This document shows positions 1 to 50,773 of a DNA stretch of 50,773 nt, piece after piece. Both the position numbers and the translations under genes were made by a program. Below the pieces are notes generated by a model. That model saw only the letters and a list, made by a program, of their open reading frames with translations, did no database searches and was not told the origin of the DNA. Source of the stretch: Muribaculaceae bacterium. Lineage in GTDB: Bacteria > Bacteroidota > Bacteroidia > Bacteroidales > Muribaculaceae. How positions within the stretch are numbered: the first letter of the stretch is position 1; every line of letters begins with the position of its first letter. The stretch spans positions 1-50,773 of the forward strand of contig JAFYYG010000053.1 of assembly GCA_017557625.1 (NCBI GenBank), read 5' to 3'.

Positions 1-95
1 AAATCAAAAAAATACAGAAAGAACTGAATGCAAGACCAAGAAAAAAACTCAATTTCAGCACACCTGTTAGAGAGTTCTACAAACATTTTTCTTAA
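1..95 (+). mobile_element. IS30-family transposase, C-terminal end (partial at window edge)
   Basis: Reading from base 3, an open frame runs off the left edge and ends at a TAA at 93-95. It gives about 30 residues, including KELNARPRKKLNFSTP. This resembles the end of IS30-type DDE transposases, whose last residues typically read N-x-RPRK-x-L-x-F-x-TP. The region just after the stop (about 100-135, AT-rich with TGCATTTGCTTG) could hold the element's terminal inverted repeat, but the partner end lies outside the window. The element points toward the thiamine uptake genes and stops before their promoter. The family call rests on a short motif only. Confidence 0.65.
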
Positions 96-154
96 CTTTG
101 TTTCAAAATATGCATTTGCTTGTTGACTCTACATTAGGCGGCGTCGAGGCATAA

Positions 155-182
155 AAAATGAAAAAACTTCGTTTTTCATTTT
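155..182. terminator. AT-rich hairpin between IS end and riboswitch promoter
   Basis: An 11-base perfect inverted repeat (155-165 with 172-182) encloses a 6-base loop and ends in TTTT. It could stop transcripts leaving the upstream transposase. Its 3' arm overlaps the -33 box of the riboswitch promoter. It is A/T-only apart from one G-C pair, so the terminator role is uncertain. Confidence 0.45.
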
Positions 183-210
183 GTTCTGCCCTCAACTTGC
201 ACTAATTTTG
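179..210 (+). promoter_or_regulatory. Bacteroidetes sigma-ABfr promoter of the thiamine uptake operon
   Basis: TTTTG at 179-183 and TAATTTTG at 203-210 are separated by 19 bases. This matches the Bacteroidetes primary promoter pattern TTTG-N19-TAnnTTTG exactly. Transcription would begin near 216-218, just upstream of the riboswitch. Confidence 0.8.
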
Positions 211-225
211 CAGCGTGATTCTAAT

Positions 226-357
226 GAGTTTGGGGGTGCTGCACCTTACAAAGCGTTGAGAGTTTGTTGCTTGCCTATTGCGACTGCTATTTGATGCTGG
301 TGTGGCTGAGAACATACCCATGGAATCTGAACCGGGTAATGCCGGCGTAGAGAACAA
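226..357 (+). ncRNA. TPP riboswitch (THI element)
   Basis: The RNA holds the conserved thiamine pyrophosphate aptamer blocks in order: GGGGGTGCT (232-240), GGCTGAGA (304-311), TACCC (315-319), CTGAACCGGGTAATGCCGG (327-345) and CGTAGAGAA (346-354). AGTTTG just before the first block can pair with CAAAACT after the last one, forming P1 with one bulged base. The region between 245 and 300 is a long variable P3 extension. The start codon of the receptor gene follows about 20 bases later and no strong terminator lies between, so control by blocking translation initiation is more likely than attenuation; that last point is inference. Confidence 0.92.
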
Positions 358-377
358 AACTTATTAATTAAAACAGT

Positions 378-2627
378 ATGAAGAAAACAATGCTTCTTGC
401 TGCCGCCGTGATGTGTGGCAGCTTATTGGCCACCGCACAGCCGCTGGTGGTTCGTGACTCTGTGCAGCTTCAGGAAGTTGAGGTGCTTGCAACCCGTGCG
501 TCGAGCAATACTCCTGTTGCTTTCACCAATGTTAGTAAAGAACAACTGGCGAGCGTCAATTTGGGCAAGGACATCCCCTTGTTATTGTCGTTTACTCCAG
601 GCTTGCTGTTCACCAGCGACGCAGGAGCCGGTGTGGGTTACACGTCGATGCGTGTGCGCGGCACAGACGCCACCCGTATCAACATCACAATGAACGACAT
701 ACCCATGAACGATGCCGAGAGCCACAGCATCTATTGGGTGAATACTCCTGACCTCACCTCGTCGCTGCGCGACATCCAGGTGCAACGCGGCGCCGGAACA
801 TCAACCAATGGTTCGGGTGCTTTTGGCGGCAGCGTGAACATGCGATCGCAAACTTCGTCGGTAGTCCCATACGCTGAAATTTCGGGTTCCTACGGCTCTT
901 TCAACACAAACAAGGAGACTGTGAAATTCGGCACCGGCCGCATGGGTGAGCATTGGTTTTTTGACGGCCGTTTGTCGCATATCTCAAGCGACGGCTACCG
1001 TGACCGTGCCACCTCGTCGCTGTTTTCCTATTTTGCCCAAGTTGCTTATATGAACGACGACACCAAAGTGCAGTTCATCTCCTTTGGCGGCAAGGAAGAC
1101 ACATATCATGCCTGGGACGGCATCAGCCGCAGCAAACTTGAGAGCGACCGCACTTACAACCCCAACGGTGAAATAAAGCATGACGACGAAGTGACAGGTT
1201 TCTACAGCGACCAGAAAGACATCTACAAGCAATTCCATTACCAGTTGCTTCTAGACCACAACTTCACCAACCAGTGGAAACTTAAAGCCGCGTTGCACTA
1301 CACCGACGGCTACGGCTACTACCAGGAGTACAAGAACCAACGCACCCTCAAGGAGTATGCCTTGACTCCGTTTGAATACAATGGGGCGACAGTGAAGAAA
1401 TCCAACCTTGTTCGCAAGAAAATCGTTGACAATGGCTTCGGCGGTGGACTTTTCTCTTTACACTACACCGGCAACCGTCTCGCGAGCGTGCTTGGCGCAA
1501 GCATTAGCACATACGGCAACGACCATTATGGCCAGGTGATATGGATAGAGAACTACATGGGAACACTTGACCCCGACCATGAGTACTACCGTAACAAGGG
1601 CAAAAAGACTGATTTCAATATCTATTGGAAGAACAACTACATCATTTGGGGCGGACTTAGCGCATATCTTGACCTTCAGTTCCGCCATATCAACTACAAG
1701 ATTGAAGGTGACAACGACAAGTGGGACTGGACCGCCAGCCCAGAGCATCTGCAGGTGCTTAACGTTAATGAGACGTTCAACTTCTTCAATCCCAAAGTAG
1801 GCTTGAACTGGCAAGTTGACCAAAAGAACCGTGTTTATGCCTCGTTTGCAGTTGCGCAGAAAGAACCCACCCGTAACAACTACACCGACGGCCTTTTCCT
1901 CGAGCATCCCCGTGCCGAGAAGCTCTATGACTGGGAAGCTGGCTATGAGTTCAAGAGCAGAATATTCTCGGCAGGAGTGAACTTCTATTACATGAAGTAT
2001 AAAGACCAACTTGTGCTAAACGGCAAGCTCAACGAGATTGGCGAGCTGATGGCAGAGAACGTGCCCGACAGCTACCGCTGCGGCATCGAGCTGATGGCGG
2101 GAGTTAAATTCACCAACTGGCTGCGCTGGGACGTGAACGTCACCTTCAGCCGCAACATAATCAAAGACTATGTGGGTTATGTTAGCGACTATGACGATGG
2201 CTGGCACGAGATGTGGACTCAGACTGCCATCGAGAAGGGAAATACTACTATCGCCTTCTCACCCAAGGCAATTGTCAATAGTGTGTTACAGTTTGACTAC
2301 AAGGGCTTTGAGGCACAATTTCAGTCGCAATATGTGAGCCGTCAGTATCTCGACAACTTCGAGAGCAAGGACGACTCTCTCGACCCATATTTCATCAGCA
2401 ACTTGGGGCTTGCCTACTCCTTCAAACTGCCTCACGTGAAGAAAATCACTGTTGGACTGACCATCTACAACTTGTTCAACAATAAATATGAGAACAACGG
2501 TTATGCCCAGACAGCTGCGGTGTATAAAGACGGAGACAAGAGCAACCAGCCCATTCTGAGCAGCGACCCGCGATTCTATCCAATGGCGGGAACCAACGTG
2601 CTGGGACACATCACGCTGAAGTTCTAA
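378..2627 (+). CDS. TonB-dependent outer membrane receptor, probably for thiamine
   Basis: This 749-residue protein has a signal peptide (about residues 1-20, ending ATA-Q) and a TonB-box-like segment (QLQEVEVLA, about 31-39). A plug domain follows, with the RVRG, NDIPMNDAE and GSGAFGGSVNMRS stretches (about 45-160), then a 22-strand barrel ending in HITLKF. It lacks the N-terminal carboxypeptidase-like domain of SusC proteins, so it is a FecA/BtuB-like receptor. The TPP riboswitch directly upstream and the PnuT-type permease one base downstream point to thiamine or a thiamine phosphate as substrate; the barrel itself does not show this. In Bacteroides the same riboswitch controls an outer membrane receptor plus pnuT. 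Start chosen at the ATG after the riboswitch; the next residues form the signal peptide. Confidence 0.88.
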   Translation: MKKTMLLAAAVMCGSLLATAQPLVVRDSVQLQEVEVLATRASSNTPVAFTNVSKEQLASVNLGKDIPLLLSFTPGLLFTSDAGAGVGYTSMRVRGTDATRINITMNDIPMNDAESHSIYWVNTPDLTSSLRDIQVQRGAGTSTNGSGAFGGSVNMRSQTSSVVPYAEISGSYGSFNTNKETVKFGTGRMGEHWFFDGRLSHISSDGYRDRATSSLFSYFAQVAYMNDDTKVQFISFGGKEDTYHAWDGISRSKLESDRTYNPNGEIKHDDEVTGFYSDQKDIYKQFHYQLLLDHNFTNQWKLKAALHYTDGYGYYQEYKNQRTLKEYALTPFEYNGATVKKSNLVRKKIVDNGFGGGLFSLHYTGNRLASVLGASISTYGNDHYGQVIWIENYMGTLDPDHEYYRNKGKKTDFNIYWKNNYIIWGGLSAYLDLQFRHINYKIEGDNDKWDWTASPEHLQVLNVNETFNFFNPKVGLNWQVDQKNRVYASFAVAQKEPTRNNYTDGLFLEHPRAEKLYDWEAGYEFKSRIFSAGVNFYYMKYKDQLVLNGKLNEIGELMAENVPDSYRCGIELMAGVKFTNWLRWDVNVTFSRNIIKDYVGYVSDYDDGWHEMWTQTAIEKGNTTIAFSPKAIVNSVLQFDYKGFEAQFQSQYVSRQYLDNFESKDDSLDPYFISNLGLAYSFKLPHVKKITVGLTIYNLFNNKYENNGYAQTAAVYKDGDKSNQPILSSDPRFYPMAGTNVLGHITLKF

Positions 2628-2628
2628 T

Positions 2629-3294
2629 ATGAGTGACGTTTGGACTGTCATATCATCCGCCTTGTCGCAACATGGCGAAGCCATCCACCTGCTCGATGCC
2701 ATTGGTGTGACACTCGGGCTTGTGTATCTGTGGCTGGAGTTTAAGGCCAATGTGCTGATGTGGGTTGTGGGCATCATCATGCCAATAATTGACATCTACC
2801 TCTACTTCAGCACTGGTCTCTATGCCGACTTCGGCATGGCCATCTACTACTCTGTAGCCGCCATTGTGGCTGCCGTCTATGGTTTCAGCCATTGGCACAC
2901 TGGCGACACAATAGGGACGAAAGGAAGCGGGCGGCCTATCACTCACATGCCCCTGCGTGAGTCCGGTGTGGCGCTGATTGTCTTTCTTGGATTGTGGGCT
3001 GTGATGTATGAGTTACTCATCCATCTCACTGACAGCACTGTGCCTGTGACCGACAGCTTTGCCAACGCGTTGAGCATCGTCGCTCTCTGGGCTTTGGCGC
3101 GTAAATATTTGGAGCAGTGGCTGCTATGGCTTGTAGCCGATGCCGTACTCACCTCCCTTTATGCCTACAAAGGGCTTCTGTTCCGGCCTTGCCTATATGG
3201 TTTCTACACCGTGATGGCAGTCTTTGGTTATTTCAAGTGGAAGAAGATAATGCATGAGCAGAATACTAGTAAAACAATTGCCAATAATTCATAA
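2629..3294 (+). CDS. pnuT: PnuC-family inner membrane transporter, probably the thiamine transporter PnuT
   Basis: This 221-residue protein has about seven hydrophobic segments and PnuC-family features: an N-terminal LGLVYLWLEFKAN stretch (residues 28-40), the LYADFGMAIYY motif (about 64-74), and an aromatic C-terminal half (EQWLLWLVADAV, FYTVMAVFGYFKWKK). PnuC proteins carry nicotinamide riboside; the PnuT subgroup carries thiamine by facilitated diffusion, with trapping by phosphorylation. The start codon lies one base after the receptor's stop, so both are one riboswitch-controlled transcript, which favours thiamine. The thiamine pyrophosphokinase gene that usually follows pnuT in Bacteroides is not here. 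An alternative is a nicotinamide riboside role, but the riboswitch argues against it. Confidence 0.85.
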   Translation: MSDVWTVISSALSQHGEAIHLLDAIGVTLGLVYLWLEFKANVLMWVVGIIMPIIDIYLYFSTGLYADFGMAIYYSVAAIVAAVYGFSHWHTGDTIGTKGSGRPITHMPLRESGVALIVFLGLWAVMYELLIHLTDSTVPVTDSFANALSIVALWALARKYLEQWLLWLVADAVLTSLYAYKGLLFRPCLYGFYTVMAVFGYFKWKKIMHEQNTSKTIANNS

Positions 3295-3347
3295 TCCTAA
3301 CTATTATATCACTACATCTAGTGATTGCTGGAATTAGAGAAAAGTTG

Positions 3348-3355
3348 TAATTTTG
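3348..3355 (+). promoter_or_regulatory. -7 box immediately before the second TonB receptor
   Basis: TAATTTTG lies 5 bases before the GTG start at 3361. A weak TTG (3325-3327) sits 20 bases upstream in place of a full -33 box. Transcription would start at or within a few bases of the start codon, so the message may be leaderless or nearly so. A small perfect hairpin (ATCACTA/TAGTGAT, 3309-3326) precedes it. Confidence 0.5.
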
Positions 3356-3360
3356 CACCC

Positions 3361-5586
3361 GTGAAAAAACGGCTTTTCATATTAAGTCTTATAATGACTG
3401 CTTGTATGGCGATGGTGGCGGCTGATGATGTCGCACTTGACACTTTGACACTCGGAGAGGTGAGCGTCACCGCCATCAAGCAGGGTGCTGATGTTGACCT
3501 CACGACATTCTCGACGGTGCTGGACAAGCGCGAAGTGGAGCGCAATGGCATAGTCACCGTGCGTGGCGTGAGTGATTTGGTGCCCAACTTTTTCCTGCCC
3601 GATTACGGCAGCCGCATGACCTCGACGATATATATCCGTGGTTTAGGTGCTCGCATAGACCAACCGTCGATGGGCCTGAACATCGACAACGTGCCGGTGA
3701 TGTGCAAGGAAAACTACGACTTTGACATCGCCGATATCGCTCGCGTGGAGATGCTGCGTGGCCCGCAAAGCACCCTCTACGGCCGCAACACGATGGGTGG
3801 ACTGATGAACGTTTACACCCTCTCGCCCATGTCGTGGCAGGGTACTCGTCTCATCGCCGAGATGGCGTCGCATCTGAGCATGAAGTTCGGCGCAAGCTAT
3901 TATGCTAAAGTCAATGAGCACTTTGGCATCGCTGGTGGCATCTATTATACTTCTACCAAAGGTCAATACACAAACGAATATAACGGCAAACTCTGTGACT
4001 GGGAGCGGCAAGGCACAGGAAGACTGAAACTCGTGTGGATGCCGTCGCCGTCGCTCACTTTGAGCAACACGCTTAGCGCCTCGATTAGCCGTCAGGGAGG
4101 TTATCCTTACGAGTGGGTTGAGATTGGGCAGATAGCGTATAACGACACGTGTTTCTATCGCCGCACTAATGTGATGGACGGATTGACCATCACCAAACGC
4201 TTTGACCGCTGGTCGCTCTCGAGTATCACCAGCTACCAGTATATCGACGACAATATGACCCTCGACCAGGATTTCACACCGCTGCCTTACTTCACCCTCA
4301 CTCAGGCGCGTAGAGAGCATGCAGTGACGCAAGATGTGGTGGCACGGGGGAAGGATGACCGTGCTTACAAGTGGCTTGTGGGAGCCTTCGGCTTCTACCG
4401 TCGCTACAAAATGGACGCTCCAGTGACCTTCAAGGACACAGGCATCAAAGCTCTTATCGAGGATCATATAAATGTCATGAATCCCTATTATCCTGTGGTG
4501 TGGAACGAACGAAACTTCATTCTTGGCAGCCGTTTCACTAACCCCACTTGGGGTGTGGCGCTCTACCATCAGTCGAGTTTTGATTGGAAGCACTTTACCT
4601 TTACCGTGGGATTGCGTCTTGATTATGAGCACACTTCGCTCAACTACCACAGCGAGACCCACACAGGCTATAAGGTGATGGAAGCCGCCACTGGCGAAGT
4701 TTATCACAGCGAGAATATCGACATCAACGATGGGGGCAACATGAGCAAGCACTTCACTGAGCTACTGCCCAAGTTCTCGGTGACCTATCACCTTCCCACT
4801 GCGGGCAAAGCGAGCCTCTACGCCAGCGTGAGCAAGGGCTACAAAGCAGGAGGCTTCAACACACAGATGTTCAGCGATGTGCTGCAACAGCGGCTTATGG
4901 GCATCATGGGCATTGGCGCTGCATACGACGTTAATGACATAGTGGGCTATAAACCCGAGAAGGCGTGGAATTATGAGATTGGAGGCCATTTCGAGAGTTC
5001 CAACCATCGTGTTAGAGGCGATGTCGACTTTTTTTACATCGACTGCCGTGACCGCCAAATGACCATCTTCCCCGACGGCACCACCACTGGTCGCATTATG
5101 ACTAATGCCGGTAAGACTCGTAGTCTCGGTGCCGAGGCGAGCGCGACTATCAACTTTACCGAAAACTTCGGAATGAACCTGAGTTACGGTTACTGCGACG
5201 CACGGTTTGTGGAGTATAACGACGGCAAGGCAGATTACAAGGACAAATTCGTGCCATATAGCCCAAAGCATACATTTTTTGCACAAGCGTTTTATACCTA
5301 TAATTTCAAATGCGAGAGCGACTGGGCACGCTCCATCACCCTTGATGCTAACGTGAAAAGCACGGGCGAAATATATTGGAATGAGGCCAACACCCAGCGC
5401 CAGCCGTTCTATACCCTGCTGGGCAGCAGCATCACCCTTGCAGGAAGGCACTACTCACTGCAGCTGTGGGGCCAAAATCTAACCTCCACCAGTTACAACA
5501 CGTTCTACTTCGTGTCGATAAGCCATGAATTTCTGCAACGAGGCAAGGGGAGAATGCTCGGCGTTACATTAAGAATAAATATTTAA
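3361..5586 (+). CDS. TonB-dependent outer membrane receptor, substrate unknown
   Basis: From the GTG at 3361 the product is 741 residues. The frame extends to a TTG at 3325, but those 12 extra residues precede the signal peptide (VKKRLFILSLIMTACMAMVA), so GTG is preferred. A TonB-box-like segment (LGEVSVTAIK) follows. The plug has YIRGLG, a MGLNIDNVPV stretch and LRGPQSTLYGRNTMGG, the classic plug signature of siderophore/FyuA-like receptors, and the chain closes with a barrel ending in TLRINI. It has no SusD partner, so a glycan system is unlikely; iron chelate, haem or a cofactor is possible. Two lipoprotein genes follow closely and may encode surface partners. It has its own promoter and is not clearly under the TPP riboswitch. 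Confidence 0.82.
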   Translation: MKKRLFILSLIMTACMAMVAADDVALDTLTLGEVSVTAIKQGADVDLTTFSTVLDKREVERNGIVTVRGVSDLVPNFFLPDYGSRMTSTIYIRGLGARIDQPSMGLNIDNVPVMCKENYDFDIADIARVEMLRGPQSTLYGRNTMGGLMNVYTLSPMSWQGTRLIAEMASHLSMKFGASYYAKVNEHFGIAGGIYYTSTKGQYTNEYNGKLCDWERQGTGRLKLVWMPSPSLTLSNTLSASISRQGGYPYEWVEIGQIAYNDTCFYRRTNVMDGLTITKRFDRWSLSSITSYQYIDDNMTLDQDFTPLPYFTLTQARREHAVTQDVVARGKDDRAYKWLVGAFGFYRRYKMDAPVTFKDTGIKALIEDHINVMNPYYPVVWNERNFILGSRFTNPTWGVALYHQSSFDWKHFTFTVGLRLDYEHTSLNYHSETHTGYKVMEAATGEVYHSENIDINDGGNMSKHFTELLPKFSVTYHLPTAGKASLYASVSKGYKAGGFNTQMFSDVLQQRLMGIMGIGAAYDVNDIVGYKPEKAWNYEIGGHFESSNHRVRGDVDFFYIDCRDRQMTIFPDGTTTGRIMTNAGKTRSLGAEASATINFTENFGMNLSYGYCDARFVEYNDGKADYKDKFVPYSPKHTFFAQAFYTYNFKCESDWARSITLDANVKSTGEIYWNEANTQRQPFYTLLGSSITLAGRHYSLQLWGQNLTSTSYNTFYFVSISHEFLQRGKGRMLGVTLRINI

Positions 5587-5603
5587 CCAAATAGCATTAT
5601 ATT

Positions 5604-6518
5604 ATGAAGAAGTTTATTTTATCATTTGCACTTGTGCTTATGGCATTGCCATTTACCTCGTGCACTGATGACGAGCCCGTCATCCAAGAGGAACCAGTAA
5701 AAGAGACTATCCAAGGAAAAGACCTGATCAGCAGCACTATCACCTTGTCCCAAAACGAGGCAACTTACATTGAGACTGCGGACTACACTTTCAACATTGA
5801 GCGCACCTCTAAAGAGGCCATTGTGAGCGTGGTTGCCAACGATGTGAAATTTGACTCCCACATGCCCTATGCAGTTACATTTGCTATGGAGAGCATCAAG
5901 GCCACCACGTTTGATGAGAATACCATTGAGTTCCATGCATCAAGCGTGAAATTCCTTGATGCCACAACTGGCGAAGAGAATACTCGTTACAAACTTACCG
6001 ACGTGCACGGATACATAGATAAAAAGAATGGTGTCTATAGTCTCGTTTACACTGTCAATGGCACTTGGAAAGTGCTCGTAACAAGTTCCACCATCCGAAG
6101 CCGTGTCGCCGACAACGACTATACTGCGCCAACCGACATCTATTACATCTACAAGATTGATGTCGCCACAATGAAGGCCGAAGTATTTCTCCACAACATT
6201 CAGTTCAAGGTAGGTGGTGCCAGCAGCCCGGTACTCAAGAAGATATCAATTCCCGACCTTGACGTGACACCAACTGCGACTGGTTTTGACCTCAGCGGCG
6301 ACAACATCGTGCCATTCAACTACTCGGGCACAAACCTTGACCAGGCTACCCCAATGCCTCCAATGAACGTCACCAATTATAATGGTAAAATTGACTTGAT
6401 TGAGTCCATGCACACTATCTACTTCAATAGCATGGGCGGTGAGTGGGACGGCTTCTCAGCTCTCTATCTTTGGCGAAAGATTTCAGCAAATGATTTAAGT
6501 CAACAATTAACTAATTAA
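5604..6518 (+). CDS. Predicted surface lipoprotein next to a TonB receptor
   Basis: The 304-residue product starts with a lipoprotein signal peptide (ALPFTSC, Cys at about residue 20) followed by acidic residues (TDDEP), which in Bacteroidetes can act as a surface-export signal. The rest is beta-rich with no recognised catalytic motif. It shares short blocks with the next gene's product: a repeated Y-x-I-(D/N)-x3-M-x-A segment and a P-(T)-A-T-G-(F/Y) segment. The two are therefore probably distant paralogues. The gene begins 17 bases after the receptor's stop and probably shares its transcript. A role in capturing the receptor's ligand, as HmuY does for haem receptors, is inference from position only. 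Confidence 0.6.
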   Translation: MKKFILSFALVLMALPFTSCTDDEPVIQEEPVKETIQGKDLISSTITLSQNEATYIETADYTFNIERTSKEAIVSVVANDVKFDSHMPYAVTFAMESIKATTFDENTIEFHASSVKFLDATTGEENTRYKLTDVHGYIDKKNGVYSLVYTVNGTWKVLVTSSTIRSRVADNDYTAPTDIYYIYKIDVATMKAEVFLHNIQFKVGGASSPVLKKISIPDLDVTPTATGFDLSGDNIVPFNYSGTNLDQATPMPPMNVTNYNGKIDLIESMHTIYFNSMGGEWDGFSALYLWRKISANDLSQQLTN

Positions 6519-6571
6519 CGATATTTTTACTAATATTTTTTAAATAAGTAGTGACAAAAAATTTTTTGTGC

Positions 6572-6579
6572 TACTTTTG
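6572..6579 (+). promoter_or_regulatory. -7 box before second lipoprotein gene
   Basis: TACTTTTG matches TAnnTTTG and lies 31 bases before the ATG at 6611. No convincing -33 box is seen 19-20 bases upstream. Confidence 0.45.
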
Positions 6580-6610
6580 TGGCGCAAAATTTCAACTAAA
6601 TAAAAGAACT

Positions 6611-7402
6611 ATGAAGAAAGTATTTTCAATCTTTGCATTAGCAGTGTTGCTGCTTGGCTTCACTGCTTGTAACGACGATGATGATGATTACAGAATCCAA
6701 AAGATTACAGGTGAAATCCTTAACAACTCTGTAGATATTGAGGAGGGACAATCGGTTTGTGTGGCAACAAGTGCCATCTCCATGGAGTGGAACGTTTCGA
6801 CATCGACTATTTCGCTCAACTACACAGTGGCTGTGACTACCAACAGCACTGCAACAGTATCTCTGACAGATGTACCTATTGAACCCAACATCACCTACAA
6901 CTGCTACACCTTTTCGGCAGCAAACGGTGGCAACGGCATCACTAACTTGACCGGATATTACCGTCCTGAGACAGGATGCCTTTACATAGAGTTCCTAGTC
7001 TTTGGCACTCACCGTGTGATGAGTACAGCTAATCTGTATTATCCCTATCTCAAGTACAACATCACCAATAGCGAAACTAGCGCCAGCAAGGAGAGCCCAA
7101 ATGGAGAGATGATGATCTATATCAACCCCAAGGACATGAGTGCGCAATTAGCAATGGGCAATCTCGCTCTCAGCGAGAATAGCGGCACCATCCAGCAAAT
7201 GGTGTTCTACGGTCTGCATGCCGAGCCCACCGCTACAGGCTACCACGTGACCTATAGCGGCGACCAGCGCTCTAGCGACGGAACTTACGTGCTCAACGCT
7301 TTTGATGGCACCATCAGTGGCAGTGGAAAGGTTGTTGACGGAACTTTCACCATCGACGAAAAATTCAACGGCACTTTCAATGGTAAGGCCTTTGCCAACT
7401 GA
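6611..7402 (+). CDS. Predicted surface lipoprotein, paralogue of the preceding one
   Basis: From the ATG at 6611 the product is 263 residues. A longer frame from a GTG at 6551 would add 20 residues before the signal peptide and overlap the promoter, so it is rejected. The signal peptide ends in LLGFTAC (Cys at about 20) and is followed by a run of Asp. The mature part is beta-rich and Ser/Thr/Asn-rich, with a closing segment rich in G, T and D (GTISGSGKVVDGTFTIDEKF). It resembles the product of 5604-6518 in layout and in two short motifs. Function is unknown. A rho-independent terminator follows 33 bases after the stop, closing this receptor-lipoprotein block. Confidence 0.6.
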   Translation: MKKVFSIFALAVLLLGFTACNDDDDDYRIQKITGEILNNSVDIEEGQSVCVATSAISMEWNVSTSTISLNYTVAVTTNSTATVSLTDVPIEPNITYNCYTFSAANGGNGITNLTGYYRPETGCLYIEFLVFGTHRVMSTANLYYPYLKYNITNSETSASKESPNGEMMIYINPKDMSAQLAMGNLALSENSGTIQQMVFYGLHAEPTATGYHVTYSGDQRSSDGTYVLNAFDGTISGSGKVVDGTFTIDEKFNGTFNGKAFAN

Positions 7403-7435
7403 GAAAAATGTTTTAACAGCTAATAACACCTGTGC

Positions 7436-7460
7436 AACCTGTTTTGCGCAGGTTTTTTTT
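7436..7460 (+). terminator. Rho-independent terminator
   Basis: A 6-base stem AACCTG/CAGGTT (7436-7441 with 7449-7454), a 7-base loop and a continuing T run to 7460. It closes the TonB receptor/lipoprotein block. Confidence 0.75.
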
Positions 7461-7533
7461 ATAGTCCCACAACTCACCATTGAACACTGTGCAAAAACCG
7501 CTAAAATAGCTCCAATCTAAAAAAAACTCACTA

Positions 7534-7554
7534 CTGATAACTGATAACTGAAAA
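7534..7554 (+). repeat. Heptad word array (CTGATAA)
   Basis: Three consecutive 7-base words, CTGATAA, CTGATAA and CTGAAAA, lie just upstream of the sigma-factor promoter. It is one of several intergenic arrays with a 7-base period in this window. Confidence 0.7.
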
Positions 7555-7562
7555 CTTTTTTG

Positions 7563-7570
7563 TACCTTTG
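7563..7570 (+). promoter_or_regulatory. -7 box before ECF sigma factor gene
   Basis: TACCTTTG matches TAnnTTTG, 19 bases before the ATG at 7590. The -33 region is not obvious. Expected leader about 13 nt. Confidence 0.5.
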
Positions 7571-7589
7571 AAGCGTTTTAGAAATATTG

Positions 7590-8150
7590 ATGGCAAAACG
7601 AGCAAAATACGACGAGGAAGAGATTGTTGAGCAACTGCACAAGCAGGACACTTGCCGCACAGCGTTCGGGAGAGTGATAGAGCACTATTCCGAGCAGCTT
7701 TATTGGCAGATACGTCGTATGGTTGTTGATCATGACGATGCTAACGACGTGCTTCAAAACACCTTCATCAAGGCGTGGACTAACATAGACAACTTCCGTG
7801 GCGATGCGAAGCTCTCAACGTGGCTCTACAAGATTGCCATCAACGAATCAATCACCTTTATCAACAAGAAAAAAGTGCAAAACAACATCTCGCTTGATGA
7901 TGACGACTCCTTCCTTGTCAACAATCTGGAGGCCGACAAATACTTCGACGGTGACGACGCCCAGATCAAACTGCAAAAAGCTATCGCCACTCTGCCCGAG
8001 AAGCAGCGCCTGGTCTTCAACATGCGATACTATGACGAGATGAAATATGAGGAGATGAGCGAGATATTAGGCACCTCGGTGGGAGCACTCAAAGCATCCT
8101 ACCATCACGCCCTCAAGAAAATTGAGTCTTTTTTTGAGAATAATGATTAA
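7590..8150 (+). CDS. ECF-family RNA polymerase sigma factor
   Basis: The 186-residue product has sigma region 2 (about residues 25-95: DANDVLQNTFIKAWTNIDNFRGDAKLS in two overlapping motifs, then TWLYKIAINE) and sigma region 4 (about 120-180: LPEKQRLVFNMRYYDEMKYEEMSE, then GALKASYHHALKKIE), with no region 1 or 3. This is the usual ECF layout and length. A TTG one codon earlier is possible, but ATG at 7590 is preferred. Downstream are a one-TM protein and a Spy-like exported protein, in the order seen for sigma factors governed by a membrane anti-sigma protein and a periplasmic sensor. The regulon cannot be told from the sequence. Confidence 0.9.
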   Translation: MAKRAKYDEEEIVEQLHKQDTCRTAFGRVIEHYSEQLYWQIRRMVVDHDDANDVLQNTFIKAWTNIDNFRGDAKLSTWLYKIAINESITFINKKKVQNNISLDDDDSFLVNNLEADKYFDGDDAQIKLQKAIATLPEKQRLVFNMRYYDEMKYEEMSEILGTSVGALKASYHHALKKIESFFENND

Positions 8151-8183
8151 ACCTTTTGACTTTAGGGTAGTCAAAAAAATGTC

Positions 8184-8579
8184 ATGAAAAAAGAGGATTC
8201 AAAAATATTAGAAAAATTAGGCAAAGAACCAGGGTTTACTGTCCCTGATAATTACTTTGCAAACTTAAATACTAAGCTGATGGATTCGCTTCCAGAGGTG
8301 CAAATCACCGAGGAAGAGAAACCCACTTTGTGGGTGCGTCTCAGGCCTTTTGTATATATGGCGGCAATGTTTGCCGGCATTTGGCTTATGATGAATATCT
8401 TCACACGAGGCCAGAAATCATCGACCGATATGCAGCAAAGGAGCGCGAAGGCTTCGGCAGGTTTTCTTGCACCTCAAAATGTTGAAGAAGATGATATAAT
8501 GGACTATGGATACTCAGAGTATGACTTGATATATGAGGATTCGGTCTACATTGAATCGGACGGCATGAACGGCGATTAA
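8184..8579 (+). CDS. Single-pass membrane protein, possible anti-sigma factor
   Basis: The 131-residue product has a cytoplasmic N-terminal half starting MKKEDSKILEKLGKEPGFTVPDNYF, shown here as two pieces: the first 10 residues are charged and GFTVPDNYF (about 17-25) is a motif common in Bacteroidetes proteins encoded just after ECF sigma factors. One membrane helix follows (about 56-75, PFVYMAAMFAGIWLMM) and then an acidic outer tail. It lacks the zinc-binding HxxxCxxC motif of ZAS anti-sigma factors. The gene starts 33 bases after the sigma gene stop. The anti-sigma role is inference from order, topology and size. Confidence 0.6.
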   Translation: MKKEDSKILEKLGKEPGFTVPDNYFANLNTKLMDSLPEVQITEEEKPTLWVRLRPFVYMAAMFAGIWLMMNIFTRGQKSSTDMQQRSAKASAGFLAPQNVEEDDIMDYGYSEYDLIYEDSVYIESDGMNGD

Positions 8580-8595
8580 GAGCAAATCTTTTGTT

Positions 8596-8603
8596 TATTT
8601 TTG
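8596..8603 (+). promoter_or_regulatory. Possible -7 box before the Spy-like gene
   Basis: TATTTTTG matches TAnnTTTG, 21 bases before the ATG at 8625, with no good -33 box. The gene may have its own start site in addition to read-through from the sigma factor gene. Confidence 0.35.
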
Positions 8604-8624
8604 TATAATCACTAACACACTTAT

Positions 8625-9056
8625 ATGAGAACTAACATTAAAATAGCTTTATTTATACTGATGCTCACAACTTGCGTGTGCAATCTTCAAGCCCAGGATA
8701 AGAGGGCTAAAGAGAAACTGGAGCAAAAGCATGAATTCATCGTTAAGGAGACGGGAATGTCGCAGGCTCAGCGCGACAAGTTCATGCCACTATACGAAGC
8801 TATGGAGAAGGAGATATACAATGCTAATCATAATGCTCGTGAACAGGCCAAGAAAATAAGCGCCTCTAATAAAGTTAGCGATGACGAATATGCTAGAGCT
8901 GCAAAGAACTTGTCGGAAACGAAATCTAAAGAGGCCGAGATAGAAAACAGATATTTCAATCAATACGCTAAAATACTAACAAAAAAACAATTGTTCCTCC
9001 TGAAATACGCCGAAATAAAATTCTACCGACAAATGACAGAGAAAAAGAAGAAATAG
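8625..9056 (+). CDS. Exported helical protein, Spy/CpxP-like (periplasmic sensor or chaperone)
   Basis: The 143-residue product has a signal peptide (about 1-23, ending LQAQ) and a charged, all-helical mature part. Its segments LSQAQRDKF-like (MSQAQRDKFMPLYEAMEKE, about 45-63) and LTKKQLFLLKYAE (about 118-130) correspond in place and form to the two LTxxQ-type motifs of Spy/CpxP/ZraP proteins. These proteins bind misfolded proteins or metals in the periplasm and can modulate envelope stress sensors. Following a sigma factor and a one-TM protein, it could supply the sensing or effector part of that unit. A strong terminator follows. Confidence 0.6.
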   Translation: MRTNIKIALFILMLTTCVCNLQAQDKRAKEKLEQKHEFIVKETGMSQAQRDKFMPLYEAMEKEIYNANHNAREQAKKISASNKVSDDEYARAAKNLSETKSKEAEIENRYFNQYAKILTKKQLFLLKYAEIKFYRQMTEKKKK

Positions 9057-9094
9057 CACATACACTAACTTACACTTATAAAACACTAACACTT

Positions 9095-9130
9095 AAGACA
9101 CCGTAACATCCTATGTGGCGGTGTCTTTTT
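9095..9130 (+). terminator. Rho-independent terminator
   Basis: A 9-base perfect stem (9095-9103 with 9119-9127) around AAGACACCG/CGGTGTCTT, a 15-base loop, then a T run to 9130. It closes the sigma factor unit. The stretch just before it (9060-9094) has loose 7-base ACACTTA/ACACTAA words. Confidence 0.85.
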
Positions 9131-9194
9131 CAGACAAATACGGAGTTACAGATAAAACTTGACACTTAATCATCAACATTCAAAGTTTTTTAAT

Positions 9195-9202
9195 TATCTT
9201 TG
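9195..9202 (+). promoter_or_regulatory. -7 box upstream of ispE
   Basis: TATCTTTG matches TAnnTTTG. It lies 105 bases before the ispE start, leaving an AT-rich leader of about 95 nt with no recognised structure. The -33 box is unclear. Confidence 0.4.
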
Positions 9203-9306
9203 CATTCATTTTACCTGGATTTGATAGAAATGCGATAACATTAGTTGAATTCAGTATAATTAGTGTGCATTTTTACAAATAGCACTTAACACATATAACT
9301 TAATAC

Positions 9307-10131
9307 ATGCTTTCTTTTCCTAACGCGAAGATAAATCTTGGTCTCAATATTGTGGAGCGGCGCAGCGACGGTTACCACAACCTCGAGACGGTGTTTTACC
9401 CGATAGGTCTTACCGATGTGCTGGAGATTGTGCCAGCGCATGGTGAAGAATCTACTCTCACCACCTACGGAAACCCTGTTGATTGCCCAGTGGAGAAAAA
9501 CTTGGTGATGAAGGCGTTGCGACTTATGCAGCGGCATTATGACGTGCCAGAGGTTGATATTTACCTCTACAAGCACATTCCCGATGGTGCTGGTTTGGGT
9601 GGCGGGTCGAGCGACGCGTCAAGCACGATGCTTATGCTCAGCGAGATGTTTGATTTGGGGATAGTGAAAGATGAGTTGGCCCGCCTTGCCGCTACGCTAG
9701 GCGCCGACTGCCCATTCTTCATCTACAATCAGCCCATGATGGCCACTGGAATTGGAAATGTGCTCACGCCCATAAATGTGAATCTTAAGGGTTTGTATCT
9801 GTTTCTTGTGAAGCCGGCAGTGAGTGTGCCAACTAAGGTTGCTTATTCTTGCGTGACACCAGCTCCCAGCACTTCATGCCTTGATGACGATGTCACTAAA
9901 AGCGTTGCTCAATGGCATGGTGTGGTGAAGAACGACTTCGAGGCGAGTGTCTTTGCTGCATTTCCTGAGCTCGCTGAGATAAAAAACACTATTGAGAATG
10001 GTGGGGCGCTTTATGCCTCGATGTCGGGTTCGGGGTCATCGATTTTTGGCATTTTTGATGATGTCAATTTGGCAGAGAAAATGAAAGGGAAATTTGACAA
10101 TTCTTCATGTTATGTCATTGAGTTATTTTAA
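9307..10131 (+). CDS. ispE: 4-diphosphocytidyl-2-C-methyl-D-erythritol kinase
   Basis: This 274-residue GHMP kinase phosphorylates CDP-methylerythritol in the non-mevalonate isoprenoid pathway in the cytoplasm. It begins with the family motif PNAKINLGLNI (residues 5-15) followed by RRSDGYHNLETVF. The ATP-binding glycine loop PDGAGLGGGSSDA is at about 94-106, and the C-terminal GHMP motif MSGSGSSIFGIF at about 237-248. Length is normal for Bacteroidales IspE. It stands alone between terminators and grpE. Confidence 0.95.
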   Translation: MLSFPNAKINLGLNIVERRSDGYHNLETVFYPIGLTDVLEIVPAHGEESTLTTYGNPVDCPVEKNLVMKALRLMQRHYDVPEVDIYLYKHIPDGAGLGGGSSDASSTMLMLSEMFDLGIVKDELARLAATLGADCPFFIYNQPMMATGIGNVLTPINVNLKGLYLFLVKPAVSVPTKVAYSCVTPAPSTSCLDDDVTKSVAQWHGVVKNDFEASVFAAFPELAEIKNTIENGGALYASMSGSGSSIFGIFDDVNLAEKMKGKFDNSSCYVIELF

Positions 10132-10189
10132 TAATGTGTAGTGGCAGGTTTTTTGTTATTGAGAAAACAGAACATAAAAACATTAAAAA

Positions 10190-10795
10190 ATGGCAAAAGA
10201 TAAAAATAACAAAAGCGAAGAACTAAAAGACGAGGAGATAATCATTGAACCGGAACTTGATGAAGATCCTGAAGTAATAGTTCAAGAAGAAATGGACGGC
10301 TCTGGAGACGACGTTAAGGAAGAAGTTCCCGAAATTACTCCTGAGCAGAGGTGCGAGCAGCTTGAGGCCGAAATCGAGAAAGAAAAGAAGGAATACCTCT
10401 TCCTTATGGCCGACTTTGACAATTACCGTAAGCGTACCCTGCAAGAGAAGCAAGAACTCATCAAGAACGGCGGACAGAAGGTACTCGAGGGCATACTCCC
10501 CGTTGTTGACGACATAGAACGAGCTATAGATGCCATTGCGCAAGGTGGCGATATCGACAGTCTCAAGGAGGGTGTGGATCTTATTCACAGCAAACTCCTT
10601 GCATTCCTCAAGAGCAACAATGTAGAGCCCATAGAATCGACTGGCGAACTCTTCGACACCGATTTTCATGAGGCAGTGACCACATTCCCTGCTCCTGACG
10701 AAGACCAAAAAGGCAAGGTAATCGACACCGTGCTCAAGGGTTATAAATTAAACGACAAAGTGCTCCGCCACGCCAAAGTGGTAGTGGGACAGTGA
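10190..10795 (+). CDS. grpE: GrpE nucleotide exchange factor
   Basis: The 201-residue cytoplasmic cochaperone releases ADP from DnaK. An acidic low-complexity N-terminus (about 1-50) is followed by the long dimerisation helix (EQRCEQLEAEIEKEKKEY) and the GrpE core with ADFDNYRKRT (about 79-88). The family signature lies near the end (GYKLNDKVLRHAKVVVGQ, about 184-201). dnaJ follows 156 bases later, the usual grpE-dnaJ pairing. The gap between them carries two heptad word arrays. Confidence 0.95.
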   Translation: MAKDKNNKSEELKDEEIIIEPELDEDPEVIVQEEMDGSGDDVKEEVPEITPEQRCEQLEAEIEKEKKEYLFLMADFDNYRKRTLQEKQELIKNGGQKVLEGILPVVDDIERAIDAIAQGGDIDSLKEGVDLIHSKLLAFLKSNNVEPIESTGELFDTDFHEAVTTFPAPDEDQKGKVIDTVLKGYKLNDKVLRHAKVVVGQ

Positions 10796-10803
10796 TATAA
10801 GTT

Positions 10804-10845
10804 TAAGTATTAAGTTTAGCATTAAGGACTAAGTAATAAGTACAA
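10804..10845 (+). repeat. Heptad word array (TAAGTAT type)
   Basis: Six 7-base words in register after the grpE stop: TAAGTAT, TAAGTTT, AGCATTA, AGGACTA, AGTAATA, AGTACAA. The first two match the words of the long array after dnaJ; the others are diverged. Confidence 0.5.
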
Positions 10846-10911
10846 AGATTGCGACAGGGATTGGCTTGTATGCTCTCATAAGAGAATATTATTATTTGTA
10901 TTTAATTGATT

Positions 10912-10939
10912 GTGCATTATGCTTTGTGCATTATGCATT
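10912..10939 (+). repeat. Heptad word array (GTGCATT/ATGCATT)
   Basis: Four words in exact 7-base register, GTGCATT, ATGCTTT, GTGCATT and ATGCATT, end 12 bases before the dnaJ ATG. The related word GCATAAT recurs at 27576-27603 and 49901-49921. Confidence 0.75.
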
Positions 10940-10951
10940 AAAAAGAATATC

Positions 10952-12118
10952 ATGGCAAAAAGAGATTTTTACGAGGTGCTGGGCGTTGACCGCAACGCTG
11001 ATGCCGATGCGCTGAAAAAGGCGTATCGCAAACTCGCTATACAATATCACCCCGACCGTCAGCAAGGCAAGACCGACGCTGAGAAAAAAGAGGCCGAAGA
11101 GAAGTTCAAGGAGGCTGCCGAGGCCTACGACGTGCTCAGCGACCCCAATAAGCGTGCACGTTACGACCAACTGGGCCCTGAAGGATATGACCAGATGGGT
11201 GGAGGTGGTTTCTCGGGCGGAGGAATGTCGATGGAAGATATCTTACGTCAGTTTGGCGACTTGTTTGGAGGTTTCGGAGGTTTTGGTGGCTTCAGCGGCT
11301 TTGGCGACTCTGGCGGTGGCTCGTCAGTGAATTACGGCACCAACCTGCGTGTGCGTGTGAAAGTCACCTTGCAGGAAGTTGCCAAAGGCACCGAAAAGAA
11401 GATAAAGATACCGCGTCAGGTGTCATGCCAATCTTGTCATGGCACTGGTGCCAAGAACGGCACAGCGCTTGAGACATGCTCCAACTGCCACGGTTCGGGC
11501 GTGGAGGTGCGCATACGTCGTACCATTCTCGGACAGATGCAGACCCAAAGCGCATGCAGCGTGTGCGGTGGCTCGGGTAAGCGCATAAGGGAACGTTGCC
11601 CCGACTGTGTCGGTAGCGGTCTCATCAAGCGAGAGGAAGTGGTCACCATCAACATCCCTGCAGGTGTGCAGGAAGGCATGATGCTCACCATGCGCGGCAA
11701 GGGCAATGATGCTCCTGGCGGTGGCGTTCCTGGCGACTTGCAAATTGTCATCGAGGAGCAGCACGATGAGCACCTCATCCGTGATGAGCAAGACCTTATC
11801 TATAATTTGATGATTGATTTCCCCACTGCGGCGCTTGGCGGAAAGGTTGAGATTCCCACCATTAATGGCAGGGCTCGTGTAACCATTGAACCAGGCACTC
11901 AGCCTGGCAAAGTGCTTAGACTTAGGGGTAAAGGTCTGCCATCGGTCAACGGATATGGCAATGGCGATTTGCTTGTAAATGTGATGGTATATGTTCCCGA
12001 GAACCTCTCGGCTGCCGAGAAGCGCACGCTGGAGTCGATGCGCGACTCGGGGTCTTTCAAACCCACAACTTCAGCCAAAGAGCGCATCTTCAGTCGCATG
12101 CGACACATGTTTGATTAA
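10952..12118 (+). CDS. dnaJ: DnaJ (Hsp40) cochaperone
   Basis: From the ATG at 10952 the product is 388 residues; an upstream frame from 10910 reads through the heptad array and is rejected. The J-domain (residues 4-70) holds the HPD motif in YHPDRQ. A Gly/Phe-rich linker (about 80-125) follows. The zinc-binding domain has all four CxxCxGxG motifs: [24 protein letters not shown] and CPDCVGSG. The substrate-binding C-terminal domains complete a class I DnaJ that delivers clients to DnaK. It follows grpE. Confidence 0.97.
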
Positions 12119-12319
12119 GTGATAAGTAGTAAGTATTAAGTATCAAGTTTTAAGTAGTAAGTATTAAGTAGTAATTATTAAGTATCAAGTATTAAGTAGT
12201 AAGTATTAAGTATCAAGTTTTAAGTAGTAAGTATTAAGTAGTAATTATTAAGTATCAAGTATTAAGTAGTAAGTATCAAGTATTAAGTATCAAGTGTTAA
12301 GTAGTAAGTATCAAGTATC
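12117..12319 (+). repeat. 29-copy heptad array with a 70-base higher-order unit
   Basis: From inside the dnaJ stop codon, 29 words of exactly 7 bases follow without a break. They are mainly AAGTAGT, AAGTATT and AAGTATC, with single AAGTTTT, AATTATT and AAGTGTT variants. Ten words make a 70-base unit, which is repeated almost exactly (12124-12193 and 12194-12263) before the array decays. It is non-coding in all frames. It fills most of the gap between dnaJ and the pseudouridine synthase gene. Confidence 0.9.
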
Positions 12320-12330
12320 AAGAGAAATAT

Positions 12331-12360
12331 CCTAGCTATTCCTAGTCATTCCTAGCCACT
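12331..12360 (+). repeat. Decamer array (CCTAGtcATT)
   Basis: Three consecutive 10-base words, CCTAGCTATT, CCTAGTCATT and CCTAGCCACT, lie directly after the heptad array and just before the pseudouridine synthase start. Confidence 0.65.
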
Positions 12361-12376
12361 CTTATCCTATTGATTA

Positions 12377-13312
12377 ATGAAAAACCGTCGCTTTGCATAT
12401 AATGGTCCTCACGTTCCTCGCAACAAGATGAAGGTCACTACTTTCCTTGCTGCCGAGGAGATGCCGTTGCTTGACTTCATCCTCAAGAGGATGGATGGCA
12501 TTAGCCGCAATAAGGCGAAGGGGCTATTGAGTCATGAGATGGTGAAGGTTGACGGCAACGTTGAGAAGCAGTATAACTTTGTCGTGAAGCCCGATATGGT
12601 GGTTGAGGTTACTAAGAATCCGCGCTTCATGCCCATGAGGAATTTTGAGCGATTCTTTGGGATTTTGTATGAAGACGAATACCTGATAGTGGTTGACAAA
12701 GCCGATGGAGTGCTTTCGATGGGAGTAGGGCGAGGAAGCCTTAACATGAAAATACTCCTTGACCAGTATTTGGCATCGACCAAGCAGCACTGCACCGCTC
12801 ATGTGGTGCATCGGCTTGACACGCGCACCTCGGGGGTCATGGTCTATGCCAAAAGTGTAGAGGTGCAGCAAATGATGGTGGAAACTTGGCACTCATGTGT
12901 CCTCGATCGCCGATATGTGGCTGTGGTAGAGGGCGCTATGGAGGAGGATCATGGGCATATCGAGAGTTGGCTGCGCGACACGCCATCGCGAAAAGTCGTC
13001 ACAAGTCCCTTCAATAATGGCGGTAAGTGGGCAAGTACTGACTGGTGGCTGCTCGACAGCAACGACGACTACTCTTTAATTGACCTCCATCTCAATACGG
13101 GTCGTAAAAACCAGATACGTGTTCACATGGAGTCGCTGGGACATCCCATCGTGGGCGACTACAAATATGGCAGCATCGACGATTCTCTCGACCGCCTGGG
13201 GCTTCATGCCTACCGACTTGCATTCATCCATCCCATCACACACGAGAAACTTGAATTTGAGACCCCATTTCCCATAGCATTTCTAAACCTTTTTCCAAAG
13301 CAGATGATATAA
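12377..13312 (+). CDS. RluD/RluA-family RNA pseudouridine synthase
   Basis: The 311-residue product has an N-terminal S4-like RNA-binding domain (about 20-75: LLDFILKRMDGISRNKAKGLL) and a RluA-type catalytic domain. The catalytic Asp lies in VVHRLDTRTSGVMVYAK (about 140-156, HRLD-x-x-TSG). Conserved strands LIVVDKADGVL (about 100-110) and NQIRVHMESLGHPIVGDYKYG (about 242-262, the R-x-HxxxxGHPIxGD motif) are present. It converts uridine to pseudouridine in rRNA or tRNA; the exact site cannot be told. A strong terminator follows. Confidence 0.9.
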   Translation: MKNRRFAYNGPHVPRNKMKVTTFLAAEEMPLLDFILKRMDGISRNKAKGLLSHEMVKVDGNVEKQYNFVVKPDMVVEVTKNPRFMPMRNFERFFGILYEDEYLIVVDKADGVLSMGVGRGSLNMKILLDQYLASTKQHCTAHVVHRLDTRTSGVMVYAKSVEVQQMMVETWHSCVLDRRYVAVVEGAMEEDHGHIESWLRDTPSRKVVTSPFNNGGKWASTDWWLLDSNDDYSLIDLHLNTGRKNQIRVHMESLGHPIVGDYKYGSIDDSLDRLGLHAYRLAFIHPITHEKLEFETPFPIAFLNLFPKQMI

Positions 13313-13334
13313 ACACAAATCGGAGTAATAAATG

Positions 13335-13366
13335 ACAGGAAAAATTGTTTTTTCCTGTTTTTTTTT
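13335..13366 (+). terminator. Rho-independent terminator
   Basis: A 10-base perfect stem (ACAGGAAAAA, 13335-13344, with TTTTTCCTGT, 13349-13358), a 4-base loop and a T8 tail. It separates the pseudouridine synthase gene from the radical SAM unit. Confidence 0.9.
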
Positions 13367-13386
13367 CTTGGTTTCCATTTTTTTTG

Positions 13387-13394
13387 TAATTTTG
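13387..13394 (+). promoter_or_regulatory. -7 box of the radical SAM operon
   Basis: TAATTTTG matches TAnnTTTG, 77 bases before the PepSY-like gene's ATG. A TTG at 13368-13370 is slightly too close (16 bases) to be a standard -33 box. It is the only promoter-like site between the terminator and the four-gene radical SAM unit. Confidence 0.5.
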
Positions 13395-13471
13395 GACAAT
13401 TTTACAGATGATGAGCCTTTGTCCGTCATTTGTGGCCATTCACATTTACTAATATTTTAAATTTAATAGAA

Positions 13472-13966
13472 ATGAGAAATATTTTTAATATAATTGTACT
13501 GGTAGCATTACTGCCGCTTATCGTTTCGTGCGACTATATTGGGAAACTAAAAAAAAATGCGACAACAAGTAAAGTGCAAACTACAGCTAATTCCCCCAAA
13601 AATGGTAATGATTCCATCGGTATTACTAAATTGCCTAAGATCTCTAAGGATTACATAGAAAAGTATCTGCCTGATAAAGAAATTGCCAGAGTGATAGCTG
13701 CTGATGACGAGTTTAAAGTGTGGCTTTCTACTGGCGAGCAACTGGAATTTGATTTAGATGGTGGCATTCAGGAAATTGAATGTGCTGCAGGAATTCCAGA
13801 ATCTGTTATTGATGAACGAGTATTACAAGATGTTAGATTGATTGATTCGCATGCCCCAATTGTGAAAATTGAAAAAAAATCCAACGGAGACTATGAGGTA
13901 AAACTTAATAACGGCATGGAAATAGAATATGATGCCAGTTACAAGAGGATGGGGATTGATGACTAA
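13472..13966 (+). CDS. PepSY-like (DUF2874-type) lipoprotein
   Basis: From the ATG at 13472 the product is 164 residues; an upstream frame from 13430 adds 14 residues before the signal and is rejected. The signal peptide ends LLPLIVSC (Cys about 20), a lipobox. After a Lys/Asn/Ser linker come two repeats of the PepSY-like form: LPKISKDYIEKYLPDKEIARV with VIAADDEFKVWLSTGEQLEFD, and an IVKIEKKSNGDYEVKLNNG segment. Such proteins are common periplasmic or surface proteins in Bacteroidales; they resemble beta-lactamase inhibitor folds, but their role is unclear. The stop lies 6 bases before the radical SAM start, so they form one operon. Confidence 0.75.
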   Translation: MRNIFNIIVLVALLPLIVSCDYIGKLKKNATTSKVQTTANSPKNGNDSIGITKLPKISKDYIEKYLPDKEIARVIAADDEFKVWLSTGEQLEFDLDGGIQEIECAAGIPESVIDERVLQDVRLIDSHAPIVKIEKKSNGDYEVKLNNGMEIEYDASYKRMGIDD

Positions 13967-13972
13967 TGCCTA

Positions 13973-15043
13973 ATGGACCGCTCACAGCAAATAGCACTTG
14001 AGGCGGCAAGGCGTGAGAACGAGCGTTTGTGCCGTGAGCATCCCCTAGAGCAACTGTTCTGGGAGTGTACGCTGCGATGCAATCTCGCTTGCCGGCATTG
14101 CGGCAGCGACTGCGCCAAGGATTTGACTGCCACCGAGATGCCTCTGGAGCATCTCCTGCCTGTCCTTGACGAGATAGCTCAGCATCAGGACCCCGCCACT
14201 ATCATGGTTTCGACAGTGGGCGGCGAACCGCTAGTGCGTCATGACATTGTGGAGTGTGGTAGTGAGATAAAGAGGCGAGGTTTCCAATGGGGACTAGTCA
14301 CCAATGGTTATCTTCTTGACGAAAAGATGATGGATGCACTTGCCGAGGCAGGAATCGACAGCATGGCTGTGGACCTTGACGGCACCGCCACCGACCATAA
14401 CTGGCTGCGCAACAACCCTCACAGCTTTGACCGGGCTATGCGGGCCATAGACTTGATGAGGAAGGTCGATAACCTCGAGTGGGACGTGATTTCATGTATC
14501 AACTCGCGCAATATAAACCACCTTGACGAGATTAAACAAATTCTTATCGATGCTGGTGTGAAATACTGGCGATGCTTTACCATTGTGCCGATGGGTAGAG
14601 CGGCAGGGCTTGACGAACTGCAAATCACTGATGAACAGTTCCGTGACTTGCTCAACTTCATAGTCAAGACTCGAATCGAGCGAAAGATTGACCTCACCTA
14701 CGCCTGCGAGGGATTTCTAGGTGCTTATGAGGGAATGGTGCGCGACTATTTCTATTCCTGCGACGCCGGACTCACCGTGGCAAGCATACGCCACGATGGT
14801 GCCATCTCAGGATGTCTCAGCATTCGCAGCGACTACAATCAAGGCAATATCTACCGCGACAGCTTTTGGGACGTGTGGAACAACCGCTTCGAGAAATACC
14901 GCAACCGCGAGTGGATGAAAAAAGGCATCTGCACCGACTGCGAGATGTTCCGCTACTGCCAAGGCAACGGCTTCCACCTCCGCGACAGTAACGGCGACCT
15001 GATGCTCTGCCACTATAATAGGTTGAAGAATGTGAAACTATAA
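13973..15043 (+). CDS. Radical SAM/SPASM peptide-modifying enzyme
   Basis: The 356-residue product has the radical SAM cluster motif CNLACRHC (Cys36, Cys40, Cys43) in WECTLRCNLACRHCGSDC. A GGEP motif (VGGEPL) binds SAM. The C-terminal SPASM region has cysteines in FYSCDAG, ISGCLSI, GICTDCEMFRYCQGNG and MLCHY, enough for auxiliary [4Fe-4S] clusters. Such enzymes modify ribosomally made peptides. It closely resembles, from memory, the radical SAM member of the Bacteroidales rSAM/lipoprotein pairs (TIGR04133-type). Upstream is a PepSY-like lipoprotein; downstream, 14 bases away, are two tandem small proteins that are the likely substrates. The modification is unknown. Confidence 0.88.
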   Translation: MDRSQQIALEAARRENERLCREHPLEQLFWECTLRCNLACRHCGSDCAKDLTATEMPLEHLLPVLDEIAQHQDPATIMVSTVGGEPLVRHDIVECGSEIKRRGFQWGLVTNGYLLDEKMMDALAEAGIDSMAVDLDGTATDHNWLRNNPHSFDRAMRAIDLMRKVDNLEWDVISCINSRNINHLDEIKQILIDAGVKYWRCFTIVPMGRAAGLDELQITDEQFRDLLNFIVKTRIERKIDLTYACEGFLGAYEGMVRDYFYSCDAGLTVASIRHDGAISGCLSIRSDYNQGNIYRDSFWDVWNNRFEKYRNREWMKKGICTDCEMFRYCQGNGFHLRDSNGDLMLCHYNRLKNVKL

Positions 15044-15057
15044 GAAACCAAGATATT

Positions 15058-15660
15058 ATGAAAAAAGATAATAAAAATCGCCGCAAGGCTGCTCTCGGAG
15101 CAGTGATTGCTGCAGGGATGACAACGGGTGCTTTGGCGGTGTGTGCCGGGAATAGCGCAGGTGCTGCCAATGCCGAGCGGCCTGAGGTGGCCCTCACTGC
15201 AGCCGATATGGTGGTGATTGACGGCCAGGAGGTGAGTGTGAGGGACATGTCCTCTCCCGACAATAAACGACACAGACAGAATGTCGGAAAGAAAAAGACT
15301 ATGTATGGCCCTCGGCCTAAGATGTATGGTCCAAAGCCCTCCAGCCCCACACCTGAGCAACTGGAAAAGTCACAGGATAGGAGCGATTCTCTCATGATAA
15401 CCTATTATGTGAAAGATTTACTGATACTCGGGTTGCACTTGGACGTAATAGATTATGATAGTATCCCTGCTGAGGCACGCTTCGTGGAAGATCTGGGTGC
15501 CGATTCTCTCAACATTGAGAAAATTTTCAAGGCAGTGGAGGAAAAGTACGATATCATTATCCCCGATGAGAAACTAGACGAATTAACCACCGTTGGTCAA
15601 TTAATCCAATTCGTTCGGGAGGAAAAGAAAAGCAAGAGAAAGAATAACAATACATTATGA
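15058..15660 (+). CDS. Putative radical SAM substrate with MYGP motifs and an ACP-like domain
   Basis: The 200-residue product has three parts. Residues 1-30 form a twin-basic export or membrane signal (KNRRKAALGAVIAAG, with Cys29). Residues 41-100 hold the block EVALTAADMVVIDGQEV, then two MYGP motifs (82-85, 89-92) in a Lys/Pro-rich stretch. Residues 112-186 match an acyl carrier protein: FVEDLGADSLNIEKIF with the phosphopantetheine Ser at 150, then DIIIPDEKL and TTVGQLIQFV. A carrier domain behind an export signal is unusual. It lies 14 bases after the radical SAM gene and overlaps the next gene by 4 bases (ATGA). MYGP as the modification site is inference from its repetition. Confidence 0.7.
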   Translation: MKKDNKNRRKAALGAVIAAGMTTGALAVCAGNSAGAANAERPEVALTAADMVVIDGQEVSVRDMSSPDNKRHRQNVGKKKTMYGPRPKMYGPKPSSPTPEQLEKSQDRSDSLMITYYVKDLLILGLHLDVIDYDSIPAEARFVEDLGADSLNIEKIFKAVEEKYDIIIPDEKLDELTTVGQLIQFVREEKKSKRKNNNTL

Positions 15661-16214
15661 AAAAAGACAATAAAAACCGTCGCAAGGCGGCTATCGGGGC
15701 GGTGATTGCAGCCGGGATGACAGCGGGAACTATCGCAGCCTGTTCCGCCAATGAGGCGAAGTCTGAGCAAAGCGAGAAGCCCGACGTGGAACTATCTGCC
15801 GCCGATAAGGTGGTGGTTGATGGTCAGGAGATTGACTCTGCCAAATTGCTGCCACGTGACACCATTCGCGACGTGGTGCGGCCAATGTATGGCGTGCGCC
15901 AGAGGCCCATTCACCTGATGTATGGTCCTCGGCGTCCGCGTCCGGGGATTGTAAACCCTGATGACACGAATAATCCTGCTGCCATCGAGAGGCAGGTGAT
16001 GGAGGTCGTTTCCGCTACCCTTAACATAGAGCCGATGAATGTGCAGATTTCCTCAAAACTTAACGAGGATTTCAAAATCACCCAACAGCAGCGTGAGCAA
16101 CTCAAAACGGCTCTTGAGGACAAGTTCGGGGTCGTGATTTATGACGAGACATTCAATGTGATGAAGACAGTGGGCGACCTCGTCAACTGCATCTCTGTGT
16201 TGAAAAACGGTTGA
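15657..16214 (+). CDS. Second putative radical SAM substrate, degenerate ACP-like domain
   Basis: This 185-residue paralogue of the preceding protein has a nearly identical first 22 residues, also similar at DNA level. A better lipobox (IAAC, Cys29) follows, then the same block (VELSAADKVVVDGQEI, about 44-59) and two MYG motifs (77-79, 88-90, the second followed by PRRPRPG). The C-terminal domain aligns with an ACP (KLNEDFKITQQQREQLKTAL, then GVVIYDE and KTVGDLVNCI). The DSL motif is lost, with Thr142/Gln143 where Asp-Ser should be, so it cannot carry phosphopantetheine in the usual way. The active/inactive carrier pair is the oddest feature of this operon. Confidence 0.68.
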   Translation: MKKDNKNRRKAAIGAVIAAGMTAGTIAACSANEAKSEQSEKPDVELSAADKVVVDGQEIDSAKLLPRDTIRDVVRPMYGVRQRPIHLMYGPRRPRPGIVNPDDTNNPAAIERQVMEVVSATLNIEPMNVQISSKLNEDFKITQQQREQLKTALEDKFGVVIYDETFNVMKTVGDLVNCISVLKNG

Positions 16215-16276
16215 GAAAGCTTTGTGCCCAGCGGCGGCATAAACAATTTTAGCAATTGTGCTGCGTTTATATTATA

Positions 16277-16310
16277 GTACAGAGTACAGAGTGGAGAGTA
16301 CAGAGTACAG
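16277..16310 (+). repeat. Heptad word array (GTACAGA)
   Basis: Words GTACAGA, GTACAGA, GTGGAGA, GTACAGA and a final GTACAG stand in exact 7-base register, in the gap after the radical SAM unit. Confidence 0.75.
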
Positions 16311-16332
16311 TTTAATGGTTAGAGGCCATTGC

Positions 16333-16372
16333 CTTGTTTTCTTGTTTTCTTGTCCTCTTGTTATCTTGTTAA
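16333..16372 (+). repeat. Octamer word array (CTTGTTTT)
   Basis: Five 8-base words, CTTGTTTT, CTTGTTTT, CTTGTCCT, CTTGTTAT and CTTGTTAA, end a few bases before the start of the next gene. The period is 8, not 7. Confidence 0.7.
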
Positions 16373-16382
16373 CTATATGATT

Positions 16383-17735
16383 ATGAGAAATGCTAAATAT
16401 ATTTTGATGCTTTTGCTGATGGCCACGGCTATGACCACGGCGATGGCACAGGTGGAATTTGGTGGCAACACCAAGCCGGTTTATGATGTGACACCTGAAT
16501 ACAACACCGGCCTCAACCACATCTATGTGCTTTATGAGGCGCAATGGGTGGCAATGACTTATACCGCTGCCGAGAATCCCGATGAGGTCACCTGGTACGA
16601 GTTTGGAGAGCAGGGCGGCGCATACGCCACCGAGGTGAGTGGCGTGGTGCGTAATGGCAACAAAACCATTCTGCCGCAAGTGACTGCCGACCGTGGATAT
16701 ATCATTGAGGAAGGTACTCGACGAACCTACATTTGGGTGGTGGATTACAGCAAGTACCGCCTCCTTCTCAACAGTGCCACAGTTGACCCAGAGAGCGACT
16801 GCGGCACTGCGACAATCCACGTTGACGGCTCGGGTCCCGACATTGTCTATTACACTATCAACGGCGGTCGCCGTGTGCTGGACCGAGAAATCAAAATCAT
16901 ATATAATACACTCGAGTGGAACTCTGAGGACAGAAGGTGGGACGAGACCGAGGTGGTTGAGACCGAGGCATCGTTTAAGAACGCTATGGCTGTGCCGGCA
17001 CCGTTGTGCAACACCACGTTCACTGTTGAGGGCGACAAGTTCCTTGAGTTTTGGAGAGAATATCAGAGCAAGACAACCGAGTCTTATACTGCAACCGCTG
17101 TTCGCGCCGAGACCACTGCCGAACAGGAAGAGCGCAACAACGACAACGAGCAGAATGCCAATGGCAGCGCTCTTGGTGGCTCGGCACCGGCAAAAATCAC
17201 GTTCACAGCCTATTGCACCGACGCCGTGTCGTTCAAGCAATGGCAGGTGAGCGATAACCCCGACTTCAACTACCTATTGATGGACTTCTCGCAGGAAGAG
17301 GTGGAATATACCTTTGAGGATGCAGGAACTACTTACTGGCGTTTCTATTATGCCAATAGCGACGGCACTTGCGAGGACTATAGCGAAACTTACACCGTTA
17401 ATATCGGAGTGAGCGACCTTGTGTGTCCAAACTTCTTCTCGCCAGGAACAACCGAAGATGTAAACGATGTGTGGAAGGTATCATACAAGTCAATCGTCGA
17501 TTTCCACTGCTGGATCTACAACCGCTGGGGCGTGCTCATAAAGGAGTTTACCGATCCCTCCGACGGTTGGGATGGAAAATACCATGGCAAGTTGGTGAGC
17601 ACAGGAGTATATTTCTATGTTGTGCAAGCCACTGGCAGTGATGGCAAGAAGTACAAACTTAGTGGTGACATCAATATCCTACACTACGAACGTCGCGACA
17701 TGGGCGGAGGTGGATACGAAGAACCCATGGAATGA
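16383..17735 (+). CDS. Secreted protein with gliding-motility-type C-terminal (T9SS type B) sorting domain
   Basis: The frame extends upstream, but the signal peptide MRNAKYILMLLLMATAM starts at 16383 (an ATG at 16377 is also possible), giving about 450 residues. The middle is Ig-like and beta-rich, with no catalytic motif. The last 85 residues match the gliding-motility-associated C-terminal domain: CPNFFSPGTTEDVNDVW, IYNRWGVLIKEF, GWDGKYHGKLVSTGVYFYVV and GDINILH. This domain directs secretion by the type IX system. No T9SS component is in this window. It is probably a surface or secreted structural protein; its role is unknown. Confidence 0.8.
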   Translation: MRNAKYILMLLLMATAMTTAMAQVEFGGNTKPVYDVTPEYNTGLNHIYVLYEAQWVAMTYTAAENPDEVTWYEFGEQGGAYATEVSGVVRNGNKTILPQVTADRGYIIEEGTRRTYIWVVDYSKYRLLLNSATVDPESDCGTATIHVDGSGPDIVYYTINGGRRVLDREIKIIYNTLEWNSEDRRWDETEVVETEASFKNAMAVPAPLCNTTFTVEGDKFLEFWREYQSKTTESYTATAVRAETTAEQEERNNDNEQNANGSALGGSAPAKITFTAYCTDAVSFKQWQVSDNPDFNYLLMDFSQEEVEYTFEDAGTTYWRFYYANSDGTCEDYSETYTVNIGVSDLVCPNFFSPGTTEDVNDVWKVSYKSIVDFHCWIYNRWGVLIKEFTDPSDGWDGKYHGKLVSTGVYFYVVQATGSDGKKYKLSGDINILHYERRDMGGGGYEEPME

Positions 17736-17760
17736 GATAGTGCTTCGCGCAGGTTAGTGT

Positions 17761-17858
17761 TTAGAGGTTATTGGTTATCGGCCTCTTCCCTCTCCACTCA
17801 CTTTATTGGTTATCGGCCTCTTCCCTCTCACCTCTTCCCTCTCCACTCACTTAGCTCG
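17761..17858 (+). repeat. Heptad word array with 35- and 49-base repeats
   Basis: The gap can be read as 14 words in exact 7-base register, including TTATTGG, TTATCGG, CCTCTTC, CCTCTCC and ACTCACT. TTATTGG/TTATCGG/CCTCTTC recurs 35 bases later (five words). CCTCTTC/CCTCTCC/ACTCACT recurs 49 bases later (seven words). All larger repeat distances are multiples of seven. No coding potential. Confidence 0.85.
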
Positions 17859-17888
17859 TCAACTTGTTAGCTTAAATAAAATATTAAT

Positions 17889-18824
17889 ATGAAATACCTC
17901 AACATCCTTTTTGTGACAATAGTTGCGTGTGCAACAGCGTTTTCAACCCAGGCGCAGCGCGCTGGCGAGTTTATGACTGTGGCGGCTCCCGAAATTCCAG
18001 AGTCAATAAATTTCTGCGGTGATAATGTGAACTTCGACCGCATCGATATGGCAGAGCGGCTCGATCGCGAGATGACATCGGTGATATATGGCCAAACCAT
18101 GTCGTCACTCATCATCAAGCGTGCCAACCGCTATTTCCCTCGCTTGATTGAGATTCTGAAAGAAAATAATATGCCCGAAGACTTGATATATCTCGCCGTT
18201 GCCGAGAGCTCGCTCGACATCAATGCCCTCTCGCCAGCCAAAGCGGCAGGAATTTGGCAGTTTATGGCGGCAACGGGAAAGCAGTATGGGCTAGAGGTCA
18301 ACGACGATGTGGATGAGCGTTATGACCCTGAAAAAGAGACAGTGGCTGCTTGCCGTTATCTACGTGATGCCTATTCCAAATATCACAACTGGGCTACAGT
18401 GTGCGCAAGTTACAACGCCGGCACCGGACGTATCACTTCTGAGTTGCAGTCACAGCAAGTTAACAATTCGTTTGACCTGCGCCTGGTGAGCGAGACATCA
18501 CGCTATGTCTTCCGCATCATCGCCTACAAACTCTTCCTAGAGAATCCTAAGAAGTATGGTTATCGTATTTATAGCAATCAGTTGTATCAGCCTATAGAGT
18601 ACGAGGTGATAGAAGTTAGTCGTCCTGTCTCTAACTGGGTAACTTGGGCTAATGAGCATGGTATCACCTATATGCAACTGCGAGACGCAAATCCCTGGAT
18701 TCGCAGCACAAAACTTCCTAACGCCTCGGGAAAGGTCTATAAGGTGAAGGTGCCCAAGCAGGACTCGCTCTATCGCAGCAGGGCAGGCAACAAAGTATAT
18801 AACAGGAATTGGGTGGTAGATTGA
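17889..18824 (+). CDS. Membrane-associated or periplasmic lytic transglycosylase (MltD-like)
   Basis: The 311-residue product has a signal peptide (about 1-22, ending TQAQ) and a SLT/GH23 domain. The catalytic Glu106 is in YLAVAESSLD. The motifs AAGIWQFMAATGKQYGL (about 115-131) and CASYNAGTGRI (about 166-176) are the other signatures of the fold. The C-terminal part (about 215-300) resembles a LysM-type wall-binding region but is degenerate. It cleaves peptidoglycan to 1,6-anhydromuropeptides in the periplasm. It stands between a heptad array and uvrA. Confidence 0.88.
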   Translation: MKYLNILFVTIVACATAFSTQAQRAGEFMTVAAPEIPESINFCGDNVNFDRIDMAERLDREMTSVIYGQTMSSLIIKRANRYFPRLIEILKENNMPEDLIYLAVAESSLDINALSPAKAAGIWQFMAATGKQYGLEVNDDVDERYDPEKETVAACRYLRDAYSKYHNWATVCASYNAGTGRITSELQSQQVNNSFDLRLVSETSRYVFRIIAYKLFLENPKKYGYRIYSNQLYQPIEYEVIEVSRPVSNWVTWANEHGITYMQLRDANPWIRSTKLPNASGKVYKVKVPKQDSLYRSRAGNKVYNRNWVVD

Positions 18825-19048
18825 TTTTTGTGTCAATTAGTAACTATTCAGCGATACCCACTTATCAAACAACAACAACAAAACTAGACAAAATAACAAG
18901 TGAAAATTAAGAAAAATATCTTTTGTTGAAGTTGTTAATCTTTGTTGAGTTTGTCTGATGATAAAGAGGAAAAATACAAGATTCCTTGATAGTAACGCAA
19001 ATCAACCAAATTGTTGATAATAGAGAAAAATTCGTGGTTTTTGAGTGA

Positions 19049-21889
19049 ATGAAGATTAATGGCAAGGATGTAGAAAGCGTGCAGGTGCAAGGCGCACGCG
19101 TGCACAATCTCAAGAACATAGATGTGGATTTGCCGCACTACAGCCTTAGTGTGATTACCGGGCTTAGTGGCAGCGGCAAGTCGTCGCTGGCTTTTGACAC
19201 CATTTTTGCCGAAGGTCAGCGCCGCTATCTTGAGACTTTCTCGTCCTACGCCCGTAATATGCTCGGAGTGCTGGAACGACCAGATGTGGATAAGATTTCG
19301 GGCCTGTCGCCTGTCATCTCGATAGGGCAGAAGACCACCAACAAGAACCCACGTTCTACCGTGGGCACCACCACCGAGGTCTATGACTACCTGCGTCTGC
19401 TCTATGCTCGTGCTAGTGATGCTTACAGCTATCTCTCTGGAGAGAAGATGGTTAAATATTCGCTCGACAAGATTTTGAGTCTCGTTCTTGAGCGATACGA
19501 AGGCAAGAAGATTTACTTGCTTGCTCCTCTTGTAAAGAACCGCAAGGGACATTACAAGGACCTCTTTGAGCAATTGCGCAAGAAGGGGTATCTGCATGTG
19601 CGTGTAGATGGTGAGCTGCGCGAGATAACCTTCGGAATGAAACTTGACCGCTACCGCAACCATGACGTGGAACTGGTGGTGGACCGTCTCAAGGTGGCTC
19701 AGAAAGACGAGGTGCGGCTGCGCGACACCATCAACACCTGCTTCAAGCAGGGCGACGGCCAACTCATGGTGATGGAGGCAGGCAGTGACACATTGGAGCA
19801 TTACAGCCGTTCGCTCATGGACCCAGCCACGGGATTGTCTTATGCTGAGCCCGCCCCGCACAGTTTCTCGTTCAACTCTCCTCAAGGCGCGTGCCACAAG
19901 TGCAAGGGACTTGGATATGTCAATATCATCGACAAGGACAAAATTATGCCCGACCCGTCAATATCGATTCGTGATGGTGGAATTACCACTTTGGGAAAAT
20001 ACAAGAACTCGCTGATTTTCTGGCAGATTCAAGCAATCTGCGAGAAATATGGCGCATCGCTCGACACTCCGCTCAACCAGTTGCCGGAGGAGGCCATCGA
20101 CGACATCCTCAACGGCACCGAGGAGCGCCTCAACATCAAGAACGAGACGATGAGCATCAACAACTATTTCCTCGCCTACGAGGGACTGGTGAAGTATATC
20201 GAGATGCAGCAGAGCGAGAACGCCACGTCGAAGGCGCAGAAATGGGCGGGCCAGTTCTTCTCGAGAACGGTGTGCCCCGAGTGTCATGGCGACCGCTTGA
20301 ACAAGGTGGCGCTGCACTTCAAGCTCGGCGGCAAGAATATCGCTGAACTCGCCCGCATGGACATCGCTCAACTGCGTGACTGGATGCTCGACCTGAAAAA
20401 CCACATCTCCGAGCGCCAGTGGGCGATTGCCGAGGAGGTGGTGAAGGAAATAAACAGCCGCCTCTCGTTTATGCTTGACGTGGGGCTCGACTATGTGTCG
20501 CTCAACCGCAGCAGCGCTTCGCTCTCGGGCGGCGAGAGTCAGCGCATCAGGCTTGCCACGCAGATTGGCTCGCAGTTGGTAAATGTGCTTTATATCCTTG
20601 ACGAGCCGAGCATCGGTCTGCACCAGCGCGACAACCAGCGGCTTATCAATTCCCTCAAGCACCTGCGCGATGAAGGCAACACTATCCTCGTTGTGGAGCA
20701 CGACCGTGATATGATGCTCGAGGCCGACTATGTGGTGGATATCGGGCCCAAAGCGGGTAGGAGAGGGGGCAATATCGTCTTCTCGGGAACGCCGCAGCAA
20801 CTTCTAAAAGCCGACACCATTACGGCGCGATACCTCAACGGCAAGGAGCGCATCGAGATTCCCGCCGAGCGTAGGCCTGGCAATGGCAGTGCGATAACGC
20901 TGCGAGGATGTAGCGGCAACAACCTCAAGAATGTGGATGTTACGATTCCGCTTGGCGTGCTTATATGCGTCACAGGTGTGAGCGGTAGCGGCAAGTCGTC
21001 GCTCATCAATGCCACTCTGCAGCCCATTCTTAGTCAGAAGTTCTACCGCTCGCTAACAGAGCCACTGCCTTACGACTCCATCGAGGGGTTGGAGAATATA
21101 GATAAGGTAGTCACTGTAGATCAGTCGCCACTGGGACGCACGCCGCGCTCCAACGCAGTGACCTATACCAATATCTTCACCGACATCCGCAACCTCTTCG
21201 TCAATTTGCCCGAGGCGAAGATTCGCGGATACAAGCCTGGACGCTTCTCGTTCAACACCAGCGGCGGACGCTGCGAGGTGTGCAAGGGCAACGGTTACAA
21301 GACGGTGGAGATGAACTTCCTGCCCGATGTGCTTGTGCCTTGCGAGGCGTGTGGCGGCAAGCGCTATAACCGCGAGACGCTCGAGGTGCGCTTCAAGGGC
21401 AAGTCTATCGCCGATGTGCTTGACATGACAATCAATCAAGCGGTGGAGTTCTTTGAGGCGGTGCCGAATATCCTGCACAAAATCAAGGTGCTGCAAGATG
21501 TGGGACTGGGCTATATCAAACTCGGTCAGCCGTCAAGCACCCTCTCGGGTGGAGAGAGTCAACGTGTGAAACTCGCCGCCGAACTCTCAAAGAAAGACAC
21601 TGGCAAGACTCTTTACATTCTCGATGAACCAACTACAGGTCTGCACTTTGAAGACATTAAAATCCTGCTCGGAGTACTGAACCGCCTTGTCGCGAAGGGC
21701 AACACCGTAATAGTAATCGAGCACAACATGGACGTGATAAAATGTGCCGACCACATCATCGACCTCGGCCCCGACGGAGGCCGCAACGGAGGAGAAGTGG
21801 TAGCCACCGGCACTCCCGAGCAAGTCGCTCAATCCCAAAATTCCATCACTGCCCAATATCTGAAAAAGGAACTACGTCACCAAAAATAA
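19049..21889 (+). CDS. uvrA: Excinuclease ABC subunit A
   Basis: The 946-residue protein is the damage-sensing ATPase of nucleotide excision repair, acting as a dimer with UvrB. It has two ABC modules: Walker A GLSGSGKSS (about 38-46) and VTGVSGSGKSS in the second half. ABC signatures (SLSGGESQRIRLA and TLSGGESQRVKLA) and Walker B segments (LYILDEPSIGLHQRD and LYILDEPTTGLHFED) are all present. Zinc-binding pairs CHKCKG, CPECHG, CEVCKGNG and CEACGG are intact. Length is standard. A LexA-type box is not obvious upstream. Confidence 0.98.
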   Translation: MKINGKDVESVQVQGARVHNLKNIDVDLPHYSLSVITGLSGSGKSSLAFDTIFAEGQRRYLETFSSYARNMLGVLERPDVDKISGLSPVISIGQKTTNKNPRSTVGTTTEVYDYLRLLYARASDAYSYLSGEKMVKYSLDKILSLVLERYEGKKIYLLAPLVKNRKGHYKDLFEQLRKKGYLHVRVDGELREITFGMKLDRYRNHDVELVVDRLKVAQKDEVRLRDTINTCFKQGDGQLMVMEAGSDTLEHYSRSLMDPATGLSYAEPAPHSFSFNSPQGACHKCKGLGYVNIIDKDKIMPDPSISIRDGGITTLGKYKNSLIFWQIQAICEKYGASLDTPLNQLPEEAIDDILNGTEERLNIKNETMSINNYFLAYEGLVKYIEMQQSENATSKAQKWAGQFFSRTVCPECHGDRLNKVALHFKLGGKNIAELARMDIAQLRDWMLDLKNHISERQWAIAEEVVKEINSRLSFMLDVGLDYVSLNRSSASLSGGESQRIRLATQIGSQLVNVLYILDEPSIGLHQRDNQRLINSLKHLRDEGNTILVVEHDRDMMLEADYVVDIGPKAGRRGGNIVFSGTPQQLLKADTITARYLNGKERIEIPAERRPGNGSAITLRGCSGNNLKNVDVTIPLGVLICVTGVSGSGKSSLINATLQPILSQKFYRSLTEPLPYDSIEGLENIDKVVTVDQSPLGRTPRSNAVTYTNIFTDIRNLFVNLPEAKIRGYKPGRFSFNTSGGRCEVCKGNGYKTVEMNFLPDVLVPCEACGGKRYNRETLEVRFKGKSIADVLDMTINQAVEFFEAVPNILHKIKVLQDVGLGYIKLGQPSSTLSGGESQRVKLAAELSKKDTGKTLYILDEPTTGLHFEDIKILLGVLNRLVAKGNTVIVIEHNMDVIKCADHIIDLGPDGGRNGGEVVATGTPEQVAQSQNSITAQYLKKELRHQK

Positions 21890-22129
21890 ACTGCGAGTTT
21901 ATTGAAGTACCAACGCTGCGTTTTATTGTTGTCAAGTGGCCTATTTTAGATTGTAAGTGAATTTTGGATCCACAGAAACTGGTGGTTGGTTGTGTCTCAG
22001 GCAATTAATATGAATGGCCGCAAAAAAAGACAATATGACCGAAAGGAAAAACAATCCTATTATGGATTTAAAGAATTTCCATTTAACATATTTTAAAATT
22101 AAAAATGTGAGAATTATCAACCTTAAGGG
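21890..22129. other. Intergenic stretch after uvrA, no gene seen
   Basis: No ORF with codon bias, RNA gene or strong terminator is visible here. The last third (22070-22115) is very AT-rich. The next promoter starts at 22130. Confidence 0.6.
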
Positions 22130-22160
22130 TTTGTGCTGTCATGTTTTAGTTGTACCTTTG
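22130..22160 (+). promoter_or_regulatory. Bacteroidetes promoter of the GYF_2-domain gene
   Basis: TTTG (22130-22133), 19 bases, then TACCTTTG (22153-22160): an exact match to TTTG-N19-TAnnTTTG. A start near 22166 would begin right at the first stem of the leader. Confidence 0.8.
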
Positions 22161-22164
22161 CCAT

Positions 22165-22303
22165 GTCAACAGAGATTTTAGCTAAATTTTTATGCAGCGA
22201 TTATTTGGGTGAATTCTTTGATTGACAAGAACTGCAAACAAATTCTTGTTGTGCAAAATAGAGATATTCATTTTTATTAAAAGTGCTGCAAATCATAATT
22301 GTC
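22165..22303 (+). ncRNA. Structured 5' leader, copy 1
   Basis: The leader is about 137 nt. Hairpin 1 pairs GTCAACAGAGA (22165-22175) with the stretch ending TTGAC (22222-22226), with a bulged A, and its loop contains GCAGC. Hairpin 2 pairs ACAAGAA (22225-22231) with TTCTTGT (22243-22249), overlapping the end of hairpin 1 by two bases. A conserved ATTAAAAGTGCTG follows before the start. A second copy with similar spacing and different but still pairing bases lies before the gene at 23465. This points to a selected RNA structure, perhaps cis-regulatory. Confidence 0.6.
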
Positions 22304-23140
22304 ATGCTAGTATTTGAAGAAGAAGGAATAAAGCAGACGTTTAAAATTCTCCTAAATTCTAGAGGCGTAGTTATAAACATCAAAGGGATTTTTTCCTCTT
22401 ATAGAGAGGTTTATTCAAAACAATACAATGATGTTTGTGAAATTAAACTCACAAATAGACTAGTCCAAACAATATTCGAAATCGATGGTATCGTTCTTAA
22501 CTTTGACGATAATGATGATGCTAATATTATCAGAAGTTTAATTACTTTGGGTAGAATTAATAAGGATAGATTGATTAAGCATATTGGACAAGATAATTAT
22601 ACAACGAGCATTCACAAAATCCGTTTAAGTGATGTGGAGAATGACATTTCATTAAATAAATTCAATGATTCTAGTTCCCAAACATCTTCAGAGTCTATTC
22701 CTAGAGCAGAGGTTTCCCAAGTGGGAATGTCAGCTTCTGCTACCCTTGATCACATTATAAAAATGCGTATGAAAGCCTTGGGTGGAAATCAGCAACAACA
22801 AGCTCCAGTCATGCAGCAGGCTCCCGTAATGCAGCAGGCTCCTGTAATGCAGCAAGCACCTGTTATGCATCAGGCACCACCAATGCAGCAAGCTCCATCA
22901 GGACCTCCTCCAGTTGCTGCTTCTTGTTTCTTATTTTATGCGTTTATTGAAGGTAAGCAGCAAGGGCCTTATGATCAAAAACAGTTTGCAAATCTTGTGA
23001 AATATGGTTTGGTAGATGCTAATACACCTATTTGGAAAGAAGGCATGCCTCAATGGCAAAAAGCAAGTACTGTGCCTGAAACAATGTCGTTCTTTCAACA
23101 GACGAACTACATGGCACCACCTCCAATGCCAATGGAGTAA
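22304..23140 (+). CDS. GYF_2 (DUF4339)-domain protein with QAPVM repeats
   Basis: From the ATG at 22304 the product is 278 residues; a GTG 21 bases upstream lies in the conserved leader and is less likely. Residues 1-110 form an unrecognised alpha/beta domain (no signal peptide, so cytoplasmic). Residues 163-204 are tandem QQAPVM pentapeptide-like repeats, a flexible linker. Residues 209-278 form a GYF_2 domain (FYAFIEGKQQGPYDQKQF, then ANTPIWKEGMPQWQ), a fold that binds proline-rich peptides and is common next to membrane proteins. It shares promoter and leader with the Cys-rich gene at 23465, so the two are probably co-regulated. The specific function is unknown. Confidence 0.72.
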   Translation: MLVFEEEGIKQTFKILLNSRGVVINIKGIFSSYREVYSKQYNDVCEIKLTNRLVQTIFEIDGIVLNFDDNDDANIIRSLITLGRINKDRLIKHIGQDNYTTSIHKIRLSDVENDISLNKFNDSSSQTSSESIPRAEVSQVGMSASATLDHIIKMRMKALGGNQQQQAPVMQQAPVMQQAPVMQQAPVMHQAPPMQQAPSGPPPVAASCFLFYAFIEGKQQGPYDQKQFANLVKYGLVDANTPIWKEGMPQWQKASTVPETMSFFQQTNYMAPPPMPME

Positions 23141-23286
23141 TTGATAACAGAGAAAAATCTTTTATCCTCAACATTTTTTAATAGTTGCAATGAAGAAGAA
23201 ACACCAAAAGGAGATGCTTTGGTGTGCATAGTTGGTTCGTGATAAATGTGATAAATGAAAGGGTCGTGATAAAAAGGGCTAAAAAA

Positions 23287-23318
23287 TTTGTTATTTTTAT
23301 ATAAAAACTATATCTTTG
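23287..23318 (+). promoter_or_regulatory. Bacteroidetes promoter of the Cys-rich gene
   Basis: TTTG (23287-23290), 20 bases, then TATCTTTG (23311-23318). The sequence after it matches the sequence after the promoter at 22153 (CTTTGCCrTGTCAwCAGAGA). Confidence 0.75.
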
Positions 23319-23322
23319 CCGT

Positions 23323-23464
23323 GTCATCAGAGATTTTAGTTAATTTTTTGCAGCACAATTTTAGGTGAAATCTCTGACATGATAAAAGGTCTTGTAACTT
23401 TTTTGTGTTACAAGAAGTTTTTGAAGTTATTCATTAAAGTGCTGTCTAACCAAAGCTAACAAGA
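23323..23464 (+). ncRNA. Structured 5' leader, copy 2
   Basis: Hairpin 1 has a 10-base perfect stem TCAGAGATTT/AAATCTCTGA (3' arm 23368-23377), extended by GTCA (23323-23326) with TGAT (23380-23383) across a 2-base bulge; its loop has GCAGC. Hairpin 2 is CTTGTAAC (23391-23398) with GTTACAAG (23407-23414), followed by AAGTTTTT, so it could act as an attenuator. ATTAAAGTGCTG then precedes the start codon. Length and order equal those of the copy at 22165-22303. Confidence 0.62.
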
Positions 23465-24598
23465 ATGAAAAAAGTATTAGTATTAAACACGCTAGATCCT
23501 ACAATTGATAAGTCGTGTTGTAACGTTTTTAAAAAAGTGAACTGGTTGAAATGTATGTTTTCATCAAAGCAATATCATGAAAACACAGTAACAGAGCAGT
23601 TCAACAAAATCGGTTCGAATGGATTCGTTTTTCAGGACGAGAAGGTGCTCCCGCACAATTTGTATGTTGAGAACGAATATGATAGTAAGTCGGTACATGG
23701 CGTGTATCGTTTTACAAACGCAGGAAGTGCAAGATACCAAGTTTACTTTGGTCCCATTATTGAGGTGACTCAAGAGGATTTGGGCTGCCTGACAGGTCTC
23801 GGTTGTAATCCAAAGATGGGATGCAAAGGAATGAAGTTGGGTTGCAAAGGATCTAAGTTGGGTTGCAAAAACCTGAGTTGTAGCTCTTTGGGATGTAGCT
23901 CAAAAGGTGGAAATGTTCAATATGTGAATTTCATGAACAATGAAAAGAACCAAGAACCAGTAAAGGCCCTCAACAAGCACTTCAACTTGCGTGAATCGTT
24001 TGAGCCCGAGAAAGACGATTACACTTACAGCACAATAACCGAGAACTCTCTAAACGAACTTGTTAAGGATCACTATGAGAGGATTTTGACCCAGTACACA
24101 CAAGATGTAGAGAGTTTCTACCAGCAAGGATTGGGATATATAAAGACTCTCGATACTCCATCGTTTGACGATTTGTTTACACAGGCAATGCTTTTTGGCT
24201 CTACATCAAACCAGAAGGCATTAATGGCCGACCTTTCTACATTCCAAGCAAATATACGACTCAGCCGTTTTGATGTTTGGTACTTTCCAATGATAAAAGG
24301 TCTTTTAAGACGTATTGGTGAAAACATACCTATTATCAAGTGGTTCTTTAGCAAAGAGGAGATAATCGCTACATCTCGTTTGAACGAATCAAACCGTGCT
24401 TTTGTAGAGAGTGTGTATGAGGAGGAATTCAATGCCACCGAAGATAAGGAGATAATTACTCAAATGGTGAAAGAGGCTATTGTTGGAAAGATTCCTGTTA
24501 CTCTTGCTGTGAAGAGAAAACTTGGCTTCTGGAAGAGCATCTTCCATCCTGTAGAGTATGACTTCCATACATACATGATAGACGCTATACAAGGATGA
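23465..24598 (+). CDS. Unrecognised protein with an internal GC-repeat cysteine cluster
   Basis: The 377-residue product has no signal peptide. Residues 1-100 are an unrecognised domain with Cys18, Cys19 and Cys30. Residues 107-145 hold seven cysteines at 108, 114, 120, 127, 134, 139 and 144, six of them in Gly-Cys pairs, within KLGCKG-type repeats. This could bind metal or be modified. Residues 180-377 are mostly helical, with several hydrophobic stretches that may be membrane-associated (WYFPMIKGLLRRIGENIPIIKWFF). The stop overlaps the start of yidD by 4 bases, so translation is coupled, which suggests that the two proteins work at the membrane together. I do not recognise the family. Confidence 0.62.
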   Translation: MKKVLVLNTLDPTIDKSCCNVFKKVNWLKCMFSSKQYHENTVTEQFNKIGSNGFVFQDEKVLPHNLYVENEYDSKSVHGVYRFTNAGSARYQVYFGPIIEVTQEDLGCLTGLGCNPKMGCKGMKLGCKGSKLGCKNLSCSSLGCSSKGGNVQYVNFMNNEKNQEPVKALNKHFNLRESFEPEKDDYTYSTITENSLNELVKDHYERILTQYTQDVESFYQQGLGYIKTLDTPSFDDLFTQAMLFGSTSNQKALMADLSTFQANIRLSRFDVWYFPMIKGLLRRIGENIPIIKWFFSKEEIIATSRLNESNRAFVESVYEEEFNATEDKEIITQMVKEAIVGKIPVTLAVKRKLGFWKSIFHPVEYDFHTYMIDAIQG

Positions 24599-24807
24599 AA
24601 CGAATTCTAATAGCTTTAATTCGGTTTTATCAGCGTTATCTCTCGCAATATACCCCTAAGTGTCTATATATACCGTCATGTTCGGAATATTGTATATTAG
24701 CGATACAAAAATACGGGTTAATAAAAGGTTTAAAAAAGACACGAGAGAGGTTGAACAGGTGTGATATGGAACACGTTCATCTCTATGGTACTGAAGATTG
24801 GCCATAG
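24595..24807 (+). CDS. yidD: YidD, membrane protein insertion efficiency factor
   Basis: The 70-residue product matches YidD: N-terminal amphipathic helix ILIALIRFYQRYLS, then CLYIPSCSEYCILAIQKYG (family form C-R-F-x-P-T-CS-x-YA), GLIKGLKKTRERLNRC and a short tail with HLYGTEDWP. YidD lies at the inner face of the cytoplasmic membrane and aids YidC-dependent insertion. In most genomes it sits between rnpA and yidC. Here it is translationally coupled to the Cys-rich gene, so it may be a second, specialised copy. The usual Cys-x-Phe-x-Pro-Thr is CLYIPS here. Confidence 0.85.
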   Translation: MKRILIALIRFYQRYLSQYTPKCLYIPSCSEYCILAIQKYGLIKGLKKTRERLNRCDMEHVHLYGTEDWP

Positions 24808-24954
24808 TGTAATAGGGGCGTTTTATGAATTCCGTAAAATGCTATGTTTAAAGCTGGAGCAAACGAAATTCGGGCAATTGACTCCTGTTGCGATTAGGAA
24901 ATACTTTTTTATTGACAATTTTTTTTATTATTATTTTTATAAACTTTTTCTATT

Positions 24955-25422
24955 ATGACTACTTTAAAAAAACTTTTATTTGCAGGTGTAATTTTGGCAT
25001 TTTTAGGCTTTGTTGCCACCGGCTGTAGTGGTAAAGATAATTCATCTGATGACTCTTCGAGTGATTCCAAATCAAAAAAGGAAAAATCCAGCAAGAGTGA
25101 TGATGATGAAGATTTTAGCGAAGAGAGCGACTATGATTATAGTGATAATGTAGGAGATGATTATGGTCGTGACGATGACAGTGAGGATTTTGATGATGCT
25201 TACAATGATGCAAGACGTCAAGCAGAAGGTGCCTATAATGATGCTAGGCGTGAAGCAAGAGATGCCTATAATGATGCTAGGCGTGAAGTAAGAGATGCCT
25301 ATAATGATGCTAAGCGCCAAGTTAAAGAGGCTATGCCGGCAGGATATGATAAAGCCTATGACAAGGCTATGCAGGAATATGAGAAGGAAATGAATAAGGC
25401 TTTAGAAGAACTTGATTATTAA
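24955..25422 (+). CDS. Acidic lipoprotein with 11-residue helical repeats
   Basis: The 155-residue product has a lipoprotein signal (GFVATGC, Cys about 24). A Ser/Asp/Lys low-complexity stretch follows (about 25-80). Then come four tandem 11-residue units of the type DAYNDARREVR (about 81-124), encoded by near-identical 33-base DNA repeats (25195-25326). The tail is charged and helical. The 11-residue period predicts a straight amphipathic or coiled-coil helix on the cell envelope. No enzyme motif. It is preceded by a 147-base AT-rich gap and followed by a strong terminator. Confidence 0.7.
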   Translation: MTTLKKLLFAGVILAFLGFVATGCSGKDNSSDDSSSDSKSKKEKSSKSDDDEDFSEESDYDYSDNVGDDYGRDDDSEDFDDAYNDARRQAEGAYNDARREARDAYNDARREVRDAYNDAKRQVKEAMPAGYDKAYDKAMQEYEKEMNKALEELDY

Positions 25423-25426
25423 TAAA

Positions 25427-25454
25427 AAGGGGCACTACAAAATGCCCCTTTTTT
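25427..25454 (+). terminator. Rho-independent terminator
   Basis: An 8-base stem AAGGGGCA/TGCCCCTT (25427-25434 with 25443-25450), an 8-base loop and a T tail to 25454. Confidence 0.88.
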
Positions 25455-25589
25455 CATTAATATTTTAGTTGTGGATGATTAGATTCAATCAAAATCAGAC
25501 TCCACAGGAAAACGGATGCTAACGAACATTATATTCTTTGTTTTGTTACGTTTTTATTATCAAGAGTACTTATTAATCCATTATTTAAT

Positions 25590-26414
25590 ATGAGAAAATT
25601 TTTTCTAATATTGATGTCATTGGCAATGATTGTTGCCTTTGATGCTTGCTCAAGCAAAGAGAAAGATAGTAGCGATAAGGAAAAGGAAGAATCTTCGGCT
25701 TCTTCAGTGTCGGAAGAGGAAACAGTAGAATTGAAACCTGTTGACCAAATTGCAGAGTTGTCGGGTAAAGTAGGACCTAGCAGCGTACACATGACTCTAA
25801 ATGTCAAGGGTGATTTGGTTGAGGGTGAGTACTCTTACGACAGGTTTAATTCGCCACTCAAATTACAGGGCAAACTTGAAGAGGATGGTCACCTGGAGCT
25901 GAATGAAGTGAACAAGGATGGCAAGCCTACAGGACACTTCAATGGGTATTATGGAAAAGACTATGGGTTCAACGGTGAGTTTGTTAACTTCAAGGGTGCG
26001 CGATATGACTTCAATCTAAATGTCGATAATGTCACAGATAATGCTGGTGATGGTGACGGTAGGGGCTTTATGGTTGTGCTGCCTCCGGATAGCCCAGCTC
26101 GTAGTGGCTATCTGCCTAGCTCTAATTATGAATTTGCTGATGATGACTATAGCGGTGGAGGGTATAGTGAAGGTGCTGGAGATAGCAGCATCGATGAAAT
26201 GCTTGACTCCTATGAGAACTATGTTAACAGGTACATCCAACTCATGAAGAAGGCTGCTAATGGTGACATGTCGGCAGCTGCCGAATATGCCCAGTTATAT
26301 CAAGAAGCCATAGAACTTCAATCAAGACTTGAAAATGTGAGTGGCGAGATGAGTACCGCTCAAATCAATCGAATGAACAGAATTAACAACAAGTTGCTTC
26401 AGGCTGCTCAATAG
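25590..26414 (+). CDS. Lipoprotein of unknown function
   Basis: The 274-residue product has a lipoprotein signal (IVAFDAC, Cys about 20) and a Ser/Lys/Glu linker much like that of the preceding lipoprotein. A beta-rich domain follows (about 55-150: VHMTLNVKGDLVEGEYSYDR, then GHFNGYYGKDYGFNGEF), of the kind that recurs in Bacteroidetes envelope proteins. A Gly/Asp/Ser-rich middle and a helical C-terminus (about 205-274) end the chain. Function is unknown. It is bounded by terminators on both sides, so it is a single-gene unit. Confidence 0.65.
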   Translation: MRKFFLILMSLAMIVAFDACSSKEKDSSDKEKEESSASSVSEEETVELKPVDQIAELSGKVGPSSVHMTLNVKGDLVEGEYSYDRFNSPLKLQGKLEEDGHLELNEVNKDGKPTGHFNGYYGKDYGFNGEFVNFKGARYDFNLNVDNVTDNAGDGDGRGFMVVLPPDSPARSGYLPSSNYEFADDDYSGGGYSEGAGDSSIDEMLDSYENYVNRYIQLMKKAANGDMSAAAEYAQLYQEAIELQSRLENVSGEMSTAQINRMNRINNKLLQAAQ

Positions 26415-26451
26415 ATGTACAATTAGTAATAGTTGACTAATATTTTTATTC

Positions 26452-26495
26452 AAGGGGTGCAAGTTTGATAATCTTGCACCTCCTTCGTTTTTTTT
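26452..26495 (+). terminator. Rho-independent terminator
   Basis: GGTGCAAG/CTTGCACC (26456-26463 with 26473-26480), extended by AAGG/CCTT across one bulged T, then a T8 run at 26488-26495. Confidence 0.85.
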
Positions 26496-26592
26496 GTGTG
26501 CTTTAAGAATTAGAATGTGCTTTTAGAGAGAACAATGTGGAGTTGTACGTGATATTCAACTATCTTAATAATCTATAATTAAGGTGCTATGT

Positions 26593-26624
26593 TTTTGTTG
26601 TGTGGGTTGTTTTGTGTAATTTTG
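26593..26624 (+). promoter_or_regulatory. Bacteroidetes promoter of the etf/acd cluster
   Basis: TTTTG (26593-26597), 19 bases, then TAATTTTG (26617-26624): an exact consensus match. The leader to etfB would be about 70 nt. Confidence 0.8.
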
Positions 26625-26700
26625 CACGTTTTTTATGGCACTACGCCATTGCAAATAAAGAGTAAACAGTACACAAACAATAACTAAACGTTTTGATTTT

Positions 26701-27573
26701 ATGAGTTTGAATATCGTTGTGCTGGCAAAACAAGTGCCAGACACTCGCAACGTGGGTAAAGATGCGATGAAGGCCGACGGCACCATCAATCGTGCCGCGC
26801 TTCCCGCCATCTTCAACCCCGAGGACCTGAACGCGCTTGAGCAAGCGCTTCAGCTCAAGGATGCTCATCCTGGTTCAAAAATCACACTCGTGACGATGGG
26901 ACTTCCCCGCAGCGCCGAGATGGTGCGTGAGAGCCTCTATCGCGGCGGCGACGATGGCGTGGTGCTCACCGACCGCCCTCTGGGAGGTGCCGACACTCTC
27001 GCCACCAGCTACTCGTTGGCGCAGACCATCCGTCACCTCGACAAAGTTGACATCATCGTTGGCGGCCGCCAGGCTATCGACGGCGACACCGCGCAGGTGG
27101 GTCCGCAGATTGCTGAGAAATTAGGTCTCCCACAAGTGACTTACGCCGAGAGTGTAAAGGTGGAAGACGGAATAGCCACTATCAAGCGCCGCATTGAGAA
27201 CGGCTTTGAGACCGTTACCTGCCCGCTTCCTTTGGTGGTTACCGTCAACGGCAGCGCCGATGCTTGCCGTCCCCGCAACGCTAAGTTGATACAGAAGTAC
27301 AAATATGCCGTCACTCCAAGCGAGAAGGCACAGTTGAGCGAGGATCGTCAGCGTCTCGTTGAGGCCCGTCCTTATCTCAACATCCGCGAGTGGGGCGTTG
27401 CCGACATCGAGGCCGATCCCGAGCAGATTGGCATGAAGGGTTCGCCCACTAAGGTTAAGACAGTAGTAAACGTTGTGTTCCAGGCTAAGGAGAGCAAGAC
27501 CATCGAGGGCGGCGACGAAGCCCAACTCGAAGGCCTCGTGCAAGAACTTATTGCCGACCATATCATTGGTTAA
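26701..27573 (+). CDS. etfB: Electron transfer flavoprotein, beta subunit
   Basis: The 290-residue product matches EtfB: it begins NIVVLAKQVPDT and continues with NPEDLNALEQAL (about 40-51). The AMP-binding/nucleotide segment has GADTLATSY (about 97-105), DIIVGGRQAIDGDTAQVGPQ and the VEARPYL region. EtfB pairs with EtfA to take electrons from acyl-CoA dehydrogenases and pass them to a quinone or to another flavoprotein. etfA and an acyl-CoA dehydrogenase gene follow. Start chosen at the ATG after the promoter. Confidence 0.95.
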   Translation: MSLNIVVLAKQVPDTRNVGKDAMKADGTINRAALPAIFNPEDLNALEQALQLKDAHPGSKITLVTMGLPRSAEMVRESLYRGGDDGVVLTDRPLGGADTLATSYSLAQTIRHLDKVDIIVGGRQAIDGDTAQVGPQIAEKLGLPQVTYAESVKVEDGIATIKRRIENGFETVTCPLPLVVTVNGSADACRPRNAKLIQKYKYAVTPSEKAQLSEDRQRLVEARPYLNIREWGVADIEADPEQIGMKGSPTKVKTVVNVVFQAKESKTIEGGDEAQLEGLVQELIADHIIG

Positions 27574-27575
27574 TG

Positions 27576-27603
27576 CATAATTCATAATGCAAAATGCATA
27601 ATT
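27576..27603 (+). repeat. Heptad word array (CATAATT/CATAATG)
   Basis: Four words in exact 7-base register, CATAATT, CATAATG, CAAAATG and CATAATT, start 2 bases after the etfB stop. Close to the array at 49901-49921. Confidence 0.8.
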
Positions 27604-27612
27604 TAGCGGACT

Positions 27613-27648
27613 ATGAACGACAGGAATAATTTAGTTGTTTATAATTAA
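27613..27648 (+). pseudogene. Truncated duplicate of the etfA start
   Basis: ATG at 27613 opens MNDRNNLVVYN and then a stop. The real etfA begins MNDKNNLVVYC 128 bases downstream, and the two DNA stretches are nearly identical for about 30 bases. It is either the scar of a tandem duplication between etfB and etfA or a short leader ORF. Flanked by a heptad array on one side and an octamer array on the other. Confidence 0.7.
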
Positions 27649-27706
27649 AATGTGATGTTTTGATAAACTTTCAAGTTTAGAGTAAAGAGCGACAATTACT
27701 ATTGGC

Positions 27707-27730
27707 TTGTTTACTCGTTTACTTGTTTAC
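27707..27730 (+). repeat. Octamer word array (TTGTTTAC)
   Basis: Three 8-base words, TTGTTTAC, TCGTTTAC and TTGTTTAC, end 10 bases before the etfA start. Confidence 0.65.
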
Positions 27731-27740
27731 TAAGAAAAAT

Positions 27741-28769
27741 ATGAACGACAAGAATAATTTAGTAGTTTATTGCGAGTTTGACGACGGCCGCGTTGCCGAC
27801 GTCAGCTTGGAGTTGTTGACCAAAGGCCGTACCCTCGCCACCCGTTTGGGCGTGAAGCTCGAGGCCCTTATCATCGGCGACAAGCTCGATGGGGTAGAGG
27901 AGCAGGTGTTCCCTTACGGCGTTGACGTGGTTTATAAGGTAGAGGACGAGCGTCTTTATCCTTACACCTCTCTGCCACACTCTTCAATCGTTATTAACCT
28001 TTTCAAGGAAATAGAGCCACAAATCTGCCTCATGGGTGCCACTGTGATTGGCCGCGATTTGGGACCCCGTGTCTCGTCGTGCCTCACCAGTGGCCTCACC
28101 GCCGACTGCACCGCACTGGAGATTGGCGACCACACCGACCCTTTGACCAAGACCGAATATAAGGACTTGCTCTATCAGATTCGCCCCGCTTTTGGCGGCA
28201 ACATTGTGGCAACTATCGTCAACCCCGAGCACCGTCCACAGATGGCTACAGTGCGCGAGGGTGTGATGAAGAAGGAGATTTTCGACCCTAACTACAAGGG
28301 CGAGGTCATCAACCTCGACGCTGACAAATATGTTGACCCAGCAAGTTTTATCGTCAAGATTATCGACCGTGAGGTAGAGAAATCAAAAATCAACATCAAG
28401 AATTCGCCAATCATCGTGGCTGGCGGCTACGGTGTAGGCAGCAAGGAGAACTTCGACCTTATCTTCCAACTCGCCGACGTGCTTGGCGGTGAGGTTGGCG
28501 CAAGCCGTGCCGCTGTAGATGCCGGATTCTGTGAGCATGAGCGTCAGATTGGTCAGACTGGTGTCACTGTGCGTCCCAAGCTCTACATCGCTTGCGGCAT
28601 CTCGGGACAGATTCAGCACGTTGCGGGCATGAACGAGAGCTCGATTATCATCTCTATCAACAACGATCCCAACGCTCCCATCAACGCCATTGCCGACTAC
28701 GTCATCACTGGCAACCTCGAGGAGATTATCCCCAAACTAATCAAGTATTACAAGAAAAATTCTAAATAA
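27741..28769 (+). CDS. etfA: Electron transfer flavoprotein, alpha subunit
   Basis: From the ATG at 27741 the product is 342 residues; an upstream frame from 27702 reads through the octamer array and is rejected. The C-terminal FAD-binding domain holds GGYGVGSKENFDL (about 232-244), the RAAVDAGF block (about 261-268), RQIGQTGVTVRPKLYIACGISG (in parts: QIGQTG and ACGISGQIQH) and the closing NNDPNAPIFxxADY form (NNDPNAPINAIADY). It binds FAD and forms the ETF heterodimer with the etfB product. It is followed by an acyl-CoA dehydrogenase gene. Confidence 0.95.
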   Translation: MNDKNNLVVYCEFDDGRVADVSLELLTKGRTLATRLGVKLEALIIGDKLDGVEEQVFPYGVDVVYKVEDERLYPYTSLPHSSIVINLFKEIEPQICLMGATVIGRDLGPRVSSCLTSGLTADCTALEIGDHTDPLTKTEYKDLLYQIRPAFGGNIVATIVNPEHRPQMATVREGVMKKEIFDPNYKGEVINLDADKYVDPASFIVKIIDREVEKSKINIKNSPIIVAGGYGVGSKENFDLIFQLADVLGGEVGASRAAVDAGFCEHERQIGQTGVTVRPKLYIACGISGQIQHVAGMNESSIIISINNDPNAPINAIADYVITGNLEEIIPKLIKYYKKNSK

Positions 28770-28771
28770 TA

Positions 28772-28799
28772 GTGAAGAGGTGAGAGTTGAGAGGTGAGA
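28772..28799 (+). repeat. Heptad word array (GGTGAGA)
   Basis: GTGAAGA, GGTGAGA, GTTGAGA and GGTGAGA stand in exact 7-base register, starting 2 bases after the etfA stop. Confidence 0.75.
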
Positions 28800-28822
28800 G
28801 ACTGTCATCTGACCTCTTCCAG

Positions 28823-28857
28823 ACTCTTAACACTTAAAATTTTACCCTTAACACTTA
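28823..28857 (+). repeat. Heptad word array (ACACTTA)
   Basis: ACTCTTA, ACACTTA, AAATTTT, ACCCTTA and ACACTTA stand in 7-base register and end at the acyl-CoA dehydrogenase start, with no room left for a usual ribosome-binding site other than AAGAAA. Confidence 0.65.
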
Positions 28858-28862
28858 AGAAA

Positions 28863-30569
28863 ATGGCAAATTTCTATAAAGACAATAAGGCATTGCAGTA
28901 TCATCTGCGTCATCCACTCATGGAGAAAATCGTAGCCATGAAGGAGCGCGACTACACTCAAAGCCAGGAGTTTGATTACGCACCAGTCGACTACGAAGAT
29001 GCTATCGACTCTTACGATAAGATTTTGGAGATAACAGGCGAGATTACTGCCGAGACTATCGCCCCTAACGCCGAGAGCGTTGACAAGGAAGGTCCACACC
29101 ATGCCAATGGCCGTGTTGCATACGCCAGCAAGACTCAGGAGAACCTCGACGTTACCCGCAAGGCAGGCCTCTATGGCGTGTCGATGCCCCGTAAATATGG
29201 TGGTTTGAACTTGCCAAACGTTACATTCTCGATGATGAGCGAGATGATTGCTCAGGCCGACGCCGGTTTCCAGAACATCTGGAGCCTGCAGAGCTGTATC
29301 GACACTCTCTTTGAGGCTGGCGATGAGGACCAGTTCGAGCGTTACATCCCTCGCGTGTGCAACGGCGAGACCATGTCGATGGACCTCACCGAGCCCGATG
29401 CAGGCAGTGACCTCCAGAGCGTGATGCTCAAGGCTACTCAGGACGAGGACGGCACTTGGCGCCTCAACGGCGTGAAGCGCTTTATCACCAATGGCGACAG
29501 CGACATTCATCTGGTGCTCGCTCGCAGCGAGGAGGGCAGCAAGGACGGACGCGGCCTCTCGATGTTCATCTACGACAAGCGCAACGGCGGCGTCAACGTG
29601 CGCCGCATTGAGGACAAGATGGGTATCCATGGTAGCCCCACATGCGAACTCGTGTTCAAGAACGCCAAGGCCGAGCTTTGTGGCTCGCGCCGTTTGGGCC
29701 TTATCAAGTATGTGATGTCGCTCATGAACGGTGCCCGCTTGGGTATCACCGCGCAGAGCGTGGGACTGTGCCAGGCAGCCTACAACGAGGCTATCGACTA
29801 TGCCCGCAGCCGTGAGCAGTTTGGTGTTGCTATTATCAACTTCCCAGCTGTTGCCGAGATGCTCAGCAATATCAAAGCAAAGCTAGACGCAGCGCGCACT
29901 ATCCTTTATGAGACAGCACGTTTTGTCGATGTCTATAAGATTTGGGAGCAGATTGCCCGCGAGCGTCAACTCACACCCGAGGAGCGTGCCGAGATGAAGC
30001 GTTACAACCGCCTTGCCGACGCCTTCACTCCACTGTCGAAGGCCTCGTCAAGCGAGTATGCCAACCAGACCGCCTACGACTGCATCCAGATTCACGGCGG
30101 TAGCGGATTCATGCGCGACTACACCTGCGAGCGCCTCTATCGTGATGCCCGCATCATGAACATCTATGAGGGTACAACCCAGCTGCAGGTGGTTGCGGCA
30201 ATTCGCCACGTCACCACAGGCACCTATCTGGCACAGATGAGAGAGTATGCCGCTGCTGAGTATAGTGCAGAGATTGCTCCACTCAAGGCACGTGTTGACA
30301 AGATGATGGCGGACTATGAGGAGGCAGTCGAGAACGTGAAGAACTACGAGAATCCCGACTACATCACCTTCCACGCCCGCCGCATGGTGGAGATGGCAGC
30401 ATGGACCATTATGAGCTACCTGTTGTGCTACGATGCCAGCAAGGCTCCCGAGCTGTTTAAGCAGTCGGCAAACGTATATGTACGTTACGCCGAGGCTCGT
30501 CTCGCCGCCAACGTCAAGTTCATCAACGACTTCACCCCCGAAGAAGCAGCAATCTACAACCAAGAGTAA
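28863..30569 (+). CDS. Acyl-CoA dehydrogenase, long (DmdC/FadE-like) type
   Basis: From the ATG at 28863 the product is 568 residues; a frame from 28794 runs through the heptad arrays and is rejected. The FAD-binding middle domain has MDLTEPDAGSDLQS (about 175-188) and VKRFITNGD (about 208-216). The C-terminal domain has SREQFGVAIINFPAVAEML (about 318-336), QIHGGSGFMRDY and IYEGTTQLQ, whose Glu-Gly is the family signature near the active site. The extra 130 C-terminal residues are typical of the longer branch. It oxidises an acyl-CoA to the enoyl form and passes electrons to the EtfAB made by the two genes upstream. The chain-length preference is unknown. Confidence 0.92.
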   Translation: MANFYKDNKALQYHLRHPLMEKIVAMKERDYTQSQEFDYAPVDYEDAIDSYDKILEITGEITAETIAPNAESVDKEGPHHANGRVAYASKTQENLDVTRKAGLYGVSMPRKYGGLNLPNVTFSMMSEMIAQADAGFQNIWSLQSCIDTLFEAGDEDQFERYIPRVCNGETMSMDLTEPDAGSDLQSVMLKATQDEDGTWRLNGVKRFITNGDSDIHLVLARSEEGSKDGRGLSMFIYDKRNGGVNVRRIEDKMGIHGSPTCELVFKNAKAELCGSRRLGLIKYVMSLMNGARLGITAQSVGLCQAAYNEAIDYARSREQFGVAIINFPAVAEMLSNIKAKLDAARTILYETARFVDVYKIWEQIARERQLTPEERAEMKRYNRLADAFTPLSKASSSEYANQTAYDCIQIHGGSGFMRDYTCERLYRDARIMNIYEGTTQLQVVAAIRHVTTGTYLAQMREYAAAEYSAEIAPLKARVDKMMADYEEAVENVKNYENPDYITFHARRMVEMAAWTIMSYLLCYDASKAPELFKQSANVYVRYAEARLAANVKFINDFTPEEAAIYNQE

Positions 30570-30587
30570 TTCTTGAGATAATTAACA

Positions 30588-30629
30588 AATAGGGAGCCGC
30601 ACTGTTTTTTAGTCGCAGCTCCCTATTTT
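30588..30629. terminator. Bidirectional terminator between acd and fic
   Basis: An 11-base perfect stem AAATAGGGAGC/GCTCCCTATTT (30588-30598 with 30619-30629) encloses a loop with a T6 run. It serves both the acyl-CoA dehydrogenase (plus) and fic (minus) genes. It shares GGGAGCCGCAC and GTCGCAGCTCCC with the hairpin at 32172-32207. Confidence 0.85.
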
Positions 30630-30630
30630 G

Positions 30631-31914
30631 CTATGTGTTGAGGTAAGAGCAATATTTCACTATCAAGTGTTTCAATGGCACGTTCCCCGCAAGATATCGC
30701 TCGGCATCAAGGGCGAGTAATCGCTCGTGAATTGTTTTGCTACCTTTGTATATTCCATTAAGAAAGTAGATGTCGTTATCTTTGTCAACTGTGATTTCAG
30801 TGAAATCATCGACAATGTCTTCGTTAATATAAATAGAGTAGCTTGGACGCTTGGCGCCTGGATTGTCCTCGTGAAGGATTCCCTTTTCAATTAAGTCCTT
30901 AATATCACGAATGGCAGTGTCTTTAGAGCACTTGTTAAGTGCGGCCCACGATTTAGTGGTGATTTTTGCCTCATAGCCGTCAAGAAATTTGTTTAAAGTA
31001 TCAACTTCTCTCTTATTCAGCGCTATACCTGCTGCTTTAATCCAAAAAAGACTCTTGTTTAGCACTGCACTCACAATAGCATTGGCGTCATCGATTGATG
31101 ATATAAGTATTTTGAGAAACCATACAAGCCATTCGGTAATTTCTCCGTCACCGTGCTGCACTCGTTCGAGGATACTATAATAATGCCGCTTGTCTTTGTT
31201 GATGGCTGTAGATATGTTGTAGAATCTTAATTGGCTCTGGTCGCCACGAGCGAGAATGATGTCGCTTAGAATCCGTGACAATCGACCATTGCCATCTTCA
31301 AAGGGGTGTATTGACACAAACCACAGGTGAGCGATAGCAGAGCGTATGATATAGGATTCGTCAGGAGCATCGTTAAACCAATTAATAAAACGTGTCATTT
31401 CCTCCTCCACTCGTTGGGGAGATGGAGCCACATAGTGGATGCGCTCCCTCCCTAAATAACCTGAAACGATATGTTCCTCATGTGTGCGGTAGCAGCCAAC
31501 CTCAATCTTTGAGCCTCCACTGAAACCAGTAGGGAAAAATGCCGATTGCCAAGCGCATAGGTTTTGCTTAGTTAGCTTTCGGTCGTAGTGCTCCATTGCA
31601 TCAACCATCACATTTACAATACCATCAATATAATGTGACGAGACGTTGCTTTGCTTGATGCTGTCAATGCCAAGGCGGCGGGCTATCGATGAGCGCACAT
31701 CTTCACGGTTAAGATGTATGCCTTCTATCTCCGACGATTGCACGATATCAAAAGTAAGATTCTCGGCTATGGCTTTAAGTTTGTCGTCAAAACCAAGATT
31801 GCTAAGTCTTCCATACAATAGTCCTTGTGCTCGACTTGCCTTGTCAAGCAATAGCGCTATCTGCTTATTATCCCATCTGAAGTTGGGCCAGTTGTCATAT
31901 TCGTGAATATACAT
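30631..31914 (-). CDS. Fic-domain AMP-transferase with wHTH domain
   Basis: The 427-residue product has an N-terminal DUF4172-type domain (about 1-80). It includes the self-inhibitory motif S-x-x-x-E-G in SSEIEG (Ser60 to Gly65), which marks class II Fic proteins. The Fic core holds the catalytic HPFEDGNGRLSR (His203 to Arg214). Residues 300-375 form a winged helix-turn-helix (KSWAALNKCSKDTAIRDIKDL). Fic enzymes AMPylate a Thr, Ser or Tyr of a target protein. The wHTH and the palindromes at its promoter suggest self-regulation. No antitoxin gene is next to it; the inhibitory helix is built in. Confidence 0.92.
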   Translation of the reverse strand: MYIHEYDNWPNFRWDNKQIALLLDKASRAQGLLYGRLSNLGFDDKLKAIAENLTFDIVQSSEIEGIHLNREDVRSSIARRLGIDSIKQSNVSSHYIDGIVNVMVDAMEHYDRKLTKQNLCAWQSAFFPTGFSGGSKIEVGCYRTHEEHIVSGYLGRERIHYVAPSPQRVEEEMTRFINWFNDAPDESYIIRSAIAHLWFVSIHPFEDGNGRLSRILSDIILARGDQSQLRFYNISTAINKDKRHYYSILERVQHGDGEITEWLVWFLKILISSIDDANAIVSAVLNKSLFWIKAAGIALNKREVDTLNKFLDGYEAKITTKSWAALNKCSKDTAIRDIKDLIEKGILHEDNPGAKRPSYSIYINEDIVDDFTEITVDKDNDIYFLNGIYKGSKTIHERLLALDAERYLAGNVPLKHLIVKYCSYLNT

Positions 31915-31950
31915 AATATCTCGTTTCTGCGACGTTTTTTATCTAATAAC

Positions 31951-32063
31951 GTCGCAAATTTTGCGACAAAATTACAACATTATCGTTGTAAATGCAAGAA
32001 AAAGACCAACAAAATCCGCTTTTTGCGTCATTTTCTTTCAAATATCGTCGCAAAATTTGCGTC
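31951..32063. promoter_or_regulatory. Palindromic operator pair GTCGCAAAnTTTGCGAC at the fic promoter
   Basis: A perfect palindrome with 8-base arms and a single central base lies at 31951-31967, over the expected fic transcription start. A copy with one mismatch lies at 32047-32063. Half sites occur at 32022-32029 (TTTGCGTC) and near 31929-31934 (TGCGAC). The spacing from the promoter fits a repressor binding site; the wHTH of the Fic protein is the nearest candidate. The rest of the 31915-32308 gap shows no credible gene. Confidence 0.6.
31967..31998 (-). promoter_or_regulatory. Promoter of the fic gene (minus strand)
   Basis: On the minus strand CTTG (31995-31998), 20 bases, then TAATTTTG (31967-31974, read as CAAAATTA on plus). 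Transcription would begin near 31960, inside the palindrome at 31951-31967, 46 bases before the fic ATG. Confidence 0.6.
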
Positions 32064-32171
32064 GTTTGGCAGATCCCAGTGAATGGCACTGGCATCGACA
32101 AGCGTTCGTCCCGTGCGCTTAGCAAAATAGATAGTTGCTTTGCGCTGATTGAAGAAAATTGCAATAATGAT

Positions 32172-32207
32172 AATCGGGAGCCGCACAAACTGTCGCAGCT
32201 CCCGATT
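32172..32207. terminator. Hairpin upstream of fic, related to the one downstream
   Basis: A 10-base stem AATCGGGAGC/GCTCCCGATT (32172-32181 with 32198-32207) with a 16-base loop. It can end the minus-strand BspA gene at 32309. The U-tract on that strand is poor. Confidence 0.6.
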
Positions 32208-32308
32208 TTGCATTTATAAATCATCTTTCTGTGCCATTTCAGCCCGAATGTCATCGCAAGTTATGCATAAGTTTCTGAGTGATTTTGTGTGTTATGAATT
32301 ATACGTTA

Positions 32309-34216
32309 TCACATTCCTAACAGCATATTGTAGATAGCTGTGATGTCGGCACTGGTAATATAGCCGTCTCCGTCCACGTCGCCTTGAGGGAAATCGGTGT
32401 CGTTCTCGTTGAGAATGTAGTCGTAGAGGATTGTCACGTCGGCAGTTGACACCCAACCGTCGCCGTTTACATCAAGACGATCTATCAACGCATAATCCAC
32501 TTCAACAAAATGGGTGAAAGAACTCCACGGGCTTGTCGCTTGGTAGTCGCTCAGTGTGCCAACAGGGATATAAACGGTGCAAAGATCTCTTGGAACACCA
32601 TTGAACGTTGAGTAGTTGTGATTATTTGTTACATTTTGAGGGGATATTATTTTTGAACGAATTGACATCAAAGCTGTGCAACCTGTGAAAGGATATAAAC
32701 CAATCGTTGTAACTGAGTTTGGAATGGTCAACACGTTTATTCCACTGCAATAACCAAAAGCATAGTCTTCAATAGTTGTTACAGAGTTGGGAATAGTCAC
32801 CGAGGTCAAGGGCGTGCAGTTGTAGAAAGAATACTGCTTAATATTTGTCGTCGAATTTGGAATCAACAAATCTGTAACCTTGGTGCCATTGAGATAGAGA
32901 TTCTGGGCACAGTAGAGAGGATTACTTTGATAATTGCCAAAGTCAATATTACACCAGGCGGCAATGTCGCTGATGTTGACTCGGTTCAACCCAGCGCAAC
33001 TAAAGTAGGCTTGCTTACCAATTGAAGTAACGGTACTTGGGATTGTAGCTTGGGTTATGCTGGTGCAATTGACAAACGCATACTGCTTAATGCTTGTCAC
33101 CGAGCTTGGGATTGAAAGATGAGTAACCTTGGTGCCATTGAGATAGAGATTCTGTGCATAGTAGAGAGGATTACTTTGAAAATTGCCAAAGTCAATATTA
33201 CACCAGGCGGCAATGTCGCTGATGTTGACTCGGTTCAACCCAGTGCAACCATAGTAGGCTTGCTGACCAATTGACGTAACAGCACTTGGAATTGTCGCTT
33301 GGGTTATGCTTGTGCAATTGACAAACGCATATTGCTTAATGCTTGTCACCGAGCTTGGGATTGAAAGATGAGTAATCTTTGTGCCATTGAGATAAAGATC
33401 CTTGGCGTAGTACAAGGGGTTGTCAGTATTGCTGTCAAAATCAATATTGCACCACTTGGCCAGGTCACGTAAGTCTACTTTTGTCAATCCAGTGCAACCT
33501 TTGAAAGCATTGCTTCCTATTGATGTCACTGAATTGCCTATAGTAACAGAGGTCAAACCAGTTAAATTATTGCAGATGTAGGCAGGAATTTTCGCTACTG
33601 TGTTGCCGAAATTGAAAGTTTTAATATTGGTGAACCCAGAGAATGGGCTTCTACTGAAATCATTACAGTTGGTAGCATTCCAGTTCACTGTCGTCAATCC
33701 AGTGCAATTATCAAAGGCTGTATCTTGAATAGATGAAACCGAGTTGCCAATTGTTAATGAAGTCAATCCAGTGCAATTTTCAAATGATTTAAAATTTATT
33801 ATTCTCACTGAATTAGGTATAGTCAATGATTTTAGGCCACTACAATTTCGGAATGCTAAAGCTCCTATTATCTCCACCGAGTTTCCAAAGGTAACCGAAG
33901 TTAAACCTGTGCATCCAGAAAAACAGTTGCCTGAAATATATGTCACAGAGTTCGGAATGGTCAAAGATGTAATAGTAGTGCAGTAATTGAAGGCGTAGCT
34001 ACCAATCTTAGTTACCGTATAGGTCTTGCCACCGTTAGTGACACTGGAGGGAATGTTGAGCGCTCCACTTAGTTCACCGTATGCTGATACTACAGTTACA
34101 CTTGTGCCGTCGTCATTGATGTCATAGCATAAGTTCCCCGCGTAGAAGTCGTAGGCGGCGGCAGGCATCGATGCTGCCAATAACAACATAAGGAATGTTA
34201 ATAATTTAGGTCTCAT
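32309..34216 (-). CDS. BspA-like leucine-rich repeat surface protein with dockerin-like C-terminus
   Basis: The signal peptide MRPKLLTFLMLLLAASMPAAA sets the start at 34216 (635 residues); an upstream extension of 27 residues is rejected. The body is a run of LRR_5 (BspA/TpLRR) repeats of about 23 residues, of the form CTGLTSVTIPNSVTSIGxxAF, which form a solenoid used in adhesion. Two nearly identical 83-residue blocks lie in the middle. The last 55 residues hold two DVNGDG-type calcium-loop repeats (LDVNGDGWVSTADVT and GDVDGDGYITSADIT), a dockerin-like module. Its final 56 bases are identical to those of the next gene. Confidence 0.85.
   Translation of the reverse strand: MRPKLLTFLMLLLAASMPAAAYDFYAGNLCYDINDDGTSVTVVSAYGELSGALNIPSSVTNGGKTYTVTKIGSYAFNYCTTITSLTIPNSVTYISGNCFSGCTGLTSVTFGNSVEIIGALAFRNCSGLKSLTIPNSVRIINFKSFENCTGLTSLTIGNSVSSIQDTAFDNCTGLTTVNWNATNCNDFSRSPFSGFTNIKTFNFGNTVAKIPAYICNNLTGLTSVTIGNSVTSIGSNAFKGCTGLTKVDLRDLAKWCNIDFDSNTDNPLYYAKDLYLNGTKITHLSIPSSVTSIKQYAFVNCTSITQATIPSAVTSIGQQAYYGCTGLNRVNISDIAAWCNIDFGNFQSNPLYYAQNLYLNGTKVTHLSIPSSVTSIKQYAFVNCTSITQATIPSTVTSIGKQAYFSCAGLNRVNISDIAAWCNIDFGNYQSNPLYCAQNLYLNGTKVTDLLIPNSTTNIKQYSFYNCTPLTSVTIPNSVTTIEDYAFGYCSGINVLTIPNSVTTIGLYPFTGCTALMSIRSKIISPQNVTNNHNYSTFNGVPRDLCTVYIPVGTLSDYQATSPWSSFTHFVEVDYALIDRLDVNGDGWVSTADVTILYDYILNENDTDFPQGDVDGDGYITSADITAIYNMLLGM
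32877..33374 (-). repeat. 249-base tandem duplication inside the BspA-like gene
   Basis: Two adjacent units of 249 bases (83 codons), 32877-33125 and 33126-33374, are nearly identical. A third, more diverged unit follows at about 33375. The frame is kept, so copy number could vary without breaking the gene. Confidence 0.8.
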
Positions 34217-34319
34217 ATATAAGCAATTAAAGTGATTAAATCTATGAAATGGCCTTATAATAAAGTTGATAGTTAACAAGATTTTGTTTGGTGTCACTGA
34301 GATTGTGTGTTATCTATTA

Positions 34320-36839
34320 TCACAGTCCCAGCAGCATGTTGTAGATAGCTGTGATGTCGGCACTGGTAATATAGCCGTCTCCGTCCACGTCGCCGTTGAC
34401 GATGTGGCTGCTGTCGTTGGTAAGCATAAAGTCATAGAGCATTGTCACGTCGGCACTTGACACCCAACCGTCGCCGTTCACATCAAGCTGTTCAATTAAC
34501 TCATAATCAATCTCAACAATATTATAGAAATATTTCCAATGTGATATAGACTGATATAAACTAAGAGTGTTTTTAGGAACATAAACTCTACATGTTTTTG
34601 GCGAACCATAAAATATTGAAGAGTCATGACCAGTGTATGACACATTTTGAGGAGCTGTGAGTTTTGAACGGATTGTTGAGAGCCCAGTACAGCCATTAAA
34701 AGCGGCATAACCGAACGAGGTTATTGAATTAGGTATAGTTAACAAACTCATCCCGGTACATTGTGAAAAAGCACGCGTACCAATTGTGGTCACCGAACTT
34801 GGAATGCTCAACGAGGTCAAACCACTACATTCTGAAAATGCATAGGAGTAAATAGTGGTAACTGAATTGGGAATGTTCAACGAAGTTAAGCCGCTGCAAC
34901 CTGAGAAAGCATATGAACCAATTGAGGTTACTGAGCTGGGAATAGTCAATGAATTCAAGCCACTGCAACCATAGAAGGCACTGCCGCCAATCGAAGTCAC
35001 CGAGTTTCCGATGGTGACCGAGGTCAAGCCATAGCAAGAATTAAAAGTATTGTCGCCGATCTCTGTCACCGAGTTGGGGATGGCGACCGAGGTTAAGCCA
35101 CTGCAACCATGGAAGGCAGAATTGCCAATTGTTTTCACCGAGCTTGGAATTGCAATAGAACTCAATCCAGAGCAATAACTAAAAGCCCATGAGTCAATCG
35201 AAGTCACCGAACTGGGAATAGTCACCGAGGCCAGGCCGCTGCAACCATTGAAAGCAGCATTGCCTATCGAGGTTACCGAATTTGGTATAGTCACTGAAGT
35301 TAATCCGCTTAATCCACTACACAAATAAGCTGGAATCCTTTTTACCGTGCTACCAAACACGATCGACGTTATATTGCTCAGATTCTTAAAAGGAGAGGAT
35401 GTGAAATCACCAGAGTTTGCGGCATTCCAATTCACTGTCTTCAAATTGCTACAACCAGTAAAGGTCTGATCACCTATCGACACCAATGAGCTGGGGATTG
35501 TCAATTTAGTTATACATGTGCAATTATAAAACGCATAGGATTTTATGGTTGTAACACCACTCGGAATAGAAAGGTTGGTGATTTTAGTGCCATTAAGATA
35601 GAGATTTTTAGCATAGAATAAAGGATTATTCCTGTCGCTACTAAAATTAATATTGCACCAGGCAGCAAGGTCACTGATATCTATTCTATTTAAATTTTCA
35701 CAACCATAGAAAGCGTTATTTCCAATCTCGGTCACTGAGTTTCCCATTGTCAACGAAGTCAAACCTGTGAGATCAGAAAACAGTCGTGAAGGTATCCTAG
35801 TCACATTGTTTCCAATAACAATCTTTTTGATTGAAAGATCATTATAGAATGGCATAGAACTATATGAATAGTTTGGGAGATCGGGACAGTTGGTTGCATT
35901 CCAATTTACAGTAGCTAGACTGCTGCAACCTTCGAATGCCGAATGTCCAAGTTCTGACAGCGAGCTGCCTATAGTAACAGTGGTTAAGTCTGTGCATTTA
36001 TAAAAGGCAATAAATTCAATTGTTGTTACCGAATTAGGAATTGTCACCGACTTCAATCCTGAATAAGAAAAAGCTTGCACGCCAATCGATGTTACTGAAT
36101 TAGGAATGGTGACTGACGTCAAAGCAGTACAACCTGTAAATGCCTTTTCTGTAATAGTTTTTACTGAATTGCCTATTGTCGCCGAGGTTATGCCTGTACA
36201 ATTGCTAAAGGCGCTCCAACCAATTTCGGTCACCGAGTTGGGAATTGTGACAGTCTTTAAGCCGTTGCAATACATGAAGGCACCGCTACCTATTGTCTTC
36301 ACTGTACTTGGAATGGTCAATTGTGTCATATTACAACCTGCAAAAGTATATTTCTTTATATTAGTAATTGAACTAGGAATAGTTAGACTGGTCACTTTAC
36401 TGCCATTGACATATAGATTCTTTGCAAAATATAATGGATTACTCCAATAACCATCGAAATCAATATTGCACCATTTAGCAAGGTCGCTGATGTTCACTTT
36501 TGTCAGCCCATCACACCCAAAAAAAGCGTCACCGCCCATCGAAGTCACTGATGTAGGGATAGTTACCGACGTCACGTTAGCACATCTTTCGAATGCCGAT
36601 TCACCAATTGCTTTCACCGAGTAGGTTTTACCACTGTAAGTAACACTGGAAGGAATTGTCAAAGCACCACTTAGGCTATTGTATGATGGGTTGTTACTTG
36701 AGTTTTCATAAGTGACCGTGACGCTATTACCGTCGCTGTTTTTATTGTAGCACAGCCCGTTGACCATAAAGTCATAAGCACTAGCAGGCATCGCCATCGC
36801 TGTTATCACCAAGAGCAAAGTAAGTAATCTGGTTTTCAT
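34320..36839 (-). CDS. BspA-like leucine-rich repeat surface protein with dockerin-like C-terminus
   Basis: The 839-residue product has a signal peptide (MKTRLLTLLLVITAMAMPASA). About 28 LRR_5 repeats follow, of the form CSGLTSVTIPNSVTSIGxxAF, with two inserted segments of the form ISDLAKWCNIDFD...NPLYFAKNLYVNGSKVT. The C-terminal segment (about 745-780, YVPKNTLSLYQSISHW) is the usual capping region. The last 55 residues form a two-repeat dockerin-like module (LDVNGDGWVSSADVT, GDVDGDGYITSADIT). It is a paralogue of the gene at 32309-34216 and lies 103 bases upstream of it on the same strand. Confidence 0.86.
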   Translation of the reverse strand: MKTRLLTLLLVITAMAMPASAYDFMVNGLCYNKNSDGNSVTVTYENSSNNPSYNSLSGALTIPSSVTYSGKTYSVKAIGESAFERCANVTSVTIPTSVTSMGGDAFFGCDGLTKVNISDLAKWCNIDFDGYWSNPLYFAKNLYVNGSKVTSLTIPSSITNIKKYTFAGCNMTQLTIPSTVKTIGSGAFMYCNGLKTVTIPNSVTEIGWSAFSNCTGITSATIGNSVKTITEKAFTGCTALTSVTIPNSVTSIGVQAFSYSGLKSVTIPNSVTTIEFIAFYKCTDLTTVTIGSSLSELGHSAFEGCSSLATVNWNATNCPDLPNYSYSSMPFYNDLSIKKIVIGNNVTRIPSRLFSDLTGLTSLTMGNSVTEIGNNAFYGCENLNRIDISDLAAWCNINFSSDRNNPLFYAKNLYLNGTKITNLSIPSGVTTIKSYAFYNCTCITKLTIPSSLVSIGDQTFTGCSNLKTVNWNAANSGDFTSSPFKNLSNITSIVFGSTVKRIPAYLCSGLSGLTSVTIPNSVTSIGNAAFNGCSGLASVTIPSSVTSIDSWAFSYCSGLSSIAIPSSVKTIGNSAFHGCSGLTSVAIPNSVTEIGDNTFNSCYGLTSVTIGNSVTSIGGSAFYGCSGLNSLTIPSSVTSIGSYAFSGCSGLTSLNIPNSVTTIYSYAFSECSGLTSLSIPSSVTTIGTRAFSQCTGMSLLTIPNSITSFGYAAFNGCTGLSTIRSKLTAPQNVSYTGHDSSIFYGSPKTCRVYVPKNTLSLYQSISHWKYFYNIVEIDYELIEQLDVNGDGWVSSADVTMLYDFMLTNDSSHIVNGDVDGDGYITSADITAIYNMLLGL

Positions 36840-36861
36840 GATTGTAATGTTTTGATTTTTG

Positions 36862-36869
36862 CAAAGTTA
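36862..36869 (-). promoter_or_regulatory. -7 box of the minus-strand BspA-like gene
   Basis: On the minus strand TAACTTTG (36862-36869, read CAAAGTTA on plus) lies 23 bases before the ATG at 36839. The -33 box is unclear. The remaining gap to 37080 is AT-rich and shows no gene. Confidence 0.45.
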
Positions 36870-37082
36870 ATGAATATTTTTTAGTTGGCAGTGATTAGTC
36901 ATCAATTTTAAAATAAAAACTACTAAAATTTGTAGTTGATATGGAAACCCTCATGCGTTTTATTGTGAGATGAGCTTTTTCAATTTTGCGTTATTTGCGA
37001 TAGATTTCAATTATTTTGCGTGAGATTCAAAAAACACTATTTTTAGATAAATTAGGTGTCGCCTCGGAAAAACTCAAATAAA

Positions 37083-37182
37083 TTTGTTTTTTCTCTTATC
37101 TTGCACTATTTTTGTAGCATAAAAACTGACACCAAACATAGATATGAAGAAATACTACATTTTGCCTTTGGCAGCTCTATAA
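37083..37182 (+). pseudogene. Promoter and start remnant resembling the DPP IV gene
   Basis: TTTG (37083-37086), 20 bases, TATTTTTG (37107-37114), then a leader and an ATG at 37144 opening MKKYYILPLAAL before a stop at 37182. The promoter, the AAAAACTxACACC leader and the first codons match those of the DPP IV gene at 43897-43975 (MKKYILPVVAAVL). It is a start without a gene: a duplication scar, or a short leader ORF for the next gene, which has no promoter of its own in sight. Confidence 0.6.
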
Positions 37183-37286
37183 GATATGCTGCTTATCAAC
37201 GACTACACCCATGACTGATAGTATACTCGCTCTTTTTGCTCTCTTATGCTGTCAAGAAATAATTACAATAATAATATAATAAAGCT

Positions 37287-40200
37287 ATGAAACAGAAAAT
37301 TTTACTTACTCTGATTTGTGCGCTGGCAGGAGCACTCAGCGCCCTGGCTGCCAATGTCCCTTATGCGCTATATAGCGGCAACCAAACCATTCTCACCTTC
37401 TACTACGGCGAGAAGCCCAATGGGGCGTATCCTATTGATGATAGTTCTGATCCAGCATGGCATGTCAATGGTACTTACAGTAATGTGCTTCATGTAGTCT
37501 TCGACCCATCTTTTGCCCAAGCGAGGGTCAAAAGTACCTGTGCGTGGTTTCTCGACATGGATAAACTCCTTTCCATTGACGGACTTAATTATTTGAATAC
37601 CGAGGAAGTAACCGACATGGGCTGGATGTTTTCTGGTTGTGCTAAGCTCACCACCTTGGATTTGAGCCACTTCAACACCAGCAAGGTCAAACGAATGATA
37701 GCCATGTTCCAGAATTGCAAAAAACTGACCAGCATTGATTTGAGCAGTTTCAACACAAGTAATGTAGAAAAAATGCAATTTATGTTTAATGGTTGTAATG
37801 TGTTGGGTAACTTAGATGTAAGTGGTTTCAATACTTCGAATGTAACCAATATGGCCTCCATGTTCACGTTTTGCAAAGCTTTTACCAGTTTGAATCTTGT
37901 CAGCTTTAACACAAGCAAGGTGACCAATATGAGTAGGATGTTCTATGGCTGCGAAATGCTTGAGACAATCTATGCAGGTGTGGGATGGAGCACGGGCGCT
38001 GTGAATGAGGGAAACGAGATGTTCTCTGTTTGCACCAGACTCAAGGGCGGAGCCGGCACCACATTTAATCCGGATTATGTGGACTTCTACTATGCGCGCA
38101 TCGATGGTGGCCCCAGTAGTCCAGGCTATTTCACAGGCCGACAGCCAGAGGTTGTATACAATGCTAATACCAAAACCCTCACATTCTACAACGATGGGAA
38201 CACCCATAGCGGCGATGTGGGTCTCCTGCCCTCGAGCAACACCACACGGCCATGGTGGTCACAGGACACCAATGTGAGCTCCAATGTGCAGAAGGTGGTC
38301 TTCCATCCCTCGTTTGCATCCGTTCACCACACCAGCGGCTACTACTGGTTTGCAGGCATGACCAACCTCACCAGCATTGAGGGGATGGAATACTTCAACA
38401 CCGACGAGATGGTGAACATGAACAGCATGTTCAACGACTGCCGTAAACTCACAAGCCTTGACCTTAGCCATTTCGACACTGGCAAAGTGACAAAAATGAG
38501 CTACATGTTCTTCAACTGCAACAACCTTACAGAGCTTGATTTGACTCCGTTTAGCACTTCATTGGTGACCACTATGGAAGACATGTTTGCGAGCTGCAGC
38601 AAGCTCACCAAATTGAACCTCGGCAACTTCAATACCGCTAAAGTGACCGACATGACCGCCATGTTCAGCGGTTGCTCGATGCTCACCACTATCAATGTCG
38701 ACGGCGATCTGTGGAATACCAATGCCGTAACTCAGTCAAGCTCTATGTTCCGCAACTGCACCAGCATCAAGGGCTGCATGGGCACCACCTATAATGCCAA
38801 CCATATTGACAAGGCTTATGCGCATATCGATGGCGGTTCCAGCAATCCAGGTTACCTTTCTGGCAAGATTGAAGGCTATGCTATGTGGGATGCGACACTC
38901 AAAAGACTCACCTTCTACTACGACGATATTTATGACCAACGAGACAAACCTGTCTATTTCATCAACTCAGATTTATTTCATGTCGTCCCTGATTGGTTTA
39001 CCAATGAAATATCCACAAATGCGACGCAAGTGGTATTCGACCCCTCGTTTGCCGATGCCCGCCCGACTATGACGAGATATTGGTTCTACAGTATGACGAA
39101 CCTTCGCAGCATCACGGGGTTAGAGTACCTCAATACCAGCGAGGTGACCAATATGACTTACATGTTTTGCGACTGCAGTAGTCTCTCCAGCCTTGATCTG
39201 AGCCACTTCAATACTAGCAAGGTGCTTAATATGGCTTACATGTTTCATGGCTGCAAGCAATTGACAGGACTGGATTTGAGCAGTTTCAACACCACCCAGG
39301 GCCCCGCCATGTTAGCCATGTTCTCTGACTGCGAAAACCTGGTCACCATTGTGGTGGGTTATGATTGGAGTACAGGTCAGGTGACAAGTTCAGAAGGAAT
39401 GTTCAATAATTGCGTTAATATTCTGGGCTGCAAGGGAACTAAATACAATCCCGCACATGTCGACAAACTGTATGCGCGCATCGACCGCGGTTCAAGCAGT
39501 CCGGGCTACCTGAGCGACGCTATGCCCCGCGGCTTCAGGTACGAGGGCATATGGTACGACAATGGCGTGGTCATAGCACCGCAGCATGGCGACAAATATA
39601 CCGGCGAAGTGGTGATCCCCGCCAAGTTCGTCTACAAGAACAGGACCTACAATGTGACGCACATCGAGGCTGGCGCCTTCACCGGAACATCGGTCACCAG
39701 GGTTGACCTGCCGGCAACCATCAACTGGATAGAGGCTGGAGCTTTCACCAATGCCACACAGCTCAAGAAACTGGTCATCGGATACGCCTCCTTGCCTTCC
39801 TATGTCAATTATGAGCAAAACTTCACCAGCGGCAACGCCAGCGGTTTCGCCTGCTATGTGCACAACAGTCAGTTGAGTAGGTTTGAGAGTGCCTATACTA
39901 ACATCAACTTTGCTCCCTGGGTGCAGATTTCAGAGGACTATTACACCGAACTCAAACCATACCGCCCGTTCTCGTGCAAGTATAAGACCGTGATGCCCAG
40001 TGGCCTGGAGGCCTACTATGTGAAAGGCTACAACAGTAGTACGCGCACGGCCCAGACCCAGAAGGTGACGGGCATCGTGCCTGCCAGCACGGGCCTGCTG
40101 CTCAAGGGCAAGGAATGCAAGATTTATCTGCTTGAAAAGTCGAGCGGCACCGCTGCTACAGTCACGGGCAATCTGCTCAAACCCTATCTGTCGGCAGCCG

Positions 40201-40550
40201 ACTCGCCAGTAGGCGTGCAGGACGATAACGCACGCTTCTACTTCAATGTGATGGACATGTGGTGGGAATCGACGGTGAACCTGTCGCTTGGCAGCTCCTA
40301 TCTGTGCATTCCCAAGAGCCAGGTGGGCAGCGACCTGACCTCGCCTGTATTGCTCGACCTCGAGAATTCAAGCGGAATGCTAGGCGACGTGAACGGCGAT
40401 GGCAATGTCACCGCAGCCGATGTTACTGCTCTCTACGACTTCTTGCTCAACAACGACAGTTCACACATCGTCAATGGCGACCAAAACGGTGACGGCAACA
40501 TCACCGCTGCCGATATCACCGCTGTTTACGACGTATTGCTGAGCAATTAG
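37287..40550 (+). CDS. Large BspA/DUF285-type surface protein with dockerin-like C-terminus
   Basis: The 1087-residue product has a signal peptide (about 1-21). Three large blocks follow (about 24-285, 286-525, 526-745). Each opens with a LTFYY-type strand and a VVFDPSFA motif, and runs on as DUF285 repeats of 24-25 residues (LDLSHFNTSKVTNMSYMFxGC). A short LRR_5 part (about 765-860), a linker domain (YYTELKPYRPFSCKY onward) and a two-repeat dockerin-like module (GDVNGDGNVTAADVT, GDQNGDGNITAADIT) end it. The DUF285 repeats occur in surface proteins of host-associated bacteria. The repeated blocks point to internal duplication. Confidence 0.87.
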   Translation: MKQKILLTLICALAGALSALAANVPYALYSGNQTILTFYYGEKPNGAYPIDDSSDPAWHVNGTYSNVLHVVFDPSFAQARVKSTCAWFLDMDKLLSIDGLNYLNTEEVTDMGWMFSGCAKLTTLDLSHFNTSKVKRMIAMFQNCKKLTSIDLSSFNTSNVEKMQFMFNGCNVLGNLDVSGFNTSNVTNMASMFTFCKAFTSLNLVSFNTSKVTNMSRMFYGCEMLETIYAGVGWSTGAVNEGNEMFSVCTRLKGGAGTTFNPDYVDFYYARIDGGPSSPGYFTGRQPEVVYNANTKTLTFYNDGNTHSGDVGLLPSSNTTRPWWSQDTNVSSNVQKVVFHPSFASVHHTSGYYWFAGMTNLTSIEGMEYFNTDEMVNMNSMFNDCRKLTSLDLSHFDTGKVTKMSYMFFNCNNLTELDLTPFSTSLVTTMEDMFASCSKLTKLNLGNFNTAKVTDMTAMFSGCSMLTTINVDGDLWNTNAVTQSSSMFRNCTSIKGCMGTTYNANHIDKAYAHIDGGSSNPGYLSGKIEGYAMWDATLKRLTFYYDDIYDQRDKPVYFINSDLFHVVPDWFTNEISTNATQVVFDPSFADARPTMTRYWFYSMTNLRSITGLEYLNTSEVTNMTYMFCDCSSLSSLDLSHFNTSKVLNMAYMFHGCKQLTGLDLSSFNTTQGPAMLAMFSDCENLVTIVVGYDWSTGQVTSSEGMFNNCVNILGCKGTKYNPAHVDKLYARIDRGSSSPGYLSDAMPRGFRYEGIWYDNGVVIAPQHGDKYTGEVVIPAKFVYKNRTYNVTHIEAGAFTGTSVTRVDLPATINWIEAGAFTNATQLKKLVIGYASLPSYVNYEQNFTSGNASGFACYVHNSQLSRFESAYTNINFAPWVQISEDYYTELKPYRPFSCKYKTVMPSGLEAYYVKGYNSSTRTAQTQKVTGIVPASTGLLLKGKECKIYLLEKSSGTAATVTGNLLKPYLSAADSPVGVQDDNARFYFNVMDMWWESTVNLSLGSSYLCIPKSQVGSDLTSPVLLDLENSSGMLGDVNGDGNVTAADVTALYDFLLNNDSSHIVNGDQNGDGNITAADITAVYDVLLSN

Positions 40551-40608
40551 TTTGCCGTGATTCGTCGCGGTTATTTCAAACAACTCTCACAACATCTTAA
40601 CAACTTAA

Positions 40609-40632
40609 AACAATAAAATAATTGTTGTTTTT
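40609..40632 (+). terminator. Weak terminator-like hairpin
   Basis: AACAAT/ATTGTT (40609-40614 with 40621-40626) followed by GTTTTT. AT-rich and weak. The following 40627-40660 is TTGTTG-rich low complexity. Confidence 0.35.
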
Positions 40633-40707
40633 GTTGTCAGCTTGTTGTGTTTGTTGTTTTATATACTGTGGGCGGCGATATAAATATACAAAAAATATTG
40701 TCCTTTA

Positions 40708-40738
40708 TTGTGTGACTGCCAAAAAATCACTATATTTG
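40708..40738 (+). promoter_or_regulatory. Promoter of the third BspA-like gene
   Basis: TTG (40708-40710), 20 bases, TATATTTG (40731-40738). The leader to the ATG at 40786 is about 40 nt. Confidence 0.55.
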
Positions 40739-40785
40739 CATTCTAAATCATTAACGGACAACACTAACACAAAAATATTACGAAA

Positions 40786-43689
40786 ATGAAGAAATTACCA
40801 TTACTCCTTCTCATGACGCTCTTTGCCATGACGGCAAGTGCCTATACTTACAATGTTAACGTTGAGATAGGCAACTTCAAGTACTCTCAACTCGGCTTGG
40901 CCACTTCGTCAGGCGAGGAGAATTATGCTTTTCTGAGTGGTCTATCCAGTACAGCAAGCACTTCGCTCACGACGCTCGACATCCCGGGCTATGTGGTTTA
41001 TAACGGCGAGCGCTACCGTGTCAAGCAAATCAATCAAGATGCGTTTCACAACAACACCAAGATTACTAATGTCACCTTTGGCTACGGTGTGGAATATATC
41101 AGCAGTTATGTCTTTGACGGTTGCACCAATCTAAAAACAGTGAACCTGCCAAGTTCGGTGAAGGAAATCGGGCAGTTCGTGTTCCAGAACTGCAGCAGTC
41201 TTATGATTGTGGCTTTTGCCGGTGACGTGGCACCAAAGATATATGACTACACCTTCAACCTGTCGAGTACGACAAAGCGTGCATCCACGGCGACCTATCG
41301 CGGCATGAACGCCCTGAAGGCCGACGCCAAGTGGGTGGCGGCTTTTGGCGCCAGCAACATCCTGCGCCATTATAGTTACAAGGTTGGCGATTTCAAGGTT
41401 TACAATTCCACCCACGGCTGCTGGCAATATTATACCATCAAGAACGGCATCCCCTATAACAGCAACAGCAGCAATCCGTCGGTGCGCTCTTCGTGTGTGC
41501 TGGTGGGTGCCACCTTTGTCGACGACACCGACTATACTGTCACTTTACCGCAAAGTGTAGGTAATTATGACAACAATTCTCCGGGCACTTATAAGTTCTA
41601 TGGCGTTGCCGACAGCGCGTTCATGAACAATACAGCTATCACCGATATTTATGAAAGCAACACTATGGCTTATAAGATAGGCATTAGAGCGTTTTATGGT
41701 TGCACAAACCTAACATATGCTAATGTGCCGGTTGATACCATCGATAATTATGCGTTTTTTGGCTGTACTAAACTAGTTTCGGTCGATCTTTATAACTTTA
41801 ATTTGGGTACAGGCCCGGTGAGAATAGGAGGCTATGCTTTTGGAAATTGTGGCTTTAAAACTGTGGCATTACCTAAGAGTGTCATGACATTAGGCTATGC
41901 GCCATTCTACAACAACACCTCGTTGACCTCAATCGCCGTCGATGGCGAAAACACCAAATTTTGCAGTTGGAAAGGCGCTCTGTATGATTACTCTAAGAAG
42001 TGGCTTTATCAAATTCCTGGCAAGTGGTCTCATAATGGATACTATGGTTCTTTTGCCGAGACGCTCGAACGAGTGCTTGCATACGCAGGAGCTGGGAGTA
42101 ATTTATATGAACTATATTTGCCTTATAATGTAAAAACTATTGACCAATATGCATTCCAGAACTGTACCGGCTTATCAACTGTGCACATACCTTCGTCGGT
42201 GACAACTGTAAGCACAAACGCTTTCCAAGGTTGCTCCGCAATTCGTCATATTCATCTCAACTTATTGACACCACCTACTTTCGACTACTTCCCTTCGGTG
42301 ACTGATAAGAGCATTGTGGAGTTTTTCACGCCTTATGAAGCCTATTCAGCCTATGCCAGCAGTTCCATCTGGTCGCAATATAACCGTTGTACCGGCACTT
42401 CCGACCACACTAATTGCTGGGATATACAGGCAGAAGGTGTGCGCTTTACAGTGTTGACAACATCTCCCTATTACTTTAATTCATTCTCAAGCGATGGCAC
42501 GGTGAAAATTGTTTGGCTTCCAGCCGGCAACATTGTACTACCTTTGACTATAAGCTATGGAGGCAAGACTTATATGCCCACCGAGGTTGGATATCGTGCG
42601 GCCTTTTATCCTTCCAACACCACTGGCTTCTCTCAGGGTTCCTATAGATCCAGCATTCTTAAAATCCATGATTATGCTTTTGCCAACACTCAGCTTCAAA
42701 GTTTCAAGTTTGAGAGTGTTGAGGAGATTGGAGAGGGAGCGTTCCAGAACACGACATATATGGTTGATGAGTTGTCTTTAAGTAAATTGAGGAATTTAAA
42801 AACTATAGGTAATCGAGCATTCTATAATTCTGGAATAACAAAGTTTGAGCCACACACCTCATTGACTAAAATCGGGAATTATGCCTTTTACAATTGTAGC
42901 AATCTTCATGAGATTTTCCTGCCACACATCGATGGCAGGGATCCTATCACCTGCGGCCAGAGCTTTTTTGGTGGCAACCTTGCCAGCGACTTTAAGTGCT
43001 GGGTTGACTACCGTCGCCTGGGCGACTTTGTGAATACCTCTAATTGGGATGTTTCCAAGGTTTATCCACATCTACATTTTGATTATGGAGGTTACAACGA
43101 TGACGAGTGGATGGCAATTGCCTGTGTCAAGCCCCTCAGCTTTGAGGGAACCGGTGTGGATGCCTATACTATGACCAATTTTAACCAGAATACCAAAACA
43201 GCTACCCTGGAGCCCATCACTAGTGTGGCAGCCAACAACGGAGCTTTGTTGCATGGCAAAGGAAGTACCTACTACCGCCTGAATTATGCCTCAAGTGGCA
43301 CTACGTGCTTATGGCTACAGGTCGTGACTGGTTCATCGCAGACTGTAACCACTGACAACACAACAACCTATTATCATTTCGGAAACACCGCCCCAAGATT
43401 CATTAAAGTGGGTGGTAGCACAACATTTACTCGTGGCCACTCTTACCTCAAGCTTGGCAATAGTGTGTGCGGAGGAGAATATTTTATCGAAACCAACCTA
43501 AGTAACACGGCTGTTCCTGGCGACGTGAACGGCGACGGCAACGTCACGGCTGCCGATGTGACCGCGCTCTACGACTTCCTGCTCAGTGGTGACACCACCA
43601 ACCTTGTTAATGGCGACCAGAACGGCGACGGCAACATCACCAGCGCCGACGTGACAGCGGTCTACGACATCCTTTTGGGTGTTAACTAA
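40786..43689 (+). CDS. BspA-like surface protein with dockerin-like C-terminus
   Basis: The 967-residue product has a signal peptide (MKKLPLLLLMTLFAMTASA). LRR_5 repeats (for example CTNLKTVNLPSSVKEIGQFVFQNC) are set in several larger irregular blocks, with short SSIWSQYNRCTG-like caps. The region about 765-900 (DEWMAIACVKPLSFEGTGVDAY, then GALLHGKGSTYYRL) matches in layout the linker domain of the preceding gene's product. The last 55 residues form a two-repeat dockerin-like module (GDVNGDGNVTAADVT, GDQNGDGNITSADVT). Its role is likely adhesion or protein capture on the cell surface. Confidence 0.85.
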   Translation: MKKLPLLLLMTLFAMTASAYTYNVNVEIGNFKYSQLGLATSSGEENYAFLSGLSSTASTSLTTLDIPGYVVYNGERYRVKQINQDAFHNNTKITNVTFGYGVEYISSYVFDGCTNLKTVNLPSSVKEIGQFVFQNCSSLMIVAFAGDVAPKIYDYTFNLSSTTKRASTATYRGMNALKADAKWVAAFGASNILRHYSYKVGDFKVYNSTHGCWQYYTIKNGIPYNSNSSNPSVRSSCVLVGATFVDDTDYTVTLPQSVGNYDNNSPGTYKFYGVADSAFMNNTAITDIYESNTMAYKIGIRAFYGCTNLTYANVPVDTIDNYAFFGCTKLVSVDLYNFNLGTGPVRIGGYAFGNCGFKTVALPKSVMTLGYAPFYNNTSLTSIAVDGENTKFCSWKGALYDYSKKWLYQIPGKWSHNGYYGSFAETLERVLAYAGAGSNLYELYLPYNVKTIDQYAFQNCTGLSTVHIPSSVTTVSTNAFQGCSAIRHIHLNLLTPPTFDYFPSVTDKSIVEFFTPYEAYSAYASSSIWSQYNRCTGTSDHTNCWDIQAEGVRFTVLTTSPYYFNSFSSDGTVKIVWLPAGNIVLPLTISYGGKTYMPTEVGYRAAFYPSNTTGFSQGSYRSSILKIHDYAFANTQLQSFKFESVEEIGEGAFQNTTYMVDELSLSKLRNLKTIGNRAFYNSGITKFEPHTSLTKIGNYAFYNCSNLHEIFLPHIDGRDPITCGQSFFGGNLASDFKCWVDYRRLGDFVNTSNWDVSKVYPHLHFDYGGYNDDEWMAIACVKPLSFEGTGVDAYTMTNFNQNTKTATLEPITSVAANNGALLHGKGSTYYRLNYASSGTTCLWLQVVTGSSQTVTTDNTTTYYHFGNTAPRFIKVGGSTTFTRGHSYLKLGNSVCGGEYFIETNLSNTAVPGDVNGDGNVTAADVTALYDFLLSGDTTNLVNGDQNGDGNITSADVTAVYDILLGVN

Positions 43690-43724
43690 TGCATAATTCT
43701 CAGTTTTCTCTGCTTGGGTTTATC

Positions 43725-43767
43725 AAAAATGAGACAAATGGGGTCTGACCCCGTTTGTCTCATTTTT
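43725..43767. terminator. 19-base-pair inverted repeat with GGGGTCTGACCCC core
   Basis: Arms 43725-43743 and 43749-43767 pair over 19 positions with one T-G wobble, with a 5-base loop TCTGA. It begins with AAAAA and ends with TTTTT, so it can terminate in both directions. The perfect GC-rich core makes it much stronger than a usual terminator here and looks like a short dispersed repeat. Confidence 0.8.
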
Positions 43768-43896
43768 GGTGGAAAGTTGTTCAGGTTGTTTTTTATGACT
43801 GTGTTGTTTTCTGTTTTAGGTGATTAAAAATCAGAGAAATCAGATTAATCTGTAGTTTTTTATTTTTGTTGTGCATGTTGTTTAATAAAAAATGCC

Positions 43897-43904
43897 TATT
43901 TTTG
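43897..43904 (+). promoter_or_regulatory. -7 box of the DPP IV gene
   Basis: TATTTTTG matches TAnnTTTG, 31 bases before the ATG at 43936. The -33 region has only ATG/TTG near 43875-43880. Repeated in the remnant at 37107-37114. Confidence 0.5.
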
Positions 43905-43935
43905 TGACCAGAAAAAACTAACACCCATTATCGAT

Positions 43936-46110
43936 ATGAAGAAATATATTTTACCTGTGGTTGCTGCCGTGCTGTGCTGCTCGGCGGCGAGTGCTTTTGA
44001 GTTAGACGATTTCGTGCTCGGTGGAGCGCGTGTTAAGGGTATCCCTTCCAGTCAGCCAGCCCTCGACGGACGATACTACTACCAGTTCAACAGCGAGGGT
44101 ACGATGATTAAGAAGTATAGCTACAAGAAGGAGAAAGACGTGACCACTTTCTTCGACAACGCCACTATCCCCGACAATCCCATTGCGGCATGGGACGGAT
44201 ACACCATGTCGAGCGACGAGAAGAGCATACTGTTGTGGGAAGGTAGTAAATATATCTATCGATACTCTTTCACGGCAAACCACTATATTTATAATATAAA
44301 AGACAACAAGCTCGAGTGCCTCTCCGAGGCTGGCGGTGAGGAAATCGCCACTCTTTCGCCCGACGGCAGCAAGGTGGCTTACGTCAAGGATAACAATGTT
44401 TTAGTGAAAGACCTCGCTACTGGCGTGACCTCCACCGTCACCACCGATGGCAAGAAAAATGAGATAATTAACGCTGTCCCCGACTGGGTATATCAGGAGG
44501 AGTTCGGGGTGCTCAATACCTTTGCTTGGAGTGCCGACGGCCGCTACTTAGCGTTCATCCGCTTCGACGAGTCACAAGTGCCTATGTGCTCAATGGAACT
44601 TTATGAGGGCGAGTGCCGACCCAATCACGATTATGCCATCCACCCAGGACGCTACGACTACAAATATCCTGCTGCTGGCGAGCACAACTCGGTGGTGAGT
44701 GTGCATTGCTACGACCTTCAGGCTAAAAGACTAAGCAAGATAAATCTGCCGATTGGCGAGGAGGATTATGTGCCAAATATCCAGTTTGGCAAGCAGTCAG
44801 TCCCCACTCTGATGGTAGTGAAGGAAAACCGAGCTCAGACTCACATGAACATCTATGCCGTTGACCCTGCCGTGGGCAACTTCGAGGAGGTTTATGACGA
44901 GCAGAGTGATATGTGGATTGACGAAGACGTGGTGACTGGCGTGAAGTACTACAACGGCTTCTTCGTTATAAAGAGCAACCGCGACGGCCGCACACATCTC
45001 TATAAATATGACTACTCAGGCAACCTGCTGAAGCAGATTTCGAGTGGTGACTACGATGTGACCAACTATTATGGTTACGACGAGGTGCGCAAGCTGTTTT
45101 ACTTCCAGACCAACAAGGGCGCGCTCAACCGCACGCTGCGTTGCGCCAACGATGTCACTGGCGAGGTCAAGGAGTTGGTTGACGGCAATGGCACCTACAG
45201 CGCATCGTTCAACAGCGACTTCACCTATTACATTCGCCGCTTCAGCGATGCTACTACTCCCGACCAGTTTGTGCTCTACAGCATCGACGGCAAGAAGGTG
45301 CGCGACTTGCAGCTTAACGAGGATTATGCTAAGAAATACACCTCCAGCGAGATTCCTCGCCGCGAGTTCTTCACGATGTATAACGACAATGGCGACCGCA
45401 TGAACGGCTATATCATCAAACCAGTTGATTTCGACCCATCGAAGAAATATCCCTGCATCATGTCGCAGTACAGCGGACCTAACTCGCAGCAGGTCCTCAA
45501 CAAGTGGAAGATGGAATGGGAGGAATACTTCGCCATGCAGGGCTATGTCATCGCCTGTGTTGACGGTCGCGGCACTGGTGGCCAGGGAAAGGAGTTCCTC
45601 AAGGCGATATATCTCAACCTGGGCCGCTACGAGACCGAGGACCAGCTCGCCGCCGCTCGTTACATGGCAGAGCAGCCATATATCGATGCCGACCGCATTG
45701 GCATTTGGGGTTGGAGCTTCGGAGGCTTTGAGTCGCTTATGGCGATGTCGCAGGATAGCAGCCGTTACGCTTGTGGCGTGGCAATCGCTCCTGTCACTTC
45801 GTGGAAGTTCTACGACAGCATCTACACCGAGCGCTTCATGCTAACCCCACAGGAGAATCCCGACGGCTATAACTATGCTCCTCTTGACCTGACCGACAAG
45901 CTCAAGGGCAAACTGCTCATCATGTTCGGCAGCGCCGACGATAATGTGCGCATCGTCAACTCCATGCAATACATCGCCAAGCTCCACAGCGAAGGCCAGC
46001 AGTTTGACATGATGGTATATCCCAACATGAACCACAGCATCAACGGCTGCGGCATCCGCCTCCCCCTTTACCAGCGAGTCCTCAACTTCTTTGACAAGAA
46101 TCTTAAATAA
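43936..46110 (+). CDS. Dipeptidyl peptidase IV (S9 family)
   Basis: The 724-residue product has a signal peptide (about 1-20), an eight-blade beta-propeller domain (about 40-480; DPDGSK-like turns such as LSPDGSKVAYVKDN) and an alpha/beta hydrolase domain. The nucleophile Ser594 lies in GWSFGGFES. Asp668 (in FGSADDNV) and His700 (in NMNHSI) complete the triad. The propeller EE motif that binds the peptide N-terminus is probably at YQEEFG. It removes X-Pro and X-Ala dipeptides from peptides in the periplasm or at the surface, which fits proteolytic feeding together with the C10 protease downstream. Confidence 0.92.
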   Translation: MKKYILPVVAAVLCCSAASAFELDDFVLGGARVKGIPSSQPALDGRYYYQFNSEGTMIKKYSYKKEKDVTTFFDNATIPDNPIAAWDGYTMSSDEKSILLWEGSKYIYRYSFTANHYIYNIKDNKLECLSEAGGEEIATLSPDGSKVAYVKDNNVLVKDLATGVTSTVTTDGKKNEIINAVPDWVYQEEFGVLNTFAWSADGRYLAFIRFDESQVPMCSMELYEGECRPNHDYAIHPGRYDYKYPAAGEHNSVVSVHCYDLQAKRLSKINLPIGEEDYVPNIQFGKQSVPTLMVVKENRAQTHMNIYAVDPAVGNFEEVYDEQSDMWIDEDVVTGVKYYNGFFVIKSNRDGRTHLYKYDYSGNLLKQISSGDYDVTNYYGYDEVRKLFYFQTNKGALNRTLRCANDVTGEVKELVDGNGTYSASFNSDFTYYIRRFSDATTPDQFVLYSIDGKKVRDLQLNEDYAKKYTSSEIPRREFFTMYNDNGDRMNGYIIKPVDFDPSKKYPCIMSQYSGPNSQQVLNKWKMEWEEYFAMQGYVIACVDGRGTGGQGKEFLKAIYLNLGRYETEDQLAAARYMAEQPYIDADRIGIWGWSFGGFESLMAMSQDSSRYACGVAIAPVTSWKFYDSIYTERFMLTPQENPDGYNYAPLDLTDKLKGKLLIMFGSADDNVRIVNSMQYIAKLHSEGQQFDMMVYPNMNHSINGCGIRLPLYQRVLNFFDKNLK

Positions 46111-46123
46111 GCACTTCGTGCGA

Positions 46124-46151
46124 GGAAAGTGGAACGTGGAAAGAGGAACGT
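46124..46151 (+). repeat. Heptad word array (GGAAAGT/GGAACGT)
   Basis: GGAAAGT, GGAACGT, GGAAAGA and GGAACGT stand in exact 7-base register between DPP IV and miaA. The following TTCCAC words (46171-46210) are complementary and can fold back on the array. Confidence 0.8.
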
Positions 46152-46216
46152 TGATCCTCAGTTGCTTCCTGTTCCACCTCCTCCGTTCCACCATTTTCTT
46201 TCCACCATTTACGAAA

Positions 46217-47125
46217 ATGATTGTCATCACTGGTCCAACGGCATCGGGAAAGACTGGCAAGGCGGTGGCGCTTGCCCAGGCGATAGGCGGCGAAATCATC
46301 AGCGCCGACTCTCGCCAGCTCTACCGTGGCATGGACCTCGGCACTGGCAAGGACCTCGACGAGTACGGTGACGTGCCTTACCACATGATTGATATCTGCG
46401 AGGCTGGCTACAAATACAATCTCTATGAGTTCCTGCGCGATTATCAAGTGTGCTACGATGACATCACCAGCCGCGGCAAGCCCGTAATCCTGTGTGGCGG
46501 CACGGGGATGTATGTCGAGAGCGTGGTGAAAGGCATACAGCTGCCGCCAGTGCCCGAGAATCGTGAACTGCGTGAGCAGTTGAGCACCAAAAGCCTCGAT
46601 GAACTCACCGAGATATTGAAGCGCTACAAGACGCTGCGCAACAACAGCGATATCGACACCTGCAAACGAGCCATACGAGCCATCGAGATTGCCGTGTATT
46701 ACCACGACAATCCGCAACTTAAGGCGCAGACCGAGCCGCATCCGCTCACCGATGTCGTTGTAATAGGCATCAGTATCGACCGTGAGAGTCGTCGCCGTCG
46801 CATCACCGAGCGATTGAAGGCTCGCCTCGATGCCGGCATGATTGACGAGGTGCGCCGACTCATTGAGGGTGGGGTAGAACCAGAAGACCTTATTTACTAT
46901 GGTTTGGAATACAAATTCATCACCCTTCACGTAATAGGGCAGTTGACCTACGACGAGATGTTCACCCAGCTTGAGACCGCTATCCACCAGTTCGCCAAGC
47001 GCCAGATGACCTGGTTCCGAGGCATGGAGCGCCGCGGCACCCCCATCCACTGGCTCCCCTACGACATGCCTGACAACGACTTCATCCAAGCAGTTTTGCA
47101 TTATCAAAAAAATATGATAATATGA
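46217..47125 (+). CDS. miaA: tRNA dimethylallyltransferase
   Basis: From the ATG at 46217 the product is 302 residues; a longer frame from 46091 reads through the heptad array and is rejected. The P-loop ITGPTASGKTGKA (about 4-16) is followed by SADSRQLYRGMDLGTGK (about 33-49) and CGGTGMYVESV (about 96-106). RAIRAIEIAVYY and the C-terminal QFAKRQMTWFRG are MiaA signatures. It adds dimethylallyl to A37 of tRNAs reading UNN codons. The stop overlaps the next gene's start by 4 bases (ATGA). Confidence 0.95.
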   Translation: MIVITGPTASGKTGKAVALAQAIGGEIISADSRQLYRGMDLGTGKDLDEYGDVPYHMIDICEAGYKYNLYEFLRDYQVCYDDITSRGKPVILCGGTGMYVESVVKGIQLPPVPENRELREQLSTKSLDELTEILKRYKTLRNNSDIDTCKRAIRAIEIAVYYHDNPQLKAQTEPHPLTDVVVIGISIDRESRRRRITERLKARLDAGMIDEVRRLIEGGVEPEDLIYYGLEYKFITLHVIGQLTYDEMFTQLETAIHQFAKRQMTWFRGMERRGTPIHWLPYDMPDNDFIQAVLHYQKNMII

Positions 47126-49899
47126 AAAAAACGAGACTTTTACTGATTTCTGTTGCCATTATGGCTTCTATATCGGCATGGGGTAATCCCATAGATTGGA
47201 CTTATGCCGAAACTGTTGCCACACAGTTTGCCCAATCGGCAATGAAAAGCGATGTTCAATGGCTTCGTGTGGCTCGAAGAGGCACCACGGTTCCCGATGG
47301 CAATGCGCCGCTTTATGTGTTTAACCGCGCCGATGGTCATGGCTTTGTCATTGTTGCCGGTGATGATGCCGCAGTGCCCATTTTGGGATATTCCGACGAA
47401 AGCGCTTTCAGTTATGACGATATGCCCGAAAACCTGCGCCAATGGCTTGCTCTAAATGAACTATATGTCAAGGCATGCGCTAGCCGACAGGGTGTGGCAC
47501 GCCAGGTTTCTCAGGGCTCACCAGTTGTGGCTCCGTTGCTTGGCGACATACTATGGGGACAGGGAACTCCTTACAATGACATGTGCCCCACCTACAGTGG
47601 CGGCACGCATTACTATGTGGGCTGTGTGGCAACAGCTGCCACGCAGATTATGCGCTATCACAACTACCCAGAGCATGGCAATGGCAGCAAAACCATTACC
47701 GTCAACGGCCAGAGCGTTACTGCCGATTTTGGCAACACCACCTACGATTGGGAGAATATGTTGCCAACTTATGATGACGTGGACTACACAGCCGCTCAAG
47801 GCAATGCTGTGGCTACGCTTGCCGCCCATTTTGGCGTTGCCGTGAACATGGAGTATCAGCCCGCCGGCAGTGGCGCCCATTCTATGGAAGTGCCTAATGC
47901 TCTGCGAGAGTTCTTCTGCTATGACCAGGCGGTGACTATGCGCAAACGCGACTATTACAGCAGCGGCGAGTGGCTGCAGCTCATCAAGAGTGAGCTTGAC
48001 GCAGGCCGCCCGGTATATTATGCGGCAGGCAGTGAGACAGGCAGCAGCGGTCACGCTTTTGTGTGCGACGGTTATGACAGCGAGGGCTATGTGCACATCA
48101 ATTGGGGATGGTATGGCACAAGCAATGGCTATTTCCTTGTGAGCCATCTCGACCCCGATGACTTGGGCATTGGCGGAGGAACAGGCGGATATAACCTTGA
48201 CCAGGAGATTGTAACAGGTATCCAGCCCCCTGCAAGTGGCACTACCTATGAGCGACCGCTCTACAACTCGCTCAGCATGCGCCTGATAACGCAAAGCACC
48301 AACGACTTCAATGTGATGATTACTGTCGAGAATTTCGACACTAAGCCGTTTACTGGCGAGCTTGGAGTGGCTCTCGTGCGTGACGGAGAAATTCTTAAAG
48401 TTCTGAAATCAGAGCAGCCCAACATAGCTGGATTTGCCAATGGCCTTACTGGACTTCTTACAATGTCGTCGATTTATGACATTCCAAAACAGGTGGGCAG
48501 CGATGTTCCCGATGGCGAGGCTACAGTGTGGATGGCGTACCGTGAGGATAGTCAGTCGCCGTGGCAGCTGATGCGCTACTGCCGTGGTCGTGACAGCCGC
48601 AACAAGCCCTACGTAGGATTCTTCACTACCGAGGTGGCAAATGGCCGTATCCTCACTCTCGACGACAGCGGCTCGCATCCCGATGTCACTTTGTTGTCGC
48701 CGCTTGAGCCTCAAGGCGAGGTTTATGCTTATGGCTCGGCGCTTTTCAACCTGCACCTGCGCAACAACAGTCAAGATGTGCGCCTGCGCAATATAGTGGT
48801 GCGTTTCACAAGCATTGACGATGAGAGCATATATTTCGATTATGAGAATGAGGTCAATGTCTATGATGACGTTGAAGAGAATATTTCTCTGCTTGTAAAT
48901 CTTGATGAGGAGATGCCTGAGGGAGAATATCGACTCACTGCTTTTGAGAAAGACTTTGGGCAATATCCTTTTGAGCAGACACAGGGTGAGGCTGTCATTA
49001 CCGTGTTGCCTAAGGCCGAGACGCCAGTCATGCGCCTCACCACCGCTGTGCAGTGGAAGCGCGCCGACTCTCAAGAGTTCATCAATCAAGGCGACAACAT
49101 TTACTTTGCCCTTAATGCCCGCAACTATGGCAGCGCAGGAAATGTGGGTGTAATCCTGAATCTAGTGGATGTGAATGACCCCTCTAAGAGTTATATCTAC
49201 CAACAGAGCAATGGCACTGTAGAGCGTGGCGAAGCTAAAACGTTTACTTTCTACCGAAAATTGCCCGTTGACCCAGGCGATTATAAAGTGGTGATAAGCT
49301 ATGTGACCAACGACGGGAAAATCACCCTTGACCCTAATAACGATGTGTATCCTCTCGTTATCACCGTGGGCGAGGCCGATAACATATTCCTAAACGCCGT
49401 GTCCATCGACTTGCCCGACTATGTGGTTAAGGGCGAGAAACTCATTGGCTCTCTCACGCTCAGCGCGCCGTCTGCCCACAGCGGATATGTATATGTGCGA
49501 ATGCGTCAGTACACGCTCACTAACGGCGGCATCCTCTTCATGGGAAACCAGACGATTGCAGCAGGCGAGGAACGCACTATCAACATCTCCTCTCGCATTG
49601 ATTTTGAGCCGGGAAAATACCTGATAATGGTTGAGGCGCGACACGGCTCAACTGAGGGCACCGTTGGCAACTACGCCAATTGCTACAAACTCATCGAGGT
49701 GGTTACAGAACTACCTGTTGTAGTCGTTCCTGGAGATGTCAACGGCGACGGGGTTGTGACAACAGCCGATGTGACTGTCCTTTACAACTACCTGCTCATG
49801 GGCGACACCAATTCTCTCGTTAACGGAGACCAGAATGGCGACGGCAGTATCACAACGGGAGACGTGACAGTGGTTTACAACATCCTGCTGGGAATTTAG
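47122..49899 (+). CDS. C10-family cysteine protease (streptopain-like) with dockerin-like C-terminus
   Basis: The 925-residue product has a signal peptide (about 1-21) and a Spi-type propeptide (about 25-125). The C10 catalytic domain has Cys168 in YVGCVATAATQIM and His311 in SSGHAFVCDGY, followed by HINWGWYG. The rest (about 375-860) is a series of beta-sandwich, Ig-like domains. The last 55 residues form a two-repeat dockerin-like module (GDVNGDGVVTTADVT, GDQNGDGSITTGDVT). It is made as an inactive zymogen and secreted. The gene overlaps miaA by 4 bases. Confidence 0.9.
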   Translation: MKKTRLLLISVAIMASISAWGNPIDWTYAETVATQFAQSAMKSDVQWLRVARRGTTVPDGNAPLYVFNRADGHGFVIVAGDDAAVPILGYSDESAFSYDDMPENLRQWLALNELYVKACASRQGVARQVSQGSPVVAPLLGDILWGQGTPYNDMCPTYSGGTHYYVGCVATAATQIMRYHNYPEHGNGSKTITVNGQSVTADFGNTTYDWENMLPTYDDVDYTAAQGNAVATLAAHFGVAVNMEYQPAGSGAHSMEVPNALREFFCYDQAVTMRKRDYYSSGEWLQLIKSELDAGRPVYYAAGSETGSSGHAFVCDGYDSEGYVHINWGWYGTSNGYFLVSHLDPDDLGIGGGTGGYNLDQEIVTGIQPPASGTTYERPLYNSLSMRLITQSTNDFNVMITVENFDTKPFTGELGVALVRDGEILKVLKSEQPNIAGFANGLTGLLTMSSIYDIPKQVGSDVPDGEATVWMAYREDSQSPWQLMRYCRGRDSRNKPYVGFFTTEVANGRILTLDDSGSHPDVTLLSPLEPQGEVYAYGSALFNLHLRNNSQDVRLRNIVVRFTSIDDESIYFDYENEVNVYDDVEENISLLVNLDEEMPEGEYRLTAFEKDFGQYPFEQTQGEAVITVLPKAETPVMRLTTAVQWKRADSQEFINQGDNIYFALNARNYGSAGNVGVILNLVDVNDPSKSYIYQQSNGTVERGEAKTFTFYRKLPVDPGDYKVVISYVTNDGKITLDPNNDVYPLVITVGEADNIFLNAVSIDLPDYVVKGEKLIGSLTLSAPSAHSGYVYVRMRQYTLTNGGILFMGNQTIAAGEERTINISSRIDFEPGKYLIMVEARHGSTEGTVGNYANCYKLIEVVTELPVVVVPGDVNGDGVVTTADVTVLYNYLLMGDTNSLVNGDQNGDGSITTGDVTVVYNILLGI

Positions 49900-49900
49900 C

Positions 49901-49921
49901 GCAAAATGCACAATGCATAAT
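49901..49921 (+). repeat. Heptad word array (GCATAAT)
   Basis: GCAAAAT, GCACAAT and GCATAAT stand in exact 7-base register, starting 1 base after the protease stop. Same word family as 27576-27603. Confidence 0.75.
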
Positions 49922-49977
49922 GAAGTGGTCCGACTTTCCCCTCAAAAATCGTTTTTTTTCAAAAAATCTTGAAAAAG

Positions 49978-50009
49978 TTTTGGTGGTTCGGAAAAAAGTA
50001 GTAATTTTG
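49978..50009 (+). promoter_or_regulatory. Bacteroidetes promoter of the tRNA-Gln gene
   Basis: TTTTG (49978-49982), 19 bases, TAATTTTG (50002-50009): an exact consensus match, 18 bases before the tRNA. Confidence 0.85.
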
Positions 50010-50027
50010 CACCGCAATTGAGCGCAA

Positions 50028-50098
50028 TGTCCTGTGGTGTAACGGTAGCACACCGGATTCTGGTTCCGTTTGCGTGGGTTCGAATCCTACCAGGACAA
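50028..50098 (+). tRNA. tRNA-Gln (anticodon CUG)
   Basis: The acceptor stem TGTCCTG pairs with CAGGACA (50091-50097), discriminator A at 50098, with CCA encoded at 50099-50101. The D-stem GTG/CAC has 3 pairs, as in other tRNA-Gln. The anticodon loop TTCTGGT gives CUG. The T-loop is TTCGAAT. The anticodon stem CCGGA/TCCGT has a C-U mismatch at 27-43. A terminator follows. Confidence 0.93.
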
Positions 50099-50107
50099 CC
50101 AAGGGAA

Positions 50108-50135
50108 GTGACCGCTGTGAGGTCACTTTCTTTTT
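50108..50135 (+). terminator. Rho-independent terminator after tRNA-Gln
   Basis: GTGACC/GGTCAC (50108-50113 with 50121-50126), a 7-base loop, then TTTCTTTTT. Confidence 0.85.
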
Positions 50136-50204
50136 GAGAATTTTTTTATTAACCGCGGTGATTCTCAGAGTAGTATCTGCCGCACAAAACAAAACTTATT
50201 AAAC

Positions 50205-50773
50205 ATGGCAACAAAAATCAGACTGCAACGTCATGGTCGTAAAGACTATCCGTTCTATCCCATTGTCATCGCCGATAGCAGGGCACCACGAGATGGTAGA
50301 TTTATTGAAAGGATTGGTTCGTATAACCCAAACACTAATCCTGCTACAATAAGTTTAAATTTCGAGAGAGCTCTCTACTGGTTGAACTGTGGAGCTATTC
50401 CCACCGACACCGTTCGTAACATCCTCTCCCGCGAGGGCGTGCTCATGATGAAGCACCTCCAGGGTGGCGTGAAGAAGGGCGCTTTCTCTCAAGAAGAGGC
50501 TCAAAAGCGTTTCGACGCTTGGAAGGCTGAAAAAGACGCTAAGATCGAGGCCGTTCGCAATCAAGTTCGCGAAAACAAGAAGGCCGCTAACAAAGAGCGC
50601 CTCGCTGAAGAAGCTAAGAAGAATGAAGCCAAGGCTGAGGCCGTGGCTCAGAAGAAAGCTGAAATCGCTGCCGCTAAGGCTAAGGCCGAGGCCGAAGCCG
50701 CTGCTGCCGCAGCTCCCGCTCCTGCTGAGGAAGAGGCTCCCGCCGAGGAGACCGCTCCCGCTGCCGAAGCTCC
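50205..50773 (+). CDS. rpsP: 30S ribosomal protein S16 (C-terminus beyond window)
   Basis: The ATG at 50205 opens [18 protein letters not shown], the exact S16 start. [22 protein letters not shown] (in two parts: [11 protein letters not shown] and IERIGSYNP) and [20 protein letters not shown] continue the family match. After residue 85 comes a long Lys/Ala/Glu-rich tail, usual for Bacteroidetes S16, still open at the window edge (189 codons visible). It binds 16S rRNA in 30S assembly. Confidence 0.96.

Follow-up and report, generated by a model that had tools for sequence, protein, structure and literature searches.

A TIGR04133 family radical SAM enzyme and two modular candidate substrates with Tyr-Gly sites in a rumen-type Bacteroidales genome

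We propose that a short gene cluster in a Muribaculaceae bacterium, a rumen-type Bacteroidales genome, encodes a TIGR04133 family radical SAM (rSAM) enzyme together with two modular substrates, which would be modified at XYG sites before export by splicing of the PlpX type. As a whole, this reading is tentative, and we rate it somewhat below an even chance. Comparison across related loci establishes the modular make-up of the putative substrates, the constancy of their YG sites, their linkage to the rSAM gene, and a distant kinship of that enzyme to the PlpX/GDL group. The window (the whole stretch of DNA analyzed, 50,773 nucleotides) carries the four genes on one strand at positions 13472 to 16214, with the following features.

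13472..13966, + strand: PepSY_like lipoprotein (PF11396, E 2.4e-12); accessory, not core
13973..15043, + strand: TIGR04133 family radical SAM/SPASM maturase (TIGR04133, PF04055, and PF13186 matches; tree; motif alignment)
15058..15660, + strand: putative substrate-family protein 1 (ORF1), with leader, linker with two MYGP sites, and intact-looking acyl carrier protein (ACP) domain
15058..15240, + strand: leader of protein 1, residues 1 to 61, with basic N terminus, hydrophobic segment, and LTAAD-x-VVIDGQE block (family profile; near-invariant columns in 74 members)
15304..15330, + strand: YG sites of protein 1, Tyr83-Gly84 and Tyr90-Gly91
15400..15654, + strand: ACP domain of protein 1, DSL with Ser150 at codon 15505-15507 (PF00550; pLDDT; Foldseek)
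15657..16214, + strand: putative substrate-family protein 2 (ORF2), with leader and linker as in protein 1 and degenerate ACP domain
15888..15926, + strand: YG sites of protein 2, Tyr78-Gly79 and Tyr89-Gly90
15975..16208, + strand: degenerate ACP domain of protein 2 (phmmer, Foldseek)

An earlier note on this DNA had described a SPASM radical SAM gene followed by two overlapping paralogs, and we found the same order, with ORF1 and ORF2 overlapping by 4 bases. In a profile search, the enzyme scored 511.5 bits against TIGR04133, above the curated cut-off of 425, which bears out the family suggested for it; it has a CNLACRHC motif and a C-terminal SPASM domain. The note had also called the locus a four-gene unit. 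Four same-strand genes are indeed present, but a PepSY homolog occurs at only 8 of 47 related rSAM loci.

ORF1 and ORF2 are 38 to 39% identical. Each has a hydrophobic N terminus and two YG sites and ends in an acyl-carrier fold. The VDGQE block previously noticed in both paralogs reads LTAAD-x-VVIDGQE or LSAAD-x-VVVDGQE, and the two MYG(P) motifs reported for each are there as three copies of MYGP and one of MYGV. The partners had further been likened to TIGR04134 lipoproteins. This did not hold: neither ORF matched TIGR04134 (cut-off 39.8 bits) in a profile search at an E value of ≤1, and the assembly contained no match at ≤1e-5, while a protein from another locus (L005), used as the positive control, scored 127.8 bits.

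The carrier fold, for which structure prediction had been named beforehand as a check, is present in the models of both proteins. The ORF1 C terminus matched PF00550 at 31.2 bits (cut-off 20.8) and TIGR00517 at 57.6 bits, under its cut-off of 70.45. Its motif is VEDLGADSL, which keeps the phosphopantetheine-accepting serine (Ser150); block means of pLDDT over residues 111 to 190 exceeded 90, and Foldseek aligned the model to solved ACPs with TMt up to 0.91. ORF2 has Thr142-Gln143 where Asp-Ser is expected and fell below the PF00550 cut-off at 15.2 bits. Nevertheless, it matched an ACP in the PDB (2ehs; phmmer E 1.7e-5), and its model fit solved ACPs with TMt up to 0.93, so the reading of one ACP domain with Ser150 and one degenerate copy stands. 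A decaying ORF2 gene was considered and rejected, the mean dN/dS of the ORF2 group being 0.09 to 0.17 across its three regions. From few pairs, ACP-region means were 0.21, 0.15, and 0.17, implying constraint with or without DSL; the value of 0.21 belongs to the ORF1-type region (4 usable pairs).

The two ORFs belong to a genus-restricted family built of a leader, a Pro-rich YG linker, and a swappable end domain. We counted 74 copies at 49 loci, which come from related metagenome-assembled genomes and are not independent samples; one further locus (L162, genome G807), matched through its ACP part alone, was left out. The end domain was ACP-like in 52 copies and TonB_C in 18 (Pfam; best E 1.3e-35), and the remaining 4 copies were shortened or domain-less. 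The 52 matched an ACP-region profile and none of the 18 TonB_C copies did, a partly circular result as that profile was built from the family alignment itself. PF00550 matched 29 of the 74 copies at an E value of ≤0.01.

By comparison, YG was kept in the linker of all 71 full-length copies, members being counted from a search whose profile itself includes the YG columns. This constancy suggests that MYG is the site modified, as had been surmised. The residue before YG varies (M, V, R, K, or L). Our first family alignment used ORFs selected for TAAD and YG, which makes invariant TAAD and YG columns partly circular; when all 74 members were aligned, three of them truncated, only Ala49 was invariant and Y-G was near-invariant. 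The leader block read TAAE in 17 and TAAQ in 4 of the 71 copies, mostly beside intact rSAM genes. Export was judged by eye. A lipobox-like pattern was found in 11 of 71 copies, and we rejected a claim of Tat export: a TatC gene is present, yet only 13 of 71 copies have an RR pair.

The rSAM gene was present at 47 of the 49 family loci. At L204, the locus is cut by the contig end. The other, L160 (genome G821), had no TIGR04133 match at ≤1e-60 in its assembly. Homologs lacking both an rSAM neighbor and the motif had been named as a finding that would count against the idea; L160 lacks the neighbor, but both of its proteins keep YG. We dropped the notion that this locus had lost the TAAD block, given the TAAE and TAAQ variants elsewhere; only its TVAD copy is odd.

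Does the carrier domain define the system? The earlier note made the ACP its point, recruiting an acyl or peptidyl group to MYG, with ORF2 as a degenerate partner or decoy. In favor of a working carrier are the intact motif, ACP fit, and constraint of ORF1, and the pairing of a DSL copy with a degenerate copy at all four two-copy loci of the close type (the window, L148, L182, and L184). However, DS[LI] is kept in just 10 of the 52 ACP-like copies, and its scatter on the rSAM tree requires 7 or more changes; the other 42 lack it, and TonB_C takes the place of the domain in 18 of 74 copies. The copy listed as both L051 and L207, beside its rSAM gene, has the leader block and LYGPP without a hydrophobic segment or an ACP domain, and the four genes of the cluster include no acyl-loading enzyme. 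We therefore abandoned a carrier-centered function for the whole family and consider this explanation of the locus unlikely. With YG kept in 71 of 71 copies, end domains exchanged, and the L051/L207 copy lacking both segments, comparison indicates that the constant parts are the leader and YG, to which the carrier is attached as a passenger. Carrier function may apply to ORF1 but not to the family. Ser150 of ORF1 may be phosphopantetheinylated in the cytosol, although the family does not conserve that feature.

A YG partner is widespread in TIGR04133. Using the pattern xYG(0-2)P or YAxP(1-2)P, which was chosen after reading the sequences, we found an ORF with a hydrophobic N terminus and such a site within 1.4 kb of the rSAM gene at 84 of 90 loci (of 110; 20 with too little flank were set aside), against 1 of 90 on the opposite strand and 0 of 47 distal stretches. 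Outside the window's clade, the count was 67 of 72 loci. There, Glu occupied position X in 53 of the 131 motif sites, and Pro followed YG after one residue at 113 and after two at 16, a spacing imposed by the pattern. Glu at X is not among the natural PlpXY sites named in the literature that we read.

Within the order, 69 of 295 sampled genomes matched TIGR04133 at ≤1e-60 (61 over its cut-off). TIGR04134 exceeded its cut-off in 39 of the 295, 38 of them among those 69 by hand comparison of the lists; 8 more of the 69 had weaker matches and 23 had none at ≤1e-5, which implies that partner types other than TIGR04134 are common. A literature search by the name TIGR04133 found no paper. The window partners resemble TIGR04134 lipoproteins in their rSAM family, hydrophobic N terminus, and YG with nearby Pro, but differ in their TAAD leader block and their ACP-like domain (TonB_C in relatives).

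The TIGR04133 enzyme is, by tree and motif comparison, distant kin of the PlpX/GDL group. TIGR04133 formed one clade, inside which the window's clade sits among loci whose partners are plain YG lipoproteins. TIGR04133 and nif11-3/GDL-like rows split from the outgroup, three long branches, with an SH-aLRT of 96; the nif11-3/GDL-like rows grouped with a support of only 57. An HCGS motif is present in 9 of 9 TIGR04133 rows and 8 of the 10 nif11-3/GDL-like rows shown; the corresponding counts for G-[FY]-x-G-x-x-E are 9 and 4, and neither motif occurs in the MftC, TIGR04053, or AhbD-like rows. When its own family is set aside, the window enzyme's top NCBIfam match was heme b synthase (1.9e-44), and TIGR04103 ranked behind it (4.9e-37; 127.5 bits, far under the cut-off of 725). 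We take PlpX to be a member of TIGR04103, the nif11-class maturase 3 family.

PlpX, working together with PlpY, removes tyramine from MYG or LYG and requires XYG, of which ORF1 and ORF2 have two each. A Nif11 precursor adjoining a Nostoc nif11-class maturase 3 ends in ALYGLPPELF (GGRGSIALYGLPPELF). Among 16 TIGR04103/TIGR03913-like loci with neighbors read, a clear YG neighbor was seen at 6 (L114, L116, L118, L210, L211, and L218), was doubtful at 2 (L120 and L212), and was not seen at 8 (L115, L117, L119, L121 to L124, and L213). Some of these 8 have MYL or MYS.

The window system is like the spliceotides (PlpX/PlpY and PlpA) in its homologous rSAM, XYG motif, and folded domain joined to the core, but its substrates would have hydrophobic N termini and a C-terminal folded domain in place of a Nif11/NHLP leader, and no PlpY-like gene was recognized among the four genes from their NCBIfam and Pfam matches. 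TIGR03913 GDL-motif/DUF1843 systems, whose rSAM falls in the same supported larger group, have small partners in which LYG, PYG, LYA, or MYA lies close to the N terminus; those read are 54 to 70 residues long and have neither a hydrophobic N terminus nor a carrier domain. A further parallel, going by its name, is TIGR04069, the peptide maturation system acyl carrier-related protein, which would be ACP-like and linked to peptide maturation. It was absent from the window proteins' matches at ≤1 and weakly matched an L042 protein (E 1.7e-4, 22 of 70 bits).

In the model that we favor, the locus would supply a radical SAM/SPASM enzyme that modifies proteins, along with the two proteins on which it acts. 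The leader, with its basic start, Ala/Gly-rich hydrophobic segment, and TAAD..IDG block, would serve as both recognition element and export signal or anchor, and the Pro-rich linker would present the YG sites ahead of an interchangeable folded domain. The enzyme probably acts at XYG prior to export, and PlpX-type splicing, of which we are less sure, may be its chemistry. The modified protein would then be exported or membrane anchored, with its C-terminal domain positioning or presenting it.

The same enzyme and substrates could instead support other Tyr-centered chemistry at YG, such as a C-C or C-O crosslink to a neighbor, a cyclophane, or oxidation/dehydrogenation, and we regard this as a real though doubtful possibility. 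Maturase models for mycofactocin, PqqE, Wgk, and dynobactin align to the enzyme as well, the Pro commonly found one or two residues past Gly could shape a turn, and both the lack of a recognized PlpY gene and the small share of PlpX/GDL-like loci with clear YG neighbors fit this view. On the other hand, XYG is what PlpXY requires, and no fixed crosslink partner is visible, as X and the residues past YG vary widely. That the YG proteins are not substrates at all, and are structural lipoproteins or mini-TonB-like anchors sharing an operon with the enzyme, seems quite improbable to us. Their leader, Pro-rich linker, and TonB_C domain do resemble a small TonB, and the orphan L160 keeps YG without an rSAM. 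However, bodies as unrelated as ACP, TonB_C, TIGR04134, and coiled coil all have a YG site and a hydrophobic N terminus next to an rSAM gene.

Through this comparison, TIGR04133 gains a concrete candidate site (YG) and, under our preferred model of splicing at XYG, a predicted product mass (loss of C8H9NO, 135.08 Da per site). Its likely substrates now extend beyond TIGR04134, with one site borne by unrelated folded domains. A bolder version, which we think has very little chance of being right, is that rumen Bacteroidales export full-length proteins backbone spliced at Tyr-Gly to bear an electrophilic alpha-ketoamide, on a modular scaffold that exchanges TonB_C for an acyl carrier fold as its end domain, and that ORF1, which would receive phosphopantetheine in the cytosol and leave it already folded, would carry a thiol arm and a ketoamide on one envelope protein. 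If splicing does occur, envelope proteins that carry a ketoamide would be a common feature of Bacteroidales.

Four genes lie on one strand at 13472-16214 of the window:

13472-13966 (+), PepSY_like lipoprotein
13973-15043 (+), radical SAM (rSAM)/SPASM enzyme of the TIGR04133 family (511.5 bits; cut-off, 425)
15058-15660 (+), ORF1, candidate substrate
15657-16214 (+), ORF2, candidate substrate paralogue, overlapping ORF1 by four bases

ORF1 and ORF2 are built alike. Each begins with a basic stretch and a hydrophobic segment rich in Ala and Gly, continues with a (T/S)AAD..DGQE block and two Tyr-Gly (YG) sites, and ends in an acyl-carrier fold. The DSL motif, which carries the phosphopantetheine serine of acyl carrier proteins (ACPs), is retained in ORF1 with Ser150; ORF2 has Thr142-Gln143. 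The ACP fold of both C termini is supported by sequence and by AlphaFold2 models. Our family profile (A1) matched PDB ACPs at an E value of 2.8e-14, and ORF2 did so by itself at 1.7e-5. The modeled C-terminal domains (pLDDT mostly >90) match solved ACPs; model confidence is low for the N-terminal regions of both proteins. Directly 3' of these genes is a T9SS type B sorting-domain protein (16377-17735), with homologues at 18/47 rSAM loci; RluA and MltD homologues occur at 16/47 and 17/47. Farther along (32309-43689), four BspA-type leucine-rich repeat proteins all carry a type I dockerin match at the C terminus.

A leader profile (A3) built from 22 sequences detected the family in 48/101 genomes from the window's genus. 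Run against 295 genomes sampled across the order, A3 matched in the window's own genome only. Stretches around the A3 matches plus the window, with one locus (L162) left out before counting, gave 74 proteins at 49 loci (31 single, 12 double, 5 triple, and 1 quadruple), which come from related MAGs and are not independent events. A TIGR04133-type gene was present at 47 of the 49. The first family gene follows the rSAM, starting 10 to 164 bases past its matched region at 45/47 loci and 321 and 1201 bases past it at the other two. The two remaining family loci were L204, cut off by a contig end, and L160, whose assembly yielded no TIGR04133 match at E<=1e-60. Truncated copies stand beside full-length ones at L188 (4239 and 4796) and L204 (119).

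Sequence comparison across these loci showed conserved rSAM linkage, a constant YG, and exchangeable end domains. YG lay between the leader block and the end domain in 71/71 full-length copies, and the leader block read TAAD in 47, TAAE in 17, TAAQ in 4, and TVAD, TAAN, and SAAD in 1 each. When the 74 copies were scanned singly, TonB_C matched 18 (best E, 1.3e-35) and PF00550 matched 29 at E<=0.01; 4 were truncated or had no end domain. The A1 ACP region matched 52/52 copies classed as ACP-like and 0/18 TonB_C copies, a partly circular test, as A1 includes some of the 52. The L051 member, on the same contig as L207, has neither hydrophobic segment nor end domain; it adjoins its own rSAM and retains EITAADEVQID and LYGPP. 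A 344-residue member, L181:5852-6883 (-), contains two TonB_C-like units; a TAAN leader-type block and an RYGP site precede the second. This protein resembles two substrates fused together.

Serine occupied the phosphopantetheine column in 14/52 ACP-like copies, and DS[LI] was found in 10/52. Since the DSL state requires at least seven changes on the rSAM tree (two of them forced by starred branches), a working carrier would most simply be ancestral and repeatedly lost. Mean carrier-region dN/dS was 0.21 and 0.15 in two DSL groups (4 and 3 usable pairs) and 0.17 in the degenerate group (9 pairs). DSL and degenerate carrier regions are both constrained, which suggests that the fold is retained for a reason other than the phosphopantetheine arm.

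Among 110 TIGR04133 loci (L004 to L113), 90 had enough flank to count YG partners, defined as same-strand ORFs within 1.4 kb of the rSAM with a hydrophobic N terminus and a YG pattern. Such partners occurred at 84/90 (sampled genomes, 26/27; other public MAGs and genomes, 41/45; window's clade, 17/18), compared with 1/90 on the other strand and 0/47 in distal stretches. At L035, one of the remaining six, partners extend past the 1.4-kb limit. Partner bodies vary, including the TIGR04134 type, coiled coils, and short tails; TIGR04134 exceeded its cut-off in 39/295 genomes, 38 of them among the 69 with TIGR04133. In the window's own genome, a second locus (L127:4646-6709) has three consecutive small lipoprotein-like YG genes, two with VYGPP, directly followed by the rSAM gene; we found no carrier domain in these three proteins. 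Because L127 is sister to the window clade, itself nested inside TIGR04133, the carrier fusion looks derived. A Treponema saccharophilum plasmid (L214) carries a TIGR04133 rSAM with an annotated lipoprotein partner, with CYGMP immediately after the lipobox and a serine DNA invertase nearby; this spirochaete locus perhaps reflects horizontal spread.

The splicease PlpX belongs to a family that we take to be TIGR04103 (nif11-class maturase 3; IPR026482 is the name given in a review). The window rSAM is distantly related (E 4.9e-37 against TIGR04103), and a heme b synthase model scores better. In our tree, TIGR04133 grouped with nif11-3/GDL-like enzymes against three outgroup rows on long branches. 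HCGS appeared in 9/9 TIGR04133 and 8/10 nif11-3/GDL-like rows of the alignment shown, and G-[FY]-x-G-x-x-E in 9/9 and 4/10. On a Nostoc plasmid, a nif11-class maturase 3 adjoins a Nif11 precursor ending in ALYGLPPELF. Beside a TIGR04103-like rSAM, L118:2955-3599 encodes six C-terminal KYGYP repeats and gave no Pfam family. On a Tropicibacter plasmid (L212), a PlpX-related rSAM gene overlaps one for a trypsin-like peptidase, and an M23 peptidase gene comes next.

According to PMC10533398, PlpXY excises tyramine at XYG (natural sites MYG and LYG; loss, 135.0757 Da); of the PIRP-X-YGLPI tags in FtsZ described there, only two constructs were spliced, both at GYG, and LYG tags in the table rows examined were not. 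PlpX is described with its partner PlpY in PMC11002830 and PMC10373908. The splicease link is weakened because YG neighbours were clear at 6 of 16 nif11-3/GDL-like loci (doubtful at 2, not seen at 8) and no PlpY-like gene was recognised among the four genes of the window locus. We place tyramine splicing, with an alpha-ketoamide left behind in the Pro-rich linker, just short of an even chance.

Our literature searches found no papers on TIGR04133, TIGR04134, or their NCBI family names, and among the results listed for splicing terms, and separately for combinations of ACP, lipoprotein, and TonB, no title or abstract opening concerned this YG-linker family. In our model, the leader would be the recognition element for the rSAM, YG would be modified in the cytosol ahead of export (itself judged by eye), and the end domain would then anchor or present the modified linker. 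Spliceotides inhibit proteases, according to PMC11117315. An alpha-ketoamide in the linker, if formed, might act as a protease inhibitor or react with amines or thiols in the envelope.
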